DNA of 64,000 nucleotides from Antarctobacter heliothermus (GTDB lineage Bacteria; Pseudomonadota; Alphaproteobacteria; Rhodobacterales; Rhodobacteraceae). Position 1 is the first letter of the stretch, and the number at the start of each line of letters is the position of its first letter. Both the position numbers and the translations under genes were made by a program. This document shows positions 1 to 64,000 of the stretch, one piece after another. The notes below the pieces were generated by a model. The model saw only the letters and a program-made list of their open reading frames with translations. It was not told the origin of the DNA and did no database searches. The stretch lies in the NCBI RefSeq assembly GCF_900188425.1, contig NZ_FZON01000022.1:1-64000 (forward strand), given 5' to 3'.

Positions 1-221
1 CCATCGTCATGGCCGCATTCCGCGCCGCCGTTATGCCCGGGATCAGGCCAGAAAACCGCTATATCGTCGACCGATCAGGTTGTTCAGCCTGAACTAAGTG
101 ATGTCGGCGCACCAAACCTGATTGGAGAGGTGGTTAGATTTGTCTGAACAGGTGCCATTCAGTGCACTTTAAGTAGGTTTTTGTCGGTAGGGAGATTTTT
201 GCGGATGAGGGCAGTTTAGCC

Positions 222-251
222 TTGTAATCCCTTTGTTTGCTTGGCTATACG
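222..251 (+). promoter_or_regulatory. Putative promoter of tRNA-Ser
   Basis: TTGTAA at 222-227 and TATACG at 246-251, spaced by 18 bp, end 7 bp before the first base of the tRNA. The fit to a housekeeping sigma-70 promoter is moderate. I see nothing else supportable in the first 221 bases. Confidence 0.4.
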
Positions 252-258
252 CGTCGGT

Positions 259-348
259 GGAGACGTGGCCGAGTGGTCGAAGGCGCTCCCCTGCTAAGGG
301 AGTAGGCCCGGAAGGGTCTCGAGGGTTCGAATCCCTTCGTCTCCGCCA
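259..348 (+). tRNA. tRNA-Ser (anticodon GCU)
   Basis: Class II tRNA of 90 nt. The acceptor stem GGAGACG (259-265) pairs with CGTCTCC (338-344), followed by an encoded GCCA end. The anticodon loop CTGCTAA (291-297) carries GCT at 293-295, which decodes AGC/AGU. A long variable arm and the GGTTCGAATCC T-arm are present. T-rich sequence (about 361-379) follows and may end transcription. It is notable on a replicon that also has a repABC origin. No repeated copy of its 3' end was noticed elsewhere, so use as an integration site is not shown. Confidence 0.97.
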
Positions 349-606
349 CCACTTTCATTCAACATTTTGTTTTTGTTTGAAAAAATGGCGTAGCGGAAAT
401 TCGCATCCCCCGGAAAATCCCCCACTTTGTCATGGACCACCCCAGAACGTGACGGAACATGTCCTAGGATTCTGTGGCGGGACCAATGAGCAGCTCATCC
501 GCTAGCAATTTCACTTTGCATCTGCATACCGAGCATGATTGTAGAGTCGAACGGCCGCCGGTCGAGGCAGGTACTATGGCAAAATCTCCAAGACCGAGAC
601 CCGCCC

Positions 607-2085
607 ATGGCCCGCAAACCCGCGCTCACCACCGACAAGCTGAAAGACCTCGGCGCCGAGAAGCTCGCGCAGTTAGTGCTGGACGAAGCAGAGCGCAACG
701 CCGGGTTCCGCCGGCAGGTCAAGGCGGCTCTGGCCGGAAAATCCGGGCCGCAGGCCATTGCCAAGTTGGTCGACCGGCGGCTCTCCGGGCTGGCGCGGGC
801 CCGGAGTTTCATCGAATGGGACAAGGCCCGCGCCTTTGCCGAGGATCTGCGCAGCCTGACCGACACCCTCACCTCCGAGCTGGGCGCCGCTGCGCCTGGG
901 CTGGCCGTGGATCGGCTGCTGCGTTTCATCGACACCCATGAGCAGGTGTTCGAGCGGGTGGATGATTCCTCAGGCCGTGTTCAGGACGTCTATTCCCAGG
1001 CAATCGCCGCGACCGGCGACCTGGCACCACGACTGACAAACGCGGAGGCGGATCAGCTGCCCGAGAAGATCATGACCGCCCTTGGCGAAAGCACGCATGG
1101 GTACCTGGCCGAAGTCACCACCGCCGTGGCGCCACATCTGCCGCAAGATAGCCTGGCGCGCTGGGATGCCGAACTGAAAGTGGCCATTGCCGAGCGGAAG
1201 GCCGAGGAAGCGACGCGCCCGCGCGAGGGCTGGTTTAATTCCATGACCTCGCAATGGGCCGAGATGCGCCAGACCATCGCCACGGCACGTGGGGATCTCG
1301 ATCTGCTCGTCGCGCTGGAAGCCGGAAAGCGCCCGCACATGCAGGACACGCTGGGGATCTCGGCACAGCTTCTGGCGGCCGGACGCAGCGCCGAGGCGCT
1401 GGATTGGGTGCGCAAACCGGGGCGGCGCGCGTTTGTTGAGGACGAAAGGGATATGCCCCCGCCACGGGTCAGCCTGGAGGCGCGTATCCTGGAGACCCTG
1501 GGCGACGCACCTGCCGCGCAGGCCCTGCGCTGGCGGTGTTTCGAGGCGACACTGTCGGCCGGGACCCTGCGGGACTACCTCGCCCAATTGCCGGATTTCG
1601 AGGATGTTGAAGCGGAGGACCGCGCCCATGCCTATGCCTTGGAAAAGGCGGCGCCTGAGGCAGCCCTGCAGTTCTTTCTGGACTGGCCCCGGACGGATCT
1701 GACGGCCAAGCTGATCGTGATGCACCCGGACCGCTGGGACGGCAGCGATTGGCACATCCTGCCCAAGGTCGCGGAACTTCTGGAGCATGATCATCCGCTG
1801 GCGGCGACGGTGCTCTACCGGGCCCTGCTGGACAATATCCTAGCCCGCGCGCGTTCCAAGGTCTATGGCCACGGTGCGACATACCTCAGGAAACTGGCCC
1901 TGCTTGCGGAAGATGCCGATGCCGCTCGCCCCGGCGAAATGGCCGGCCACGCCACATATCTTGCCGAACTCAAAAAGGTTCACCCCCGGAAATCAGGATT
2001 CTGGGCGCGTGTCGGGGAGGGGAAAGCAGAGACGCCGCAGGCCAGTAGATCCCGCCGCCATGATTGGGTGAAAGGGAGTGAATGA
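607..2085 (+). CDS. DUF6880-like protein
   Basis: Predicted 492-residue, Ala/Leu/Arg-rich, largely helical cytoplasmic protein with no signal peptide or membrane segment. The N-terminal part (lysine/alanine-rich, then a helical block to about residue 120) and the TPR-like helical body resemble the DUF6880 proteins of Alphaproteobacteria; this is recognised from overall pattern, without a catalytic motif to anchor it. The start MARKPAL was chosen because the protein-like sequence begins there; an ATG at 535 is in frame but adds an unconvincing leader. The Shine-Dalgarno is weak. Function is unknown. It stands alone between a tRNA and decayed sequence, which fits an accessory gene. Confidence 0.75.
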   Translation: MARKPALTTDKLKDLGAEKLAQLVLDEAERNAGFRRQVKAALAGKSGPQAIAKLVDRRLSGLARARSFIEWDKARAFAEDLRSLTDTLTSELGAAAPGLAVDRLLRFIDTHEQVFERVDDSSGRVQDVYSQAIAATGDLAPRLTNAEADQLPEKIMTALGESTHGYLAEVTTAVAPHLPQDSLARWDAELKVAIAERKAEEATRPREGWFNSMTSQWAEMRQTIATARGDLDLLVALEAGKRPHMQDTLGISAQLLAAGRSAEALDWVRKPGRRAFVEDERDMPPPRVSLEARILETLGDAPAAQALRWRCFEATLSAGTLRDYLAQLPDFEDVEAEDRAHAYALEKAAPEAALQFFLDWPRTDLTAKLIVMHPDRWDGSDWHILPKVAELLEHDHPLAATVLYRALLDNILARARSKVYGHGATYLRKLALLAEDADAARPGEMAGHATYLAELKKVHPRKSGFWARVGEGKAETPQASRSRRHDWVKGSE

Positions 2086-2241
2086 CGGCCCAGAACTGCC
2101 TTCTGAAAGAGGGGCGGATGCCGCGTCGCAGCACGTCAGTGCAGCCGTTCGTTTGTATGATGCTGATCGAGGTAGTCGGCGGTCGAAGCGCCATGTATCT
2201 TGCCTCTGAGTCAAAAGCTTTCCCAATGAGGTATCAAGGCC

Positions 2242-2600
2242 ATGATCAAGTTGAAGGATTTGAATTCTGGCTTTACGTATCGATCCTCGTGGACGGGATA
2301 CGTCAAGGGTCAAGGTCTCGATCTCAGGAACGTTCCGGTGCTGCACAGCGCACGAATTGATGCCAATCAGGTATACAAAGATCCTTTCAAAGGGCCTCGG
2401 CATAGTTTCTCGAAAAATACGAACAGTTTATAGAAGCCCTCAAAACAAGTGAGCACGCCATTCTCCGACAAGGCGGAAAAGACGAGAACCAAGAACTCTT
2501 CGGGTCGGGCAAATTTATTGCCGTTTATGAGATTGTCTCGCACGAAATTGATGAAAGCGGCGGCGTCGTGATCCAACTTGGGAAACGTCTCGCAATTTAG
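2242..2600 (+). pseudogene. Small conserved-looking gene broken by a frameshift in an A-run
   Basis: Two overlapping frames read as one sensible protein. From the ATG at 2242 the frame gives a hydrophilic sequence (start MIKLKDLNSGF) that ends soon after the run AAAAA at 2413-2417. The adjacent frame continues from 2412 with KYEQFIEALKTSEHAIL and stops at TAG 2598-2600. Adding one A to the run joins them into about 119 residues with uniform composition. An in-frame stop at 2227 supports the ATG start. The family was not recognised. It could be a decayed gene, a phase-variable tract or a sequencing error. Confidence 0.5.
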
Positions 2601-2804
2601 TTTGAACTCTTGCGTGCTTGACTCCAAGTGTTGCCACACTTCCCGAGAAGGTTTCTGGCGCGGCGGCGTCCGGCCCAAACCGGCCATTGACCACCCCCCT
2701 GCCTTCGCTGCGATGCGGCCACTGTCACCGAAGCAATCACCCAACCACGTCAATGGACACAAAATCCATGTCGCTCCTTTGCTGCGCGGTGCCCGGGTTT
2801 TGGG

Positions 2805-3294
2805 TTAGTGCGACCGGCGATCCCAGTAGAGCTTGACCAGCATGCCGAAGCCGATCAGCTCCAGGGTGAGGAACAACGCCGCCATCGGTGCATCGTGTGG
2901 TGTCCGAGTTCGATTGAATGCCACAGCGCCAGCGCGGTGAAAGCGACGGCCAGCCCACGACGAAAGCGTCTTACGGACGCACGGCGCCTTCGAGCGCGCG
3001 CGACAGGACGATCAGGACCGGGATGCAGCAGGATGATCCCGACCGCCGTACAGGCGATGCATTTATGGACCTTTTGAATCTGCGGCGGCCTGAAGATACT
3101 CAAGAGCCAGGTGTTGCTGCGCGCCGTGAAAAATTGGCCAAGCATCGCGGCAAAGCCGGCAGCGTGGCGACGGAGATCACCTATTTCAGCAGCGTCCGCC
3201 GCGGCGCGTCGCCCACGACGAAAAAAACGATTGGCAGGCCAACGACGACAGCCAGCACGGCGATGATTTTGGTGGCCTGTGCGGAAAATTCCAT
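2805..3294 (-). pseudogene. Decayed ferric-reductase-like transmembrane protein
   Basis: Starts with ATG at 3294 and reads MEFSAQATKIIAVL, a hydrophobic first helix, then reaches TAG after RRTLLK. Other frames carry the family-like pieces MLGQFFTARSNTWLLSIF and QKVHKCIA (heme-helix histidine), a later helix with ALWHSIELG, and an end LELIGFGMLVKLYWD before TAA at 2805-2807. At least two frameshifts, one nonsense codon and an internal deletion are needed to explain it, and 490 bp is short for this family of six-helix heme proteins. No partner flavin/NAD domain is nearby. The gene is dead, and the family call is moderate. Confidence 0.6.
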
Positions 3295-3380
3295 GGCTAC
3301 CCCCACGGCACGACGACGAAGTCGATTTCTCCGGCGACATCTCGATGGCGTCCGGTTACATCACGCGCGCACCAAATACC

Positions 3381-3530
3381 GTGTCGCTCAGACAGAACGT
3401 GCTTGAGTTGACGGAAAAAGGCAAAACGCTGCTTGACGGGATCGCGAAGGCTTGGGCCGCGGTCGATGCTACGATCTCAGCCGCGCTCGGGAAAACGCAG
3501 CCGCCTTCCTTGCTCAGGCGCAGCATCTGC
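3381..3530 (+). pseudogene. C-terminal fragment of a MarR-type regulator
   Basis: A short stretch reads VLELTEKGKTLLDGIAKAWA followed by AVDATISAALGK, the typical wing-to-dimer-helix transition of MarR-family regulators (LTEKG, then a long helix). No winged-helix DNA-recognition part is found upstream and the frame degenerates after about 3530, so this is a remnant. Confidence 0.45.
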
Positions 3531-3906
3531 GGGACAATCTTGGCGGCGCAGTGCCGGGGGCCGCGAGGGCCTCGAAGACGTCAGACAAGTAGAGATCCGT
3601 CGTTGTATCAGCCCAGGCTACGCCCCAACCCCCCAAAAAGCGGACGGTCATACTCTGCGCAGCATCCGGTGGTATGGTCTGTTCGTCAGCATTCGCGGCG
3701 TCATCCTTGAACAGTCGGGGTGAGATTACCGGTTGTTCGGCGCAGCGGTTATCAGCTGGCAGGCGGCGAAACTTGCCGCTTTTTCTCCGTGGTCTGCGTT
3801 CGTCATGTGACAGAAGCGAGATTGCAGTAAGGGGTTTTGCCGATTTGCGATGCAGCAGGCGCATTTTTCCATGTTCTCTGCACTTTCCCCTGCAATAGAG
3901 TGCCAT
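3531..3906. other. Intergenic region before the sensor kinase gene
   Basis: No convincing gene. A small hairpin, GCGGC/GCCGC, followed by five T lies at 3764-3784 and may end transcription on the plus strand before the kinase gene. The rest looks like decayed coding sequence without an identifiable family. Confidence 0.4.
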
Positions 3907-5373
3907 ATGAGCCGTTTTCGCCAATCGCTTGCTTCCCGGATATTCATCGCCATCGCCGCGACCGCCGTGTTGACCATTGCGATCATGGCGCTGCAGGTGG
4001 CGCTGTCGATGCGTGACGGGTTCGCACAGTACTTGTTGCGGGGGGAGTTGACGCGGTTCGACGATCTTGAACGGGCGTTGGTGCTGGCCCATGAACCGGG
4101 CGCACCGGGGTGGCCAGAACTCGCCAGCCACCCGAAGGTCTGGAACGATTTCGTGCGTGCGCATTTCCAGCCACTCGGGTCCGATGGCTTTGTGCGACCC
4201 GGCGCGCCGCCTGGGCGGCCGTTCCCGCCGCCGGACCGCCCGCCGCCGGGGGCCCCTGCAGGCGCGGACAATCAGATGATCGGGGAGCGGCTGATGCTTT
4301 TGGGACCGGACGGCAGACGCCTTGCCGGAGCGGAGGATCAATCCGGCTTGTTCGAGCGGCGCGCGATATGTTCCGACGACGACTGCACCGGCGACAGCCT
4401 GTTGGGTTTCATCGGGCTGAACGCGCCTCTGTACTCCGAGAACGCCAGCGATGCTTTTTTTCTACGCCGCCAATATGTGTCACTTGCGCTTTCTGCCTTC
4501 ATCGCGGTTCTGGTCTCTGCGGCGGCAGCCTTCTTTGTCGCGCGGCAGATCCTGATCCCGATCCGTCAGTTGGATCTGGGGGCCAAGACCATGGCGTCAG
4601 GCGATTACACCGCCCGCATCGCGCAAGACCGAAAGGACGAGCTGGGCCAGTTGATCGGCCACTACAACGCCCTTGCGGCCACACTTGAACGCACCGACAA
4701 GGCCGAGCGGGAATGGATTTCCAACACCAGCCACGAATTGCAGACGCCGCTGGCCACACTGCGCGCGCAGATCGAGGCGGTGCAGGATGGCATTCGCCAA
4801 CCGGATGCACAGACCCTGGCCGGGATGCATTCCGCGATGATGCGTCTGTCGCGGCTGGTGCAGGACATCAAAACCCTGTCGCATTCCCGCGAAGGCGGGC
4901 TGATGACCGCTTTTGACGCCGAAGACCTGAGCAAGATCGTCCGTGAGGCCATAGAAACAGCGCAGCCGCAGCTTGAGGCGAAACAGATCAGCCTTGATCT
5001 CGCCTTGCCCGACGCGTTGCCCTTCGCATGTGATCAGCTGCGGATTCGTCAGGTCATTGATAACCTGCTTCAGAATGCGATCCGCTATACCAATACTCCG
5101 GGCCGCGTGCGGTTACGTTTGCATGACGCCTCCGATCGGGTCCAATTGATCATGGACGATACCCCGCCAGCACCGCCACAGGACGATCTTCCAAGGCTTT
5201 TCGACCGCTTCTATCGCGCCGAAAGTTCGCGGTCGCGCGCTTATGGCGGTTCTGGACTGGGCCTGTCTGTCTGCAAGGCGATCATCGCAGGTCATGGTGG
5301 AAAAATCACCGCTGAACCCTCCGATTTGGGCGGTCTTCGCATTATCATAAGCCTGCCAAGGGAAACGACATGA
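3907..5373 (+). CDS. BaeS-like sensor histidine kinase
   Basis: 488-residue membrane histidine kinase. Transmembrane helix about residues 12-33, a periplasmic sensor region about 34-190, a second helix about 191-213, a HAMP linker, then HisKA with the phospho-acceptor H276 in SNTSHELQTPL. The ATPase domain has N-box DNLLQNAIRYT, LFDRFYR and GGSGLGLS. The periplasmic part has a proline-rich stretch (about 98-117) and a close Cys pair, C155 and C160, which could bind metal or sense redox state; that is inference. The start MSRFRQSL was chosen over an upstream in-frame ATG at 3850 because it directly precedes the first membrane helix. The stop overlaps the response-regulator start by 4 bp, so the pair is translationally coupled. 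Confidence 0.93.
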   Translation: MSRFRQSLASRIFIAIAATAVLTIAIMALQVALSMRDGFAQYLLRGELTRFDDLERALVLAHEPGAPGWPELASHPKVWNDFVRAHFQPLGSDGFVRPGAPPGRPFPPPDRPPPGAPAGADNQMIGERLMLLGPDGRRLAGAEDQSGLFERRAICSDDDCTGDSLLGFIGLNAPLYSENASDAFFLRRQYVSLALSAFIAVLVSAAAAFFVARQILIPIRQLDLGAKTMASGDYTARIAQDRKDELGQLIGHYNALAATLERTDKAEREWISNTSHELQTPLATLRAQIEAVQDGIRQPDAQTLAGMHSAMMRLSRLVQDIKTLSHSREGGLMTAFDAEDLSKIVREAIETAQPQLEAKQISLDLALPDALPFACDQLRIRQVIDNLLQNAIRYTNTPGRVRLRLHDASDRVQLIMDDTPPAPPQDDLPRLFDRFYRAESSRSRAYGGSGLGLSVCKAIIAGHGGKITAEPSDLGGLRIIISLPRETT

Positions 5374-6035
5374 CAGCTCTGCGCATCCTGATCGTCGAGG
5401 ACGAAACCGTGCTGGCAGAGGTCGTGCGGGATTACCTGATTGCCGAGGGAATGGGCGTCGACGTCCTGTCGGAAGGAACGGATGCCGTGGCCACCGCACT
5501 GACGGGCCAGCATGATCTACTGATACTGGACCTGATGCTGCCGGGCGTCGATGGTCTGACGATATGCCGCGAGTTGCGCCGGACCTCGGATGTGCCGATC
5601 ATCATGACCACCGCCAAGGTTGAGGAGATTGACCGCCTTTTCGGGCTGGGGCTTGGAGCGGATGACTATCTATGCAAACCCTATTCGCCGCGCGAGCTGG
5701 TTGCACGGGTGCAGGCGATTTTGCGGCGCAGTGCGCGAAGCCGGGAGGCCACCGCGCCAGATACCACAGGTTTGCAGATGGATGCAGAGCGCTGGCAAGC
5801 CGCACTTGATGGCAAACCGCTGGACTTGACGCGCCGTGAATTCATGCTGGTGCAGGTCCTGGCGCACCGTCCGGGCCGGGTATTTTCGCGCGACGAACTG
5901 CTGACCTTGGCCTTTCCCGATGATGCAGAGGTCTTTGATCGGACCATCGACAGCCACATCCGCAAGATCGCCGCAGTCAGCGACACTGACCCGATCCGGT
6001 CGGTCTACGGCGTGGGATATGCCTACGACGACTAA
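5370..6035 (+). CDS. OmpR/BaeR-type response regulator
   Basis: 221 residues. Receiver domain with acidic pocket E10/D11, phospho-acceptor D54 (LILDLMLPG), T/K positions (MTTAK and CKPYSPREL), then an OmpR-type winged helix ending IRSVYGVGYAYDD. It is the partner of the upstream kinase, with an ATGA overlap. Its likely targets are the neighbouring secreted redox and YHYH genes, which follow on the same strand after about 140 bp; this rests on position only. Confidence 0.95.
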   Translation: MTALRILIVEDETVLAEVVRDYLIAEGMGVDVLSEGTDAVATALTGQHDLLILDLMLPGVDGLTICRELRRTSDVPIIMTTAKVEEIDRLFGLGLGADDYLCKPYSPRELVARVQAILRRSARSREATAPDTTGLQMDAERWQAALDGKPLDLTRREFMLVQVLAHRPGRVFSRDELLTLAFPDDAEVFDRTIDSHIRKIAAVSDTDPIRSVYGVGYAYDD

Positions 6036-6174
6036 ACCCGTGCCTTGCAAGGCGTTAAAAATAGCAACGGCACATGTTTTTTTGCGGGCTGCAAAGTCTC
6101 TGCAATGCCACTCCTCAAAGTTAGCGCAAGACACTCCTGCGAAGGGCGGTCAATCGCCCATACAGGAGAAGACG

Positions 6175-6579
6175 ATGTTCACTCATGCCACCCGGTCGGC
6201 CACCGCACTTCACACCAAGGCCAAACGGATCCCGATTTATTATTCCACGTTGCCACGCATGCGCCCGAAAAACGTCATTGCTGCGCTGGCGGTGCTGGCC
6301 GCTCTGATCGTCTTGGATATGGGTGTTTCTGCCGCACAGGCCGACCCCTCCGATACCACGACTCCTTTGACGCTCGCCCAGCAATCGCAACAGGGCGGGG
6401 CCGGAAACCGTCCTGCGCGCCCGCCGCGTGAGGCGTTGGAGGCCTGCACCAAACAGACATCCGGCAGCCCTTGTGGCTTTTCCGGTCCGGATGGCCACCA
6501 GATCACCGGCACATGCCGTTCGCCCCAGGCCAATGTGCCGCTGGCCTGCACGCCAGCTGACATGCCGCGAAAAGGCTGA
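6175..6579 (+). CDS. Small secreted Cys-rich protein
   Basis: 134 residues. A long cationic N-terminus precedes one hydrophobic segment (NVIAALAVLAALIVLDMGVSA) and an AQA-like cleavage region. The mature part has four cysteines spaced as C-x8-C-x12-C-x9-C with a GPDGHQITGTC core, as in small alphaproteobacterial periplasmic proteins that often sit beside YHYH or metal-stress genes. A good Shine-Dalgarno (CAGGAGAAG) precedes the ATG. Four conserved Cys suggest two disulfides or metal binding. Function is not known. It lies between the two-component system and the di-heme oxidoreductase and probably belongs to their regulon. Confidence 0.7.
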   Translation: MFTHATRSATALHTKAKRIPIYYSTLPRMRPKNVIAALAVLAALIVLDMGVSAAQADPSDTTTPLTLAQQSQQGGAGNRPARPPREALEACTKQTSGSPCGFSGPDGHQITGTCRSPQANVPLACTPADMPRKG

Positions 6580-6651
6580 GAAGTCCTGGCCCGCTTGGAC
6601 ATTGGTCGAAGTGGGCCAGAAGACACCTGCCACCAAGAAAGGGAACGCCAC

Positions 6652-8169
6652 ATGAGCCGTTTTAGCCGTTGCCCCATGGCCTTGGGCCTATGTCTGAGCC
6701 TCTGCATCGGCCCTCGAACGGCGCAAGCCGAAGAGGCGATAGAGCCCGTACGCCAGCAACTCCTGAACGACCTTGTTGCAAACGGTCGGCCAGGGGCGGC
6801 ATTCAAACATGCGTTCGAGGCGGGCGACGCCTTGACCGAATTCAACTTTGCCGCCGAGCAAGGCGTTGGGGCCAACATTGGCGAGGGTCGCCGATTTACC
6901 CGGTTTCCACGCGCAGACCTGAAAGGGCCCGGCGAATGGGCCAGGCATTTTCCGGCGCGCGAAGGCGGGGCAAATGCCACACGCTGCATCAGTTGCCACA
7001 GCAGTCCGATTGCCAACGGTGCAGGTGGCGTTGCGATGAACGTGGTGTTGGACCCGAACCATACCGGCGATCCGAAGCTCTATCTGGAGCGGAACACAAC
7101 CCCGATGTTTGCGCTGGGAATCCCGCAACGGCTGGCCGAGGAAATGACACTGGAGCTTTACCGGCAACGTGACGACGCACGGTTCGCGGCCTGCGAAACC
7201 GGGGGGTCGACAGTAAAGCTAACGGCCAAAGGGGTCTCTTTCGGCACGCTGTCAGTCACCCGCACCACCGCGACCCCTTGCGTGGTGGATATCGAAACCA
7301 GCGGGCTTACCGGGATCGACGCGGATCTGGTTGTCCGGCCTTTCGGCTGGAAGGGCAATCACGCAACGCTGCGGTCCTTTACCCGCGCCGCCGCGCACAA
7401 CGAGCTGGGCCTCCAGGGCACCGAACTGGTGGGCGGCGCAGACGGTGATTTCGACGGCGTCACCGCCGAGTTGAGCGTCGGGGACATGACAGCTTTGACC
7501 ATCTACATGGCCGCGCTTGAAAGACCGGTCAGAAGGACAGAGCTGCACGATCTCGGGCTTTTGACGTTGCCAGAAACACAAGCCCGCGCCATTGCCGCCG
7601 GAGAAGACCGGTTTGCCGCAATCGGTTGCGCCAGTTGCCATACGCCGCAGATGACGTTGAACGATCCCGTCTTTCGCGAGCCAAGTCTTGTGCCGGGATA
7701 TTTTGACGCCCGGTTCCCCGACGGATCTGACCCGACAGGTCATGGGTTGCGTCGAGATACGCCGGTGTCCTTCGACATGCGCGTCGATCAGCCGAACAAT
7801 CTGGTGATGCTGGACACGGGCGAGGCCTATCACCTTGGCGCGCTGGAGGTGGACAGCGAAGGGCGCGGCGTCGCGCATTGGTTCACCGATTTCAAGCGCC
7901 ATGACATGGGTGCAGCCCTGTCCGACCCGTCCGACCCAATGGGGATCGGTGCGGCCATGTTCCTGACCCGGTCGCTTGCCGGTGTCGGCTCTACCGGGCC
8001 CTGGCTGCATGATGGTCGGGCCACCAGCCTGAACGAGGCCATCCTGGCACATGGCGGCGAGGCGGCGCAGACACGCGATGGCTATGTCGCCCTTCCTGAC
8101 GAGGCGCGCGCAGAGCTCGTCGCCTTTCTCAAAAACCTGATCATCTATCAGGCAGACGCAACCCATTGA
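6652..8169 (+). CDS. Di-heme oxidoreductase (DHOR/DUF1111) family protein
   Basis: 505 residues with an N-terminal signal peptide (hydrophobic MALGLCLSLCIG, cleavage near TAQA), so exported to the periplasm. Two c-type heme sites are visible: C112-I-S-C-H116 and C326-A-S-C-H330. The second lies in the usual GxxxFAAIGCASCH context of the family, and the C-terminus has the family's TGPWLHDGRA and LNEAILAHGGEA motifs. DHOR proteins are MauG/peroxidase-like electron carriers or oxidases; the substrate cannot be told. The Shine-Dalgarno GAAAGGGA precedes the ATG. The YHYH gene follows after 44 bp. Confidence 0.92.
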   Translation: MSRFSRCPMALGLCLSLCIGPRTAQAEEAIEPVRQQLLNDLVANGRPGAAFKHAFEAGDALTEFNFAAEQGVGANIGEGRRFTRFPRADLKGPGEWARHFPAREGGANATRCISCHSSPIANGAGGVAMNVVLDPNHTGDPKLYLERNTTPMFALGIPQRLAEEMTLELYRQRDDARFAACETGGSTVKLTAKGVSFGTLSVTRTTATPCVVDIETSGLTGIDADLVVRPFGWKGNHATLRSFTRAAAHNELGLQGTELVGGADGDFDGVTAELSVGDMTALTIYMAALERPVRRTELHDLGLLTLPETQARAIAAGEDRFAAIGCASCHTPQMTLNDPVFREPSLVPGYFDARFPDGSDPTGHGLRRDTPVSFDMRVDQPNNLVMLDTGEAYHLGALEVDSEGRGVAHWFTDFKRHDMGAALSDPSDPMGIGAAMFLTRSLAGVGSTGPWLHDGRATSLNEAILAHGGEAAQTRDGYVALPDEARAELVAFLKNLIIYQADATH

Positions 8170-8213
8170 TCGCACCTGTCCATAGCGCGATTGAACAAGA
8201 GGCGACAAAGACT

Positions 8214-9386
8214 ATGAAACACCACTCACGGAAAGTTCGCCTCTTGGTGACCGCCGCAATCCTGTGCACACCACAGATTGCGGCGGCTCATCCCGATTTG
8301 GCGGAGTTCGAACAGACCGCCTTTGTCGAACACCCCACAACGGTCGACTGCACGCTGACCGACGGTACGGCAGCCACCTGCTACGAGATCACGGTAGGCT
8401 ACAAGCCGGCTGATCTGGAGATCGGACCGTTCTGCCCCGCCACCCTGAACGACGCGGGCGGCATCTGGGACTGGACCGGCGAGAACGCCAAGCTGTACCG
8501 GATCGACGAGGCCTTTCTACGGATGCTCGACGATCTGGGGTATCGCTTTTTCGACGACGACGGGGCTGTGCATATCGTCGACAATGCCACCGATAGACCC
8601 ACCGTCGACCACGCCTGCATCAATGTCTCTCCCGACGAGGACGTGACCATCACCATGCTCTTGCCGGTCGATCCCGTCATGGCCGATCAGCCAACCCGCC
8701 TGGGCACTGTCGGCAAGGTCGGCGTGGCGCTGGACGGCGTCCCGATCTTTTCCGACGCGCCCAGCATCCAGGCGACGGGGCACATGCCCGCGCTGGATAT
8801 CTGCGGCGGCCATGTCGACCCCGGCGGATGGTATCACTGGCACGCGACTTAGACGGACATCGAAACGACCTATGGCGCTGCGGGCGTCGATGCTGCCTGT
8901 GCGCTGACACAGGACAGCGGGGCGCTGTTCGGGTATGCCTTCGACGGCTTTGCAATGTTCGGCAGTACCGAGGCTGATGGTGCCACGCCCGCCGGTCTGG
9001 ACGCCTGCAACGGCCACGTCGGCGCGACGGCGCTTGGCGAAACCTATCACTACCACGCTTCCGTGGACTTCCCGAACCTGCCGCCCTGCCTCGTGGGTGT
9101 GCAGGCCGCCGACAACTTCTCGACAACGGCCACCGCCGGTGTTGGTGCCACGCGGGCGGGTGCGGATGGCCGTAACGAACCGCCGCGTCCGATGGATGGC
9201 GGGCCGGGCCAGATGCCCCCGGGGTTCGACGTGGCGGCGGCAAAGCTGGGCATTTCGACAGACAGGTTGATGGAGGCGCTGCAATCGTCAGGTCCCGGTC
9301 GTCCCGATCTTGCCGCTGCCGCGAAGGCCCTCGGCATCACCGAGGACGCTCTGCGCACCGTTCTCCCGCCGCCGCCGGGACAGTAA
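8214..9386 (+). pseudogene. YHYH-domain secreted protein interrupted by in-frame TAG
   Basis: ATG at 8214 follows an AAGAGGCG ribosome site and opens a signal peptide (cleavage near AAAHPD). The YHYH-type domain begins normally (LDGVPIFSDA, DICGGHVDPGGWYHWHAT) and then meets TAG at 8850-8852. The same frame continues with TDIETTYGAAGVDAACAL, FGYAFDGFAMFG, CNGHVGATALGETYHYH and DFPNLPPC, and ends at TAA 9384-9386. One substitution therefore splits a gene of about 390 codons. The C-terminal tail is Pro/Gly-rich and ends with two short helical repeats (AAKLGIS / AAKALGIT) before a poly-Pro end. Upstream of the stop a 212-residue truncated product could still be made. It may be a nonsense mutation or a sequence error. 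Confidence 0.85.
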
Positions 9387-9461
9387 CTCCCGCGCAAGAC
9401 CCCCGCAGCCGGCTGTGACGGCTGTGGGCGAAAACCCCGAGAAGCAAGGACTGGATACCTC

Positions 9462-10640
9462 GTGGCCCAGACGACAAGAATGCCCAAGATCCCGACACGC
9501 AGAACGGTGCTGGCCGGACTTGCGATGACGGCACTTTCCGCCTGCACTGACCGGTCTGCGGTGACCATGTCGACCCAGTCCACGACGCAGGCCATGGCTC
9601 GAACCATTCCTCGATCCATGCCTCGATCCATGACGGCGCCGGACCCGCTGGTCCGCTTTCGCTTTTTCGCCGATGCCGGACCAGACGTCTGGGAACGCCA
9701 CCTGCAACCGCCCAAGACGGATGGCGGTCTGTGCGTTCTGGCGCTGTCGGGCGGTGGCGAAGACGGCGCTTTCGGCGCGGGCGCGCTGGCCGGGTGGTCG
9801 GCCGCCGGAACCCGGCCGGACTTCGACATGGTCACGGGCATTTCCACCGGGGCCCTGATCGCACCCTTCGCCTATCTCGGCCCCGACCATGACGACGCCC
9901 TGCGCCGCATCTTCACCCAGCACGACGCTGGTGACATCATGAAGCTGCAACCCCTGAAGGTGCCGTTCAGCGACGCGCTTTACGACACGACGCCGCTGGC
10001 CCGTCTGATCGAGGCCTTCACGCCCCCCACCTTCCTTCAAGCCATTGCGGATCGCCACGCGACCGGAGCACGTCTGTTCGTCGTGACCTCTGACCTTGAT
10101 CGGTCGCGCGCCGTGGTCTGGAACATGGGCGAAATCGCGCAGTCAGGCCAGTACGACCTGTTTCGCGCGATCTTGCGTGCCTCTGCCGCGCTGCCGGGCC
10201 TGTTTTCACCAGTCACGCTGACATACAGCGTCGGGGATGCGACCTTTGCCGAAACCCATCTCGATGGCGGTGTCCACATGCAGTTTCTGGCGATACCGCA
10301 GTTCGCCTATACCTCCACGCACCGCAAACTGCCCGGCGGCGCCTTGTACCTGCTGATCAACAACACGCTCGATCCCGCGCCGACGACTGTGTCAAGATCG
10401 GCGCTGGCGATTTCGCAACATGCCTTGACCACAAGCATCCGGGCCAACGCACTGGCCGAGGTCAACGCAACCAGATCGTTCTCCCGCGCCAACGGGATTG
10501 ACCTGCACGTAGCGTCCGTCGATCCTGAGTCCGGAGTTGTCTATGATCCCTCCGACCGTTTTTCCTCGACCTATATGAACGCCCTCTACAGTCACGGCTT
10601 CGAGCGCGGAATTGGTCGCACGCTCTGGTCGGCCAGTTGA
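9462..10640 (+). CDS. Patatin-like phospholipase lipoprotein
   Basis: 392 residues. The N-terminus has RR-x-V-LAGLAMTALSAC, a signal peptide with a lipobox ending at C28, so probably a membrane-anchored lipoprotein. Patatin core: glycine-rich oxyanion loop LSGGGEDGAFGAG (95-107), nucleophile S128 in GISTG, and the DGG motif with D268, giving a full Ser-Asp dyad. Likely an acyl hydrolase acting on lipid. The start is GTG at 9462 (AAGGA 11 nt upstream); an ATG at 9480 is the alternative. Residues 49-57 contain a four-residue duplication (PRSM twice) caused by a perfect 12-bp tandem repeat at 9609-9632. Confidence 0.9.
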   Translation: MAQTTRMPKIPTRRTVLAGLAMTALSACTDRSAVTMSTQSTTQAMARTIPRSMPRSMTAPDPLVRFRFFADAGPDVWERHLQPPKTDGGLCVLALSGGGEDGAFGAGALAGWSAAGTRPDFDMVTGISTGALIAPFAYLGPDHDDALRRIFTQHDAGDIMKLQPLKVPFSDALYDTTPLARLIEAFTPPTFLQAIADRHATGARLFVVTSDLDRSRAVVWNMGEIAQSGQYDLFRAILRASAALPGLFSPVTLTYSVGDATFAETHLDGGVHMQFLAIPQFAYTSTHRKLPGGALYLLINNTLDPAPTTVSRSALAISQHALTTSIRANALAEVNATRSFSRANGIDLHVASVDPESGVVYDPSDRFSSTYMNALYSHGFERGIGRTLWSAS

Positions 10641-10735
10641 TAATGTCAGGCTAGGACTTCAAATGCCCGAACTGCAACGGGAAAACGTATCTCCGTTGCT
10701 TCAAGACCCCCAATTCCCTGTCAAAGGAGCCAGAA

Positions 10736-11647
10736 TTGCGCAACGGTCCAGACCAAAAGTCCACACTGCCAAAAGCCGACAAGACCGTTATCCGACTTGG
10801 GCCGATCGCCCTTCTTTGCGCGGTCGGCGTGGCAGAGCCGGCCTCGGCGCATGACATCACTGACGCGGTGTTCTCCGACCGATCCGGGTCTTGCGCCGCT
10901 TATGCCGACACCCATTCCGCGACCGCCACCGATGTCCAGAATGCGACAACCCATTCTGCCGCCATTTCGATCACCGTCGACGGAGAGACCTGCAAGATCG
11001 CCTCCAACGCGGTGCCAAATCATGACTTCAATGCCACCGGCCGGTTCGCCACGCGGTTCAGCGAGAAGGAACAGGTGTTCATTGTTCCCGCGACACCCGT
11101 CGCGGCTGAACACCCCACACCCCTCAGCTTGCGGTATGACAACGCCGTTTTCCTGAACGGGGTCAAGTTGGACCTCATGGCGGCCGGTTATTACGGCGTC
11201 GGCGACGGCAACATCGGCTGCAATGACATGAATACACCCTTCAGGTATGATCCTCTTGGCGTTACGGACAAATTTGGTGCTGACGAACACAATGCCCATA
11301 CGCAACCTGACGGCACCTATCACTATCACGGCAATCCGATGGCGATGTTCCAACAGTCAGACGCCACCGAGCCATCCCCGGTGATCGGCTTTGCCGCAGA
11401 CGGGTTTCCGATTTTCGGCAGCTTTATCGCCGACGGTGACGAGGTTCGCCCGGCAAAGTCCAGCTACCAATTGAAATCTGGCGAACGCGACGGCGGCCCG
11501 GGCGGCACCTACGATGGCACGTTCATTGACGACTGGGAATATGTCGAAGGCTCCGGCGACAGCTTTGTGATCGCCGACAATGATATCGCTGCGGTCCAAA
11601 ATCAATGGCCTGTCTTCCCGCCGCGTCACGGCTTGGACTTCTACTGA
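10736..11647 (+). CDS. YHYH-domain secreted protein with aberrant C-terminus
   Basis: 303 residues starting at TTG 10736, directly after a strong AAAGGAG site. The signal peptide ends near EPASAHD. The YHYH domain includes YGVGDGNIGCNDM, DGTYHYHGNPM, VIGFAADGFPIFG and GGPGGTYDGTFIDDWEYV. After about residue 275 the sequence (DSFVIADNDIAAVQNQ and on to LDFY) no longer follows the family, which normally ends in a further aromatic/Cys segment. The change lies just before an IS relic at 11782, so the 3' end may have been replaced. YHYH proteins are secreted with no settled biochemical role; here two flank a patatin-like gene. Confidence 0.85.
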   Translation: MRNGPDQKSTLPKADKTVIRLGPIALLCAVGVAEPASAHDITDAVFSDRSGSCAAYADTHSATATDVQNATTHSAAISITVDGETCKIASNAVPNHDFNATGRFATRFSEKEQVFIVPATPVAAEHPTPLSLRYDNAVFLNGVKLDLMAAGYYGVGDGNIGCNDMNTPFRYDPLGVTDKFGADEHNAHTQPDGTYHYHGNPMAMFQQSDATEPSPVIGFAADGFPIFGSFIADGDEVRPAKSSYQLKSGERDGGPGGTYDGTFIDDWEYVEGSGDSFVIADNDIAAVQNQWPVFPPRHGLDFY

Positions 11648-11781
11648 TCCACAGCATGATGCTTGCTGCGCAAGTTTGCAGCGCCAATTCGAAGGGTCTA
11701 CTTTGAGTTGATTCTGTGGAAAAGCATCCGTTCGCGGGCGCAGAATTCAGGCATCCGAAAGCGGCGCAAGCGCCTTTCCTG

Positions 11782-12378
11782 TCAGGCTGTCCGCACTTGC
11801 TGCGGTGCGGGAAAGACCTTAGCCAGTTTCCTGAGGTTTTGTGCGGTGGCGGCGAGGAGGAATTCGTCATTTGCGCCGCATGGTCCCCGAAGTCGGAGCC
11901 TTCCGAGGCCGAGGATGCGCTTGAGGTGCGCGAAAAGCCTCTCGACGTTCTTTCGCAATTTCATCGAGATCACGTATTGGTCGGTTTCGGTTGTGTCGCG
12001 GGCGACCTGCCGGGCGTCTTCATGCTCCTCGCGGGTGATGGATCCGGCATCGGCGTTCGGGCAGCTCCGCGCCTTCGAGGGGCAAGCCTGGCAGGTGTGC
12101 TTCAAGCACCGGTATTTGGCGACGCCCTTGCCGGTCGGGCCGCGGTTCCGGTCAGAATAATTGCGGCGGAATTACTTCAGCTCGTGCCCCTCAGGGCAGA
12201 TGTATTGGTTGTTCTCGGCATCACACTCGAAGTCGGCCCGGGTACAGGTTCCGTCGCTGCGCCCCGACTTATCGAAGACAGTGTTGTACGGGGCAATTTT
12301 GCGGTCAACCAGTCCGAACTCACACAACGCGGGACGACCCTGACGTCCATTCAATGTCGGCAACAAGATTTGGCCTAG
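11782..12378 (-). pseudogene. IS1182-type transposase remnant
   Basis: The C-terminal half of an IS1182-family transposase on the minus strand. One open segment gives FDKSGRSDGTCTRADF, DAENNQYICPEGHELK and then TAA. The same frame resumes with FRRNYSDRN, KHTCQACPSKARSCPN and the family-typical KNVERLFAHLKRILGLGRL and LAATAQNLRKLAK. The stop replaces a single codon, probably CAA. The N-terminal catalytic region is missing and no clear terminal repeats were found. It separates the YHYH cluster from the TRAP cluster and marks a rearrangement point. Confidence 0.85.
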
Positions 12379-12550
12379 TGCCTGCCCATTCTGACGGCTT
12401 CCGCAATCGAGGCGATATCTCGTCTTTTCGTTCTTCGAGGATCGTCTCGAACAGCAGTTTCAAGGCATCTCCTCGCAGAATCTCCTTTTTTTGACGATGA
12501 AAACTGAGTATGTTACTAAATATCGATATTCTGAAGGGGAGGGGGAGCGA

Positions 12551-12841
12551 ATGCCGGACTGGAAAACCTACCTTGAAAAAGCGTGTTCACGCGGCGCACT
12601 GGGGCGCATCGACGAGGATAGCTATGTCTCAATCGTGGGTCGGCAGAAGGATCTGATCATTTCCGGCGGCCACAACATCTACCAAAATGAAATCGAGGCG
12701 CTGCTGGAGGCGCTGCGCCCGCAACTGGCGCGGTTCAAGCATCCGCGCAGCATCCGCCTGCTGGACGAATTGCCCCGCAACACGGTGGGCAAGGTTCAGA
12801 AGAACCTGCTGCGCGACGATTTCGCCGCGCAACCCGCTTAA
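12551..12841 (+). pseudogene. Remnant of malonyl-CoA synthetase (MatB-like) gene
   Basis: The frame joins two pieces of an acyl-CoA synthetase C-terminus: GRIDEDSYVSIVGRQKDLIISGGHNIY and, after a jump, ARFKHPRSIRLLDELPRNTVGKVQKNLLRD. The roughly 40 residues normally between them and the whole large N-terminal domain are absent. The VQKN end, rather than ILR, is the form seen in malonyl-CoA synthetases. A strong GGGAGGGGG stands before the ATG at 12551, so a short non-enzymatic peptide may still be made. It leads straight into the TRAP operon. Confidence 0.75.
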
Positions 12842-12871
12842 TCCAAAATGACATCAAGGGAGGAAACCAAG

Positions 12872-13906
12872 ATGACACTCACGAAAACCCTGACCGCCGC
12901 CACGCTGGCCGGCCTGATGCTGACAACGGCGGCCCCCGCCGCGAACCTGGACGGCCCCTCGGTCTTCTGGAAGATCTCGATGTACGGCAACCCGCGCGCC
13001 CTGACCTCGGGGATGGAAGCGCTGGCCGAGAAGGTCGCCGCCGAAACCGACGGCAAGTTCCAGATCCGCATCTTCTACGCCGAGCAGCTTGGACCGGCGC
13101 GCGAAAACCTTGACGGGCTCAAGCTCAACGCCTTCGAGGGCGCGGGCATCTGCAACTTCTACCACCCGGGCAAGAACCCGGCCTGGATGGTCTTTTCGCT
13201 GCCCTTCCTGCCGATCCCCAACCCCGAGGCGGACCGCTATGTGCGTTCCAAGATGTTCGAACATCCCGCCATCGTCGCCGACATGGCCAAGTGGAACGCC
13301 ATTCCCTACGTCTCGGGCCTGCTGCCGCAGTTCGAGATGATGGGCAAGGGCGATGCGCCCCTGACGCTGGACGACTGGAGCGGGCTGCAGGTGCGCGCGG
13401 GCGGTGGCCTGGGCGACGCAATGCAGCTGCTGGGCGCCACCAAGCAGACGCTGTCGGCCGGTGAAACGCTGACCGCCTTCCAGAACGGCACCGTGGACGT
13501 CGCGGCCTTTCCCTTCACCTATGCGCATGTCGCCTTCAAGATCTACGAAGAGGCGGACTGGTATACTTCGAACCTGTCGCCGGGCAGCGCGGAATGCGGC
13601 TGGGTGCTGAACAAGACCGCCTTCGAGGCGCTGCCGGAACAGTACCAGGACCTGCTTTGGGACAACCGCGACCTGGTGCTGGATGCCGAACAGGCCGCCT
13701 ATGCGGCGCAGGACGAAAAGAACTTGCCCTTGTTCGAGGAAACCCTGACCGAGGTCAAATACGACGAAGAGGCGCTGAATGCCTTCCGCACCCGGGCCGG
13801 GCGCCCGATCTGGGAACAGTGGGTGGCCGACAACCAGGACGATTTCGACGCGCAGGGCGTGCTGGATGCCTTCCTCGGCTATGCCGCCGAGGCTGCCGCG
13901 CAATAA
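12872..13906 (+). CDS. TRAP transporter solute-binding protein (DctP family)
   Basis: 344 residues, with a signal peptide (TLAGLMLTTAAPAAN). Periplasmic DctP-family fold with the usual ALTSGMEALAEKV, EQLGPARE and the ligand-site segment LQVRAGGGLGDAM. It delivers an organic acid to the DctQM pair downstream. The ribosome site GGGAGGAAACC fixes the start at 12872. The malonyl-CoA-synthetase remnant immediately upstream suggests malonate or another dicarboxylate as original substrate, as in matPQM systems; this is inference from context only. The gene is followed by a perfect 9-bp-stem hairpin. Confidence 0.9.
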   Translation: MTLTKTLTAATLAGLMLTTAAPAANLDGPSVFWKISMYGNPRALTSGMEALAEKVAAETDGKFQIRIFYAEQLGPARENLDGLKLNAFEGAGICNFYHPGKNPAWMVFSLPFLPIPNPEADRYVRSKMFEHPAIVADMAKWNAIPYVSGLLPQFEMMGKGDAPLTLDDWSGLQVRAGGGLGDAMQLLGATKQTLSAGETLTAFQNGTVDVAAFPFTYAHVAFKIYEEADWYTSNLSPGSAECGWVLNKTAFEALPEQYQDLLWDNRDLVLDAEQAAYAAQDEKNLPLFEETLTEVKYDEEALNAFRTRAGRPIWEQWVADNQDDFDAQGVLDAFLGYAAEAAAQ

Positions 13907-13914
13907 ACCCGACA

Positions 13915-13937
13915 GGCGGCGCCACCCCGGCGCCGCC
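13915..13937 (+). terminator. Hairpin between TRAP binding-protein and permease genes
   Basis: Perfect inverted repeat GGCGGCGCC / GGCGCCGCC with a 5-nt loop, 8 bp after the binding-protein stop. There is no T-tract, so it more likely protects the upstream mRNA or causes partial polarity than full termination. Confidence 0.6.
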
Positions 13938-13960
13938 GACCCTCACGCACGGATCATCCC

Positions 13961-14569
13961 ATGTCTGACACTACCTCGACGCGCGGCCCCGTGGCCCGCG
14001 CCGACCGGCTCTTGTCGCCGATCGAGAATGCCACCAACTTCATCGCCGCGCTGTTCGTCTTTGCGCTTATGTGCCTTGGCATCGCGCAGATCGTGATGCG
14101 CACGCTTTTTGACCTGCCCCTGACCGGCTATGTCGATCTGGTCGAACTGTCGATGGCGGGCATGGCCTTTCTGGGCGCCGCCTACACGCAGCGCATGGGC
14201 GCCCATATCCGCATGGAGCTGTTCCTTGGCCGTCTGCGGGGCCGCCCGCTGTGGGCGGCAGAGATCGTCGGCAGCCTGCTGGGCATGGCCATCATCGGGG
14301 TGCTGATCTGGTACAGCGGCGCGCATTTCTGGCGCTCCTACCAGCTGGGCGACACCACCATTGACGCCGAATTTATTGTCTGGCCGTCCAAGCTGTTGGT
14401 GCCATTGGCGTTTTCGCTGTGGTTCCTGCGGCTGGCTGTCCAGCTTGCCGGGTCTGTCCGGCTGTTCATCGACCCCAGCCGCGACCCGCAGGGTGTGACC
14501 CTGATGAAGGACGCCGCAGAGGTTGCCCGCGAAGAGGCGCAACACGCCACAGAGACAAAAGAGACCTGA
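13961..14569 (+). CDS. TRAP transporter small permease (DctQ family)
   Basis: 202 residues with four hydrophobic segments (about 30-50, 67-87, 110-130, 150-172) and the DctQ signature around GYVDLVELSMAGMAFLGAAY and MGAHIRME. Inner-membrane partner of DctM. The ribosome site is weak (GGA 7 nt upstream). It ends one base before the DctM start. Confidence 0.9.
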   Translation: MSDTTSTRGPVARADRLLSPIENATNFIAALFVFALMCLGIAQIVMRTLFDLPLTGYVDLVELSMAGMAFLGAAYTQRMGAHIRMELFLGRLRGRPLWAAEIVGSLLGMAIIGVLIWYSGAHFWRSYQLGDTTIDAEFIVWPSKLLVPLAFSLWFLRLAVQLAGSVRLFIDPSRDPQGVTLMKDAAEVAREEAQHATETKET

Positions 14570-14570
14570 C

Positions 14571-15893
14571 ATGCTTATCGGACTCGGTTTCCAATACCCG
14601 CTTACCGTCGGGCTGATCGGCGTCGGCCTGATGATCTTCCTGGTGTTCATCGGCGTGCGCGTGGTCTTTGCCGCCGCCTCCGTCGGCCTTCTGGGCCTGG
14701 TCGAGCTGATCGGCTGGGGCCCGGCGGCGGGGGTCGTCGGCATTGTGCCACACGCGAAATCCACCACCTACGCGCTGTCGGTCCTGCCGATGTTCATCTT
14801 CATCGGTTTCGTCGCCTTTCACGCCGGCATGACGGCGCAACTGTTCGATGCGGCGCGCAAGTGGCTGGGCTGGCTGCCCGGCGGGCTGGCCGTCGCCACG
14901 GTCTTTGCCACGGCAGGCTTTGCCGCCGTGTCGGGCGCCTCCACCGCCACCTCTGCCGTCTTTGCCCGTACCGCCATCCCCGAGATGCTGAAACATGGCT
15001 ATGACAAGCGCCTGTCGGCGGGGGTCGTGGCGGCGGGCGGCACGTTGGCAACGCTGATCCCGCCCTCAGCGATCCTGGTGATCTATGCCATCATCGTCGA
15101 GGAATCCGTCGGCCGCCTGCTGCTGGCGGGGTTCCTGCCCGGCCTCGTCTCGGCCCTGATCTACGGCGCCATCATCATCCTCTGGGCACTGGTCAAACCC
15201 GAACACGCCCCCGCCCAGACAGAGCGCGTCACATGGGGCGAGCGGATCACCGCCCTGCCCCCGCTGCTGCCGATCATGGCGGTCGTCTTCATCATCATCT
15301 CGGCCATCTACCAGGGCTGGGCCACGCCGACAGAGGCCGGCGCGCTTGGCGCGGGCATCATCTTTGCCGTGGCGCTGCTGCGTGGCGCGGGCCTGAAGCC
15401 CATCGCCGACAGCCTGATGGAAACCGCCAAGCTGACGGTCATGATCTTCTCGCTGATCTGGGGCGTCACGATCTTTGTCCGCTTCCTGGGCTTTTCGGGT
15501 CTGGCCGAGGCCTTTACCGGCTGGGTCGTGTCGATTGACGCGCCGCCCATGGTCATCATGATCTGCATCCTGCTGGCCTATGCCGTGCTGGGCATGTTCA
15601 TGGATGCCATCGGGATGCTGCTGCTGACGCTGCCGGTGGTCTACCCGGCGGTCATGGCGCTGGGGTTCGATTCCATCTGGTTCGGCATCATCGTGGTGAA
15701 GATGGCAGAGATCTGCCTTGTCACCCCGCCCATCGGGCTGAATTGTTTCGTGGTCAGCGCGGTCAGGCCCGACATACCCTTGCCGGATGTCTTTCGGGGC
15801 ATTGCGCTGTTCTTTATTGCAGATGTCATCACCATCATCGCCCTGCTGGCCTTCCCCGAGATTGTCACCTGGCTGCCGAACCTCATGCGCTGA
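14571..15893 (+). CDS. TRAP transporter large permease (DctM family)
   Basis: 440 residues, about 12 membrane segments, catalytic transport subunit of a Na+-driven TRAP system. Family motifs include the SGASTATSAVFARTAIPEM region, GTLATLIPPSAILV, GWATPTEAGALGAG and LVTPPIGLNCFVV. The start at 14571 follows the DctQ stop by a single base (TGACATG). The downstream HbpS-like gene begins 12 bp after its stop. Confidence 0.92.
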   Translation: MLIGLGFQYPLTVGLIGVGLMIFLVFIGVRVVFAAASVGLLGLVELIGWGPAAGVVGIVPHAKSTTYALSVLPMFIFIGFVAFHAGMTAQLFDAARKWLGWLPGGLAVATVFATAGFAAVSGASTATSAVFARTAIPEMLKHGYDKRLSAGVVAAGGTLATLIPPSAILVIYAIIVEESVGRLLLAGFLPGLVSALIYGAIIILWALVKPEHAPAQTERVTWGERITALPPLLPIMAVVFIIISAIYQGWATPTEAGALGAGIIFAVALLRGAGLKPIADSLMETAKLTVMIFSLIWGVTIFVRFLGFSGLAEAFTGWVVSIDAPPMVIMICILLAYAVLGMFMDAIGMLLLTLPVVYPAVMALGFDSIWFGIIVVKMAEICLVTPPIGLNCFVVSAVRPDIPLPDVFRGIALFFIADVITIIALLAFPEIVTWLPNLMR

Positions 15894-15905
15894 GAAAGGA
15901 CCGAC

Positions 15906-16391
15906 ATGAAACTTGCCTCTTCGCTATCGCTGTCCACTGCCGAAACCATCCTGCAAACCGCGCTGGAGATCGGCCACCGCGAGGGGATGAAACCCCTCAC
16001 CGTGGTCGTGCTGGACAGCGGCGGCCGCATGGTCTGCATGAAGTCCGAGGATGGCTCGGGCCTGTTGCGGTTCGACATCGCCCTTGGCAAGGCCTACGGC
16101 GCGCTCGGCATGGGCCTGTCCAGCCGCACGATCCGCGATTACCTCTCGGCCCGCCCGGCGTTTCAGAACGCCATCGCGGCGGCCTCTGACGGGCGCTTCA
16201 TCCCCGTCCCCGGCGGCGTTCTGATCGAGGATGCCCAGGGCATGACCGTGGGCGCCGTGGGCATCAGCGGCGACACGTCGGACCGCGACGAATACGCGGC
16301 CATCCACGCGATCCGCGCGGCAGAGCACAGCCCGAACCCCGCCGAGGAATGCCCCGACTGGCGCGCCTCGTCTCTGTCGGACAAGCACTGA
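15906..16391 (+). CDS. HbpS/GlcG-like heme-binding family protein
   Basis: 161 residues, no signal peptide. The GlcG/HbpS (DUF336) fold is recognisable from LSLSTAETILQTAL, VVVLDSGGRMVCM, the GKAYGALGMG helix and PVPGGVLIEDAQG-GAVGISG. Members bind heme or small metabolites, and many lie in glycolate, glycerol or dicarboxylate operons as accessory proteins of unclear role. Here it is the last gene of the TRAP operon, with a good GAAAGGA site. No terminator is evident after it. Confidence 0.85.
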   Translation: MKLASSLSLSTAETILQTALEIGHREGMKPLTVVVLDSGGRMVCMKSEDGSGLLRFDIALGKAYGALGMGLSSRTIRDYLSARPAFQNAIAAASDGRFIPVPGGVLIEDAQGMTVGAVGISGDTSDRDEYAAIHAIRAAEHSPNPAEECPDWRASSLSDKH

Positions 16392-16689
16392 GGGCTTTTG
16401 TATACGCTGTGCATGGGGCGGCCTGACGCACGGGCGGGTGCCGACGCCTCGCGAATTACGAACATCCTGCAACGGCACAATTGGCGGAAACGGGAGCGAC
16501 GCTTTCCAGCGGTGGTGCAGACAGACCCTCTTGAAGCTGATGTGAGAAGGTCCGTTTTGCTGAAGTTGACTCAGCTGCTTCGCAGGTGCAGAGAATGTCC
16601 GGAATCCACCCTGACTTCCGGACGAGCGTGATCGGCCTGACGACCGATCGAGAAAAAATGTGGCGACAGCAATCGACTCGCATCCGGAG
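16392..16689. other. Gene-free junction after the TRAP operon
   Basis: No supportable gene, terminator or promoter was found. The sequence is the boundary between the TRAP operon and a mosaic of gene fragments reading from the other strand. Confidence 0.5.
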
Positions 16690-17313
16690 CTATTGGCGGA
16701 CATAGGTCACATAAAGCCCCTTCACCATACGGTGTTCTTGTAGGCGGTCGCCAAGGTTGAAACCTTCCCGACGGACCGGTGCCTGGAAAATATCCAGGCC
16801 GCGATCCAGCACGATCTTCCAGCCGGTGTCGGTCACGATATCCCGTGCATGTGCCGTTCCGTTGGTGTCGAAGGTCCAGGTGAAATCGACACCCGAGCCG
16901 ATGCAGGCCTCGGTGATGCTTTCGAGTAGCTCGCGTTGTTTCTGTGTCAATCGGCACCGAATGTTGACCCCCTGAAGGCGCCCAAAAATGACCCCCTCTG
17001 GTGCGACGGAAGCTGGCCCGATGCGGTGTAGCCTCCACACAGCGCAGCCGCGTCGGGCCAGCGGCGTTCCTGTTACTCGCGGGTCTTGAAGCGCCAGATG
17101 ATCTGTCGGAGTGTCAAAGAGTGCGGTCCCTATGAAATTGTCGGGCACACCATTTGCCAATGTTACATTGGCCGTCGGAGCAATGGACAGGGCCTGCAAA
17201 AATAGGCGCAGTGTCCGCGTTTCGCGTGGACGCAGCATCAACCTGTGCGGTCCGAGAGAGAGCGGGAGACGGTATCGGTAGGTTCTGGTGTGAACGATGA
17301 CGAGACAGGCCAA
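16690..17313 (-). pseudogene. Chimeric open frame: transglutaminase N-terminus / IS-like junction / MIT_C-like tail
   Basis: An uninterrupted 207-codon frame made of three unrelated parts. Residues 1 to about 75 ([20 protein letters not shown], then [10 protein letters not shown]) are the N-terminal domain of a bacterial transglutaminase-like protein. Residues about 76-120 lie over transposon-end-like DNA. Residues about 123-207 ([50 protein letters not shown]) resemble the MIT_C domain that closes some bacterial ATPase or phospholipase-like proteins. It is best read as the fusion of two truncated genes by an insertion; whether it is expressed is unknown. Confidence 0.6.
16961..16997. mobile_element. 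Possible IS-end remnant (IS21-like repeats)
   Basis: Two spaced copies of a TGACCCCCT motif (TGTTGACCCCCT at 16962-16973 and AATGACCCCCT at 16987-16997) look like the multiple terminal repeats at IS21-family ends. No transposase gene is present. The motif sits exactly at the join between the two gene fragments of the chimeric frame. Confidence 0.35.
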
Positions 17314-17344
17314 ACCAATTTCCAGAAAGGCTAGCCGATGCGGA

Positions 17345-17554
17345 TCAGCGGCGGCGGGATGCGCCCGGACTGACAGATACGGCGTTTCGCCAAGCGTTCA
17401 ATCCCTTGCAGCGCCGGCAAATCCGCTCTCCGAAACCTTCGCTCCAGAAGAGGGTATGGCATCGCAGGCATTGGCGTTCCTGCGGAACGTCTCCCATAGC
17501 CTTTGCCGTCGCGGTGTCTCGCATGGCTCCTTCGGCGATATCCTGGTTGGCCAT
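17345..17554 (-). CDS. Small zinc-ribbon-like protein
   Basis: 69 residues. Two Cys pairs, C-L-R-C and C-R-R-C, are separated by about 15 residues ([21 protein letters not shown]), a compact zinc-ribbon arrangement with a basic C-terminal tail. The start ATG overlaps the stop of the upstream gene (TGATG), so the two are translationally coupled. Short zinc-ribbon proteins of this type are common in Rhodobacterales; whether this one binds nucleic acid or protein is unknown. Confidence 0.6.
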
Positions 17555-18087
17555 CACATCTGACCCTCTACGTACCGGCTGCGCGAAGGCGAATGTGGTT
17601 CCGGTCGCGTAGGCATGCCTTCGTTCTCCGCGGCCCGTATTGACTCTTCGTCCCGCGCTCCTTGGATGGCCGTCTTCGACGCTGGAAAATTCGAGTAGGA
17701 ATCAGGCGTCCCGCTCTCCGAGTAGAGATGTCGCAGATGCCCCTCGGACACCCCGTCCGCCCTCATCACCAGACGCACCATCGGATCAGCCAGCATATCC
17801 TCCAGAAAAAAATCGGCCAACACCCCGCCTGCCAGCTTGTCCCGCGCGCGTACACGGTCCAGGTCGGCAAGGGAAACGGTCAGAGTCCGCGCAAGCCCGG
17901 GATGCGACATCCGGGGATGAAGCTTCACCAGGACGGAGGCTTTCCAAGCTGCGGGATGCTGTTGATCAGGGGGTGAAACCAACTCCGTTTCGATCTCGTA
18001 CTCCCCTGCCGGAAGCATCTCCGCAAAGCCTGGAACGGTGAATGGTCGGGCAAAAACCGCAACGGTCTTGGTCGTCAGATCTTCCAT
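17554..18087 (-). CDS. Conserved hypothetical protein, paralogue of the gene at 20529-20846
   Basis: 177 residues, cytoplasmic. The N-terminal 35 residues (VAVFARPFTVPGFAEMLPAGEY) align with the start of the protein at 20529-20846 (VTFSNPFTLSGYTDDLPAGDY), giving a shared motif F-x-x-PF-[TV]-x-x-G-[FY]-x-x-x-LPAG-[DE]-Y-E. The C-terminal half is different, mostly helical and hydrophilic. The start at 18087 is preceded by a GAGAGGATC ribosome site. No known domain was recognised; the shared head suggests a beta-rich module. Confidence 0.65.
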   Translation of the reverse strand: MEDLTTKTVAVFARPFTVPGFAEMLPAGEYEIETELVSPPDQQHPAAWKASVLVKLHPRMSHPGLARTLTVSLADLDRVRARDKLAGGVLADFFLEDMLADPMVRLVMRADGVSEGHLRHLYSESGTPDSYSNFPASKTAIQGARDEESIRAAENEGMPTRPEPHSPSRSRYVEGQM

Positions 18088-18166
18088 CGGCGTGATCCTC
18101 TCCTGTGTTGCTGCGGGTCGTGCGCGCGCCCCGGTTCGAATATGGGCCGCGTGGCCAGTGCGCGTT

Positions 18167-18265
18167 TCAAGGCATCTTCGTTTTAGGCGCCGTACACTTG
18201 CCATCGGCTTTGGGCTCTTCCGCTTTCACGTTGGACTTTGCGGTTTCAGCGGGCTTCCGCGCCAT
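18167..18265 (-). CDS. Possible small lysine-rich peptide
   Basis: A 32-codon frame (MARKPAETAKSNVKAEEPKA then DGKCTAPKTKMP) with lysine/alanine/glutamate composition unlike random high-GC frames. Upstream the frame extends through GLTARAAAA to a TAG. There is no convincing ribosome site, so it is listed only as a weak candidate or the tail of a broken gene. Confidence 0.25.
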   Translation of the reverse strand: MARKPAETAKSNVKAEEPKADGKCTAPKTKMP

Positions 18266-18438
18266 TGCGGCCGCAGCACGAGCGGTCAGGCCCTATAAGG
18301 ACATGTCATCGATCCCTTGATTGGCCGACGCCAACTCCTCGTCCATGGTGGACCGGGAGGCTTGGCGGCGGCTCTCTATATATATGGGGACTGGCCACTC
18401 GATTTACGACGACGCGGTTCGAACAAAGCCAAAGTCAG

Positions 18439-19245
18439 TTAGGCCAATTCATCCGTCCAGACCTTGAATTCCGTCAACGTGTTTTTGCCGAATGTCTGGG
18501 TCAGAGGCACATCGGCAGCATCGCGGCCGCGCGCGATCAGAATTCTCGCAAACCTCGGCTTGTTGTTGCGCGGGTCGAACATGTGCCATTCACCAGCAAG
18601 GAACACCTCCATCCATGCAGCGAAATCCCCCGGCGGATGAGGGAGCGGTTCCCCGATGTCGCTCAGATATCCGGTGCAGTAGCGGGCCGGAATGTTCATG
18701 CAGCGACACAGGGCGATGGCGAGATGGGCAAAGTCGCGGCAAACACCCTGCCGCTCGGCCAAGGTCTGTGATGCCGTGCGCGTCGCTTTCGCCTCCATGT
18801 AGTCAAAGCGGACATGTCCGTGTACGAAATCGCAGATCGCCTGAACGCGGGACCAACCAGGCTCCGTGGTCTCAAAAAGACTCCAGGCTTCCTCTGAAAG
18901 AAGGTCGGTATCGCAATACCGGCTCCCCTGCAGGAACACGAGGGTCTCGTATGGCAGGTCCTGAACCGCGTGCTGCTGCGCGTCGGGAAAGACGGGATCG
19001 GGCTGGCCCGTATCGCGAAAGATACCATCCGTCGACAGGCAGAAGTCGCCCGCCGGAGCCAGGAGGCGCGTACACCAGTTGCCGAAGCCGTCCCGGTAGC
19101 TTTCGAGCGGTACGCTCGGCGACGTGACGAGGTAATCGGCGCGTTCCAGATCGCCAAAGCGCGAGTAGTGGACGTTCAGCAGCGCGATCATTGGCGTCGG
19201 CTGCCGAAAGCTGTATCGCAGACGACACCCTATGCTGACCCGCAT
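18439..19245 (-). CDS. Transglutaminase-like protein with atypical catalytic site
   Basis: 268 residues. N-terminal beta-domain (MRVSIGCRLRYSFRQPTPMI) followed by a transglutaminase/protease core: candidate nucleophile C169 in QGVCRDFAHLAIALCRCMNIPAR, and D224 in WHMFDPRNN. The position that normally holds the catalytic His (before AW in HAWxEV) reads FAAWMEVF here, so the His appears to be Ala. Activity is therefore doubtful, or another His (H221) substitutes. The start at 19245 was chosen because it begins the domain; 19272 is an alternative. The N-terminal domain of a second, broken copy lies at 17089-17313. Confidence 0.85.
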   Translation of the reverse strand: MRVSIGCRLRYSFRQPTPMIALLNVHYSRFGDLERADYLVTSPSVPLESYRDGFGNWCTRLLAPAGDFCLSTDGIFRDTGQPDPVFPDAQQHAVQDLPYETLVFLQGSRYCDTDLLSEEAWSLFETTEPGWSRVQAICDFVHGHVRFDYMEAKATRTASQTLAERQGVCRDFAHLAIALCRCMNIPARYCTGYLSDIGEPLPHPPGDFAAWMEVFLAGEWHMFDPRNNKPRFARILIARGRDAADVPLTQTFGKNTLTEFKVWTDELA

Positions 19246-19279
19246 GCCGGACACATTGCCTCGTCTTGTCATGTCACGA

Positions 19280-20176
19280 TCACCGTCCAAGAATGCACAC
19301 CCCGTTGGATAGCTGGAAGCCTCGATTGCAGCTCCACCGGTTGCCGGATCGGTCGAGATAGGCGTTCTCCGGCAGATCAATGGCGACGCAGGCGCCGCTC
19401 AACGGCTCGTACCCTCGCTCGCAGCTCCAACCTGGTCCATAGGATGCCTGGGCGAGAAACGCGTTTGCGGGCACGACGATGGCGTCGCATCGGTCGTCGA
19501 TCTTGACAAAGCCTCTCTCGCACGCCCAGGCAGCGCCATAGGCTGCGTTGGTCAGATATGCGTTCGCTGGCACGGCAATCGGCATGCATGTCCCTGCAAC
19601 GGCCGCATAGCCGCGATCACAAGTCCATCCCGTTCCCGATCTGTCTTCTGTCAGATAGGCGTACTCGGGCAGAACGATTGGCACACATGCATCGCGCTCT
19701 TGCCGGAAACCGCGTTCGCATTGCCAGTCATAGCCGAAAGCCCGGAGAAAGGCGTTGGCGGGCACCGGGATGGGATTGCAGAAAGTCCGGTTCACTTCCT
19801 CATACCCACGGTCGCACTCCCACCCCGCCCCGTAGGAGTGCCCGGTCGGATAGGCATGCTCGGGGATATCGAGCGCCAGACATTCGGCACGCTCCACCCG
19901 GTAACCGGAATCACAGACCCAGCCGCCACCGTAGCCGCGCGGCTGAGCGTTCTCGGGCATCGGGCCGGTGCCATCCTGCGCAAAGGCGGGGAAGGCCAGA
20001 GCCGCGACCACACCGGCCGCGAAAGCTAGTTTCGAGAACAGTCGTGCCAGCAGATGTCCGGTCGGGTACTTGCCGTCGACACGTCCTTCAGGATGGTTCG
20101 TCTCCGGCGGCGATGCCGGCAGAGTTTGCCCGTGTACCACGGCCAGTTCCGCTCTGAGTGACGTGGCATGAGACAT
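19280..20176 (-). CDS. Secreted protein with seven Cys/Trp tandem repeats
   Basis: About 298 residues. After an N-terminal segment of some 45 residues comes a signal-peptide-like helix (LARLFSKLAFAAGVVAALAF, cleavage near AFAQ). The rest is seven consecutive repeats of 31-35 residues with the pattern P-x-N-A-[YF]-L-x(5,7)-G-x-x-W-x-C-[DE]-R-G-[YF]-x6-C-x-x-I. Each repeat has two Cys that can form a local disulfide, so the mature protein is probably a rod of small hairpins in the periplasm or outside the cell. The start is uncertain: ATG at 20176, or TTG at 20191 overlapping the upstream stop. Function is not known. It lies in one minus-strand row with the transglutaminase-like gene. Confidence 0.8.
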   Translation of the reverse strand: MSHATSLRAELAVVHGQTLPASPPETNHPEGRVDGKYPTGHLLARLFSKLAFAAGVVAALAFPAFAQDGTGPMPENAQPRGYGGGWVCDSGYRVERAECLALDIPEHAYPTGHSYGAGWECDRGYEEVNRTFCNPIPVPANAFLRAFGYDWQCERGFRQERDACVPIVLPEYAYLTEDRSGTGWTCDRGYAAVAGTCMPIAVPANAYLTNAAYGAAWACERGFVKIDDRCDAIVVPANAFLAQASYGPGWSCERGYEPLSGACVAIDLPENAYLDRSGNRWSCNRGFQLSNGVCILGR

Positions 20177-20187
20177 TATTTCATCGC

Positions 20188-20532
20188 TCAAAGCTCGAGG
20201 GCCGCGAGACAGGCCTGCGCAATATCACGGTCCGGGGCATCGGTTCCGGGAACCGTCGCCCAGCCTGCCGCCATGACAGCGTTGCGCCGCTGATATGTCG
20301 AGGCGGCCCGGATCGTTTCAAGCTTCTCCGCCCGTCCCGGGTCGGACCGCGCCATGTCGAGGCAGACCGGGACCATGGACGCCACGACATCGTTGCGGGA
20401 CATCGCCAACGCCCTGTCATTTGCGGTGCTACCAGTCACCCAGCCGCCCCACGAAAATCCGACGATGCCGACGACGACAGCGCCGATCACGGCACCATAG
20501 ATACCGGGTTTGAGCCATTCGGGAGTGTTCAT
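20188..20532 (-). CDS. Conserved membrane-anchored hypothetical protein
   Basis: 114 residues. One N-terminal membrane helix (GIYGAVIGAVVVGIVGFSWG) follows a short MNTPEWLKP head, then a soluble helical part with two Cys (VPVCLDMAR and AQACLAAL) and the signature TYQRRNAVMAAGWATVPG. I recognise this as a conserved alphaproteobacterial protein of unknown function. The start overlaps the upstream stop by 4 bp (ATGA), and its own stop overlaps the possible start of the repeat protein. Confidence 0.7.
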   Translation of the reverse strand: MNTPEWLKPGIYGAVIGAVVVGIVGFSWGGWVTGSTANDRALAMSRNDVVASMVPVCLDMARSDPGRAEKLETIRAASTYQRRNAVMAAGWATVPGTDAPDRDIAQACLAALEL

Positions 20533-20846
20533 GTACTATCCTCCTGCGGGGAAAGCGCCGCATCGCTGTGATCGTTCTTCTTTTCGGTCGCGACCCGATC
20601 ACGGATCAGGGCCTCTTTCAGGTCGTATTCAGAAATCGCCCGCAACTCGGAGCGTCCCGCATGCCCGCCCCTGCCGCGCACCGTCAGGTAGGTCGCCGTC
20701 CGTCTGTAAGCCTCGAAGCTCAGCCCCTGGAGAAGCTCCTCTTCGACGAGAAGTTCGTAGTCGCCCGCAGGCAGGTCGTCGGTGTATCCCGACAAGGTGA
20801 ACGGGTTCGAAAACGTTACCGTCGATCTGGTCGACCGCATGTTCAT
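20529..20846 (-). CDS. Conserved hypothetical protein (LPAGDYE head)
   Basis: 105 residues, cytoplasmic. It has the N-terminal module FSNPFTLSGYTDDLPAGDYE shared with the gene at 17554-18087, then a beta-like stretch (YRRTATYLTVRGRG) and a charged helical tail. The GGAG ribosome site lies 7 nt before ATG 20846. First gene of a minus-strand row (20846 to 19280), divergent from the gene at 21118. No function known. Confidence 0.65.
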   Translation of the reverse strand: MNMRSTRSTVTFSNPFTLSGYTDDLPAGDYELLVEEELLQGLSFEAYRRTATYLTVRGRGGHAGRSELRAISEYDLKEALIRDRVATEKKNDHSDAALSPQEDST

Positions 20847-21117
20847 TTCTGGTCTCCGCGATGTTGGCAGATCCGTCGCTCACCACTGTCGAAGACCCCT
20901 CGGATTCCGGGCCTGACGGGTCGAACGATTTCTTCTCTTGTACCTCGGGATCGTTTGGCTGGCGCTGACACATGTTAGTCCCGGGCACCAAACAGGTTGC
21001 GAATGCCCTGGGGACAGTCGCAGACACTGACCTGTGTAAGCGCGCCGGAACTGACCTGCGCGTAGCCTTGGGGAAACGGGGACGATTTGCGTTCCTGCAA
21101 CCAAGGAATGAATGACG

Positions 21118-21543
21118 ATGGCCGAAGGCAAAATTCTCAACCCCAACCCGCCCGAGTTCGAGCGATTTCTCTATGCGTCGGTCGGCGAGGACCGGAACGG
21201 ATATGTCGTGACGGTCCTCTCCACCCTCGCGCGGCTCGGCCTCGATCCATGGAAGGAAACCGCTGAACTTGTAGCGCTCGGACGCGACGGAGCGCGAGCG
21301 CGGTTGGGCACGCTGCTGGCACGATTTCGGGACGTTCCCACGCTCGCAAGCGATAACGGCAGGGTCGCACGAGACCTGAGCCAGTTGCTCCCCGAAGGCC
21401 AGGCGTCATTGGGTTTGAAGCGGGCTGTCACGTCGGTCGGCAACGGCCGCCTGGGCACTGGCAGCGCAATCTGGACAATACTGGCAATCATCTTCGTGCT
21501 GTTTCAGGTGTTGACGGCTGGCGGTTCGGGCTCAGGCGAATGA
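21118..21543 (+). CDS. Conserved hypothetical protein with C-terminal membrane helix
   Basis: 141 residues. The soluble N-terminal part (NPPEFERFLYASVGEDRNGY; LDPWKETAELVALGRDGARA) is followed by a single C-terminal hydrophobic helix (SAIWTILAIIFVLFQVLTAG), so probably a tail-anchored inner-membrane protein. The ribosome site AAGGA serves ATG at 21112 or 21118; 21118 has the better spacing. It overlaps the next gene by 4 bp. Not a family I can name beyond a recurrent alphaproteobacterial hypothetical. Confidence 0.65.
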   Translation: MAEGKILNPNPPEFERFLYASVGEDRNGYVVTVLSTLARLGLDPWKETAELVALGRDGARARLGTLLARFRDVPTLASDNGRVARDLSQLLPEGQASLGLKRAVTSVGNGRLGTGSAIWTILAIIFVLFQVLTAGGSGSGE

Positions 21544-21953
21544 CCGTTTCCACGAAGACCACAAAGACGCCGGATCATACGGCGCACAAGTCCGGAACCC
21601 TGTCGCCGCAGGAACAGAGTGTTCTCTGGGATATGGAGGAGCACTTCTGGACCAGCGGCGCGGACAATGTGCAGGCGACAACGGCAAGCAACGCCGTCAT
21701 GATCTTTCCGTATCCTCCCAGCATCCTGCAGGGCGATCATATCTGGAACCACCTGAAAAAGAGAACCGGCTGGCGGACCGCCATCATGGCCGAACGGCGG
21801 GTGACGCGCTGTCGTGACATCGCCATTCTCACCTATCGGGTCTCGGCCGAGAAACCCGACGTCCCGATCTACAAGGCAATCTGCGCCTCGACATATCTGT
21901 TCGATGAAGACAAATGGCTGCGGCTCGCCCACCAGCAAACGACGGTGGCGTGA
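21540..21953 (+). CDS. SnoaL/DUF4440-like (NTF2-fold) protein
   Basis: 137 residues, cytoplasmic. The pattern fits small NTF2-like domains: an N-terminal helix (LSPQEQSVLWDMEEHFW), a VMIFPYPPSILQGDHIW segment, then strands RVTRCRDIAILTYRVSA and ICASTYLFDEDKWLRLAHQQT. DUF4440-type domains bind small molecules or act as stress-related isomerase-like folds; no substrate is indicated. It is co-translated with the upstream gene (ATGA overlap). Confidence 0.7.
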   Translation: MTVSTKTTKTPDHTAHKSGTLSPQEQSVLWDMEEHFWTSGADNVQATTASNAVMIFPYPPSILQGDHIWNHLKKRTGWRTAIMAERRVTRCRDIAILTYRVSAEKPDVPIYKAICASTYLFDEDKWLRLAHQQTTVA

Positions 21954-22245
21954 CCTGCGCACGGTCACTGCATTTGCCGGGTCAGACGTCCGCGTGCCTT
22001 TTATCGTTCGACGCGCGGACCCCCTGATTGCCCTAGGCGCCGTCAATAATCCGCAGCAGCGCACGCCGAGGCTAACCTGCGTCAGTGCGGCGAGGCGCCG
22101 ACACGGGTAGTGAGAGATGCGCCCGCCGAACATTTGGCGGCGCAGTTTTCCGAGTACCCGAGAAGCGTGCGGGCGTGCCGATCCCCAAAAGGTCGGCATG
22201 TTGGCGCGCTTCTTGTTCTCGGAACGTCCATGAAAGGACAATCCA

Positions 22246-22434
22246 ATGACTCCCGAACAGAACAAGACTGCCGAGAAGATGACCTCCGTGAAGGCCACGT
22301 GGGACAAGGCGCCCGCTGGTCCGAAGAAGGATGCGGCGCTGAAGCATTACAAAGCCGCCGAAAAGGCGAACACGGCGAAGAACGACGCCGAGACCAACAA
22401 GGAACTCGATGCGGCGACCCACGCCCTCGCGTGA
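22246..22434 (+). CDS. Small helical charged protein
   Basis: 62 residues with 13 Lys and many Ala/Glu, predicted to be entirely alpha-helical (MTPEQNKTAEKMTSVKATW; DAALKHYKAAEKANTAKND). GAAAGG lies 10 nt before the ATG and a strong terminator follows 25 bp after the stop, so it is a well-defined single transcription unit. I recall similar short proteins in Rhizobiales and Rhodobacterales, of unknown role. The 291 bp upstream hold no other gene. Confidence 0.7.
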   Translation: MTPEQNKTAEKMTSVKATWDKAPAGPKKDAALKHYKAAEKANTAKNDAETNKELDAATHALA

Positions 22435-22459
22435 CCGCCCGCGTCTGACGTGACATCCG

Positions 22460-22495
22460 GGGCCGCCCTCCAGGTAATGGAGGGCGGCCCTTTCA
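22460..22495 (+). terminator. Rho-independent terminator
   Basis: Perfect 12-bp stem GGGCCGCCCTCC / GGAGGGCGGCCC (22460-22471 and 22479-22490) with a 7-nt loop, followed by TTTCATTTC. It ends the small-protein gene and abuts the stop codon of the convergent Crp/Fnr gene, so it may work on both strands. Confidence 0.85.
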
Positions 22496-23227
22496 TTTCA
22501 ACAGCGGCCCCGATTGGTCCAGATATGCCGGATCGAACTCGGCAAGTTCCACCAGACCGCCATAGTCGTGAAACGTCACATGTCCGTCCCGAAAGGTCAC
22601 CAGTCCACTCTCGCGAAGCTGCCGCAGAACGCGGTTCACATGGACCGCGCTCAACCCCAGCGTATCGGCGAGGTGATACTGCGTCAGCGGGCAGTCGAAC
22701 CCGTCCTTGCCGCCCATGCCGACCAGCGCAAGCCTCGATCCCAGCTCCAGCAGGAAATGCGCCATGCGGGCGTCCGCATCACGCCGCCCGATCCCGACGA
22801 GATGCTCCACGACCATCGCCTCGTCCCTTGACGCCGCCCAGAGTATGGCAGTCGCCAGGCGAGGGGTCTGGGCAAACGCCTCCAGCAGGTCGCTCGTCAG
22901 CACTTCGGCAGCCTCGATGTCCACGATGGGCTCAAAACTGTGGTCCGAGGTGCGCAGTAGAACGCTCCGCAACCCCAGGAAATCCCCTGGGATCTGGAAA
23001 TCCACTATCTGGCGCGTCCCGTCGGCCTGTAGCTTGTAGGAACAAACCCAACCCGCAGACAGAATATACGCAGCCCGCGCGGACTGGCCTTGATGTACCA
23101 TATCCCGCCCCCCAACGAAGGATCGGCGACGCTGGTGCAATCGTTCAAGCACAGCAAGCTCGACCTCCGACAGCGCGACAAAGGCCGAGAGCTTGCGCGT
23201 AAGGGGGCTGTGTTCAATGGATTTCAT
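22493..23227 (-). CDS. Crp/Fnr-family transcriptional regulator
   Basis: 244 residues. Cyclic-nucleotide-binding-like beta-roll (about 20-140; VHQGQSARAAYILSAGWVCSY, IPGDFLGLRS), dimer helix, then a C-terminal Crp-type winged helix (LTQYHLADTLGLSAVHVNRVLRQLRESGLV). No N-terminal Cys cluster is visible, so it is not an Fe-S FNR. The start at 23227 has GGAGG 6 nt upstream; the ATG at 23254 is not needed. It is divergent from the gene at 23378 and probably controls the small-protein module around it; that is inference. Confidence 0.9.
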   Translation of the reverse strand: MKSIEHSPLTRKLSAFVALSEVELAVLERLHQRRRSFVGGRDMVHQGQSARAAYILSAGWVCSYKLQADGTRQIVDFQIPGDFLGLRSVLLRTSDHSFEPIVDIEAAEVLTSDLLEAFAQTPRLATAILWAASRDEAMVVEHLVGIGRRDADARMAHFLLELGSRLALVGMGGKDGFDCPLTQYHLADTLGLSAVHVNRVLRQLRESGLVTFRDGHVTFHDYGGLVELAEFDPAYLDQSGPLLK

Positions 23228-23377
23228 GGGGCCTCCTGGCGCGTGGTGACCCAAAAGCGGAAATCGGCCCGGACACTGCTCTGGATCAGTCCAGCATAGC
23301 GAAGTTCCTGCGAAAAGTACGGATCAATTTGAACCTCAACTTCCCACAGGTGATGATGCACTGGAAGGAATACGGGC

Positions 23378-23614
23378 ATGACCACGACGAGCGAGCACGC
23401 AGGCCAAGCCGCCCTATCGATCTGCGAGGCGCTTCTGCTTGCGTTGAATGATCGCGGACTGCTGCCGGAGCATGAGATCGTGGGCGTGCTTCGCGACGCA
23501 GCGGCGACCCATGAGAACGCCGTCGGCACCGAATTCGACACGGCAAATCACCGGGCCGTGGCAGATTTGATCAACGCGATCATCGCTGGCGGAAACTCGG
23601 TTCGTCGCTTGTGA
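23378..23614 (+). CDS. Conserved small hypothetical protein
   Basis: 78 residues, helical: ALSICEALLLALNDRGLLPE, then VLRDAAATHENAV and DLINAIIAGGNSVRR. The ribosome site GGAAGGAA precedes the ATG. It sits divergently from the Crp/Fnr gene and about 110 bp before the CIRCE site. No domain recognised. Confidence 0.65.
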   Translation: MTTTSEHAGQAALSICEALLLALNDRGLLPEHEIVGVLRDAAATHENAVGTEFDTANHRAVADLINAIIAGGNSVRRL

Positions 23615-23727
23615 AGTCGAGCGTCGACGGTGCGCCGGAACTTCTGTGGTTCCCGTTCGCGTCGAAGCGCAAAGATGTTCCTGAGGCGCTATTGTAGAAC
23701 GCCTGCCGAGCCATCATTTCCATACAA

Positions 23728-23754
23728 TTGGCACTCCGGTATGGCGAGTGCCAA
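23728..23754 (+). promoter_or_regulatory. CIRCE element (HrcA operator) of groESL
   Basis: TTGGCACTC-N9-GAGTGCCAA, a perfect inverted repeat that departs from the CIRCE consensus (TTAGCACTC-N9-GAGTGCTAA) only at the third base of each arm. It ends 54 bp before the groES start, so HrcA repression of this operon is expected. No hrcA gene is in the window. Confidence 0.93.
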
Positions 23755-23808
23755 AGCACCTCCGACCATCGCCATGCTCCCTTGGAAACACGAAGAAGGA
23801 GCACTTAC

Positions 23809-24096
23809 GTGTCGTTCACTCCACTCCACGACCGGGTTCTCGTCCGCCGCATCGAAGGCGACGCGAAGACCTCAGGCGGGCTTATCATTCCCGACACCGC
23901 AAAAGAGAAGCCGCAGGAAGGTGAGATCGTCGCGGTCGGCGCCGGCGCCAAGGACGAGGATGGCGAGCGCATCGCCATGGATGTCAAGGCGGGCGACCGG
24001 ATCCTGTTCGGAAAATGGTCAGGGACCGAAATCAAACTCGGTGGCGAAAATCTCATGATCATGAAGGAGAGCGACATTCTCGGCGTCATGGCCTGA
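23809..24096 (+). CDS. groES: Co-chaperonin GroES
   Basis: 95 residues, full-length Hsp10. Typical [22 protein letters not shown] head, mobile loop ([18 protein letters not shown]) and end [17 protein letters not shown]. The start is GTG at 23809 with AGAAGGAG at 23794-23801, 7 nt upstream. First gene of the operon with groEL 43 bp downstream; under CIRCE control. Confidence 0.98.
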
Positions 24097-24139
24097 CTCC
24101 GAAATCGACGCCGAAATTTCATTCTCAGGAGCGACACCC

Positions 24140-25777
24140 ATGTCCGCCAAAGACGTTAGATTCAGTACAGATGCCCGCGACCGCATGCTGAAAGGCATCA
24201 ACACGCTGGCCAACGCCGTGAAGATCACCCTTGGACCCAAGGGCCGGAACGTCATCATCGACAAATCCTGGGGCGCGCCGCGCATCACCAAGGACGGTGT
24301 GACCGTCGCCGCGGAAATCGAGCTGTCCGACCATTTCGAGAACATGGGCGCGCAGATGGTCAAGCAGGTCGCGCAGCGCACCAATGAAGAGGCGGGCGAC
24401 GGCACCACGACCGCAACCGTCCTCGCCCAAGCGATTGTCCGGGAGGGGATGAAGTCGGTCGCGGCCGGAATGAACCCGATGGATCTCAAGCGCGGGATCG
24501 ACAGGGCCGTCGCTGCGGTTGTGGCCGAGATCAAGACCCTGTCCCGCCCCGTCGGCGACAGCGACGAGATCGCCAAGGTCGGCGCCATTTCAGCCAACGG
24601 AGAGGTCGCGATCGGTCGTCAGATCGCGGATGCGATGGCCAAGGTTGGCAATGAAGGCGTGATCACCGTCGAGGAAAACAAGGGACTGGAGACCGAAACC
24701 GACGTGGTCGAGGGCATGCAGTTCGACCGTGGCTATCTGAGCCCCTACTTCATCACGAACGCTCAGAAGATGGTCGTCGAGCTGCATGACTGCGTCATCC
24801 TGCTTCACGAAAAGAAGCTGTCGTCCCTTGCTTCCATGGTGCCGCTGCTGGAGGCAGTCATTCAGGCAGACAAGCAACTGCTGATCGTGGCCGAGGACAT
24901 CGAGGGCGAGGCTCTGGCGACGCTGGTCGTCAACAAGCTGCGCGGCGGACTGAAGGTCGCGGCCGTCAAGGCGCCCGGCTTTGGCGACCGCCGCAAGGCG
25001 ATGCTGGAAGACATTGCCGTGCTCACGGGCGGACAGGTGATTTCCGTAGAAATGGGCACCAAGCTGGAGAATGTCACGATGGACATGCTCGGCACGGCGA
25101 AGAAGGTCGCGATCACCAAGGATGACACGACGATCATCGACGGAGCCGGCGACAAGGGCGCGATCGCGGCGCGCGTCACCCAGATCCGGGCGCAGATCGA
25201 GGAGACCACGTCGGACTACGACAAGGAGAAGCTGCAGGAACGCCTGGCCAAGCTCGCCGGTGGCATTGCCGTGATCCGGGTCGGCGGGGCCACCGAGATT
25301 GAGGTGAAGGAGCGCAAGGACCGCGTGGACGATGCGCTGAACGCCACCCGCGCTGCGGTTCAGGAAGGTGTCGTGCCCGGTGGCGGCGTGGCCCTGGTTC
25401 ATGCTGGCAAGGTGCTGGCGACGCTGAAGGGTGACAACAGCGATCAAGATGCCGGCATCAAGATCGTCCGCCGCGCGATCCAGGCGCCGCTGCGCCAGAT
25501 TGCCGGAAATGCCGGCGTCGACGGATCGGTCGTTGTTGGCAAGGTGATCGAGAACGACAGCCCGACCTTCGGTTTCGACGCGCAGACAGAGGAATACGTC
25601 GACATGCTGAAGGCCGGCGTCATCGATCCGACGAAAGTCGTCCGGATCGCGCTCGAAAACGCCGCGTCCATTGCCGGGCTATTGATCACGACCGAAGCGA
25701 TGGTCGCGCAAAAGCCCGAGAAGGCCGGTGCCGGCAGCGAAATGTCCGACATGGGTGGAATGGGCGGAATGATGTGA
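24140..25777 (+). CDS. groEL: Chaperonin GroEL
   Basis: 545 residues, full-length Hsp60. ATP-binding segment [11 protein letters not shown] and [16 protein letters not shown], apical [20 protein letters not shown], and the terminal GGMGGMM tail. Works with GroES in protein folding in the cytoplasm. Alphaproteobacteria often hold several groESL copies; this one lies on the repABC replicon next to small-protein genes, so it may be an auxiliary copy. Confidence 0.98.
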
Positions 25778-26154
25778 ACGGCGGTGTCCCGCGGGCAGGA
25801 GCCCCGGGACACCAATCCACGGCGTTGATGGAAACAAACATCGATCCCTGCGTCCGAAAAACTCCGGGCCAGGAGGAAACAAATTGCCCATCCGCCTGAG
25901 AAATAAATTTCTCAGGCGTTCTGTGGCTTTTGATATTGCCAATGCTCAATACTGAGGTTTCGAGTGCTCCGCCCTTGGCTGAGCGGCTCAACCGGCCCTG
26001 ACCAGAACTCCATGGCGGAGGACCGCGCTGCGCTGTGGCTTCACTGATTCGGCCGTTCGTGCATTGCGCAGGTTTTCATAGATTGAAGGGGCGATGTGCA
26101 GGACGCGCAGGCTGACGCCTTGAATGGTGGCAAACCGCCCGAAAGATACGGTTG
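25778..26154. other. Gene-free region between groEL and aldA-like gene
   Basis: No supportable gene. It contains the hairpin at 25893-25918. Short frames in it lack ribosome sites and family likeness. The groEL gene and the minus-strand aldehyde dehydrogenase gene converge here. Confidence 0.5.
25893..25918. terminator. Terminator-like hairpin downstream of groEL
   Basis: Perfect 11-bp inverted repeat CGCCTGAGAAA / TTTCTCAGGCG with loop TAAA, 115 bp after groEL, followed by TTCTGTGGCTTTT. The U-tract is poor. The A/T base of the stem could serve either strand, fitting its place between convergent operons. Confidence 0.5.
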
Positions 26155-27582
26155 CTAGTACGCCTGATACACCGTCCGCTTTTGTAAATAACCCTCGATG
26201 CCGTGCATCCCGTCCTCGCCGCCCAGCCCGGACAGCTTGTGGCCGTTGTGATACCCCTGCACCATCCCGGTTATCCCTGAGTTCAAAAAGATCGTCCCCG
26301 TTTCCAGCCGCTGGATCGCGTCCATGTAGATGCTGGGGTTTTGCGTCCACAGGTATGCGGACAGGCCGTCGGGGCGGGCGTTCGCCACGCGCAGCGCCTC
26401 TTCGTAATCCGCCACGCGCACCACCGGCAGCACCGGGCCAAAGATCTCTTCGCGCACCGCCGCCGTGTCTGGCGTGGCCCCTGTTAGCACGGTCGGTTCA
26501 TACCAGTGGCCACCGCCCATCCCCTCGGGACGCTTGCCGCCAAGCGCAACCTTGGCCCCGCCTTCGACGGACTCGGCCACGATCCGCTCGACCCGCTCCA
26601 GCGCATCGGCGGTTGTGATCGGACCCATGCCGCCATTGGTCGCCGGATCACCCAGCTTTACCTTGGCCGCGTGTTCCAGCAACTTTTCGGTAAAGACATC
26701 GGCGACCGCCTCTTCGACCAGCACCGACTCGGAACAGATGCAGACCTGCCCGGCATTGGCGAACCGGGCCGTCACACAGGCCGCCGCCGCCTTGTCCAGA
26801 TCGGCGTCCTTGAGCACGATGAAGGGCGCGGACCCGCCCAGTTCCAGCGATAGCGCGGTGATGTTCTGCGCCGAGGCGCGGGCAATCGCCTGCCCCGCCC
26901 GGATCGACCCGGTCAGGGTGATCATCCGCACCACCGGGCTTTCGACCAGCGGCGCGCCCACCTCGGCCCCGGTGCCGGTGACCATGTTGATGACCCCCGG
27001 CGGAACCCCCGCCTCTTGCACGATGCGGCAGAATACGGAGGCCGTGACCGGCGTCGCCTCATGCGGCTTGACGATCATGGTGTTGCCGGTGACCAGCGCC
27101 GGGGCAACCTTTCGCCCGATCAGCGCCAGGGGATAATTGTAGGCACACAGGCCCAGCGTCACCCCGTAAGGCACCTTGTAGATGAACAACTGCTCACGCG
27201 GGTTGTCAGAGGGCAATATATCGCCGCGCAACCGTCGCGCGGCCTCGGCGGAATAGGTCATATAGCGGATCGTGTCCGTGACCTCTCCGGCGGCTTCGGC
27301 ACGGGGTTTGCCCTGCTCCTTGACCAGCAGGTCCTCGAACAGGTCGCGTTCGCGTTCGATCCCCTCGGCGATGCGGTACAGGTAGGCGGCGCGTTCCACA
27401 GGCGGCAGCATCATCCACTTTTTCTGCGCCCGCTGAGAGCTTTCCAATGCGCGCGCCACCTCTGCGCCCGTGCAGGCGGGCACCTCGGCCCAAACCTCGC
27501 CGGTGGCGGGATTGGTCACCTCCAGCCGGGCGCCATTCGACGCCTCGACCCATTCATTGTCGATGAAGCATTTGTAGAACAC
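26155..27582 (-). CDS. Aldehyde dehydrogenase, lactaldehyde/glycolaldehyde type (AldA-like)
   Basis: 475 residues, complete NAD(P)-dependent aldehyde dehydrogenase. General base E247 in [10 protein letters not shown] and nucleophile C281 in [10 protein letters not shown]; cofactor site [10 protein letters not shown]. Length and motifs such as [20 protein letters not shown] point to the AldA group, which oxidises L-lactaldehyde or glycolaldehyde. It is the last gene of the ribose-type ABC importer operon, 12 bp after the ATPase gene, so it probably handles an aldehyde from the imported sugar. It ends in TAG. Confidence 0.92.
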
Positions 27583-27594
27583 GGGGGATTTCCT

Positions 27595-29097
27595 TCAGGT
27601 CGTGTGACCGGCCCCGGCCATGTCGGCCAGCATCCGGTCCTTGTCGAAATGCGGATAGGCGTACTCGTGGATCGTCGCGCCCTGGTACATCGTCAGCACG
27701 CGGTCGCCCAACATCAGCACCTCGTCGATTTCATAAGACAGGATCAGGATGCCGACGCCGCGTCCGGCCAGATCCTCGATGATCCGGTAGATGTCGGCCT
27801 TGGCATGCACGTCGATGCCGCGCGTCGGTTCCAGCAGGATCAGCAGTTTCAGATCCTCGTCCAGCCAGCGCGAGAAACAGATCTTTTGCTTGTTGCCGCC
27901 GGACAAAAAGCGGATCTCCTGATCCGGTGAGGATGTCTTGGTCGAGGTGTCGCGGATCGCCTTGGCAACGATACTGTCCACCCGCGCGCCGTCGATCAGC
28001 CCGCCTTTCAGCGTTTTCTCAAGGAACGGCAGCGCGATGTTGTCGCGCACCGACAGCGGCGGCAGGATGCCGTTCTTGTCGCGGTTTTCGGTGACAAGAC
28101 CCATGCCCTCGCGCACCGCCACGGCAGGGCCGCGCCCCGGTTTCAGGGTCTTGTCCAGATAGCGGACCTCACCGCCATAGCCCGCGTCCAGACCGAATAT
28201 CGCCTTGGCCAGTTCCGGCGCACCGCACCCGCGCAGGCCAGTCAGCACAACGATCTCGCCCTCATGCACGCCCAGCGTCACGCCGTCGTAATTGCCGGGG
28301 CTGCTCAGCCCGTCGACCGACAGCACCACCTTGCCGGTGATCTGCTTGTGCGGCTTGACGAACTGGTCCAGCTCTGCCCCGGTCATCGACTTGATGACGT
28401 GATCCTCCGAGGTTTCGGCAATGCGTTCGGACAGGACGATCACCCCGTCGCGCATCACCGTCACATCTTCGGCAATGCCAAAGATCTCTGGCATGTGGTG
28501 AGAGATATAGATGATGGCGATCCCCTCGGCCTTCATCCGGCGGATGAAGTCGAACAGCATTTCCTTGTCTTCCTCGGACAGGGCCGAGGTCGGTTCGTCC
28601 ATCACGATCAGCCAGGCGTCGGACATCAGCGCGCGGATGATCTCGACGATCTGTTTCTCGCCCGAGTTCAGTTCACGCACCGGCCTGTGCGGGTCCAGCG
28701 CCAACCCGAACCGGTCCAGCTGGGCACGCACCTGCCGGGCCATTTCCGCCTTGTTCATGAAAGGCGTGCCCTTGTGGCGGATTTCCTTGCCCAGAAAGAT
28801 GTTGCCCGCCACGGTCAACTCACCGATCAGCGACAGTTCCTGGTGGATCATCGCGATGCCGTGCCGACCGGCGTCGGCAGGGGCGGCAATTTCGACCGGG
28901 GTGTTGTTGATGCGGATCTCACCCTCATCGCGCTGGTAGACACCGCCGAGGATCTTCATCAGCGTCGACTTGCCAGCGCCGTTCAGCCCGACCAGCGCGT
29001 GCACCTCCCCTGCCGTGCAGGAGAAATTGACGTCATCAAGGGCGCGGGTGGCAAAGAAACTCTTGCCGATGCCCAGCATGTCCAGACGTTCGGTCAT
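27595..29097 (-). CDS. Sugar ABC transporter ATP-binding protein (RbsA/MglA type)
   Basis: 500 residues with two ABC domains. First: Walker A GLNGAGKST, signature LNSGEKQIVEI, Walker B LIVMDEPTSAL. Second: degenerate Walker A (TGLRGCGAPELAKAI), signature FLSGGNKQKI, Walker B LLILLEPTRGID. This asymmetry is normal for the RbsA family. The ATG at 29097 overlaps the permease stop by 4 bp. Couples ATP hydrolysis to sugar import by the two permeases of the operon. Confidence 0.93.
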   Translation of the reverse strand: MTERLDMLGIGKSFFATRALDDVNFSCTAGEVHALVGLNGAGKSTLMKILGGVYQRDEGEIRINNTPVEIAAPADAGRHGIAMIHQELSLIGELTVAGNIFLGKEIRHKGTPFMNKAEMARQVRAQLDRFGLALDPHRPVRELNSGEKQIVEIIRALMSDAWLIVMDEPTSALSEEDKEMLFDFIRRMKAEGIAIIYISHHMPEIFGIAEDVTVMRDGVIVLSERIAETSEDHVIKSMTGAELDQFVKPHKQITGKVVLSVDGLSSPGNYDGVTLGVHEGEIVVLTGLRGCGAPELAKAIFGLDAGYGGEVRYLDKTLKPGRGPAVAVREGMGLVTENRDKNGILPPLSVRDNIALPFLEKTLKGGLIDGARVDSIVAKAIRDTSTKTSSPDQEIRFLSGGNKQKICFSRWLDEDLKLLILLEPTRGIDVHAKADIYRIIEDLAGRGVGILILSYEIDEVLMLGDRVLTMYQGATIHEYAYPHFDKDRMLADMAGAGHTT

Positions 29098-30074
29098 TGT
29101 GCCTGCCTCCGCTGTACGAGGGTATCCAGCAGCACCACACCCAGCAGGATCAGACCCTTGATGAGGCTTTGCAGGTAGGGGTTGGTGCCCGTCAGGACGA
29201 GCCCGTTGATGATGATGCCATACAGCAGCACGCCAAGGATCGTGCCCAGCAGACGCCCCCGCCCGCCGAACAGCGATGTGCCGCCAAGGATCACCGCCGT
29301 GATGGCATCGAACTCCAGGTACAGACCCGTCCACGGCTGACCCGAAGAGACGCGGCCCACGGTGATGATCGCCGACAGGCCCGCCAGCGCGCCGGACAGG
29401 ACATAGACCCAGACCAGCGTGCGTTCCGGCCTGCGTCCCAGCACAAAGGCGGTGTTGATGTTCGATCCCGCCGCATAGACGTCGCGGCCGAAAGTCGACC
29501 TGTAAAGGACCAGCGACAGCGCCACGAAAACCAGCGCGACAAAGGGGATCACGACGGGAATGCTGCCCCAGCTTTGTCCACCCAACCAAAGAAAGGTTGT
29601 GTTGGATACATTGATGGAATTCGCGTCGTAGATCACCAGTGCCAGACCGCGCGCCAGCGCAAAGGTGGCCAGGGAGACCATGAAGGCCGACAGCCGCAAT
29701 CGACCGATGAAAACACCGTTCACCGCACCGATGGCCATGCCCGCCAGGATCGCCGCAGCGAACCCCAAGGGCGCGCTGCCGGTGGTGGTCAGGGTGATCA
29801 CCCCCACCCCGCCGGAAAAGGCGACGTTAGAGCCCACGCTGAGGTCGATCCCGCCAGTCAGCATGATGAACGTCATGCCCATGGACACAAGGAACAGAAC
29901 CGCGATCGAGCGGAGCAGGATGCCGAGATTGGCAAGCGAATAGAAATTGTCGTTGGCGATGCTGAACCCGACCGAGGCGATCACGATGAGCCCGATCAGC
30001 ACAAGATAGCGCTGGGTCAGGCTGTCCATCGCCTTGCGGGGGCGCGGGGGCGCTGCGGCCGTGGTTGTGGTCAT
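29094..30074 (-). CDS. Sugar ABC transporter permease (RbsC type), second copy in operon
   Basis: 326 residues, 8-10 membrane segments, BPD_transp_2 family. Motifs: MTFIMLTGGIDLSVGSNVA, the RSTFGRDVYAAGSN loop, and ITAVILGGTSLFGGRGRLLGT. The start at 30074 has GGAAAGAG upstream. The operon has two different permeases (the other at 31197-32153), which suggests a heterodimeric channel rather than the usual homodimer. Confidence 0.92.
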   Translation of the reverse strand: MTTTTAAAPPRPRKAMDSLTQRYLVLIGLIVIASVGFSIANDNFYSLANLGILLRSIAVLFLVSMGMTFIMLTGGIDLSVGSNVAFSGGVGVITLTTTGSAPLGFAAAILAGMAIGAVNGVFIGRLRLSAFMVSLATFALARGLALVIYDANSINVSNTTFLWLGGQSWGSIPVVIPFVALVFVALSLVLYRSTFGRDVYAAGSNINTAFVLGRRPERTLVWVYVLSGALAGLSAIITVGRVSSGQPWTGLYLEFDAITAVILGGTSLFGGRGRLLGTILGVLLYGIIINGLVLTGTNPYLQSLIKGLILLGVVLLDTLVQRRQAQ

Positions 30075-30095
30075 GGCACTCTTTCCGGAAAAATG

Positions 30096-30124
30096 GGGCG
30101 GCAGCGGCAAGGCCACCGCCGCCC
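30096..30124 (-). terminator. Hairpin between sugar-binding protein and permease genes
   Basis: On the minus strand GGGCGGC pairs with GCCGCCC, with a further GGC/GCC inside (3-nt mismatch between), 7 bp after the binding-protein stop. CATTTTTCC follows. Probably a partial terminator or RNA-stability element. Confidence 0.55.
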
Positions 30125-30131
30125 GCCTGCC

Positions 30132-31160
30132 TTACTTGACCGAGTCGGGGCCAAATTCGAGATAGCCTTTCGCGGCCACGTCCAGCGCCTGATCGACGTA
30201 GTAGACCTGCACATCCTCGGGGAACCCGTTGGCCAATGCCACCTTGTGGTTCTCTTCGGTCAGCACCAACGGCGTGAAGAAATCATAGACCTTGTCCGGG
30301 GTCTCGCCCTTGTGGATGCGATAGGCCATCTGGACAAAGTTCCAGCCCTCCCGCGTGCCCGACAACAGGATATCGGCCTTGACCGATCCGTCAGTCATCT
30401 GCTGCAGGATCGGGATGTCGCCGTCATAGCCGTAGAAATCAAGCTCCCGACCGCCGTTCATGGCAATGGCGATGGAGGGATACATGTAGCCATCGGTCAC
30501 CCCGGAAATGGCGTTCAGGTCCGGGTACTGGGTCAGCCAGTTTTCCGCAATGGACTGCGCCTTGACGGTGTCCCAGTCGGCGGGCTGTTCGGCCACGACC
30601 TCGACGTTGTCACATGCCGCGATGCCCTTCAGGATGCCTTCGTGGCGCGCCTCGCCCGACGGGTTGCCCGCCTGACCCAGCATGATGGCCACCTTGTAGG
30701 GTTCACCACCCGACAGGGCGCACATGGCCAGACCCTGATTGGTGCCGTTCACCACGTCCCCAAGGGTAAAGCTGTAATCGGCGCTGTCCATCGGCGAGTG
30801 AACGGCGATCCATGTGATCCCCGCCTCTTGCGCCTTGGCGACCAGCGGCTCGAACGCATCGACGTTGATGGCGTTGACGAACATCACGTCCGGGCCTTCG
30901 TTGATCGTCACCTCGGTCTGCTGGATCATCTTTTCCAGCGACCCTTCGGCCGACAGCCAGCGGCCCGTCACCTTGACGTCGTCAAACGCCTCGTCGTAGG
31001 CCTTGATCGCGTCCTCGAAGCCGCTCAGCCATGCGACGTGATAGGGCGCGACGTGGCCGTCGTTGATGAACACGATGTCCAGCGTGTCATCCGCCGCAAG
31101 AACCGGCGCGCCAAACATGGCCAGCGCCGTTGCGGCCATAAGTCCTGTCTTGAGTTTCAT
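30132..31160 (-). CDS. Sugar ABC transporter substrate-binding protein (RbsB-like)
   Basis: 342 residues, signal peptide (LMAATALAMFGAPVLAAD), then a type I periplasmic-binding fold (Peripla_BP_4): DIVFINDGHVAPYHVAWLSG, GPDVMFVNAINVDAFEPLV, GITWIAVHSPMDSADYS, ISGVTDGYMYPSIAIAMN and FYGYDGDIPILQQMTDG. Sequence departs from ribose-binding proteins at the ligand loops, so the sugar is not predicted. Operon partner of both permeases and the ATPase. Confidence 0.92.
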   Translation of the reverse strand: MKLKTGLMAATALAMFGAPVLAADDTLDIVFINDGHVAPYHVAWLSGFEDAIKAYDEAFDDVKVTGRWLSAEGSLEKMIQQTEVTINEGPDVMFVNAINVDAFEPLVAKAQEAGITWIAVHSPMDSADYSFTLGDVVNGTNQGLAMCALSGGEPYKVAIMLGQAGNPSGEARHEGILKGIAACDNVEVVAEQPADWDTVKAQSIAENWLTQYPDLNAISGVTDGYMYPSIAIAMNGGRELDFYGYDGDIPILQQMTDGSVKADILLSGTREGWNFVQMAYRIHKGETPDKVYDFFTPLVLTEENHKVALANGFPEDVQVYYVDQALDVAAKGYLEFGPDSVK

Positions 31161-31196
31161 GGGTCAGTCTCCTCCGTGTTGAATTTCTGTGGCGCG

Positions 31197-32153
31197 TCAG
31201 TGCGCCTCGACCTGGCGGGACTGCCAGAGGATCCAGTTGGCCCCCAGCGCCGCCAGGATCACCGCGCCCTTGAACACCTGGTGCCAGACGTCCTCGACGT
31301 TCAGCAGGTTCAGGGCGTTGTTGATGATGCCGATGAACAGCAGCCCCCAGAAGGCGCCGCCGATGGTGCCGCGCCCGCCCAGGATCAACGTGCCGCCGAT
31401 GATGATCGCGGCGATCCCGTCCAGCAGCAGCCCGTTGCCATCCAGCCCCGGCTGCACAAAGCCCATGCGGGTCGACAGCATGATCCCGGCAAATCCGCTG
31501 CACAGGGCAGAGAACATGAAGACCCCGATCTTGACCCGGTCCACGTTCACACCGGCCAACCGGGCATTTTCCTCGGAGTTGCCCACGGCGATCACCGCAG
31601 CGCCCCAGCGCGTGTGGTTGTAGACCACCCAGGCCAGCGCAAAGAGCGCGACAAGGAACAGGAAGGACCAGTAGAGCCCCATGAACTTTTCCGCCCCGAC
31701 AAAGCGGAAAAAGCCGCCCATCAGGAAAATCTGTTGCCCGCGCGGGATGATCAGGCCGGACAGGCCCTGTGCGCAGAACAGCATCGAGAGGGTGACGATA
31801 AAGGCGGGCAGCTTCAGCTTGGCCACCAGCATCCCGTTGAAGAACCCCAGCGCCAGTGAGCAGACGATCACCGCCACGATCCCCAGTGCCACGCCCCCGG
31901 TCATGCCAAAGAACACTCCCAGCACGATAGCGAACAGCACCGATCCCATGCCCATCGACAGGTCGATGTTGCCGGACAGGACGACAAAGAACTGCCCCAG
32001 CGCGATCAGCCCGATGGGCACAATCTGACGTGAGATGGCCGACATGTTGTCAAGGCTCAGGAAACGCGGGCTGATCATGTAAAAGACCAGGCACAGGGCC
32101 AGAGTGACAAAGATGATGTTCTTTTCCCGCATCAGGCGCGACAGGTCAGGCAT
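31197..32153 (-). CDS. Sugar ABC transporter permease (RbsC type), first gene of operon
   Basis: 318 residues, BPD_transp_2 family: FFVVLSGNIDLSMGMGSVLF, HTRWGAAVIAVGNSEENARLAG, and IAAIIIGGTLILGGRGTIGG. The first gene of the five-gene operon (permease, binding protein, permease, ATPase, aldehyde dehydrogenase). Its promoter region holds a TTTGGTCGTACCAAA operator, so the whole operon is probably controlled by the GntR regulator encoded at 61716. Confidence 0.92.
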   Translation of the reverse strand: MPDLSRLMREKNIIFVTLALCLVFYMISPRFLSLDNMSAISRQIVPIGLIALGQFFVVLSGNIDLSMGMGSVLFAIVLGVFFGMTGGVALGIVAVIVCSLALGFFNGMLVAKLKLPAFIVTLSMLFCAQGLSGLIIPRGQQIFLMGGFFRFVGAEKFMGLYWSFLFLVALFALAWVVYNHTRWGAAVIAVGNSEENARLAGVNVDRVKIGVFMFSALCSGFAGIMLSTRMGFVQPGLDGNGLLLDGIAAIIIGGTLILGGRGTIGGAFWGLLFIGIINNALNLLNVEDVWHQVFKGAVILAALGANWILWQSRQVEAH

Positions 32154-32169
32154 AGTGTCCTCGGATCAT

Positions 32170-32184
32170 TTTGGTCGTACCAAA
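32170..32184. promoter_or_regulatory. GntR/FCD-type operator upstream of sugar ABC operon
   Basis: Perfect palindrome TTTGGT-CGT-ACCAAA, 16 bp upstream of the first permease gene. The TNGTNNNACNA core is the classical FadR/FCD-class GntR half-site arrangement. The same motif occurs at 48499 and, with changes, at 61549 and 61624. Confidence 0.75.
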
Positions 32185-32280
32185 GTTAAGGCATTCGGCA
32201 GAGATTCGGCGCCTTTGTCAAGATTAACTGCAAAATTTCTGAGTTCGGTCTTACGATTCTCTTGCTTTGGAATGCTCAAA

Positions 32281-33897
32281 CTAGAGCCACCCCAAGACCA
32301 TATCGGCGCAGCGGTCCCCCAGGACCATCGCGGGTGCATTGGTGTTTCCGGCCGGGATCTCCGGCACGGCAGACATGTCGCAGACCCTCAGACCCGCGAT
32401 ACCGCGCACCCGCATCCTCGCGTCCAGCACCGCCAGCGGATCGCCCTCGGCCCCCATCTTGGCGGTGCCTGCGGGGTGAAAGTTGGTCTTGACCACTTTG
32501 CGGCAATGATCCTCCAGCGCGGCATCCGACCACTCTGTTGGTGCGACCACCTCGGCCACCCGATCGGCCAGCGGCGCGGTGCGCATGGTCTGACCAAAAT
32601 AACGCAATCCCTTGATCATCTCGGCCATGTCTGCCGGATCGGACAGAAAGTTGGGGTTCACCACGGGCATCGCGTCCGGATCGGCAGAGGCAAGGCTCAC
32701 CGTCCCGGTCGACCGCGGTTTCAACAGCACCATCTGGATCGACACGCCGTGGCTTTCGCGGATGGTCTTGGCCTGCTCGGGGTTCAGGTACATCACCGGG
32801 ATGCAATAGGCCTCATGCGTCGGCAGTGCCTCGGGGTCGGTCGGGTTGACGAAACAGGCCGCCTCCAGCCCCGTGGTGGTGATCCGCCCGCGACCGAACA
32901 GTTTGAATTCCAGCCCGTTGCGCAGCATGTTCCAGCCGCGATCCTGCCCGAAATACCCATATGGCCCGTTGGCCCGCGCCACGATCGACACATCCGGGTG
33001 ATCCTGCAGGTTCTGCCCGACGCCGGGCAGATCGGCGACCACCTCGATCCCATGTTCGCGCAGATGCTCCGCCGGGCCGATCCCCGACAGCATCAACAGC
33101 TTGGGCGTGACGAAGGCACCCGCGGACAGCAGGATTTCACCGCCTGTCCGCGCCTCGTGCTCTGCGCCCTTGGCATCGCGCCAGACAACGCCCACCGCGC
33201 GGCCGTTTTCGATCACCACCCGGCGCACCCGCGATTGCAGCCTGATTGTCAGGTTCGGGTTGTCTTTGAGCGGGTCGAGAAAGGCATAGGCCGCCGAAAC
33301 GCGCTGGCCCTGATCATAGGTAAACTGGAAATAGCCCGCCCCGCGCTGGGTGCGCCCATTGAAATCCGGGTTGAACGGCTCGCCCTGCGCCTGCAACGCC
33401 TGCACGAACCAGCGCGCCATGTCATCGACATGGCCGGGGTCCGACACCACCAAAGGTCCGTCGCAGCCGTGCAGATCGTCATTGAACTTGCGGTTGCCTT
33501 CCAACCGCTTGAAATGCGGCAGCACGTCGTCCCAGGCCCAGCTGACACCGTCATTGCCGCCGCGCAGCACCTCGTGCCACGCATCGTAGTCCTGCGGCCG
33601 CCCGCGCACATAGGCCTGCCCGTTCACCGTCGATCCACCGCCAAGGACATTGCCCTGCGGGATCTCTGTCTGCCGTCCACCCAGTTGCGGCTGCGGCGTC
33701 GTCTTGTGGGTCTGAAAGTACTTCGATCCGTTCTTGAGCAGCTTGAACACCCCCGGCGGCATGTCCAGCAGCGGGTGCCGGTGGTGGTGCCCGCCCTCCA
33801 GCAACAGCACCTTTGCGCCGCCCTCAACCAGCCGCGCCGCCGCCACCGCCCCGGCAGAACCGCCACCGACGACGATATGATCGTAGGTCCGGGTCAT
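32281..33897 (-). CDS. GMC-family FAD-dependent alcohol/choline dehydrogenase
   Basis: 538 residues. FAD dinucleotide motif VVGGGSAGAVAA (10-20), GMC signature 1 in GNVLGGGSTVNGQAYVRG, and C-terminal active-site pair: His in NFHPAGTAKMG and Asn in NTNAPAMVLGDR. No signal peptide, so cytoplasmic. Oxidises a primary alcohol to an aldehyde with electrons passed to a quinone or oxygen. Last gene of a four-gene minus operon; its start overlaps the preceding gene by 4 bp. Confidence 0.93.
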   Translation of the reverse strand: MTRTYDHIVVGGGSAGAVAAARLVEGGAKVLLLEGGHHHRHPLLDMPPGVFKLLKNGSKYFQTHKTTPQPQLGGRQTEIPQGNVLGGGSTVNGQAYVRGRPQDYDAWHEVLRGGNDGVSWAWDDVLPHFKRLEGNRKFNDDLHGCDGPLVVSDPGHVDDMARWFVQALQAQGEPFNPDFNGRTQRGAGYFQFTYDQGQRVSAAYAFLDPLKDNPNLTIRLQSRVRRVVIENGRAVGVVWRDAKGAEHEARTGGEILLSAGAFVTPKLLMLSGIGPAEHLREHGIEVVADLPGVGQNLQDHPDVSIVARANGPYGYFGQDRGWNMLRNGLEFKLFGRGRITTTGLEAACFVNPTDPEALPTHEAYCIPVMYLNPEQAKTIRESHGVSIQMVLLKPRSTGTVSLASADPDAMPVVNPNFLSDPADMAEMIKGLRYFGQTMRTAPLADRVAEVVAPTEWSDAALEDHCRKVVKTNFHPAGTAKMGAEGDPLAVLDARMRVRGIAGLRVCDMSAVPEIPAGNTNAPAMVLGDRCADMVLGWL

Positions 33898-34916
33898 GCC
33901 TCCGGCCCCAGCAACAAGATCTTGCCAAAGGCCCCGCCCGCCGCCATCGCGGCCAGCGCCTCCCCTGCCCTGTCCAGCGGGTAGGTCGCCGCCGTCAGCG
34001 CGTCGAAGTTGACCGCACCGGATTCGACCAGTTGCACCGCCTCTTCGAATTCGCGGTTGAACTGGAACGAACCGACAATCTCGATTTCCTTGAGCATGAT
34101 CAGGTGCAGCATCACCTGCGCCTCGCGCAGCTGGATGTTGGACAGGATCGACACCCTCCCCTTGGGCCGCACCGCCTTCAGCGCGGTGTTGAACGCCGGG
34201 ATCGCGCCCGAGGCCTCGACCACCACGTCGAACCGTTTCTCGATCTCACCCTCGTCAAACTGGCCTATGACCAGCCCGGTCTCTGCCCCCGCTTTCAGCG
34301 CGACCTCGACCGCCCCCGCCCGCAGGTCCAGCGCCGTCACATGCGCGCCGCGCGCCGCAGCCCCCGCAATCGCCAGCAGGCCCATCGGCCCGCAGCCCGT
34401 CACCAACACCTGTTGGCCCGCACAAACGCCGCCCTTGTTCAAAGAGTGCAAGGCGCAGGCCATCGGCTCGGCAAAGGTCAGGTGGCGCGGGTTCACCCCG
34501 TCCGCCACCGGGCGGCAGCACCGCGCCGGATGGTCGATCACCTCACGAAAGAACCCGTCCAGATGCGGCACGGTCGTCGCCGAGCCGGGAAATTTCTTGG
34601 CGGTACAGAGATTTTCCTCGCCCCGCTGACACGGCGCACATTCCCCGCAGTTCATGATCGGGTTCAGCGCCACCAACTGCCCCTCGCGCAGATCAGACCC
34701 ATTCGGATCGACAACATAGGCACAGGCCTCATGGCCCAGCGTCACCGGGTTTTGCAGCTGAAAGCCGGCGTTGGCGAAATGCGCGTAGTAATGCAGGTCG
34801 GTGCCGCACAGGCTGGCCACGGCAAGACGCAGCCGCGCGTGGCCTTCGGGGATCGGCCCCAACCGCTGCGGCAAGGTTTCAACGGTCTGCGCGGCGGTCA
34901 GTTTTGTCTGAAGCAT
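33894..34916 (-). CDS. Zinc-dependent MDR dehydrogenase (idonate/sorbitol dehydrogenase-like)
   Basis: 340 residues. Catalytic zinc ligands in SLCGTDLHYY and LGHEACAYV, structural zinc Cys set in CGECAPCQRGEENLC, Rossmann motif VTGCGPMGLLA. Pattern closest to L-idonate 5-dehydrogenase/sorbitol dehydrogenases, so an NAD(P)-linked polyol or sugar-acid oxidation. The start at 34916 (MLQTKL) places GAAAGG at a normal distance; an upstream in-frame ATG at 34922 would lie against it. Between the SDR and the GMC gene in one operon. Confidence 0.9.
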   Translation of the reverse strand: MLQTKLTAAQTVETLPQRLGPIPEGHARLRLAVASLCGTDLHYYAHFANAGFQLQNPVTLGHEACAYVVDPNGSDLREGQLVALNPIMNCGECAPCQRGEENLCTAKKFPGSATTVPHLDGFFREVIDHPARCCRPVADGVNPRHLTFAEPMACALHSLNKGGVCAGQQVLVTGCGPMGLLAIAGAAARGAHVTALDLRAGAVEVALKAGAETGLVIGQFDEGEIEKRFDVVVEASGAIPAFNTALKAVRPKGRVSILSNIQLREAQVMLHLIMLKEIEIVGSFQFNREFEEAVQLVESGAVNFDALTAATYPLDRAGEALAAMAAGGAFGKILLLGPEA

Positions 34917-34926
34917 GGTCATCCTT

Positions 34927-35640
34927 TCAGAACCCCACCGCATAGCCGCCGTCGACCGGCAGGTTGACGCCGTTCACATAGGCGGCGCGGTCAGAGGCAA
35001 GGTAGAAAACGGCATCGGCCACATCCTGCGGCGTGCCAAAGGCGTGCGAGGGAATCCGCCCCTCGATCTTGTCGCGTCGCGCAGGATCCTTGGCCAGGAT
35101 CGCGCGGGTCATGTCGGTTTCGATAAAGCCGGGGGACACCGCGTTGCAGCGGATGCCAAAGGGCGCGGCATCCACCGCGACAGAGCGGGTCAGCCCGACA
35201 ACCGCCGTCTTGGCGGTGACATAGGCGGCGGCAGAGGGCAGCGCCATGATCCCGCCCATCGAGGCGATATTGACCACGGCGCCGCCGGTCTCGCGGTGCA
35301 GGTCCACATAGCGCCCGCAGGCCGCGAACATGGCGCGCACATTGATGTCCAGCACCCGGTCCAGCTCATCCGGGGCCACGTCCCAGATCGGTTTCTTCAG
35401 ATGCACACCGGCGTTGTTGACCAGTGCCGCGATCGTCCCGACACGCCCATGCAGCGCTCCCAGCCAGTCGGCCGCGCGATCCGCCGCGAGGTCGCATTCC
35501 ACGAACTGCGCCCCCTCTGCGCTGTCCACGTCTCCCCGGCTGCGGGCGACGACAAACACGTCGAACCCCGCCTCCAGAAAGCGGCGCGACTGCGCAAGGC
35601 CCAGCCCCTTGTTTCCCCCGGTGATGACAGCGACGGGCAT
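34927..35640 (-). CDS. Short-chain dehydrogenase/reductase (SDR)
   Basis: 237 residues, classical SDR: cofactor loop TGGNKGLG, NNAG (in LVNNAGVHLKKP), catalytic S in VVNIASMGG and Y-V-T-A-K, ending VNGVNLPVDGGYA. NAD(P)-dependent oxidoreductase of unknown substrate. It starts 3 bp after the solute-binding-fold gene, so the four genes 36756-32281 are one transcript. Confidence 0.92.
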   Translation of the reverse strand: MPVAVITGGNKGLGLAQSRRFLEAGFDVFVVARSRGDVDSAEGAQFVECDLAADRAADWLGALHGRVGTIAALVNNAGVHLKKPIWDVAPDELDRVLDINVRAMFAACGRYVDLHRETGGAVVNIASMGGIMALPSAAAYVTAKTAVVGLTRSVAVDAAPFGIRCNAVSPGFIETDMTRAILAKDPARRDKIEGRIPSHAFGTPQDVADAVFYLASDRAAYVNGVNLPVDGGYAVGF

Positions 35641-35643
35641 GGC

Positions 35644-36756
35644 TCAGGCCTCCTGCAGATGATGTTGGTAAAGCGTGTCGATCCGCGACAGGAACGCGTC
35701 CTCGGGGATCGCCTTGCGAAAGAACTCGGGCATGATCGCGCAGACCTCGTCGACAAAGCCCAGAAACCAGGGCGCGCGCGGCCGGGTCCATGCGTTGTCG
35801 ATGGTGTGAAACCCACCTTTGAAAAAACCAGCCGCATAAGGATTGCCCGCCTGCCCCAGCCATGTATGCCGGTTCGCGGGCTGGCCGTTGTTGCTCAGGT
35901 AGACGCCCGACTGCACCGGCTCTGACGAGATCCACTGCGCGAATTTCACGGCCTCCTCGGGGGCGCGGGTGCGGGCGGATACACCGATCCCCGCCCCCCC
36001 AAGGATTGCGCGCGGCAGGGAGGAGCCCGCGCACAATGGAAGATCGAAATAGCTTACCGGATGCGGGCGAAAGCCGGGCCGCGCGTAATTCACATAGCCA
36101 AACAGGCAGGGCGAACAGGCGAAATCGTCGCTTGTGCTCAGGGTCTCCAGCACCCGGATCGGGTTCATGTCGACCTGCTCATCGGGGCCAAGAGAGTACA
36201 GCGCCCGCAGCACGCGCAGCGCATATTCCCCGTTCTCCGGCGACACGAAATGCCGTCCGTCGCGCGGCATATCCTCTTCGCCCCGTCCCGCGACCAGCGT
36301 CATCAGCATGTCAAAGGCATCGACCGGCAACAGCGGCGTCAGCGGGCGGAACTGCGCGGCGTCTGCGTCCAGGAAATCCTCCCAGAGCTTTGGCAGAGGC
36401 ATGCCCATATCGGGCCTGTGGGCCGCCATCTGGCAGGCCGCGTCCAGCGCATAGGCCCAGCACTGTCCTTGCCACAGATAGCTTTCCGCCGATCCCCCCA
36501 GTGACGCAGAGGCATCGCTTGGCGCGGGCAACGGCAACAGTGCGCCGGTTTCTGCGATCTGCCCCACATGCGGATGGTCCAGCACGATGAAATCGTAGCG
36601 TTCGGCCAAATCGGCAATCGGCGCGTCGGCAAAAGCCTGCAAGGACCGCTTGTCCCAAGTGATCTTAACCCCCGCCTCCGCCGCGTAGGCGCTGGAGGCG
36701 GCCACCACAGGATCAAACCCGCGTGGATGGTCCCAGGTCATGCCTGTCAGCTTCAT
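35644..36756 (-). CDS. Solute-binding-protein-like fold without signal peptide
   Basis: 370 residues with type II extracellular solute-binding protein likeness (LAERYDFIVLDHPHVGQIAE, CWAYALDAACQMAAHRPDM, the LGGAGIGVSARTRAPEEAVKFAQWISSEPVQSG hinge/end region). The start at 36756 is fixed by GGGAGGAGG and there is no hydrophobic export signal: the protein begins MKLTGMTWDHPRG, directly on the first strand. It is therefore probably cytoplasmic, a binding-protein fold used as an intracellular sensor, carrier or enzyme. First gene of the operon, divergent from a TRAP operon that has its own exported binding protein. Confidence 0.75.
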   Translation of the reverse strand: MKLTGMTWDHPRGFDPVVAASSAYAAEAGVKITWDKRSLQAFADAPIADLAERYDFIVLDHPHVGQIAETGALLPLPAPSDASASLGGSAESYLWQGQCWAYALDAACQMAAHRPDMGMPLPKLWEDFLDADAAQFRPLTPLLPVDAFDMLMTLVAGRGEEDMPRDGRHFVSPENGEYALRVLRALYSLGPDEQVDMNPIRVLETLSTSDDFACSPCLFGYVNYARPGFRPHPVSYFDLPLCAGSSLPRAILGGAGIGVSARTRAPEEAVKFAQWISSEPVQSGVYLSNNGQPANRHTWLGQAGNPYAAGFFKGGFHTIDNAWTRPRAPWFLGFVDEVCAIMPEFFRKAIPEDAFLSRIDTLYQHHLQEA

Positions 36757-36820
36757 GTGGCCTCCTCCCGATTCTGGCGATGTCGGCCACACTGCCTCCC
36801 GGCTCTGCTATTTTCAAGTA

Positions 36821-36835
36821 TCAAAATTATTTTGA
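36821..36835. promoter_or_regulatory. Palindromic operator between divergent operons
   Basis: Perfect palindrome TCAAAAT-T-ATTTTGA in the 160-bp divergent promoter region, 65 bp upstream of the SBP-like gene start and 82 bp upstream of the TRAP binding-protein gene. AT-rich palindromes of this size fit IclR-family sites, and an IclR gene is in the plus-strand operon. Confidence 0.55.
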
Positions 36836-36916
36836 CATATGGAAATGACATGATACCCCAAGAGATGCCGCCAGGGACCGATGTGAGTCCCGGCTGCCAA
36901 CTCGATGGAGGAGGAC

Positions 36917-37912
36917 ATGATGACCTTTCGAACCGGCCCCTGCGGCCGCCTGATCGCCGCTGCGCTGCTCGCGCTGACGCCGCTGACCGCCCAAGCTGCC
37001 GATTTCACCTTTCGGCTTGCCCATGTGACGTCGGACAAGGAACCGATCCAGCAGGCGATGGAACGCTTTGCCAGCGCCGTCGCAACCCGCACCGACGGCG
37101 CTGTCGACATCCCGATTTTCCCCAATGCGCAGCTGGGGTCGAACCCGGAAGTGTTCGAACAGATCCGCGCCGGTGCGCCGGTGATCTCGATCTCGGACCC
37201 CGGCTACCTATCTGATTTCGTGGCCGATTTCGGCGTTCTAGGCGGGCCCTACCTGATGGATGATCCCCGCGATTTCGCCAAGATCGTCGAAAGCGACCTG
37301 TATGCCGATCTCAAGAACCGGCTGCGCGAAGAGGCGGGGATTGAACTGCTGTCCCTGAACTGGCTGTTCGGCTCGCGGCACATGCTTGCGGACAAGGCAA
37401 TCTCCAGCCCGGCGGACACCAAGGGCATGACCTTTCGCACCCCGCCGAACATCATGTGGGTCGAAACCTTTGACGCCATGGGCGCACGCCCGACGCAGGT
37501 CGCCTGGGGAGAGGTCTATTCCGCACTGTCGTCCGGCGTGGTCGACGGGGCAGAGGCCCCCCTGCCCTCGATCTACGGTGCCAAGCTGCACGAGACCAAA
37601 AAGACGATCTCGCTGACCGGCCATTTCAAAGGCTTCACCGGGCTGATGATGAACGCAGAGCTATACGCCTCCCTGCCCGAGGACGTGCAACAGGCGCTAT
37701 CGGAAGAGGCGCTTTCCGCCGGGGTCTACATGACCGACCTGATGCTGAACTCGCAAGAGGAATGGATCGCCAAGCTGGAATCCGAAGGCGTGACCTTCAA
37801 CCGCGACGTGGACATCCCCGCCTTTCAGGAGGCCACCGCCGGGGTCTACACCAAGTTCCCCGACTGGTCCGACGGCCTGTATGACCGCGTCCGCGCGATC
37901 CTCGACAACTGA
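36917..37912 (+). CDS. TRAP transporter solute-binding protein (DctP family)
   Basis: 331 residues, signal peptide (LIAAALLALTPLTAQAAD), DctP fold: FRLAHVTSDKEPIQQAMERFA, NAQLGSNPEVFEQI, and the ligand-site stretch MTFRTPPNIMWVETFDAMG with the conserved Arg. Carries an organic acid to the DctQM pair. The ATG at 36917 (or 36920) is preceded by GGAGGAGG. First gene of a plus-strand operon with acyl-CoA enzymes, so the substrate is probably a carboxylate that is activated by CoA transfer. Confidence 0.92.
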   Translation: MMTFRTGPCGRLIAAALLALTPLTAQAADFTFRLAHVTSDKEPIQQAMERFASAVATRTDGAVDIPIFPNAQLGSNPEVFEQIRAGAPVISISDPGYLSDFVADFGVLGGPYLMDDPRDFAKIVESDLYADLKNRLREEAGIELLSLNWLFGSRHMLADKAISSPADTKGMTFRTPPNIMWVETFDAMGARPTQVAWGEVYSALSSGVVDGAEAPLPSIYGAKLHETKKTISLTGHFKGFTGLMMNAELYASLPEDVQQALSEEALSAGVYMTDLMLNSQEEWIAKLESEGVTFNRDVDIPAFQEATAGVYTKFPDWSDGLYDRVRAILDN

Positions 37913-37921
37913 ACCGGACCC

Positions 37922-37947
37922 GTCCGGGCGCAGCGCCGCGCCCGGAC
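37922..37947 (+). terminator. Hairpin between TRAP binding-protein and permease genes
   Basis: Perfect 10-bp stem GTCCGGGCGC / GCGCCCGGAC with a 6-nt loop, 9 bp after the binding-protein stop and without a T-tract. Same placement as the hairpin in the other TRAP operon. Confidence 0.6.
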
Positions 37948-37963
37948 CGCAGGAGACCCCGAC

Positions 37964-38446
37964 ATGAACGCAATCGCCACATGGGCGCGCCGGGCCGAAC
38001 GGCTGGTGTCCTTTGCCGCCCTCGCCGCGCTGACCGGATCGGTGCTGTGGGGCGTCCTGACCCGCTACGGGACAGAAAAACCCGCAGTCTGGACGACGGA
38101 ACTGTCGGGGATCCTGTTCACATGGGTCGTCTATATCGGTGCCATGACCGCCCACCGCGAAGGCCGCCATATCCGCGTCAGCCTGCTGGTCGATCTGCTG
38201 CCCCCTGCCCTGCGACGCGCCGTCATGCTGTTTGCCGACGCCAGCGTGCTGGCCTTTCTGGCCTACGTCACATGGCTCAGCTTTCTGATGATGCAAAAAG
38301 GCGCCACCCGCCCCTCGCCCGTGCTGGATATTCCGTTTTCATGGGTCTACCTCGCGACGGTCATCGCCTTTGCCGGCATGACCATCAGCCAGACAGTCCG
38401 CCTGTTGGACCGCGCAACGGCCGAACACCCGGAGGACGTGCTATGA
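37964..38446 (+). CDS. TRAP transporter small permease (DctQ family)
   Basis: 160 residues, four hydrophobic segments, with WTTELSGILFTWVVYIGAMTAHREGRHIRV as the DctQ signature. Ribosome site AGGAGA. The ATGA overlap with DctM shows tight coupling. Confidence 0.9.
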   Translation: MNAIATWARRAERLVSFAALAALTGSVLWGVLTRYGTEKPAVWTTELSGILFTWVVYIGAMTAHREGRHIRVSLLVDLLPPALRRAVMLFADASVLAFLAYVTWLSFLMMQKGATRPSPVLDIPFSWVYLATVIAFAGMTISQTVRLLDRATAEHPEDVL

Positions 38447-39723
38447 GCCTCGCCCCCGTTCTGATCCTGCTGTTCGGCATCGCCATCGGCATTCCCGTCG
38501 CCATGGCCATCGGCATGGCCGCGCTGTCGTTTTTTCTGCTGTCGGGCGCCATGCCGCCAGAGATCTTTGTCCAGCGCATGGTTGCCGTCACCCATTCCTT
38601 TCCACTGCTGGCGGTGCCGTTGTTCGTGATGACCGGCGTCGTGATGAACTATGCCGGTATCACCCGCCGCATGATGGGCTTTGCCGAGGCCATGACCGGC
38701 CATTGGAAAGGTGGGCTGGCGCAGGTCAACGTCCTGCTGTCGACGCTGATGGGCGGCGTGTCCGGCTCAGCCAACGCCGACGCCGCCATGCAGTCCAAGG
38801 TGCTGGTGCCGGAAATGACCCGCCGCGGCTATGACCTTGCCTTTTCCAGCGCGGTCACCGCCTCGTCCTCGATCATCTCGGTCATCATCCCACCGGGGAT
38901 CGGGCTGATCCTCTATGGCTTCATGGGGGATGTTTCCATCGGGCGGCTGTTCCTTGCGGGGATCGTGCCGGGCGTGGTGATCTGCGCCGCCATGATGGTC
39001 GCCGTGGCGATCCGGGCGCGCCAGCTGGGCCTGCAACCGGCCTTTGACCACCCGATGCCCTGGGCGGGCCGCGCCCACGCCTTTCGCGGCGCCTTTCTTG
39101 CCCTGCTGGTGCCCGTCGGCATCGTGCTGGGCATCCGTCTGGGGTTCTTTACCCCGACAGAGGCGGGCGCGATGGCCGTCCTGTTCGCGATCATCGTCGG
39201 GCTGATCCACGGCGACCTGCGCCTTGCCCATATCCGCCCCATCCTTGAACAGACCATGCAGGCGACCGCCGTGATCCTGCTGGTGATCTGCGCCGCCAAT
39301 GCCTTTGGCTTTTACATGACGTGGGAGCGTATCCCCGCGCAGGTGGCCGAGGTCATGCTGTCGCTGACCTCTGAACCGCTGCTGCTGCTGTTGATCATCA
39401 ACTTGCTGCTGATCATCGCGGGCATGTTCATCGAAGGCTCTGCCGCGCTGATCCTGCTGACGCCGATCCTTGTGCCCGTCATAACCAAGCTGGGCGTCGA
39501 TCCGGTACATTTCGGCATCGTCATGGTGTTCAACCTGACCATCGCCGGGGTCACGCCGCCCCTTGGCACGCTGATGTTCACCACCTGCATGATCACCGGC
39601 ACGCCAATCGGCAAATTCATCCGGGCCTCGCTGCCGTTTTACATCGTCCTCTTCGGGATGCTGATCGTGCTGACCTATGTGCCGCAGCTTTCGCTCTGGC
39701 TGCCCAACCTGCAATTTGACTGA
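38443..39723 (+). CDS. TRAP transporter large permease (DctM family)
   Basis: 426 residues, about 12 membrane helices. Family motifs: GGVSGSANADAAMQSKVLVPEM, IIPPGIGLILYGF, FFTPTEAGAMAVLFA and NLTIAGVTPPLGTLMF. The start at 38443 overlaps the DctQ stop. Followed 8 bp later by the enoyl-CoA hydratase gene. Confidence 0.92.
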   Translation: MSLAPVLILLFGIAIGIPVAMAIGMAALSFFLLSGAMPPEIFVQRMVAVTHSFPLLAVPLFVMTGVVMNYAGITRRMMGFAEAMTGHWKGGLAQVNVLLSTLMGGVSGSANADAAMQSKVLVPEMTRRGYDLAFSSAVTASSSIISVIIPPGIGLILYGFMGDVSIGRLFLAGIVPGVVICAAMMVAVAIRARQLGLQPAFDHPMPWAGRAHAFRGAFLALLVPVGIVLGIRLGFFTPTEAGAMAVLFAIIVGLIHGDLRLAHIRPILEQTMQATAVILLVICAANAFGFYMTWERIPAQVAEVMLSLTSEPLLLLLIINLLLIIAGMFIEGSAALILLTPILVPVITKLGVDPVHFGIVMVFNLTIAGVTPPLGTLMFTTCMITGTPIGKFIRASLPFYIVLFGMLIVLTYVPQLSLWLPNLQFD

Positions 39724-39731
39724 GGCCCGAC

Positions 39732-40487
39732 ATGACAAACGACACTGATGGCGCCGTGCGCTTTGACCTCACCGGCAACGTGGCTGAGATCGTGCTGGAC
39801 CGCCCAGCCAAGCACAACGCCCTGACCCCCGCCATGTACCGCAAGATCGCAGCCTGTTGCGCAGAGGTGAATGACACCGCGCAGGCCAATGTGGTGATCT
39901 TTCGCGGCGCCGGAGAGCGCGCCTTTTGCGCCGGGTCCGACATCAAGGCGCTGGAGGGCTACGAGGATTTCTGGGCATGGCGCAACCGCTTTGACTATAT
40001 CCCGCCGATCCTGTCCCTGCGCAAACCGGCCATCGCCGCCGTCAAGGGCTGGGCGCTTGGCGGCGGTCTGGAAATCGCGCTGGCCTGCGATTTGCGCGTG
40101 GTCGCCCGCTCTGCGGTCTTTGCCGCGCCCGAGGTGCAGCTTGGCTGGAACGGCGCGGGCGGGGCGGCCCAACACATGACCCGCCTTTGCGGTCAGGGTC
40201 AGGCGTTGAAATATCTGCTGACCGGCGACAGGTTCGACGCGACAGAGGCCGCCCGCATCGGCATGGTCGAATACCTTGTCGACCCCGGAGAGGAACTGAC
40301 CCGCGCCCGCGCACTGGCGCAACAGATCGCCGGATACGCCCCTCATGCCACCCAGGCGGTCAAGGCGGCGGTGCGCGGCGCGATGGATTTGACCCTCGAA
40401 CAGGGCCTCAGAAACGAAAACGAGCTTATGTCCCTCTGTTTCGCCAAGGCGGAACAGTCCAGACTGCGGACCGCAGACAGGGAATGA
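39732..40487 (+). CDS. Enoyl-CoA hydratase/isomerase (crotonase family)
   Basis: 251 residues. Oxyanion-hole segments FCAGSDIKAL (65-73) and KGWALGGGLEIALACD, with the glutamate E114 present. The usual second-loop GAGG is present (WNGAGGAAQHM). Hydrates or isomerises an acyl-CoA made by one of the downstream CoA transferases. In operon with the TRAP genes and IclR regulator, spacing 3-8 bp. Confidence 0.92.
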   Translation: MTNDTDGAVRFDLTGNVAEIVLDRPAKHNALTPAMYRKIAACCAEVNDTAQANVVIFRGAGERAFCAGSDIKALEGYEDFWAWRNRFDYIPPILSLRKPAIAAVKGWALGGGLEIALACDLRVVARSAVFAAPEVQLGWNGAGGAAQHMTRLCGQGQALKYLLTGDRFDATEAARIGMVEYLVDPGEELTRARALAQQIAGYAPHATQAVKAAVRGAMDLTLEQGLRNENELMSLCFAKAEQSRLRTADRE

Positions 40488-40490
40488 GCC

Positions 40491-41273
40491 ATGACCAAGA
40501 CCGACGACACCAAAAAGAAATCCACTGTCCCCGCCGTAGAAAAGGCGCTGGACGTGCTGGAACTGCTGACAGAGGCGCCAGGCGGCCTGACGATGAACGA
40601 AATCGTCGATGCCCTGAACCGAACGATGGGAGAGATTTACCGCGTCGTCATCTACCTGACCGAACGCGGCTATCTGCAACAGGACCCCCAAACCAGCCGC
40701 TATGCGCTGACCCTGCGCCTGTTCGAACTGTCGCACCGCCACGATCCGACCGAACGGCTGATCCACGGCGCACTGCCGCTGCTGGAACGGATCGCGGCCC
40801 GCACCAGCCAGTCGTGCCACCTTGGCGTGCTGAACCGTGACAATGTGCTGGTTCTGACCAGCGTGGCCAGCCCCCTGCCCGCCGGATACGCCGTGCGCAC
40901 CGGCGCGCTGTTCCCGGTCAGCCAGACCAGTTCCGGCCATGTGATCCTGGCCTTTTCCGACGAGGACACGCAGGCCCGCCACATCGCCCGCCAGCCCAAG
41001 GCCGACCACGACGCCCTGCGCGCGCGCCTGACCCGCATCCGCGAGACGGGTTTTGAGGACGTGCCCAGCACCATGATCGCAGGCGTCCGCAACCTTTGTG
41101 TACCGGTGTTTGACGCACGCGGCGTGGTGGCGGCGATCACCTCGGGCTTTATCCACCAGATCGGCACGGCTTCCACCGCCGAGGACACGCTGTCGGCCAT
41201 TCGCGTGGCCGCGCAGGATCTGTCACGCAGTTTGGGCTTCAGCCCCGGCGACGATCCGGCAAAAACACCATAA
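40491..41273 (+). CDS. IclR-family transcriptional regulator
   Basis: 260 residues. N-terminal winged helix (VPAVEKALDVLELL, GGLTMNEIVDALNRTMGEIYRVVIYLTERGYL) followed by the IclR effector domain (ERIAARTSQSCHLGVLNRDNVLVL, SSGHVILAF, CVPVFDARGVVAAI). It lies inside the operon it probably regulates; candidate target is the palindrome at 36821. Start 3 bp after the hydratase stop. Confidence 0.92.
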   Translation: MTKTDDTKKKSTVPAVEKALDVLELLTEAPGGLTMNEIVDALNRTMGEIYRVVIYLTERGYLQQDPQTSRYALTLRLFELSHRHDPTERLIHGALPLLERIAARTSQSCHLGVLNRDNVLVLTSVASPLPAGYAVRTGALFPVSQTSSGHVILAFSDEDTQARHIARQPKADHDALRARLTRIRETGFEDVPSTMIAGVRNLCVPVFDARGVVAAITSGFIHQIGTASTAEDTLSAIRVAAQDLSRSLGFSPGDDPAKTP

Positions 41274-41295
41274 CGCATTGATATAAGGTGACTAA

Positions 41296-42444
41296 ATGAC
41301 TTCTGCCTCCCCTGCCCTGCCGTTGAGCGGCCTGCGTGTTCTGGATTTTTCGCAATTCCTTGCCGGACCCGTCGCGGCGCTGCGCCTTTGTGACCTCGGG
41401 GCCGAAGTCATCAAGGTAGAGCGCCCGCAAGGCGGCGATCTTTGCCGGTCCATGGTGGTCAATGACCAACGGCTCGACGGGGACAGCCTTGTGTTTCACA
41501 CCTTCAACCGCGGCAAGAAAAGCGTCGCCGCCGATCTGAAACAACCCGCCGATCTGGACCGCATTCGGACCCTGATCGCATCCACCGACGTGATGATCCA
41601 CAACTTTCGCCCCGGTGTGATGGAGCGTATCGGCCTTGACTACGAAACCGTGCGCGCACTGAACCCACGTCTGGTTTACGGCTCTGTCTCTGGCTACGGC
41701 GCCACGGGTCCGTGGCGCGACAAACCCGGTCAGGATCTGCTGGTGCAGGCGCTGTCCGGCATCGCGTGGCTGAACGGCAATGCCGCTGACGGCCCGGTGC
41801 CGACCGGCTTTGCCATGCTGGACGTGGCCACCGCCGGGCATCTGGTGCAGGGCATCCTTGCCTGTCTTGTCCGCCGCGGGATCAGCGGCACCGGCGGTCT
41901 GGTCGAGGTCGATCTGATGTCCGCCGCGCTGGACATGACCTTTGAACAGCTCACCTGTTTTCTCAACGATGGCGAGACGCCGCCGCGCCGCCACGCCCAA
42001 GGCAACGCCAACCCCTATCAGCCCGCGCCCTACGGTCTGTATCACGCCGCTGACGGCTGGATGGCGCTGGCCATGTGTCCGCTGGCAAAACTGGCCGAGC
42101 TACTGGACGCCCCGCAAATTGCCGACTTTCCGCAATCCGATGCCTTTACCCGTTTGGACGAGATCAAGTCCGTCGTCGGCGACGTGCTGAAAACCCGGCC
42201 CCGGCAGCACTGGCTGGACATCCTCGAAGCTGCGGGCATCTGGTGCGCTCCGGTGCTGGACTGGCCCGCCTTTACGCAGACCGATGGGTTCGCCGCGCTT
42301 GACCCGTTGCAGACCATCCGCACGCACAGCGGCGCCACCGCCCGCACCACCCGATGCCCTATCCGCATCGACGGCCAGACCCTGCGCAATCCCGCAAGCG
42401 CGCCGGTGTTGGGGGCCGATACCGACACGTTCCTGACCCCATGA
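41296..42444 (+). CDS. Family III CoA transferase (CaiB/BaiF), copy 1
   Basis: 382 residues. Opening LRVLDFSQFLAGPVAALRL-CDLGAEVIKVE and the catalytic Asp D147 in KPGQDLLVQALSG, as in formyl-CoA transferase. Transfers CoA between carboxylates. It overlaps copy 2 by 4 bp. The two share unusual family-internal strings such as GGDLCR, NFRPGV and NGNAADGPVP/SGNAADGPVP, so they probably arose by duplication. Confidence 0.93.
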   Translation: MTSASPALPLSGLRVLDFSQFLAGPVAALRLCDLGAEVIKVERPQGGDLCRSMVVNDQRLDGDSLVFHTFNRGKKSVAADLKQPADLDRIRTLIASTDVMIHNFRPGVMERIGLDYETVRALNPRLVYGSVSGYGATGPWRDKPGQDLLVQALSGIAWLNGNAADGPVPTGFAMLDVATAGHLVQGILACLVRRGISGTGGLVEVDLMSAALDMTFEQLTCFLNDGETPPRRHAQGNANPYQPAPYGLYHAADGWMALAMCPLAKLAELLDAPQIADFPQSDAFTRLDEIKSVVGDVLKTRPRQHWLDILEAAGIWCAPVLDWPAFTQTDGFAALDPLQTIRTHSGATARTTRCPIRIDGQTLRNPASAPVLGADTDTFLTP

Positions 42445-43538
42445 CCGCACCGCTTTCAGGGATCACTGTCGTCGATTTCAGCCAGTTCCTGTCCGGCCCT
42501 TATGCCTCGCTCCGGTTGTTGGACATGGGCGCGCGCGTCATCAAGATCGAGAACCCGCATGGCGGCGATCTCTGTCGCCGCCACTACGTGTCCGACACCC
42601 GGATCAAGGGCGACTCGACCTTGTTTCACGCCATCAACCGGGGCAAGGAAAGCATCGCTCTGGACCTGAAAACGACCGATGGCCTGAACGCCGCGCGCCG
42701 CCTGATCGCCCGTGCGGATGTGGTCATCCAGAACTTTCGCCCCGGTGTGATCGACCGATTGGGGCTATCCTATGAACAGGTCCGTGATTTCAAGCCGGAC
42801 GTTGTCTATGGCTCGATCTCCGGCTACGGCGACAGCGGACAGTGGGCCGCCCTGCCCGGTCAGGATCTTCTGGCGCAGGCGCGATCTGGCCTGATGTGGT
42901 TGAGCGGAAATGCCGCCGACGGTCCGGTTCCCATGGGATTGCCAATCGCCGATATCTCTGCCGGGGCCTGCCTGACGCAGGGCTTGTTGGCCGCCCTGTT
43001 TCGCCATGCCCGCACCGGGCGCGGTGGGCATGTCCAAACCTCCTTGCTGGAGGCGCTGATGGACATGCAGTTCGAGTTTCTCAGCACATGGCTGACCAAT
43101 GCGGAAACCCCGCCGCAGCGCATGGAACAGGGATCGGCCCACGGCTACCTTGGTGCGCCTTACGGCGTCTATGCCTGCGCCTCTGGACATCTGGCGTTGG
43201 CCATGACCCCGCTGGAGCGTCTGCGCGACGTGCTGAACCTGCCTGATCTCATCGGAGATCCGTTTAAGGACCGCGAAAAGCTGCGCAGTCAGATCGCTGA
43301 TTGTCTGGCCTCTCGGCCCGCCGCTGACTGGGAAAAGGAACTGGGGGCCAGAGGTATCTGGTGCGCACGGGTTCTGACCTGGGAAGAAATGCGCGCCAAC
43401 GGTGGAGAGGTGGTTCGTCAGATGCTGCCCCCGGCATCGCCGATACGGATCGAGGGCAAACGCCCGGTCCCTGCCCCTCAAGGACCAGTCCTGAACCAAC
43501 ATGGCGCAGAGTTGAGGGCAGAGTTTTCGCTGGGCTGA
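42441..43538 (+). CDS. Family III CoA transferase (CaiB/BaiF), copy 2
   Basis: 365 residues. ITVVDFSQFLSGPYASLRLLDMGARVIKIE opening, catalytic Asp D142 in LPGQDLLAQARSG. Paralogue of the upstream gene. The pair could form a heterodimer or act on successive acids. Last gene of the TRAP-CoA operon; it ends 7 bp before the first parS-like site of the repABC cassette. Confidence 0.93.
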   Translation: MTAPLSGITVVDFSQFLSGPYASLRLLDMGARVIKIENPHGGDLCRRHYVSDTRIKGDSTLFHAINRGKESIALDLKTTDGLNAARRLIARADVVIQNFRPGVIDRLGLSYEQVRDFKPDVVYGSISGYGDSGQWAALPGQDLLAQARSGLMWLSGNAADGPVPMGLPIADISAGACLTQGLLAALFRHARTGRGGHVQTSLLEALMDMQFEFLSTWLTNAETPPQRMEQGSAHGYLGAPYGVYACASGHLALAMTPLERLRDVLNLPDLIGDPFKDREKLRSQIADCLASRPAADWEKELGARGIWCARVLTWEEMRANGGEVVRQMLPPASPIRIEGKRPVPAPQGPVLNQHGAELRAEFSLG

Positions 43539-43545
43539 CGTGGCA

Positions 43546-43561
43546 ATTGTCAGCTGACAAC
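43546..43561. promoter_or_regulatory. parS-like partition site 1
   Basis: ATTGTCAGCTGACAAC matches 15 of 16 positions of the alphaproteobacterial repABC parS consensus GTTNNCNGCNGNNAAC, with a perfect TTGTCAGCTGACAA core. Probably bound by RepB for plasmid segregation. Confidence 0.85.
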
Positions 43562-43591
43562 TTTTCGCGCACCCTCGCCGGATTGACGATC

Positions 43592-44653
43592 TCATACCAG
43601 ATTGTCAGCTGACAATTCCGGCCTCTCCAGTGATTTCACCATCCCCCGAAGGTTCAACTGTCCTTGAACCGCTCGTTTGCTCAGACCGCGTAGATAGGCC
43701 CCGGGTTTGCGGATGTCAGAGAGCTTTTCAAGGATGCACAGCACCGCCACACTGGCCCCGTGCGAACCGATCCTGTGCCGCGCATCCTCAAAGGTGGTGC
43801 GATCGATCCCCATCATAGGATAGAGCATCTGTGCCACCCGGATCAGACCCGACCAGTCCTTGGGAGCCTCGGGAAAGAAACTCTTGTATTCCTTGCACGT
43901 CCCCAACACCTGATCCAGCGCAACCGCTTCCTGATTTCGCGTGTCTGGCTCTTTACTTACAGATTCAGCTTTATTTGTACTCTGTATGTGCCGCTCATTT
44001 TCGCTGTCGATGGCGCTCATTTCTTCTGCCGGTGCATGGATTTTCCGAGCGTTGTCCACGTGGTTTTCCAGCGGTTCCAGCACCGCGCGGAGGGTTTCGG
44101 CGTCGACCTTGCGGCGCAGTATCCGGCGGCTGTCCTCGATCAGAGGGTGATCCACTGGCAGCAAGTCGCCTTCGATCAGGCGCATCCGGGTCGCTGCGAT
44201 CCGGGCGCGGAGGGCGTCGATTTCCTGCTGCCGGAGATGCTCGTCGCTTGCAGCCTTGAACACCTCGTCAGCCAATCGGACCAGCGGGCTGAGGTCAAAG
44301 CCAAAGGCCAATCCGCCAAAACGTGCAAAGCGTTTGCGGTTGGCGCTGTCCTGACGGCTGACAATGCCACATCTGACCAGCGTCGCCAGATGCCGGCGCA
44401 GGGTGCTTTCGGGCATGCCGTTCAGGCGTTGCGACAACGTCCGGTTGGAGGGAAACACCACCGCCACACCAGGCACATTTGGCAGGGCGCGTTCGGGGTA
44501 AAAGGTCAGCAGGGCGCGCAGCACGGTCAGGGTCCTGTGGTTCAGACCGAAACTGTTTGCGGCACGGGTCAACGTGTCGAGCAGCACCCACTTGTCATGC
44601 GATGCGCAAGGCTCGACCGGCTGCCCGAATGGGATTCGGGACATTTCTGTCAT
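43592..44653 (-). CDS. repC: Replication initiator RepC of a repABC replicon
   Basis: 353 residues from ATG 44653 (a TTG at 44674 and ATG at 44644 are alternatives). N-terminal helix-turn-helix part (GLNHRTLTVLRALLTFYPER, VVFPSNRTLSQRLNGMPESTLRRHLATL), middle charged linker, C-terminal helical domain ending GAYLRGLSKRAVQGQLNLRG. RepC binds the origin inside its own gene in this plasmid class. The last codons (ELSADNL) overlap parS site 2. Its synthesis is limited by the antisense ctRNA upstream. Confidence 0.95.
   Translation of the reverse strand: MTEMSRIPFGQPVEPCASHDKWVLLDTLTRAANSFGLNHRTLTVLRALLTFYPERALPNVPGVAVVFPSNRTLSQRLNGMPESTLRRHLATLVRCGIVSRQDSANRKRFARFGGLAFGFDLSPLVRLADEVFKAASDEHLRQQEIDALRARIAATRMRLIEGDLLPVDHPLIEDSRRILRRKVDAETLRAVLEPLENHVDNARKIHAPAEEMSAIDSENERHIQSTNKAESVSKEPDTRNQEAVALDQVLGTCKEYKSFFPEAPKDWSGLIRVAQMLYPMMGIDRTTFEDARHRIGSHGASVAVLCILEKLSDIRKPGAYLRGLSKRAVQGQLNLRGMVKSLERPELSADNLV
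43601..43616. promoter_or_regulatory. parS-like partition site 2, inside the 3' end of repC
   Basis: ATTGTCAGCTGACAAT, a perfect 16-bp palindrome, 55 bp from site 1 (start to start). It differs from site 1 only at the last base and overlaps the codons for the final residues of RepC. Confidence 0.85.
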
Positions 44654-44738
44654 GATAATCTTGGCGATAGACAATAATTTACCCGCCCACCGAATCGGTA
44701 GCGTTGACAGGGTCAGTGCTGAGGGGCTATCTCAAGAG

Positions 44739-44788
44739 TGCGAGAAATGAGAGGCCTTCCGGGATCCGTCCTGGGGGGCTTTTCTTTT
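44739..44788 (+). ncRNA. Antisense ctRNA of the repABC cassette
   Basis: In the repB-repC gap, on the strand opposite to repABC. A -35 TTGACA (44704-44709) and a weak -10 (TATCTC, 44728-44733, spacer 18) predict a start near 44740. A 13-bp stem with wobble pairs, AGGCCTTCCGGGA (44752-44764) with TCCTGGGGGGCTT (44769-44781) and loop TCCG, is followed by TTCTTTT. This matches the short incompatibility RNA that represses repC in this plasmid class. Confidence 0.7.
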
Positions 44789-44829
44789 GCCTGTCGTCGT
44801 CCTCCTTTGTCTGCTCGTTATCGTTGCCT

Positions 44830-45777
44830 TCAGTCTTCCGACCGCTCTTTTTGCCAGCGGTCGTGAAGCTCTTTCACCAGATCCTCTGCGTGGGCATCCA
44901 GCCACAGTGCAAAGCCGCCGGTGGTGGACAGGGTCAGCCCCTTGTCCGATCGTTTGACCTGCGCCAGCGACACGCCGCCGGGGCCGGTGATCTTGCGGGC
45001 GGGCAGGGGCCGCGCCTTGGCCTGTTTCGGGGTCTTGGCGCCCGTGGCCCATGCCAGAACCTGTTCAAACCGCGTATCCGATCCATCGACATAGATCAGC
45101 GTTTCCATCCGCGCCTCGACCCGGTCGCGCAGGGCCTCGTCCTGTAACGCCTCGGCGAGCGTGAGCCAGCGTTCGCGCCCGATGCCCGGGGCCGACCCGA
45201 TCTGGCGCAGGAAATCCACGTCAAAGGCGCGGCCCACCTTCAGCATCCGGCTGACCATGGGCAGGTCGATCGACAGGGCGTCCGCCACGGTCTGGCGGTC
45301 ATAATCCAACGCATCCAGTTGCGCCGCAAAACTGGCCTTTTCGATAAAGGACAGGTCCTGACGCGCGGTGTTTTCCTGCCCCTGCGCCAGCACCAATGCC
45401 TTGTCGTCCAGATGGCGCACCATGGCCTTGACCGTCTGGCCCAATTCTCGCAGGGCAATCACCCGGCGGCGACCATAGACGATGTCAAAATGCCCCGGCT
45501 GATCGGCGCGGGGGCGGACAAGGACGGGCACCTGTTGTCCGTAGACACGCAAGGAGTCGCGCAGGGCGGTGTCGGCGCTGTCATCGTTGCCCAGACGGTC
45601 CGCCACGCCCGCGTCATGGATCAACGCCGGGTCCAGATCCTGAACCGCGTTTTCCTGCAGCTTGGACAATGAGCTTTGCAGCGCGCCGACGGTGCCGCGT
45701 GGCATCAGCCGGTCTGCCGCGGTGCGCCGCGCCGGGGCGGCGGTTGCATCGGTTGACAGGATTCCCTTGCGTGCCAT
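44830..45777 (-). CDS. repB: Partition protein RepB (ParB family)
   Basis: 315 residues. ParB-like N-terminus (LRDSLRVYGQQVPVLVRPRAD, YGRRRVIALRELGQTVKAMVR), an ENTARQDLSFIEKASFAAQL segment and a helix-turn-helix (TVADALSIDLPMVSRMLKVG). Its start ATG shares one base with the RepA stop (TGATG), which sets the start at 45777. Predicted to bind the two parS sites beyond repC. Confidence 0.95.
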   Translation of the reverse strand: MARKGILSTDATAAPARRTAADRLMPRGTVGALQSSLSKLQENAVQDLDPALIHDAGVADRLGNDDSADTALRDSLRVYGQQVPVLVRPRADQPGHFDIVYGRRRVIALRELGQTVKAMVRHLDDKALVLAQGQENTARQDLSFIEKASFAAQLDALDYDRQTVADALSIDLPMVSRMLKVGRAFDVDFLRQIGSAPGIGRERWLTLAEALQDEALRDRVEARMETLIYVDGSDTRFEQVLAWATGAKTPKQAKARPLPARKITGPGGVSLAQVKRSDKGLTLSTTGGFALWLDAHAEDLVKELHDRWQKERSED

Positions 45778-46961
45778 CAGCGCCTCCATGCCTTGTGCAT
45801 CAGCGTTTCGATCTCATCGTTCACAGCATTCAGTGAATCGACCGCACGGTCATAGGTGTTGCGGTGAAAGGCGCTGCGCTCGACCTCGTAGATGGTTTGC
45901 TGGGTCAGGCCGGCGTCGGAAATCGCGGTGGATTTCAGCATCGCATTGGTCATGACCTCATCGCCGAACAACTGCCGCAGGAAGGCGACAACCTGTTGTT
46001 GCGGCCCGTCCGAAGGTTCGTAGCGGTTGATCAGAAAGCGCAGGAAATCGAACTCCATCCGCGCGCCCGCGCCAGACACCACGTCGAGCAAGTCGGCGCT
46101 CATCTGCAGGAACTGCGACATCGAGGCGACGTCCAGCATATTGGGCACCACGGTGATCAGCACGCCAGTCGAGGCGCAGAGCGCCGACATGGTCAGGTAG
46201 CCGAGCTGCGGCGGACAGTCGAAGATGATGACGTCGTAATCGGCCTCGACCTCCTGCAGGGCGGCGGCCATGCGGGCGTAAAAGGGGGGCTGGATATTGT
46301 TGCGCAGGGCAGTGGGGGTCTCGTGCTCGAACTCTTGCAGGATCAATCCGCCGGGGGCGAGGTCCAGCCCGGTGAAATAGGTTTCCTGAATGATCTCACG
46401 GAAGGGCAGGGGGTCTTCATAGCGGATCGCGTCGTAGATCGACCCGGAATGCAGAAAGTCCACCTCTGGCTGATAGCCAAAGAGCGTGGTCAGGCTGGCC
46501 TGCGGGTCGATGTCCACGGCGAGCACGCGATAGCCCTTGAGCGCGAGGCGCTGTGCGGTGTGGATCGACGAGGTGGTCTTGCCCGAGCCGCCCTTGAAAT
46601 TGAGGAAAGACAGCACCTGCACCTTGTCGTCACCGCGCCGCCCCTTGAGATAGGCGCCGGGAGATTTTGCGTTTTCTTCCAACACCTTGCGGATGGTCGT
46701 CAGATCGGCTGCGGAATAATGCCTGCGGCCGCCCGGGGTGGTGTGTACGTCCGGTATACGATCCTCGAAGTGCAGCTTGCGCAGAAAGCTGGAAGAGATG
46801 CCCAGCAGATCGGCAGCCTCGCCCGGCGAAAACAGGCGCATCTGTTTGCGCGCGTCGGGCGCAAAGCTCTTGAGCATGTGGCTTTCGAGCGCGCCCGCAA
46901 GGTTTTGCGCGTTTTCCCGGATGCGGGTATTGATGTGAATAGGGTCGGTCGCCTCTGTCAC
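45777..46961 (-). CDS. repA: Partition ATPase RepA (ParA family)
   Basis: 394 residues. N-terminal winged-helix-like part (FSPGEAADLLGISSSFLRKL), deviant Walker A KGGSGKTT (123-130), Walker B IIFDCPPQLG. Together with RepB it segregates the replicon and autoregulates the repABC promoter. First gene of the cassette. Confidence 0.96.
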   Translation of the reverse strand: MTEATDPIHINTRIRENAQNLAGALESHMLKSFAPDARKQMRLFSPGEAADLLGISSSFLRKLHFEDRIPDVHTTPGGRRHYSAADLTTIRKVLEENAKSPGAYLKGRRGDDKVQVLSFLNFKGGSGKTTSSIHTAQRLALKGYRVLAVDIDPQASLTTLFGYQPEVDFLHSGSIYDAIRYEDPLPFREIIQETYFTGLDLAPGGLILQEFEHETPTALRNNIQPPFYARMAAALQEVEADYDVIIFDCPPQLGYLTMSALCASTGVLITVVPNMLDVASMSQFLQMSADLLDVVSGAGARMEFDFLRFLINRYEPSDGPQQQVVAFLRQLFGDEVMTNAMLKSTAISDAGLTQQTIYEVERSAFHRNTYDRAVDSLNAVNDEIETLMHKAWRR

Positions 46962-47248
46962 CGTTCTGCCGCCTCATCAGGAACGCTCTTTTTCGCCAGA
47001 GCTTTGTTTTCCGTTTCTTACGCAAGTTGAAGGGCCTTTGGCAACAGTTTCGTGTTCCAGACGGCGATTGGCAGAGGCGCTAGATATTGTGGCTGTTCAT
47101 GCGGCATATGCAAAGCGTCTATTAGGGCATTCATAAGTAACAGAAAAATCGGAAACTTGGTGAGATCCGACCAAACTCCGCGATTTGGACCGGGATCGCG
47201 CGTGCATAGGTCAGGGCGGGGCAGGGGAGCGGCCAGCCGAATCAGTGA
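46962..47248. other. repABC promoter region
   Basis: No gene is supported. Minus-strand sequence just upstream of repA (A/G-rich, with TTGCGT and GGAAAACAAAG) probably holds the repABC promoter, but no site can be fixed. The enolase-family gene of the next block ends at 47249 on the same strand. Confidence 0.4.
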
Positions 47249-48430
47249 TCAGGGGCTGCGGTAGCGGGGGCCGCTGGTGGTCAACGTCGCGTGGAGCGTC
47301 TGAAACGAGTGCAAAGCCTCGGGCAGGGTGGTGATGCCAAGGCCAGGGGCCTGCGGCAGGTGCAGACAGTTGCGCGGCTGTCGGGGTCTGAACAGGTCGA
47401 ACCCTTCGCGTAGAGGATTGGGGTTTACATCGACCTCCAGCAATCCGCGCCCGCCAACGGCGGCCAGCACTGCGGCCGAGGCCAGAAGGCCGATGCCCCC
47501 GCCCAGGAAATGCGGGCAGTAGGTGGCCCCGCTGGCAAGCGCCCGGCGCGCCACCCATTCACATCCGGTGATGCCGCCCCATTTGGCCAGATCCGGTTGC
47601 AGATAGCCAAAGGTGGCTGCCGCGATGGCATGGTCAAAGGCGTCCAGACCGGCGATGTTCTCTCCTCCCGCAAGCGGCACAGCGCTGGCCCGTCGGACAT
47701 GTTCCCAGGCTTCTGGCGCGGCGGTGGCGATGATCGGTTCCTCCAGCCAACCAAGCGGGCATTCTGCGAGTCCCTGCAGGTAGGCGATGGCCTGATCCGC
47801 GTCCCAGCCCTGATTGGCATCGGCAAAGAGGCGTTCGCCGGGGGCGAGGCTGGCGGCGATCTGCAGGGTGTCCGCGATGTCGCGGGGCAGGTCAAAGCCG
47901 GTCTTGATCTTGAAGGCGTCGTGCCCGGCCTCGCGGCACCGGGCGATGACCTCGGCCGCGTCGCGGATGTGGATGCCGCTGGCATAGGCAGGGACCGACG
48001 GCGGCGCATCGGGGTTGAGAAACAGCGCAAGGCTCTGCCCCGATCGGCGCGCCATCAGGTCATGTATGGCAGTGTCGAGACCAGCGATGACCTGATCGAA
48101 GGGGCCCCATTCCCGACATTGCAGGGCGCGGATGCGGGTTCGGTCGGTCAATTGATGAAAGAGGTCCGAGCGATGGGCAAAGCGCTGCCCGATCAAAAGA
48201 TCGCCCATGTCTTCGACCAGCAGGCGCGCGCGGTGTTCGGCCCCGGCGGCGGGCCAGTTGGCAAAGACCTCTCCCCAGCCAAAGACACCATCCGCATCCT
48301 CGAGTCGCACAAAGACGGCGGGCCGGTCGCGCATCGCGCCGAAACTGGTGACAACGGGCCGGTCCAGCGGGACGCGAAAGACGTGAACATCGAGGCGCGA
48401 AAGGGCCGGTGCGGCGGTGGACTGCGTCAT
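47249..48430 (-). CDS. Enolase-superfamily enzyme (mandelate racemase group)
   Basis: 393 residues. Complete mandelate-racemase-type site: K174-I-K176, metal ligands D204 (ADANQGWD), E230/E231 (LEEP) and E257 (GGEN), and H307 (CPHFLGGG). Dehydratase or racemase on a sugar acid or cyclic acid. The ribosome site AGGA fixes the start at 48430. Divergent from the sulfatase operon, with a TTTGGTATGACCAAA operator in between. Placed just upstream of the rep cassette but not part of it. Confidence 0.9.
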   Translation of the reverse strand: MTQSTAAPALSRLDVHVFRVPLDRPVVTSFGAMRDRPAVFVRLEDADGVFGWGEVFANWPAAGAEHRARLLVEDMGDLLIGQRFAHRSDLFHQLTDRTRIRALQCREWGPFDQVIAGLDTAIHDLMARRSGQSLALFLNPDAPPSVPAYASGIHIRDAAEVIARCREAGHDAFKIKTGFDLPRDIADTLQIAASLAPGERLFADANQGWDADQAIAYLQGLAECPLGWLEEPIIATAAPEAWEHVRRASAVPLAGGENIAGLDAFDHAIAAATFGYLQPDLAKWGGITGCEWVARRALASGATYCPHFLGGGIGLLASAAVLAAVGGRGLLEVDVNPNPLREGFDLFRPRQPRNCLHLPQAPGLGITTLPEALHSFQTLHATLTTSGPRYRSP

Positions 48431-48498
48431 GTGTCAATCCTGTTCAGGGCGTGGTGGCGAGAAAGTTTCGTTCCGTTTTAGTCGCTTAGCATGAATTA

Positions 48499-48513
48499 TT
48501 TGGTATGACCAAA
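48499..48513. promoter_or_regulatory. GntR/FCD-type operator between enolase and sulfatase operons
   Basis: Perfect palindrome TTTGGT-ATG-ACCAAA in the 222-bp divergent intergenic region, 68 bp upstream of the enolase-family gene. Same half-sites as at 32170. Confidence 0.75.
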
Positions 48514-48515
48514 AT

Positions 48516-48547
48516 AAATAGTCGACACGAACATAAAAATAGTCGAC
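48516..48547. repeat. Direct repeat AAATAGTCGAC, two copies 21 bp apart
   Basis: Copies at 48516-48526 and 48537-48547; 21 bp equals two helical turns, so a dimeric activator could bind one face of the DNA. An inverted repeat ATCGT-N8-ACGAT follows at 48560-48577. Candidate regulatory sites for the sulfatase operon. Confidence 0.5.
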
Positions 48548-48608
48548 GATTTTTGCAAGATCGTTAGTCAATACGATAGACCGTCAACACGAGGTTCGGG
48601 AGGGCTTC

Positions 48609-48656
48609 ATGAAGTCGATACAGGCACACGCCACAGCGCCGGAATTCAAGGCATGA
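48609..48656 (+). CDS. Possible leader peptide coupled to the sulfatase gene
   Basis: A 15-codon frame (MKSIQAHATAPEFKA) starts at ATG 48609 behind a strong GGGAGGG site and ends in ATGA overlapping the sulfatase start. The sulfatase itself has only AAGG close to its ATG. Translational coupling through a short leader is plausible; a remnant of a deleted gene is the alternative. Confidence 0.4.
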   Translation: MKSIQAHATAPEFKA

Positions 48657-50173
48657 GCCGCGGGCCGGACATCCTGTTGATCACCACCGACCAGCAGCGC
48701 GGCGATTGCATCGGCGGGGCAGGGCGGGGCGTCAGAACGCCCAACATCCAGCGCCTCGCCGACCGTGGCGCGCGGTTCGACACCTGCATCACGCCGCATC
48801 CCATGTGCCAGGCCGCCCGCGCCTCGATCCTGACAGGCAAGCTGCCCTATAGCCACGGGGTGCGCGACAACGGGCGCAACCTTGACCCGGCGATTGCCGA
48901 GGACGGTATCGGCGGGGTGTTTTCCCGCGCCGGCTATGACACGCGGTTCATCGGCAAGGCGCATCTGTCCACGCATGAGACCTTTGAGCCCACGGATCAG
49001 CCGGAGTGCTACAATTCGGTCGCCGATTACCCGGAGGACTGGGCCGGCCCCTACATGGGCTTTGACCGGGTCGAGATGATGCTGCGCCCGCACCACCACT
49101 GTGGCTGGAAAGAGCGGCCCTTTACGCTGCATTATGAGAACTTTCTGGACTGGGACGGGCAGGGAGGCACCCGTTGGGCGCGGGCCAAGGATTCTGTCCC
49201 GCCGCTGACCCTTCACAAGCAGGTCTGGCGGTCCGCGCTGGAGGATGAGTGGCAATCGACAAGCTGGATCGGCGATCAGGCGATGGAGATGCTGCAAGAG
49301 GACCGGGATGAGCCGCTGATGGCATGGGTCTCTTTTCCCGACCCGCATCCGCCGTTCCTGGCGTCGGACCCGTGGTCGCGTCTGTACGATCCGGCAGAGG
49401 TGGATTTGCCGCCGCACCGCGATTTGGATCTGGACCGGCGACCGTGGTGGCATGCGGCGTTTCTGGACAGCCCGGTGCGCCGCAACCAAAAGCGCGACCA
49501 TGCCGGGGACCAACCCTATTGGGGCTATGACGGCGCGCTGAACGAGCGGGATCTGCGCGACGTGACAGCCGTCTATTACGGCATGATCGCCGCCATCGAC
49601 CATCAGGTGGGGCGTATCCTCGATTATCTGGAGGCGCAGGGGCGGCTGGAGAATACCATCGTGATCTTTACCTCTGACCATGGCGAATGGCTGGGCGATC
49701 ACGGGCTGCTGCTGAAAGGTCCGATGCTGTATGACGGGCTGCTGCGGGTGCCGATGGTCATGGCCGGGCCGGGGATCGGGCAGGGGCGCCATGATGCGCC
49801 GGTGTCCACGCTGGACCTGCGGGCGACGCTGGCCGACCTGTGCGGTCTGAATGTCAGCGAGGATGACGGCACATCCCTTTTGGATGTCATGCAGGGTGCC
49901 TCGCGCGATGTGGCCCACAATGAGTGGGAAGTGGACCCGGTCCGCAGTGGCGTCGACCTTGACCTGCGCACCGTTCGTTCAACGACGCACCGGCTGTCGG
50001 TCGATCTGAAAAGCGGGGCAGGGGAGCTGTATGACCTTGCCGCCGATCCGCATGAAATGAGCAACCTCTGGGACGAAAGCTCGGCTGGAGCGATCCGCGA
50101 TCGGCTGACCGCGACAATCGCGGCGGAGCGTCCCGGCATGATCCCCGCCGCGCCGCGCGTCGGCTGGCACTGA
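48653..50173 (+). CDS. Cytoplasmic sulfatase (type I, formylglycine-type)
   Basis: 506 residues, alkaline-phosphatase/sulfatase fold. Metal site TTDQQ (D13), active-site motif C52-Q-A-A-R56 in a PMCQAARASILTGK context, and C-terminal FTSDHGEWLGDHG. The usual C-x-P-S-R motif has Ala in place of Pro, as in some CxAxR sulfatases. No signal peptide, so it desulfates a substrate after import. No sulfatase-maturase gene is in the window. Co-oriented with a galactonate-dehydratase-like gene and an ABC importer: likely use of a sulfated sugar. Confidence 0.9.
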   Translation: MSRGPDILLITTDQQRGDCIGGAGRGVRTPNIQRLADRGARFDTCITPHPMCQAARASILTGKLPYSHGVRDNGRNLDPAIAEDGIGGVFSRAGYDTRFIGKAHLSTHETFEPTDQPECYNSVADYPEDWAGPYMGFDRVEMMLRPHHHCGWKERPFTLHYENFLDWDGQGGTRWARAKDSVPPLTLHKQVWRSALEDEWQSTSWIGDQAMEMLQEDRDEPLMAWVSFPDPHPPFLASDPWSRLYDPAEVDLPPHRDLDLDRRPWWHAAFLDSPVRRNQKRDHAGDQPYWGYDGALNERDLRDVTAVYYGMIAAIDHQVGRILDYLEAQGRLENTIVIFTSDHGEWLGDHGLLLKGPMLYDGLLRVPMVMAGPGIGQGRHDAPVSTLDLRATLADLCGLNVSEDDGTSLLDVMQGASRDVAHNEWEVDPVRSGVDLDLRTVRSTTHRLSVDLKSGAGELYDLAADPHEMSNLWDESSAGAIRDRLTATIAAERPGMIPAAPRVGWH

Positions 50174-50187
50174 AAGGCCCCTTTTCC

Positions 50188-51342
50188 ATGTCCAAGATTA
50201 CCGCAATCGAACCGCTGCTGGCCCGTGTCGGCATCCGCAATCAGCTGCTTGTAAAGGTTTCGACCGATGACGGGCTGATCGGCTGGGGCGAATCCGGTCT
50301 GTCGGCGCGCGAGGACTCTGTCGCTGCCACGATCCGGCACTTTGCAGAGTTCCTTGTGGGCAAGGATTCCAACCAGATCGGGCGCATCTGGCAGGAAAGC
50401 TATCGCAGCCAGTATTTCGAAGGCGGGCGGGTGTTCACCGCCGCCATGTCGGCCATCGACATCGCGCTGTATGACATTCTGGGCAAACGTCTGGGTGTGC
50501 CGGTCTACCAGTTGCTGGGCGGCAAGCAGCGCGACGAGATCCCCACGTTCCCCAGCGCGCAATCGACCGATCTGGATGAGTTGATCGCCAAGGCGCGGGT
50601 GCTGGTGGGGGCCGGTTGGGACTGTCTGCGGATCTATACCGGAGAGTTCAGCGGCGACGGCGTCTTTGACCCGCGCAAGAACCTGAACCGCGCCACGAAA
50701 GAGCTGATCGCGCTGCGCGAGGAATTCGGCCCGGACCTGTGTCTAGGCATCGACCTGCATCACCGCCTGTCGATTGCCGAAACAGCGGATTTCTGCAACC
50801 GGCTGCCCGCCGGGACGCTGGATTTCCTCGAGGAACCGATCCGGTGTGAGACGCCAGAGGCCTATCGCACGCTGCGCAGCATGACGAACATCCCCTTCGC
50901 CGTGGGCGAGGAGTTCGCCAGCAAGTGGCAGGCCGCGCCTTATATCGAACAGGGCCTGACGCAGTACATGCGGCTGGACATCTGCAACATCGGCGGCTTC
51001 ACCGAGGCGATGAAGGTCGCGGGCTGGTGCGAACGTCACTACATCGACCTGATGCCGCACAATCCGCTGGGCCCCGTCTGTACGGCGGCCACCATCCACA
51101 TGGCGGCAGCGGTGCCGAATTTCAGCTGGGCAGAGACCCGGCAGGGGCCGACCGAAGACCTCGGTTTCCACGATCCCGAACTGTTCCCCGTCCAGATCCC
51201 GCTTGAGGGCATCACCTACAAAGTCCCCGACCGTCCCGGTCTGGGCGTCGAGGTGAACGAGGAAAAGATCCGGGCCACCACGCCCCAACATGTCGAGCCG
51301 CCGCACCTATGGCGGCCGGATGGCTCTGTCACCAACTGGTGA
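50188..51342 (+). CDS. Enolase-superfamily dehydratase (DgoD-like)
   Basis: 384 residues. Metal ligands D189 and the paired H191 (GIDLHHRL), E215/E216 (LEEP), E241 (VGEEF), and H291 in MPHNPLGP. The motif order and the PHNPLGPVCTAATIHMAA segment resemble D-galactonate dehydratases. Expected to remove water from an aldonate. 14 bp after the sulfatase gene and 30 bp before the binding-protein gene, in one operon. Confidence 0.88.
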   Translation: MSKITAIEPLLARVGIRNQLLVKVSTDDGLIGWGESGLSAREDSVAATIRHFAEFLVGKDSNQIGRIWQESYRSQYFEGGRVFTAAMSAIDIALYDILGKRLGVPVYQLLGGKQRDEIPTFPSAQSTDLDELIAKARVLVGAGWDCLRIYTGEFSGDGVFDPRKNLNRATKELIALREEFGPDLCLGIDLHHRLSIAETADFCNRLPAGTLDFLEEPIRCETPEAYRTLRSMTNIPFAVGEEFASKWQAAPYIEQGLTQYMRLDICNIGGFTEAMKVAGWCERHYIDLMPHNPLGPVCTAATIHMAAAVPNFSWAETRQGPTEDLGFHDPELFPVQIPLEGITYKVPDRPGLGVEVNEEKIRATTPQHVEPPHLWRPDGSVTNW

Positions 51343-51372
51343 CGCCAGAGTTCAGCAAGGAGGAGGAAACCA

Positions 51373-53292
51373 ATGCTGAGAACAAGGAAACTGACGGCGC
51401 TGGCCAGTGTGATCGCGCTTGCGATGGCCGGGCAGGCGTTTGCATGGGAAGAGGCGCCACAACTGGCGCAGCAGGTCGCCGATGGCAAACTGCCGCCGGT
51501 CGATGAACGCCTGCCGACGGACCCGCTGGTGATGGACGTGATCGAGGGGCCGGGCGAATACGGCGGCACCCTGCGCCGCGCGATCCTGGGCGGTGGCGAC
51601 CAGCACAACATGGTCCGCACCATCGGCAGCGACAACATGGTGCGCTGGTCCCCGGACTGGAAAGAGGTGCGCCCCAATATCGCCAAGTCCTGGGACGTGT
51701 CGGATGACGCGTCGAAGTTCACCTTTCATTTGCGCGAGGGGATGAAATGGTCCGACGGCGCGCCCTTTACAGCCGACGACATCCTGTTCTGGTACGAGGA
51801 CATCTTTTCCAATGCCGAGCTGACACCGAACAAGGACGCGACCTTTGTCGGTCCTGCCGGCCCGGTGAAAATCACCAAGATCGACGAGCTCACGGTCGAA
51901 TTCGACTTTGGCGCGCCGAACGGGCTGTTCCTTCAGGCGCTGGCCTATGGGTTTGGCTATCACCCGACGGCCTATCCGAAGCATTACCTCAGCCAGTTCA
52001 TGCCAAAGTACAACGATGACGTGCAGGCGCTGGTGGATGCGGACCCGGCGGCGGGCAACTGGGTGCAGTTGTTCAACCTCAAGGCCGGACCGATGGATAC
52101 GCCACTGTTCTGGCAGAACCCGGACCGCCCGACGTTGCACGCCTGGCACCTGACCAACGCCTACGGATCGACCGACCGCGTTGTCGCCGAACGCAACCCT
52201 TACTATTACAAGGTCGACAGCAAGGGACAGCAACTGCCCTATATCGACCGCATCACCTATGATCAGGTCGAGGATGTGGAAACCATCCTGCTCAAGACCT
52301 TCAACGGCGAGATCGACTATATGCTGCGCCACATCGGGCGACCGTCGAACAAGGCCTCGCTGACCGACAACATGGATCGCGGCAAGTACGGTTTCTTTGA
52401 CGTGGGCGACCTGCCGGCGAACATCATGATCCTGATGATGAACCTCAACCACACCGATCCGGTCAAGCGCGAGGTCATCAACAACAAGGATTTCCGCATC
52501 GGCGTCAGCCACGCGATGAACCGTCAGGAAGTCATCGATCTGCTGTATTTCGGGGCCGGTCAGCCCGCGCAGACCGCGCCGCGCGAAGGATCGGACCTGT
52601 ACAAGGAAGAATACGCCAAGCAGTTCACCGAATATGACACCGATCTGGCGAACGAGTACCTCGACAAGGTGCTGCCTGAAAAGGACGCCGAGGGTTTCCG
52701 CATCGGTCCCGATGGCAACCGGTTCACTCTGGTGTTCCTGATGGCAGATGTGTTCGGGTTGCAGTACCCGGACGCGATGGAACTGATCGCGGGCTATGCC
52801 GCCGACGTGGGGCTTGATTTCCAGATCCGCGCCACCGATCGGTCCCGCCTGATCGACCTGCACACCTCGAACGATTTCGACGCCTATCTTTGGAACTGTT
52901 CGGGCGGACAGGCCGATGCCTATACCTCGCCGATCTGCTATGTTCCCACGATCTCCAACTCTGTGAGTTGGGCGCGTGGCTGGGCGCAATGGGGGATTGA
53001 TCCGACCACTGGCGAAGAGCCACCGCAAGCGGTCAAGGACATCTTCTCCAAGTACAAGGACGTCCGTGCCGCCGCCTCGCCGGAGGACCAGAAGACCCTG
53101 ATGATCGAGCTTCTGGACATGGCAATGGAGCAGTTCTTTACCATCGGCATGGTGCAGAACGACCCGGTCTTTGGCATTGCGCGGAACAATGTCCGCAACG
53201 TGCCCGATCCGCTGCCCATTGCGGGACAGTTGTGGTTCCCCGCGCCTTACACCGCGCAGATGTACTTCGAAGGTGGGGCCAACCTGCCATAA
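51373..53292 (+). CDS. ABC transporter substrate-binding protein, family 5 (AgpA-like)
   Basis: 639 residues with signal peptide (SVIALAMAGQAFAWE). SBP_bac_5 fold: GEYGGTLRRAILGGGDQHN, WDVSDDASKFTFHLREGMKWSDG, FTADDILFWYEDI. Larger than DppA/OppA and with the LPPVDERLP motif typical of the alpha-galactoside (AgpA) type, so an oligosaccharide or sugar-acid ligand is more likely than a peptide. GGAGGAGG before ATG. Followed by a strong hairpin. Confidence 0.9.
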   Translation: MLRTRKLTALASVIALAMAGQAFAWEEAPQLAQQVADGKLPPVDERLPTDPLVMDVIEGPGEYGGTLRRAILGGGDQHNMVRTIGSDNMVRWSPDWKEVRPNIAKSWDVSDDASKFTFHLREGMKWSDGAPFTADDILFWYEDIFSNAELTPNKDATFVGPAGPVKITKIDELTVEFDFGAPNGLFLQALAYGFGYHPTAYPKHYLSQFMPKYNDDVQALVDADPAAGNWVQLFNLKAGPMDTPLFWQNPDRPTLHAWHLTNAYGSTDRVVAERNPYYYKVDSKGQQLPYIDRITYDQVEDVETILLKTFNGEIDYMLRHIGRPSNKASLTDNMDRGKYGFFDVGDLPANIMILMMNLNHTDPVKREVINNKDFRIGVSHAMNRQEVIDLLYFGAGQPAQTAPREGSDLYKEEYAKQFTEYDTDLANEYLDKVLPEKDAEGFRIGPDGNRFTLVFLMADVFGLQYPDAMELIAGYAADVGLDFQIRATDRSRLIDLHTSNDFDAYLWNCSGGQADAYTSPICYVPTISNSVSWARGWAQWGIDPTTGEEPPQAVKDIFSKYKDVRAAASPEDQKTLMIELLDMAMEQFFTIGMVQNDPVFGIARNNVRNVPDPLPIAGQLWFPAPYTAQMYFEGGANLP

Positions 53293-53307
53293 GTCGAAGT
53301 ATCCTCA

Positions 53308-53340
53308 GGGGCGTCCGCTTATCCTCCCGGCGGGCGCCCC
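53308..53340 (+). terminator. Hairpin between ABC binding-protein and permease genes
   Basis: GGGGCGTCCGC pairs with GCGGGCGCCCC (one mismatch) around an 11-nt loop, 15 bp after the binding-protein stop; no T-tract. Same position as in the other three transporter operons. Confidence 0.55.
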
Positions 53341-53370
53341 GCCTTTGAACTGCAACGCAATGGAGAAGAC

Positions 53371-54354
53371 ATGGGCAGCTTCATCCTGCGGCGGGTTCTC
53401 TACATGATCCCGACCGTCTTTCTGGTCTCTATCGTCACTTTTGTCATCATCCAGTTGCCGCCGGGCGACTACCTGGATTCGCTGGCTGCCGAGATGGGCG
53501 AGGCCGGTGTCGATAACACCGCCGTCGTCGAACAACTGCGCGAGCAGTACGGGCTGGGTCAGCCGATGTACCTGCAATATTGGAAATGGATGACCGGCAT
53601 CCTGCTGGAGGGCGATTTCGGCATTTCCTTTGAAAAGAACGTGCCGGTGACGGATGTGATCTGGGACAGGCTGGGCTGGACCTTTGCAATCTCTATCCTG
53701 ACGCTAATTTTCATCTGGATCGTGGCGCTGCCCATCGGCATCTATTCGGCGGTGCGCAAATATTCAGTCGGCGATTACGTCGCCACCTTGTTTGGCTTTG
53801 TCGGGCTGGCGGTGCCGAATTTCCTGCTGGCGCTGGTCATGATGTATGTGGCCTTCAAGTACTTCGGCCAGTCGGTGGGCGGGCTGGTCAGCCCCGAATA
53901 CCTCGACCAGCCCTGGACCTGGGCCAAGTTCACCAACCTGCTGCAACACATTTGGATGCCCGTGTTCGTGGTCGGCACATCCGGGGCGGCGGCGCTGATC
54001 CGCATCATGCGCGCCAACCTGCTGGATGAATTGTACCGGCCCTATGTCGTCACCGCCCGCGCCAAGGGCATGTCCGAATTTCAACTGTTGTTGCGTTATC
54101 CCGTGCGGGTGGCGCTGAACCCCTTCATCTCGACCATCGGGTGGATTTTGCCGACGCTGGTGTCGGGTGAGATCATCGTCGCCGTGGTCATGAACCTGCC
54201 CACGACCGGGCCGCTGCTGCTGCGCGCGCTGTTGGTGCAGGACATGTACCTTGCCGGATCGCTGATCCTGATCGTCAGCATGCTGACCGTGATCGGCACG
54301 CTGCTGTCCGATGTCCTGCTTGCCTGGGTCGACCCGAGGATACGCTACCAATGA
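53371..54354 (+). CDS. ABC transporter permease (DppB/AgpB type)
   Basis: 327 residues, six membrane segments, BPD_transp_1: RRVLYMIPTVFLVSIVTFV N-terminus, REQYGLGQPMYLQYWKWM, and the EAA-loop MRANLLDELYRPYVVTARAKGMSE. The start has GGAGAAG 8 nt upstream. It overlaps the second permease by 4 bp. Confidence 0.93.
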   Translation: MGSFILRRVLYMIPTVFLVSIVTFVIIQLPPGDYLDSLAAEMGEAGVDNTAVVEQLREQYGLGQPMYLQYWKWMTGILLEGDFGISFEKNVPVTDVIWDRLGWTFAISILTLIFIWIVALPIGIYSAVRKYSVGDYVATLFGFVGLAVPNFLLALVMMYVAFKYFGQSVGGLVSPEYLDQPWTWAKFTNLLQHIWMPVFVVGTSGAAALIRIMRANLLDELYRPYVVTARAKGMSEFQLLLRYPVRVALNPFISTIGWILPTLVSGEIIVAVVMNLPTTGPLLLRALLVQDMYLAGSLILIVSMLTVIGTLLSDVLLAWVDPRIRYQ

Positions 54355-55496
54355 CATCCATCGATTCCGCATCCGAGGTGCAGGCGGTCGAGTCCGTCAA
54401 GACACCTGATCTGCTGGGCCCCTGGGCGCTGATGTGGCGGCAGTTCCGCCGTCACAAGATCGCTTATTTCAGCCTGTTCATCGTCGGCTTTGTCTATGTC
54501 GTTGCGCTGTTCGGCGAATTCCTGTCGCCCGCCGACCATCTGGCCACCAACACCCGCGCGCCATTCGCGCCGCCGCAGGGCATTCATTTCCTTGCCCCCG
54601 CAGAGGACGGCGGCAGCCGGTTCATCCTGCACGCGCGGGGCCTGAAGATGGAGATCGACCGCGAGGCAATGCGCCGACACTTTGTCGAGGACCCGGAAAA
54701 ACTGATCCCGCTGGGCTTTTTCGTCAAAGGCCATGAGTACAAACTGCTCTGGTTGATCCCGACGAACCGGCATTTCTTTGGCCCCAAGGACCCGAAACAA
54801 AAGGTCTATTTCTTCGGTGCCGACCGGCTGGGTCGTGACATCCTGAGCCGGATCATCATGGGCACGCGGATTTCCATGTCCATCGGCCTTGTCGGTGTGG
54901 CGGTGTCGCTGCTGGTGGGGGTCAGTCTGGGCGGGATTTCGGGGTATTACGGCGGCTGGATCGACAACGCGATCCAGCGGTTGATCGAATTCCTGCGGTC
55001 CATTCCCACCATTCCGCTGTGGATGGGGCTGGCCGCAGCGATCCCGCTGGATTGGCCGCCGCTGCGCACCTATTTCGTGGTGACGCTCATCGTGTCCATG
55101 ATCGGCTGGACAACCCTTGCGCGCGAGGTGCGGGGCAAGTTCCTGTCGCTGCGGCATGAGGATTTCGTCACCGCCGCGCGGCTGGACGGGCTGTCCGACT
55201 GGCAGGTGATCCGCAAACACCTGGTGCCCAGTTTCGCCAGCCATATCATCGCCTCGCTGACGCTGGCGGTGCCGCTGATGATCCTTGCCGAAACCTCGCT
55301 GTCTTTCCTCGGGATCGGGCTGCAACCGCCCATCGTGTCGTGGGGGACCCTGCTGAAAGAGGCGCAGAACATCCGCACCATCATCGAGGCCCCCTGGCTC
55401 TTGATTGCACCCGGCGCGGTCATCGTGACTGCGGTGCTTGCCCTCAACTTTCTAGGAGACGGCCTTCGCGATGCCGCAGATCCCTATGCAAACTGA
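54351..55496 (+). CDS. ABC transporter permease (DppC/AgpC type)
   Basis: 381 residues, longer than DppC because of an extended periplasmic part between the first two helices (about 60-150, including LAPAEDGGSRFILHARG). Then FFGADRLGRDILSRIIMGTRIS and EAA loop (LRHEDFVTAARLDGLSDWQVI). The extended loop is normal for the AgpC group. The stop overlaps the ATPase gene start region. Confidence 0.93.
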   Translation: MTSIDSASEVQAVESVKTPDLLGPWALMWRQFRRHKIAYFSLFIVGFVYVVALFGEFLSPADHLATNTRAPFAPPQGIHFLAPAEDGGSRFILHARGLKMEIDREAMRRHFVEDPEKLIPLGFFVKGHEYKLLWLIPTNRHFFGPKDPKQKVYFFGADRLGRDILSRIIMGTRISMSIGLVGVAVSLLVGVSLGGISGYYGGWIDNAIQRLIEFLRSIPTIPLWMGLAAAIPLDWPPLRTYFVVTLIVSMIGWTTLAREVRGKFLSLRHEDFVTAARLDGLSDWQVIRKHLVPSFASHIIASLTLAVPLMILAETSLSFLGIGLQPPIVSWGTLLKEAQNIRTIIEAPWLLIAPGAVIVTAVLALNFLGDGLRDAADPYAN

Positions 55497-56532
55497 CATC
55501 ACAGAAACCCCGATGATCCAGATTCGCGGGCTCAAGACCCACTTCTTTACCGACGACGGGTTGGTGAAGGCCGTCGAAGGTGTGGATCTGGACATCCACC
55601 CCAACCGGACACTGTGCCTGCTGGGGGAAAGTGGCTGCGGCAAGTCGATCCTTGCCCGGTCCATCCTGCGCATTGTCGATGCGCCGGGGCGGATCACCGG
55701 CGGCAGCATTCTGTATCACGCAGCCGACGGACGCACCGTCGATCTGGCCCGCGCGCGGTCTGGGTCGCGCGCCCTACGGTCGATCCGGGGCAGCGACATT
55801 TCGATGATCTTTCAGGAGCCGATGAGTTCTTTGGGGCCGATCCAGAAGATCGGCAAGCAGATCACCGAAACCATCCGCCTGCACCGCGACGTGACCAGAG
55901 CCGAGGCCAAGGCAGAGGCCATCGACATGCTGGCCCGCGTCGGCATCCCGCGCCCGGCGGAACGGTTCGAAAGCTATCCGTTCGAGCTGTCGGGCGGGAT
56001 GCGGCAGCGTGCAATGATCGCCATGGCGCTGTCCTGTCAGCCGCGCCTGTTGATCGCGGATGAGCCGACAACGGCGCTGGACGTGACCACGCAGGCGCAA
56101 ATTCTCGACCTGATCGCCGAGCTGAAAGAAGAGTTTCGGATGGCGGTGATGCTGATCACCCATGATCTGGGTGTGGTGGCCGAAGTCGCCGATGATGTGG
56201 CCGTCATGTACATGGGCCGGATCGTCGAGAAATCGGACGTCTACGGGTTATTTGAATCCCCCCGCCATCCCTACACCCGCGCGTTGCTGAATTCGGTGCC
56301 GCGTATCGGCATGACCTCGAAGGAGCGACTGCCTGCCATTCGCGGCATGGTTCCGCATCCTCTGGCGCGGCCATCGGGTTGTACCTTTCGTACCCGCTGC
56401 GATCATTTCATGCCGGGGACTTGTGACCTGCGTGAACCGCCTTTGAAACCCGTCGAGGACGGCGAAGTGGCCTGTTTCCTGCACGAAGACGGCGCGCGCC
56501 TTCGGCCTGACATGGAGAACGCCGATGACTGA
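55486..56532 (+). CDS. ABC transporter ATP-binding protein (DppD type)
   Basis: 348 residues from ATG 55486 (55471 and 55513 are alternatives; none has an ideal ribosome site, AGGAG lies at 55453-55457). Walker [10 protein letters not shown], signature [13 protein letters not shown], Walker [13 protein letters not shown], and the oligopeptide-transporter C-terminal extension [16 protein letters not shown] with Cys for a possible Fe-S or disulfide. The Walker A ends KSI rather than KST. It overlaps the next ATPase gene by 8 bp. Confidence 0.92.
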
Positions 56533-57514
56533 CTCCATTCTCGAAGTGCGCGACCTGACCATGTCCTTTGGCGGAAACAAGGGCGGGTGGCTGTCGAAAC
56601 CGGCCAAGGGATTTGTCGCCGTGGATGCGGTTTCCTTTGACGTGAGGCGCGGGGAGACATTCGGCATCGTGGGTGAAAGTGGCAGCGGCAAGACCACGCT
56701 GGGGCGCTGCATCCTGCGCGTGCTGGACCCGAGCGACGGCAGCATCCGGTTCCGGCCGCAATCGGGGCAGGAGGTCGACCTGGCCGATGCGCCGATCGAA
56801 CAGTTGCGGCAGGTCTGGCGCAAGCTGCGGATGATCTTTCAAGACCCTCAGGCCTCGCTGAACCCGCGCCTTCGGGTGATCGACATTGTCGGCCAGGCCT
56901 TGCAGAAATCCGAAGGGCTGAGGGGCAAGGCGCTGGCTGAACGGGTCGGCACCCTGTTGGAAAACGTCGGGTTGCGCCACGAGTTCATGCACCGTTACCC
57001 CAATGCCTTTTCCGGCGGCCAGCGGCAGCGTCTGGGCATCGCGCGGGCATTGTCGACGCATCCCGAACTGGTGGTCGCGGATGAGGCGGTGTCGGCGCTG
57101 GATGTGTCCATCCAGGCGCAGACGCTGAACCTGTTGCAGGACTTGCAGCAGGAATTTTCCCTGACCTTTGTCTTTATCGCGCATGATCTGGCGGTGGTGG
57201 AACATATCTGCGACCGGGTGGCGGTGATGTATCGGGGCCAGTTCGTCGAGGTGGCCGATACCGCGACCCTGTTCCGCGCACCGCAGCACCCCTACACCCG
57301 CGCGCTGCTACAGGCGGTGCCCGTCGCCGATCCGCGCCAACGCCGCCGCAAGGCCGGGGCAGGGGCGGAACCGGTGGATGTGACTGCGTCGACCACGGGC
57401 TGCCGGTTCGCCCCGCGCTGTCCTCATGCCACCGACCTGTGCCGCGCCACCCGGCCGCCGGTGCGCAACATTGGCGGCGCGGATGTGCTGTGCCACTTTG
57501 CTGGCGAAATCTGA
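56525..57514 (+). CDS. ABC transporter ATP-binding protein (DppF type)
   Basis: 329 residues. Walker [10 protein letters not shown], signature [13 protein letters not shown], Walker [13 protein letters not shown] (Ala replaces the usual Pro), C-terminal oligopeptide extension [15 protein letters not shown]. Pairs with the DppD-type ATPase. Last transporter gene; a GntR gene follows 76 bp later on the same strand. Confidence 0.92.
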
Positions 57515-57590
57515 TGCCAGCCAGGGCAGGGTGGTACTTGGCAAACCGCCCGGTTATAGTGACCGGCGATCCCGGAGGACGGATAAACGC

Positions 57591-58271
57591 ATGAAGCTGC
57601 GGGAAGATACCGAGGACACACCGCTTTACGAAGCGATCCTGAGCGAAATCTACTTGGGCCGTCTGGCCGACGGCCAGCGGCTGAAGGTTTCCGAGCTTGC
57701 AAACCGTTTCGGTGTCAGCACCAGCCCGGTTCGCGAGGTCTTGCGGCGGATGCAGGGCGAAGGCTTTGTCCAGATCCACCCGAACAAGGGCGCGACGGTC
57801 CGGCCTACGGATGCGGGGTTTATCCAGAACGTCTTTGAGGTCTTGCAAATGCTGGAGCCTTATTTCGTGACCTGGTTTGCGGATTATGCCCCCGACGAAC
57901 ACATCGACGAATTGGAAGCGATCCAGAAAAAGATCCATGCCACGTCACACAGCGAGCAACTGGAATTCCGCAAACTGGATTTCCAGTTTCACAACATCTT
58001 TTGCCGCAACCACTACAACCAGACTGCGGCCGAGATTTGGCGCAACCTGCGCACTTCTCTGAATGTGCAGGCCGCGCGGCTGCGGATTTCTCCTGCCCGC
58101 TTTGAGACGATCAAGGAAGAACATGACGAGCTGATCGCTGCCTGTCGCGCGCATGACGCCGCACAGGCGCATCTGGTGATCCGCAAACACGCCGATGGTT
58201 CTTTTGTACAGATGTCACAACAGATCCGCGCATTGGGCCTGTCGGCAAACCGATTGTCTCGGGCGCCATAG
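57591..58271 (+). CDS. GntR-family regulator, FCD domain
   Basis: 226 residues. N-terminal winged helix (PLYEAILSEIYLGRLADGQR, LKVSELANRFGVSTSPVREVLRRMQGEG) and FCD effector domain (DFQFHNIFCRNHYNQTAAE; EEHDELIAACRAHDAAQAH with metal-binding His). The start at 57591 has GGAGGA upstream. Close to the ABC importer operon, which it probably regulates; a CGGT-N7-ACCG inverted repeat (57551-57565) just upstream is a possible own site. Confidence 0.9.
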   Translation: MKLREDTEDTPLYEAILSEIYLGRLADGQRLKVSELANRFGVSTSPVREVLRRMQGEGFVQIHPNKGATVRPTDAGFIQNVFEVLQMLEPYFVTWFADYAPDEHIDELEAIQKKIHATSHSEQLEFRKLDFQFHNIFCRNHYNQTAAEIWRNLRTSLNVQAARLRISPARFETIKEEHDELIAACRAHDAAQAHLVIRKHADGSFVQMSQQIRALGLSANRLSRAP

Positions 58272-58619
58272 GCTCTCTTGAATGTAACATAACACAGATT
58301 ATCGGCACAAACGTGTCAGCGTGAGTTTACCCTGCCCTCGAAAACACCTGAGCGGGATATGAGATGGCCGGCTGTCCTGTTGGACCTGGCGCGTCGACCG
58401 GGATTGGCATTAGGGAACTACGCCGCACGCACGGCATCAACGACGGCACGTTTTGCATGAGGCGTTCGAAATTCGACGGCATGCAGTGCTTGGCACCACA
58501 TTCTCTGCATGTATGTGAGGGAAAGATCCGACACCAAACACAACGCTCAAGGTGACATGCCGAGGGCGCGGATCACTGGACCTCAAGCCCCGGGCAAATG
58601 TGTGACCGGAGGCGCCGTG
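58272..58619. other. Region with IS3 relic between GntR and KduD-like genes
   Basis: No intact gene. Apart from the IS3 fragment at 58409-58486 nothing could be assigned. It separates the ABC importer operon from the convergent dehydrogenase operon. Confidence 0.5.
58409..58486 (+). pseudogene. IS3-family OrfA transposase fragment
   Basis: The frame reads RELRRTHGINDGTFCMRRSK-FDGMQ, the helix-turn-helix of IS3-group OrfA proteins (normally HGI-x-x-x-TFY-x-W-x-x-K-[YF]-GGM). The aromatic residues after TF have mutated and both ends are lost. Confidence 0.65.
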
Positions 58620-59387
58620 TCAGCGCCCCATCCAGCCGCCGTCCACCACCAGGATCTCTCCGTTGACATAATCCGACGCGGCGGAGGCAAGGAACACGGC
58701 GGGACCGGCAAAGTCCTGCGGCGTTCCCCAGCGGCCCTGCGGTATGCGCGCAAGGATCGCCTCGGATCGGTCGGGATCATCCTGCAAGGCCTGCGTGTTG
58801 TCAGTAGCCACATACCCCGGCGCGATGGCGTTCACGTTGACACCCTTGCCCGCCCATTCATTGGCCAAGGCCTTGGTCAACTGCGCGATCCCGCCCTTGG
58901 ACGCCGCATAGCCCGGCACGGTGATCCCGCCCTGAAAACTCAGCAATGACGCGGTGAAGATGATTTTGCCCCGGCCCCGTTCGACCATGCCGCGCCCGAT
59001 CTCACGGCTCAGGACAAACTGCGCCGAGAGGTTCACCTCGATCACCTCATCCCACCAGTCGTCGGGATGCTCTGCCGCCGGTTTGCGTTTGATGGTGCCA
59101 GCGTTGTTGATCAGGATGTCGGGTTTGACGCCATCCGCGTCAAGCTGTGCCGCAAAACCCGTCACCGCCGCGCGGTCAGAAAAATCGCACTGATAGGCCC
59201 TGAACTTGCGCCCCAGCGCCGTCACCGCCTGTTCCACCTCGGATCCCGGCGCCAGCGACGCGCTGACCCCGACGATATCCGCCCCCGCCTGCGCCAGTGC
59301 CTCGGCCATGCCACGGCCAATGCCGCGCTTGGCGCCGGTGACAACGGCGGTCTTGCCGCTCAGGTCAAAGCTTGAAAGGACGGTCAT
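58620..59387 (-). CDS. 2-deoxy-D-gluconate 3-dehydrogenase-like SDR (KduD-like)
   Basis: 255 residues, classical SDR. Cofactor motif TGAKRGIG (17-24), NNAG (94-97), catalytic Y160-x-x-x-K164, ending DYVNGEILVVDGGWMGR. Motifs QALQDDPDRSEAILARIPQGRWG and the GGITVPGYAASKGG loop are typical of KduD. Interconverts a keto-deoxy sugar acid with NAD(P). Overlaps the Zn-dehydrogenase gene by 4 bp. Confidence 0.9.
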   Translation of the reverse strand: MTVLSSFDLSGKTAVVTGAKRGIGRGMAEALAQAGADIVGVSASLAPGSEVEQAVTALGRKFRAYQCDFSDRAAVTGFAAQLDADGVKPDILINNAGTIKRKPAAEHPDDWWDEVIEVNLSAQFVLSREIGRGMVERGRGKIIFTASLLSFQGGITVPGYAASKGGIAQLTKALANEWAGKGVNVNAIAPGYVATDNTQALQDDPDRSEAILARIPQGRWGTPQDFAGPAVFLASAASDYVNGEILVVDGGWMGR

Positions 59388-60418
59388 GCAGGGTCTCCCA
59401 CCTTGATGAGGCTTTTCAGGGCTGTCGGGCTGGCGTCGAGCGCTTCGAACGCCTTTTGAATGTCGGCCAGCGGGCTGACATCGGTGATTACCGTATCAGA
59501 GGCTATCTTGCCCTCGGCTACAAGGACGATGGCCTTGTCGTAGTCTTCGGGTTCATAGACCCGCGCACCGATCAGTTTCAACTCTCGCCAGAAGAATTGG
59601 AACATATCCACCTGCGGTTTCTTGGCGTGGATCGCCACCATGACAATCCGCGCGCGGGTGGCGGCCACGGCGGTCATGGCATCGACACCGGGCTGTGAGC
59701 CTGAGACCTCGAACACCACATCGGCCCCTTTGGTGCCGGTGCGTGCCTCAATCACCGATTTCAGGTCCTCCTTGGCCGGGTTCACCGTGTCGAACCCCAG
59801 CGCGCGCGCAATCTCCAGCCGGGTCTCATTGACTTCGGACAGCACGACATTGCCGCCCGCCTCACGCGCGACCATGGCGACCAGCACGCCAATCGGGCCG
59901 CCGCCAATCACCACCACGTCCTCACCCGGCTGCACCCCGGCCATGCGCACGTCATGGCAGGCCACGGCAACGGGTTCGATCAGCGCGGCATGGTCCAGCC
60001 GCATCCCGTCCGGCAGGATGTGCAGCGTGTGCGCGGGCGCGTTCCACAGTTCCTGCATCGCACCATCGGTATCGAGGCCAAGGAATTTCTGGTTGTGACA
60101 GATATGGGCATGACCACGCTTGCAGGCGGGGCAGGTGCCGCAAGGGTCCAGCGGGCGCACCACCACGTTCTGCCCCGGCGCAACATTGGTCACGCCCTCA
60201 CCCACCGCCGCGACCACCGCCGACATCTCATGCCCGACGATGCGGTTCAAACCCACACGCGCGTCCATATTGCCATGAAACACATGCATGTCGGTGCCAC
60301 AGATACCGCAATAGGCGATGCGTAATTGCACCTCACCGGGGCCGGGCGCGGGGGCATCAGCCTGTTCAACGGTAAAGGTGCGGTTGCCGCGATAAAAAGC
60401 GGCGTCGATCTTTGTCAT
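59384..60418 (-). CDS. Zinc-dependent MDR dehydrogenase
   Basis: 344 residues. Catalytic zinc in [14 protein letters not shown] and [10 protein letters not shown], structural Cys set [15 protein letters not shown], Rossmann [12 protein letters not shown]. Resembles sorbitol/threonine-type dehydrogenases acting on polyols or aldonates. Between the dehydratase gene (4-bp overlap) and the KduD-like gene, so it probably oxidises an intermediate of the same sugar acid. Confidence 0.92.
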
Positions 60419-61530
60419 CCGTGCATCTCCTCATGAGCGGCTTGCAATCTGTCCCAGTCGAAAATCACGCCCGTGCCCGGTGTATCCGGGGCGACGGCGC
60501 GGTGATCCTCGACCACCAAGGGGCGGATTGTGTAGGTGTCGATGGGAAAGGAATGCACCTCGATCCAGCCAAGGCCCTGCCCCGACACAAGGCTGACGTG
60601 CAGTTCCTGCATCCCGTGGCTGCACACCGGAATGCCATGCGCACGGCCCAAGGCCGCCACCTGCAACCAGCCGGTGATGCCACCACAGTTGGACGCATCC
60701 GGTTGCAGGAAACTCAGCCGGGAATCCGCGACCGCGTATTCGAATTCATGGATCGTGTGCAGGTTCTCGCCCATGGCCAGCGGCATGCCGGTGGCCTCTG
60801 CGATGCGGCCATAGCCCTTGTAGTTGTCGGGAATGATCGGTTCCTCGAACCACGTCAGGTCATAGGGGGCAAAGGCGCGGGCGGCGTCGATCGCCTGCGC
60901 CTCTTCCATCGAGTAATTGGCATCCACCATGAAACGCGCGTCCGGGCCGATCAACTCGCGCACGGCCTTGACCCGTTCCACGTCCTCAGCCAGCGTCGGC
61001 TGCCCCACCTTGATCTTTACCGCGTCAAAGCCACGATCCAGGTAGCCCCGAATGCTGTCCAGCAGCTTTGGCAGGGGAAAGTTCAGGTCGATCCCGCCCG
61101 CATAGGCCTGACAGCGGTCCCCTGCCCCGCCTGCCATCTGCCACAGCGGCTGGCCCGTGCGTTTGCCGCGCAGATCCCACAGCGCGATGTCCACCGCCGA
61201 GATCGCAAACGACGCGATGCCGCCCCGTGCGACGTAATGGACGTGCCATTGCATCGCGTCGTACAGCGCCTCGACATCGCCCGCCGGTTTGCCGACCAGA
61301 AATGGCGCAAGATCATGTTCGATCATCGCGGCAATCGCCCGCCCGCCCTTGCCGCCGGTATAGGTGTAGCCGGTGCCCTGACTGCCATCGTCCAGCGTGA
61401 CGGTGGCGGTGATCAGTTCAAAATGTGTATGATCGCCGTGTTTTGCGTCGCTTAGCACCTCGGCCAGCGGCACGTCGAACAGACGCACAGTGACGCGTGC
61501 AATGCGGTCGGCGGTAGGGGCATGGGTCAT
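60415..61530 (-). CDS. Enolase-superfamily dehydratase (talarate/galactarate dehydratase-like)
   Basis: 371 residues from ATG 61530 (in-frame ATGs at 61539, 61548 also possible; none has a clear ribosome site). Complete mandelate-racemase-type site: K172-I-K174, D203 (VDANYS), E229/E230 (FEEPIIPDN), E255 (GENLHT), H305 (CSHGMQELH). The overall motifs recall L-talarate/galactarate dehydratases. First gene of the three-gene operon; its promoter region contains two operator-like sites and faces the GntR gene. Confidence 0.88.
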
Positions 61531-61548
61531 GTCAGGCATCCCGGGCAT

Positions 61549-61563
61549 TTTGATCGTACCAAG
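61549..61563. promoter_or_regulatory. GntR/FCD-type operator, dehydratase side
   Basis: TTTGAT-CGT-ACCAAG, two mismatches to TTTGGTNNNACCAAA, 18 bp upstream of the dehydratase start used here. Confidence 0.65.
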
Positions 61564-61623
61564 TTTACCGTATCTGCGCCACAAATCGGCAATATGTCAA
61601 CATACATCGCTGAACTTTCCACG

Positions 61624-61638
61624 TTTAGTCATACCAAA
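61624..61638. promoter_or_regulatory. GntR/FCD-type operator, regulator side
   Basis: TTTAGT-CAT-ACCAAA, one mismatch to the perfect palindrome, 77 bp upstream of the GntR start. Lies in the shared divergent promoter, so autoregulation is expected. Confidence 0.7.
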
Positions 61639-61715
61639 ACTGACCAAATTGACTTCTCCGCCAAAGCTGGTCCAATTAGGAAACCTGGTTTTCCGGGCAA
61701 ACACAGGACCCAAGC

Positions 61716-62423
61716 ATGGCACAGCACGACGATTCTGGACGGGCCGCAGATCAGGTGGTGCACAGCATCGCGGAACGTATCCGCCTCGGCGATTTGCCCG
61801 ACGGCCAGCCGCTTCCCCCTGAGCGCGACCTGATGGAGGAATACGGCATCTCGCGCACTGTCGTGCGCGAGGCGGTGCGCACCCTGTCATCGCGCGGTCT
61901 GATCGAGGCGCTGCCGCGCCATCGGCCGGTGGTCCGCAAACCCGGATTTGATGCCGCCATTGACGCGGTAGGCAGCATCGTCACACATCTGCTGTCCGAA
62001 CCGGGCGGGGTCAGGAACCTCTTTGACACCCGCATCATGGTTGAGGCGGCACTGGCCCGACAGGCGGCGCAATTGGCCACCCGCGACGACATTGCCGCGC
62101 TGAAAGAGGCGCTGGAGGCGAACGCCGCCGCAGTTGAGGACAGCGAAGAATTCTACCGAACCGACAACGCCTTTCACGGTGTGTTGTACCAAATTCCACA
62201 GAACCCGGTTCTGCCGGCGATCCACCGCGCCTATACAACGTGGTTGGCCCCGCAATGGTCACAGATGCCCCGTCTGCCAGAGCGCAACCGCACCAACCTC
62301 GGGGCGCACAAGGCGATTTACGACGCCATCCTGATGCGCGACCCCGATGCGGCCGAGGCCCGCCTGCGCGACCACCTGTCCAAGGCCTGGGCGCAGGTGC
62401 GGGAAACCTTCGGCGACGTCTAG
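61716..62423 (+). CDS. GntR-family regulator, FCD domain (probable master of the TTTGGTNNNACCAAA regulon)
   Basis: 235 residues. Winged helix (AERIRLGDLPDGQPLPPERDL, YGISRTVVREAVRTLSSRGLIE) and FCD domain (LFDTRIMVEAALARQAA, RTDNAFHGVLYQ, HKAIYDAILMRDPDAAEARLRDHL with the metal-site His/Asp pattern). Divergent from the dehydratase operon, with operator-like sites between. FCD regulators usually respond to sugar acids or short organic acids. It ends in TAG and is followed by an inverted repeat. Confidence 0.92.
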   Translation: MAQHDDSGRAADQVVHSIAERIRLGDLPDGQPLPPERDLMEEYGISRTVVREAVRTLSSRGLIEALPRHRPVVRKPGFDAAIDAVGSIVTHLLSEPGGVRNLFDTRIMVEAALARQAAQLATRDDIAALKEALEANAAAVEDSEEFYRTDNAFHGVLYQIPQNPVLPAIHRAYTTWLAPQWSQMPRLPERNRTNLGAHKAIYDAILMRDPDAAEARLRDHLSKAWAQVRETFGDV

Positions 62424-62476
62424 GATCGAATGGATTGACCCCGCTCCGCACCTTGATCAACCATCCAACGCCAAAT

Positions 62477-62505
62477 CGCCTGCGCGCTCCTTGAGCGCGC
62501 AGGCG
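62477..62505. terminator. Inverted repeat between convergent genes
   Basis: Perfect 12-bp stem CGCCTGCGCGCT / AGCGCGCAGGCG, loop CCTTG, between the GntR stop and the convergent secreted-protein gene. No T-tract on either side; possible bidirectional terminator or barrier. Confidence 0.5.
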
Positions 62506-62538
62506 TAACCGGCACAACCATTGCCGGCGGGACTTGGC

Positions 62539-63165
62539 TCAGCGGACCTTGAAGACCTTTTCGTCTTCGACCTGAAAGCGGAACGCGGTGACACAGCCCG
62601 AGCTGGTGGACCGATCCTTGAAGGAGCCGTTGATGTCGTTTGCATCGGTGGACAGGCACCAGCCGTTGCCGTTGTCGCGTCCCCAGTGGCCGATCAGGTT
62701 GTCCTTGAACCGATCGTTGGCAAAGTCGCGGCGGTAGACCCGGATTTCATCCATCCAGAAGGCATCGTCGCCGCCGATCGTGATGTCGATGTGCTTGAGG
62801 TCAAAGGGCTCGAACGTGTCCGAGAAGTAGACCGCATCGGCAAAGACACCGCAGCGGGGATAGTCGAAACTGCCAAGCGCCGAGCTGAGCGGGTTGATGT
62901 TGGGGTTGATCTTCATGGTTTCGGCTTCGATGTCGGTGACCGACAGGGTGGCGGTGCCGGCGGGGTCGCCGTCGACGCTGACGAACTTGACCTGGACATT
63001 GCTCTTGGTGCCGGTGTGATCGAGGCTGGAGGTATGGCAATCGATCTGGGCAAAGTAGAGCGTCGAGGATCCGTCGGGTCTTTGCAGATCGGCCTGAACC
63101 ATGGTGCTGCTCAGGATCGTTGCTGCGGCGAGAGTGGCGGAGATGGCTTTGGTGAAACGGGTCAT
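62539..63165 (-). CDS. Secreted hypothetical protein
   Basis: 208 residues. Signal peptide (AISATLAAATILSSTMVQA). The mature part is beta-rich (YFAQIDCHTSSLDHTGTKSN, DDAFWMDEIRVYRRDFANDRF, NGWCLSTDANDINGSFKDRS) with four Cys, like a small lectin- or PLAT-type sandwich; the family is not identified. AAAGGA fixes the start at 63165. An 18-bp palindrome lies 78 bp upstream and an identical one precedes the divergent gene at 63844. Confidence 0.75.
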   Translation of the reverse strand: MTRFTKAISATLAAATILSSTMVQADLQRPDGSSTLYFAQIDCHTSSLDHTGTKSNVQVKFVSVDGDPAGTATLSVTDIEAETMKINPNINPLSSALGSFDYPRCGVFADAVYFSDTFEPFDLKHIDITIGGDDAFWMDEIRVYRRDFANDRFKDNLIGHWGRDNGNGWCLSTDANDINGSFKDRSTSSGCVTAFRFQVEDEKVFKVR

Positions 63166-63242
63166 TGGTCTGGTCCTTTGGGTTGAGTGTTCTGTGCTCT
63201 CTCGAGCGGTGACCCCAACATGCCCCGCCCCACCGACCCGCG

Positions 63243-63260
63243 CTGTGAACGCGTTCACAG
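63243..63260. promoter_or_regulatory. 18-bp palindrome, copy 1
   Basis: CTGTGAACGCGTTCACAG, perfect palindrome, 77 bp clear of the minus-strand gene start at 63165. The TGTGAACGCGTTCACA core looks like a LacI-family operator. Confidence 0.7.
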
Positions 63261-63742
63261 GGGGTGCAAAAAAGGGCCGCAGCCCTCCGCACGACAAGCG
63301 GCAGGGACAGATCCAGCCCTGCCCGCACCCGTTGTCAGCACCTTTGTCGCGCAGGCAGGGTGACACGTCCAAAGGGAGCCAAAGCGACGGCAGAGACTTT
63401 TCCGGCGCTATCTGAGGTCTTCCGCGCTAGGGGCGAAAATCATGCCCCTGACGTGGCAAGGGCTGCTGCCCTCCCTCTGTTGCTCTGCGGCGCACAGGAT
63501 CGTCGTGCCAAAGTGTACCGAGACAGAAGGGGCGGGTTGCGGTGTGGGCCATGTTGTTGGGACAGATCCCGACAGCACCGCCTCTCACGATGGGCAAAGA
63601 TCACGCTGCCCGGACGCGCCATATACGCAGCGGATTTCCGCACGCGGGGGCCGCTCAACCTGTCACGCGGTTCAGCCTCGGGCCTCAAGGGTCCAGGTGT
63701 TTGCGCCTGAAAACCCGCGAGGCGCGCAAAAACCGTATGAAC

Positions 63743-63760
63743 CTGTGAACGCGTTCACAG
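63743..63760. promoter_or_regulatory. 18-bp palindrome, copy 2
   Basis: Identical CTGTGAACGCGTTCACAG exactly 500 bp from copy 1, 83 bp clear of the plus-strand gene start at 63844. Confidence 0.7.
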
Positions 63761-63843
63761 CGCGTCTGCGACCGCGCCGTCATAACCGGGTCATCAACAC
63801 TGCAACACCGCACTGATCAAACCGAACCAAAAGGACCCCAGTC

Positions 63844-64000
63844 ATGAAAACGCAAATCGCTTCCATCGCCCTCGCCCTGACCGCCGCGCTGACCGCCTCC
63901 AACGCCTCGGCCTTGTCCATCTCGCTGGACCCCTACTACTCCGAATTCGCGCTCACTAGCCACCACGCCGACAGCAGCTGCCATCTCTGGGGCAAGGCCA
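63844..64000 (+). CDS. Secreted hypothetical protein, 5' part only
   Basis: 52 codons to the window edge. AAAAGGA ribosome site, then a signal peptide (IASIALALTAALTASNASA) and a mature start LSISLDPYYSEFALTSHHAD with a first Cys at SSCHLWGKA. Not enough for a family call. Its leader layout mirrors that of the divergent gene at 63165. Confidence 0.7.
   Translation, partial: MKTQIASIALALTAALTASNASALSISLDPYYSEFALTSHHADSSCHLWGKA

Follow-up and report, generated by a model that had tools for sequence, protein, structure and literature searches.

EGF modules carry six cysteines joined in three disulfides, and CCP (sushi) modules four cysteines in about 60 residues. Regulators of the Fnr/Crp type act at operators reading TTGAT-N4-ATCAA, and the recognition helix of Fnr carries E-x2-SR. 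In enterobacteria, mobile stress cassettes are exemplified by the transmissible locus of stress tolerance. The locus described here resembles each of these in part. It lies in the first 64,000 nucleotides of contig NZ_FZON01000022.1 of Antarctobacter heliothermus (the window, meaning the whole stretch that was analysed) and includes a gene for a repeat protein, P0001 (Table 1). We judge the chances even that P0001 is a periplasmic scaffold or binding rod belonging to a mobile stress cassette under Crp/Fnr control. Among titles in the open-licence literature, none describing the repeat or the cassette was found.

Table 1. Features of the repeat operon and the surrounding cassette (positions in the window)
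Feature	Position	Strand	Remarks
TG2 position, Bact_transglu_N and MIT_C-like domain	16690..17313	minus	
Small Cys-containing cassette protein	17345..17557	minus	
Gene X, conserved cassette gene	17554..18204	minus	partly resembles gene A
TG1, transglutaminase-like fold	18439..19245	minus	without usual catalytic His, without signal peptide
Repeat protein P0001	19280..20191	minus	303 aa; TTG start overlapping gene B stop (TTGA)
Array of seven degenerate EGF-like repeats (residues 79-299)	19295..19957	minus	14 Cys
N-terminal leader and predicted Sec signal peptide (residues 1-71)	19979..20191	minus	from sequence, alignment and dN/dS
Gene B, small protein, N-terminal membrane segment (by eye)	20188..20532	minus	coupled to P0001
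Gene A, small conserved protein, first operon gene	20529..20846	minus	overlaps B by ATGA
Operator-like palindrome CTAACATGTGTCAG	20965..20978	minus	132 nt before gene A start
Second palindrome copy CTTACACAGGTCAG	21027..21040	minus	between A and divergent 21112-21543
Cassette gene h_21112	21112..21543	plus	divergent from A
Cassette gene h_21540	21540..21953	plus	
Third palindrome copy CTAACCTGCGTCAG	22072..22085	plus	before small gene 22246-22434
Small cassette gene s_22246	22246..22434	plus	
Crp/Fnr-family regulator (cNMP_binding and HTH_Crp_2)	22493..23254	minus	candidate palindrome reader
GroES	23728..24096	plus	true start probably inside ORF; annotated relative
GroEL	24140..25777	plus	annotated relative

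P0001 is the third gene of an operon, and it has a loosely constrained N-terminal extension ahead of its signal peptide. The TTGA and ATGA overlaps indicate translational coupling of A, B and the repeat gene within one operon. An open reading frame at 19280-20176 had been put forward in an earlier note on this DNA; the frame is confirmed, but its true extent is slightly longer (19280-20191). The start codon is TTG in eight and ATG in two of the ten relatives checked. The mature part of the protein is under purifying selection, with dN/dS of about 0.15-0.23 in six pairwise comparisons. Residues 1-45 are nearly unconstrained (about 0.55-1.35, six pairwise comparisons); the TTGA start overlap with gene B is kept even though these residues evolve almost freely.

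The signal peptide, as read by eye, is typical (..KLAFAAGVVAALAFPAFAQ/DGTG). Its end (PxxAQ) is nearly invariant among relatives in alignment A1. Both features bear out the earlier claim of an exported protein, and P0001 would probably reach the periplasm through this signal peptide.

P0001 contains seven W-x-C units, at residues 91, 124, 156, 189, 222, 255 and 286, with spacings of 33, 32, 33, 33, 33 and 31 residues. It has exactly 14 cysteines, all of them inside the units and two per repeat. Seven copies of the hairpin motif W-x-C-x2-G-[YF]-x(5-8)-C are present, whereas 20,000 shuffles of the mature protein averaged 0.0013 copies and never gave more than 1. Motif count, spacing and shuffles thus agree with the earlier description of seven periodic repeats with two cysteines each. 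The consensus segments, described as fixed, are more relaxed than that. GxxWxC[DE]RG[YF] is found in strict form in five of the seven repeats, the first reading CDSGY and the last CNRGF, while PxNA[YF]L is strict in four and deviates in the other three. In a repeat-by-repeat comparison with one relative (L045), all seven best matches fall on the diagonal, so that each repeat keeps its positional identity. This identity is not kept in comparison with L048 or the Rhizobium and Methylocystis relatives, in each of which the pattern picked up only six repeats.

Across the family, the first cysteine is present in 482 of 482 W-anchored repeats and the second in 481, a count from which the internally stopped member L044 and duplicates were left out and in which repeats lacking both Trp and Cys are missed, as the pattern needs one or the other. 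The first and last cysteines of the array are both conserved in the alignment. This fits pairing inside each repeat, since pairing between neighbouring repeats would strand exactly these two. We therefore infer that the disulfides probably form within each repeat. Retention of both cysteines in almost every repeat, a cysteine content of 6% and the stress-related context could also be read as signs of a redox buffer, with the fourteen cysteines acting as a disulfide reservoir in oxidative stress. However, a thiol store would require less than the fixed spacing and the conservation seen at the Trp, Pro-x-Asn-Ala and Gly-Tyr positions, and a buffering role is quite improbable.

Searches of Pfam, NCBIfam and PDB sequences with P0001 returned nothing above cut-off. 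A known domain model explaining the repeat had been named in the earlier note as evidence against its proposal, and one such model, PF12946 (EGF_MSP1_1), accepts part of the family. Seven of 11 members scanned singly pass its cut-off of 27 bits, at 27.1-41.2 bits (Methylocystis 41.2, Rhizobium 39.9, Shewanella 35.1, Vibrio 33.2, L105 30.0, L051 27.6 and Ensifer 27.1), but P0001, at 18.1 bits, stays below it, as do L049, L045 and L002; these whole-protein scores add up several repeats that each match weakly. In alignment A2 every one of the 16 members has a match to EGF_MSP1_1, mostly a weak one, with some below and some above the cut-off. Across 61 genomes the Pfam model gave no matches, and the control genomes were likewise without a match. 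The repeats add an unnamed, widespread bacterial family that curated models miss in the Rhodobacterales clade.

The best PDB sequence match of the family profile is MSP1-19 of Plasmodium knowlesi (1n1i, E 0.006), and the aligned MSP1-19 segment likewise reads W-x-C. In EGF numbering, we take the Trp of the repeat to occupy the position of the fourth cysteine and the two remaining cysteines to be the fifth and sixth. A cysteine stands at the Trp position in one repeat of the paralogue L002 and in the first repeat of the Vibrio relative, and both fit such a swap. The repeat shares with EGF and MSP1-19 the hairpin W/C-x-C-x2-G-[FY]-x(5-8)-C, with a P-x-N-A segment ahead of it. It differs in having two cysteines per 31-33 residues rather than six, a Trp at the fourth EGF cysteine, a long tandem array and a bacterial host. 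By sequence, it appears to be a degenerate EGF-like module, related to or resembling EGF, in which only the last cysteine pair is left; the unit is so short that homology and convergence look alike. It illustrates how small a part of an EGF module may suffice for a folded unit.

AlphaFold2 modelled mature P0001 with a pLDDT of 85.2 and a pTM of 0.53, with four short strands per repeat; two repeats alone gave 85.3 and 0.62. The structure prediction called for in the earlier note thus yields confident modules (pLDDT 85) while leaving the overall shape uncertain (pTM 0.53), and the whole-chain model does not establish a rigid rod. The exported, disulfide-rich repeat scaffold envisaged there agrees with seven such modules and with the near-universal pair of cysteines in the 482 repeats. 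Structural comparison with Foldseek and VIA-align listed EGF, CCP and TNFR arrays and MSP1-19, all of them weak matches. The best Z was 3.7-3.8, MSP1-19 entries reached 2.0-3.0 and CCP matches 2.0-2.6, and none of the P0001 models gave a match of Z >= 5. For the two-repeat model the top Foldseek match was again MSP1-19 (E 0.10, weak). Absence from these match lists was not taken as a reason to reject any family. Like CCP/sushi and TNFR ectodomain arrays (Z 2-4), P0001 is predicted to be a string of small disulfide beta modules, but its repeats have two cysteines in 31-33 residues, unlike the four of CCP modules.

These features suggest a possible architecture. P0001 would consist of seven small beta modules in series, each of them a hairpin unit of reduced EGF-like type held together by a single disulfide and a buried Trp. 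Such a chain, which may be rod-shaped, could act in the cell envelope as a spacer or binding scaffold that resists denaturation and proteases. The nearest weak matches in structure and sequence, EGF, CCP and TNFR ectodomain arrays and MSP1-19, might instead point to a surface or extracellular adhesin or matrix-binding rod, comparable to the tandem EGF-like or CCP arrays of animals and parasites. Such a role is unlikely, as no lipobox, anchor or outer-membrane export signal was seen by eye in P0001, and a Shewanella relative has its repeats beside a peptidoglycan-binding domain. A periplasmic scaffold is the preferred reading of the array. The Shewanella protein (L058, 4975-6420), which is encoded on a plasmid, has a membrane segment (by eye) and a PG_binding_1 domain followed by five short repeats at its C-terminus. 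Its gene adjoins Hsp70-like and Tn7-like genes.

A further possibility is that P0001 inhibits or adapts envelope proteases by presenting its disulfide modules serially. Weak TIL-like matches occur in four of 16 family members, and hflKC, a C-terminal processing peptidase (Rhizobium) or a trypsin-like peptidase (Methylocystis) is found nearby in some loci. However, chance low scores to short cysteine-rich models are to be expected, the proteases differ by lineage and none was seen in the window's own cassette. We regard protease inhibition as improbable and retain the scaffold or binding rod.

A tblastn search with P0001 found 50 loci in the species genome collection and 29 plasmid records, with no matches in phage records. 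A phage gene was rejected as a reading on these grounds, with a single locus (L105) in the viral collection. The relative at this locus (3956-4861) has an additional C-terminal domain besides its roughly six repeats, and is followed by a thermonuclease-like gene (by eye). A search of genomes with a repeat profile had also been proposed; a profile of 16 members located the gene in 10 of 61 relatives, 19 of 385 class genomes and 13 of 398 phylum genomes, sets that overlap and of which the latter two are drawn samples. The distribution is patchy even within the genus, where the source genome and three of five congeners have a match, one of the congener matches being partial. Nearly all Rhodobacterales relatives share the spacing of 33, 32, 33, 33, 33 and 31 residues, the exceptions being L035, in which one Trp is lost, and L044, which has an internal stop. 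Elsewhere there are six repeats (Hyphomonas), nine (an Acidobacteriota MAG), about four (a Vibrio plasmid) or five shorter repeats (the Shewanella plasmid relative). The repeat number therefore varies between lineages and is fixed within the Rhodobacterales. The source genome has a paralogue of the repeat gene (44%) on contig C27 (L109, 1-5423); DUF1611 and alanine/ornithine racemase-like genes come next, and the surroundings contain transposase-like fragments. A third match in this genome (L003), located in a group of sulfur-oxidation-like genes, was discounted as a chance match.

The genomic context of the repeat gene is that of a sporadic, often plasmid-borne cassette with groESL, a Crp/Fnr regulator, transglutaminase-like genes and sometimes hflKC. 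In 85 sequences (84 loci and the window), homologues were counted for B (59), A (56), TG1 (45), Crp (37), GroEL (27), DUF1611 (14), racemase (12) and HflK (9), a count that takes in weak matches, some duplicates and many loci cut by contig ends. Two arrangements recur. In the first the repeat gene is followed by TG1, X, Zn and TG2, and in the second by DUF1611 and the racemase (contig C27 of the source genome, Ruegeria, Aliiroseovarius and Phaeobacter). A repABC module (RepC, RepB, RepA) lies at 43592-46961 of the window, so that the contig is itself a plasmid or chromid, or else has one integrated. Further features of the contig include a tRNA-Ser (GCT) at 259-348, followed by a DUF6880 gene at 535-2085. 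In four of 20 distant loci, two of them from one genus, the repeat gene has a DEAD-box helicase gene as its co-oriented neighbour, and in a fifth a helicase with a cold-shock domain lies in the vicinity. An Lhr-type helicase in L087 was dropped from this count. In Methylocystis there are cold-shock genes near the repeat gene. These neighbours suggest a role in stress for the cassette and for P0001. Like the transmissible locus of stress tolerance, the cassette is an accessory, often plasmid-borne proteostasis gene set. It differs in its composition (groESL, hflKC, transglutaminase-like genes, the repeat protein and its own Crp/Fnr regulator) and in its occurrence in Alphaproteobacteria.

TG1 is the best conserved neighbour, with 77-94% identity, and its homologues occur in 38 of 47 contig loci (L004-L048, L052, L053). 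It lies 34 nt downstream of the repeat gene, in line with the co-orientation pointed out previously. It had been suggested on this basis that the transglutaminase-like protein cross-links or processes P0001 at the surface. However, no signal peptide was seen by eye in TG1, which starts directly with the fold, and Ala takes the place of the His in the usual HAWVEV motif (DFAAWMEV) in both the window and Roseovarius, where a second enzyme keeps HAWVEV. A single Lys is present in the mature rod, and 47 relatives (L044, with its internal stop, left out) have a median of one, with none in 12 of them. The combination expected of a transglutaminase substrate, with an active enzyme in the same compartment and Lys and Gln donors, was not found. 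In annotated loci linked to DUF1611 and the racemase, moreover, TG1 is not adjacent. Adjacency, co-orientation and conservation of TG1 notwithstanding, the missing signal peptide, the His-to-Ala change and the single Lys make cross-linking by TG1 very improbable, and the earlier suggestion is disfavoured. In the gene at the TG2 position, the catalytic core present in Roseovarius is missing.

A 14-bp palindrome, CTNAC-N4-GTCAG, was found by aligning upstream regions. It is conserved before the repeat operon and other cassette genes, and is new here. Exact copies in the window number three (20965, 21027 and 22072), all in the cassette; allowing one mismatch gives 18, where 9.2 would be expected. 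Upstream of gene A, conservation peaks at the copy at -132 (0.975 compared with a mean of 0.803), and 41 of 44 gene A upstream regions contain at least one palindrome. Of 118 sites in 53 sequences (52 loci and the window), 111 precede cassette genes, although the loci are related by descent and the shared palindromes are not independent. Two other promoter elements were rejected, namely a sigma-EcfG general-stress promoter, present in none of 44 upstream regions, and an Fnr-type TTG-N8-CAA site, found in eight of 44 gene A upstream regions compared with 15 of 210 background windows.

In some genomes the sites are also concentrated at the cassette. The source genome has 21 distinct sites of the CTNAC type, and five of the form CTWAC-N4-GTCAG, three in the cassette and two on contig C97. 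Clustering at the repeat gene is seen in five carriers, comprising three of five sites in the source genome, three of five in G003, all three in G009, all four in G029 and two of three in G031. In the other five of the ten carriers among the 61 genomes (G002, G005, G006, G032 and G043) no palindrome was found near the repeat gene. Genomes without the gene mostly have zero to three scattered sites, and a few have more, up to eight.

A regulator is encoded nearby and a 5-4-5 palindrome occurs in the cassette promoters, as would be expected of Crp/Fnr control. The cassette thus seems to have its own control element, with its Crp/Fnr protein as the obvious candidate reader of the palindrome. The resemblance to Fnr/Crp operators lies in the 5-4-5 inverted repeat, the TGA core and the adjoining Crp/Fnr gene. 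The half site, CTNAC/GTCAG, is different, and the recognition helix of the cassette regulator reads HVNR rather than E-x2-SR. The regulator would probably turn on the repeat operon and its neighbours through these sites. We tentatively propose that single-disulfide EGF-like rods form the exported arm of a self-regulated mobile stress cassette of Alphaproteobacteria, in which the Crp/Fnr protein and its private operator might coordinate the rod with cytoplasmic chaperones, and the seven-module length might set a distance in the envelope. A concrete candidate operator and regulator make the function of this common Rhodobacterales mobile stress cassette directly testable.

Contig C97 of the source genome carries paralogues of h_21112, h_21540 and h_23378 and a Crp fragment. 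One of its two sites lies in a convergent region rather than a promoter. The region (L106, C97 3000-22500 in genome G000) is a second cassette fragment, and occurs there with an ATP-synthase-like operon.

Follow-up and report, generated by a model that had tools for sequence, protein, structure and literature searches.

The CgrA protein of Rhodospirillum centenum, a Crp homologue, footprints on exactly TGTGA-N6-TCACA, the consensus that is stated both for E. coli CRP and for CgrA, and cgrA belongs to a cyclase-linked operon with one such box in its divergent promoter region (PMC4681086). CgrA, which depends on cGMP, acts as a master regulator of cyst development; it has many direct targets and it activates its own operon. 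In Sinorhizobium meliloti the Clr / CyaD1 / SMc02177-SMc02178 system brings together a CHASE2 cyclase, a Crp-like regulator and a FecR-domain protein encoded nearby (PMC5498481, PMC10127613, PMC13001267). A key target of this system is an exported protein encoded beside the regulator gene, and Clr itself is a broad genome regulator that binds the box HGTYHC-N4-GRWACA (PMC5498481). A FecR-domain envelope protein is also found beside a CHASE2 sensor in the FecR-CHASE2 histidine kinase operon of Burkholderia (BiofilmReg), where the output is a two-component system (PMC5192318).

The locus that we describe here, in Antarctobacter heliothermus, shares features with each of these systems and is identical to none of them. 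It was reached from a window of 64,000 nucleotides whose numbering is that of the contig (C113), which ends at 69164; several of the features in Table 1 lie beyond the end of the window. Like the CgrA regulon, the cluster has a Crp homologue, the same box and a cyclase-linked operon; unlike it, the cluster has three exact boxes, none of them directly before the operon, and its cyclase is of the CHASE2 type with a FecR partner. Like the Clr system it encodes a CHASE2 cyclase, a Crp-like regulator, a FecR-domain protein and an exported protein beside the regulator gene, but its regulator has REAINK in the recognition helix where Clr has RPKVNR, and its box is not that of Clr. In contrast to the Burkholderia operon, the output here would be a cyclic nucleotide and a Crp protein. 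The parts and their logic are known from CgrA and Clr; what is new is a putative private regulon in which the only perfect boxes are those of the regulator's own cluster. In the literature collection that was searched, no paper described such a combination. The textbook picture of CRP is of a global regulator that acts at scores of sites.

Table 1. Boxes, genes and putative promoter elements of the cluster, in the numbering shared by the window and contig C113.
Feature	Position	Strand	Remarks
CRP-type box 1, CTGTGAACGCGTTCACAG	63243..63260	-	77 bp upstream of gene A
CRP-type box 2, identical to box 1	63743..63760	+	83 bp upstream of gene B
Box 3, palindrome CTGTGAACCCGTTCACAG	C113:68110-68127, past window end	+	86 bp before gene C
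Spacer between boxes 1 and 2, 482 bp	63261..63742		no coding signal, no Rfam match
Gene A, exported protein of 208 aa, signal-peptide-like start	62539..63165	-	ATG at 63165; no Pfam family; paralogue of gene C
Gene B, exported protein of 211 aa, VHL-beta and bacterial SH3 domains	63844..64000, on to C113:64479	+	ATG at 63844
FecR-domain protein gene (exported)	C113:64722-65348, beyond window	+	
CHASE2-domain class III cyclase gene	C113:65345-67210, beyond window	+	
Crp-family regulator gene	C113:67207-67908, beyond window	+	
Gene C, exported paralogue of gene A	C113:68214-68777, beyond window	+	
Putative -10 element CATGTT, gene A promoter	63217..63222	-	20 nt after box 1; consensus match only
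Putative -10 element CATAAC, gene B promoter	63781..63786	+	20 nt after box 2; consensus match only

Three CRP-type palindromes in one cluster

Two identical 18-bp palindromes (CTGTGAACGCGTTCACAG) are spaced 500 bp from start to start, each upstream of one of two divergent genes for exported proteins. This arrangement had been described in a sequence-only reading of the same DNA, and we reproduced it together with the distances from each palindrome to its start codon and the lack of genes in the intervening 482 bases, which are 64% GC and contain open frames without third-position GC bias. A hidden gene or a structured RNA in this spacer was rejected on codon-bias, Rfam and Pfam checks: there was no codon-position bias, no Rfam match and no meaningful Pfam match. 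The core of the palindrome is TGTGA-N6-TCACA, with both pentamers perfect and a 6-bp spacing, and by consensus the palindromes are CRP-type sites, that is, putative operators. A third, with one centre base changed relative to boxes 1 and 2, lies 4.4 kb beyond box 2, and each of the three precedes an exported-protein gene by 77-86 bp. Counted with its flank, the repeat is a 23-bp inverted pair in which CGCG stands on the side of the gene, giving every box an orientation toward the gene that it precedes. In shuffled sequence there were just 0.06 palindrome matches per window, even when 3 mismatches were allowed.

Genome-wide counts were made by pattern searches. Without mismatch, TGTGA-N6-TCACA was found in three places in the 5.17-Mb genome, all of them in the cluster, where they span 4.9 kb and flank the crp operon; the chance of such clustering is ~3e-6. 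Because ~2 exact cores are expected by composition in a genome of this size, their number is unremarkable, and it is the clustering and the context that carry the case. For the full 16-mer in two copies the expectation is 0.0007. The sole further match at 3 mismatches is on a different contig, within a GTPase-like gene. The genome-wide search that the sequence-only reading had called for thus shows a palindrome that is not abundant outside promoters, all three copies being upstream of genes, and the alternative of an abundant repeat was rejected on the finding of three exact cores only.

Exported-protein genes, their putative promoters and the looping proposal

Genes A and C are paralogous (E 1e-14, 24% identity) and their products have signal-peptide-like N-termini. 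Neither matched a Pfam or NCBIfam family, and no homologues were found at E 1e-5 in 297 other genomes of the family, nor any plasmid homologues of gene C. The structural model of the gene C product is weak (pLDDT 60) and its best matches are PLAT-domain proteins (lipoxygenase, lipase) at TM 0.3-0.4, from which a PLAT-like beta-sandwich fold may be taken as a lead only. Gene B was not detected as a paralogue of A or C, yet it has the same box.

The three promoters resemble one another downstream of the boxes. A -10-like hexamer is found 20 nt after boxes 1 and 2 (Table 1) and, as TAAAAC, at the same distance after box 3; TCA follows each hexamer, placing an A at +1 if the hexamer is the -10 element (by our count 63210 for gene A and 63793 for gene B). 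Fourteen of the 50 positions 3' of the boxes agree in all three promoters as against 3.8 in shuffles, 0 of 20000 of which reached 14. Upstream of the boxes the DNA is unrelated among A, B and C, the similarity ending at the upstream box edge. We hypothesise from this layout that the centre of the box is at -41.5 at these three promoters, which is the class II CRP-dependent position. That spacing is not general at the boxes in relatives, and a sigma-70 consensus scan found no standard promoter here. The paralogy of A and C and the likeness of the B and C promoters could also mean that a promoter cassette, consisting of the box and ~45 bp, was merely carried along when the gene was duplicated and no longer has a regulatory role. 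We regard this as very improbable, given that the likeness stops at the upstream box edge and fades within 60 bp downstream, that the paralogues have drifted to so low an identity, that B, which was not detected as a paralogue, has the same box, and that both arms of the boxes are still perfect.

The promoters also bear on the earlier proposal that a single regulator, LacI-like, or DNA looping controls the two divergent genes. Two copies of a perfect palindrome, of suitable length and flanking divergent promoters, would suit a LacI-family repressor that binds both and loops the intervening 482 bp. However, a separate promoter-like sequence stands at a fixed distance from each of the boxes, gene C has one box only, and 500 bp is 47.6 helical turns, so the round spacing has no phasing meaning; looping is not needed to account for the arrangement. 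LacI-family operators usually have CG at their very centre; the centre of these boxes is GC within CGCG, and in box 3 the centre is changed. There are nine LacI-family genes in the genome and none is on contig C113. The palindrome itself is that of the CRP consensus and has a crp gene with a matching helix linked to it, and in relatives the surroundings of crp genes are enriched in such boxes. A LacI-family looping repressor is for these reasons scarcely credible. What stands of the earlier proposal is the single regulator, which very probably serves both divergent genes and the third gene too; its assignment to a LacI-like family does not stand.

The linked Crp regulator, the cyclase and the possible ligand

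The operon that encodes the Crp-family regulator sits between boxes 2 and 3. Its FecR-cyclase and cyclase-crp gene pairs each overlap by four bases, which suggests a single translationally coupled operon, FecR-cyclase-crp. No exact box directly precedes it, box 2 standing before gene B upstream of the operon, so feedback is not obvious. Between gene B and the operon (C113:64480-64721; L005:2981-3222) there is a strong GC-rich hairpin (CTTGGCCCCGA...TCGGGGCCAAG) with no T run; lying 3' of gene B, it may reduce the transcription that runs on from the boxed B promoter into the operon genes.

The regulator has a cNMP_binding domain (PF00027, 3e-20) and an HTH_Crp_2 domain (PF13545, 5e-13). It carries the phosphate-cassette signature FGEIALLDGAERSA, in which G86, E87, R96 and S97 align with G85, E86, R95 and S96 of Clr, and of the genome's seven best HTH_Crp_2 regulators it is, by inspection, the only one with this cNMP signature. 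By sequence its closest solved structures are 3d0s (Rv3676 of M. tuberculosis) and 3r6s, which we take to be GlxR of C. glutamicum; the closest from an alphaproteobacterium is Clr (7pza). Rv3676 and GlxR both read TGTGA-N6-TCACA, although they differ from the cluster Crp in being global regulators without linkage to a cyclase and a few targets. The recognition helix, TREAINK, aligns with SRETVNK of Rv3676 (a RE-xx-NK pattern) and differs from SRPKVNR of Clr, a contrast that fits the TGTGA half-site at the cluster boxes. An RExxxR/K recognition helix reads TGTGA.

Two other regulators deserve consideration. A GntR/FCD regulator gene (61716-62423) adjoins gene A, and another Crp/Fnr protein of the genome (C60) has TAREVISR, an RExxxR-like sequence, in its recognition helix and might read a similar half-site. 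Known GntR/FadR-type sites, which are of the TGGT-N-ACCA type, do not fit the box, and the boxes of the relatives inspected had no apparent GntR homologue next to them; the C60 protein is encoded away from the cluster and is without the cNMP signature. Binding of the boxes by either of these is improbable. We consider it highly probable that the boxes are operators of the Crp-family regulator encoded in the same cluster, and that together they form a local second-messenger regulon for exported proteins.

The cyclase consists of a CHASE2 domain (PF05226, 2e-40) and a cyclase domain (PF00211, 4e-13). Its metal aspartates D434 and D478 and its Asn/Arg pair N555 and R559 are invariant in three aligned FecR-linked cyclases. 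The purine-selecting position is Gln474, with Thr as the second residue of the adenine-selecting pair, and Gln is found there in all three of the aligned cyclases (VEQ/IEQ before GDG; homologues L017 and L018). The usual residue at this position is Lys in adenylate cyclases and Glu in guanylate cyclases, so the substrate is not predictable from the Gln. Within the Crp explanation, then, the same boxes and the same regulator might be served by cGMP from the CHASE2 cyclase and not by cAMP. The Gln that replaces the typical adenylate-cyclase Lys in all three FecR-linked enzymes points towards cGMP; on the other side, Gln is compatible with adenylate cyclase activity, as in Rv0386, and the C-helix of the cluster Crp, with Asn-Thr in place of the Thr-Thr of Clr, is no guide to the ligand. 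Clr accepts both nucleotides and CgrA reads the same box with cGMP (PMC4681086). On balance a cGMP ligand seems to us possible but rather doubtful.

Taken together with the Crp-family regulator as the protein that reads the boxes, these features suggest a circuit in which the CHASE2 membrane cyclase, co-operonic with the exported FecR-domain protein and with Crp, would sense a cell-envelope signal and make a cyclic nucleotide, cAMP or cGMP. The nucleotide-loaded Crp dimer would bind the three perfect TGTGA-N6-TCACA boxes and, from -41.5, would probably activate rather than repress the three exported-protein genes, the divergent pair A and B, and C.

Related clusters and a possible private regulon

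The cluster regulator is rare: it was found in 6 of the 298 family genomes at E 1e-30, the source genome included, and in 0 of the 5 genomes of the same genus at 1e-25, which marks the cluster as accessory. In the DNA around related crp genes of 34 other genomes we found 16 exact boxes against 0.62 expected (P ~1e-17), the expected number being derived from the whole-genome count in each of the 34, which include four of one genus and two (G320 and G397) that look like the same genome. Neither of those two has a box near crp, and many related crp genes in the class are without an exact box nearby. Three genomes, those of Jannaschia seohaensis (G319), G066 and G608, have all their exact boxes near crp. 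Boxes precede crp itself at L035, L089, L090, L092, L093 and L100. At the first of these (G186:C3) there are exact boxes at 1284, 4041 and 7481, of which two precede genes for large BapA-like Ig-repeat adhesins and the other precedes crp; an identical 16-mer elsewhere in that genome (G186:C42) is inside a coding frame and was set aside as a chance or coding match. The two exact boxes of G608 (L098, G608:C18; 5726 and 6444) are identical, the only ones in the genome, and precede two small exported-protein genes near the related crp, with similar DNA downstream. In Jannaschia seohaensis and in Desertibaculum subflavum, the neighbours of crp include FecR and CHASE2-cyclase genes.

These observations are consistent with a wider picture that we offer tentatively, as plausible although short of probable: an accessory, self-contained alphaproteobacterial cassette in which a FecR and CHASE2 envelope sensor is paired with its own cyclic-nucleotide receptor and with a few exported proteins that have the genome's only perfect boxes. 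Such a cassette could run insulated from any global cAMP system and could pass as a whole from one species to another, while exported proteins or adhesins peculiar to each lineage repeatedly came under control of the box. If confirmed, the cluster would be a compact case in which to ask how a diffusible second messenger can serve one private gene set. It would also provide a route to asking what CHASE2 domains sense, since reporters could follow its outputs at three named promoters.
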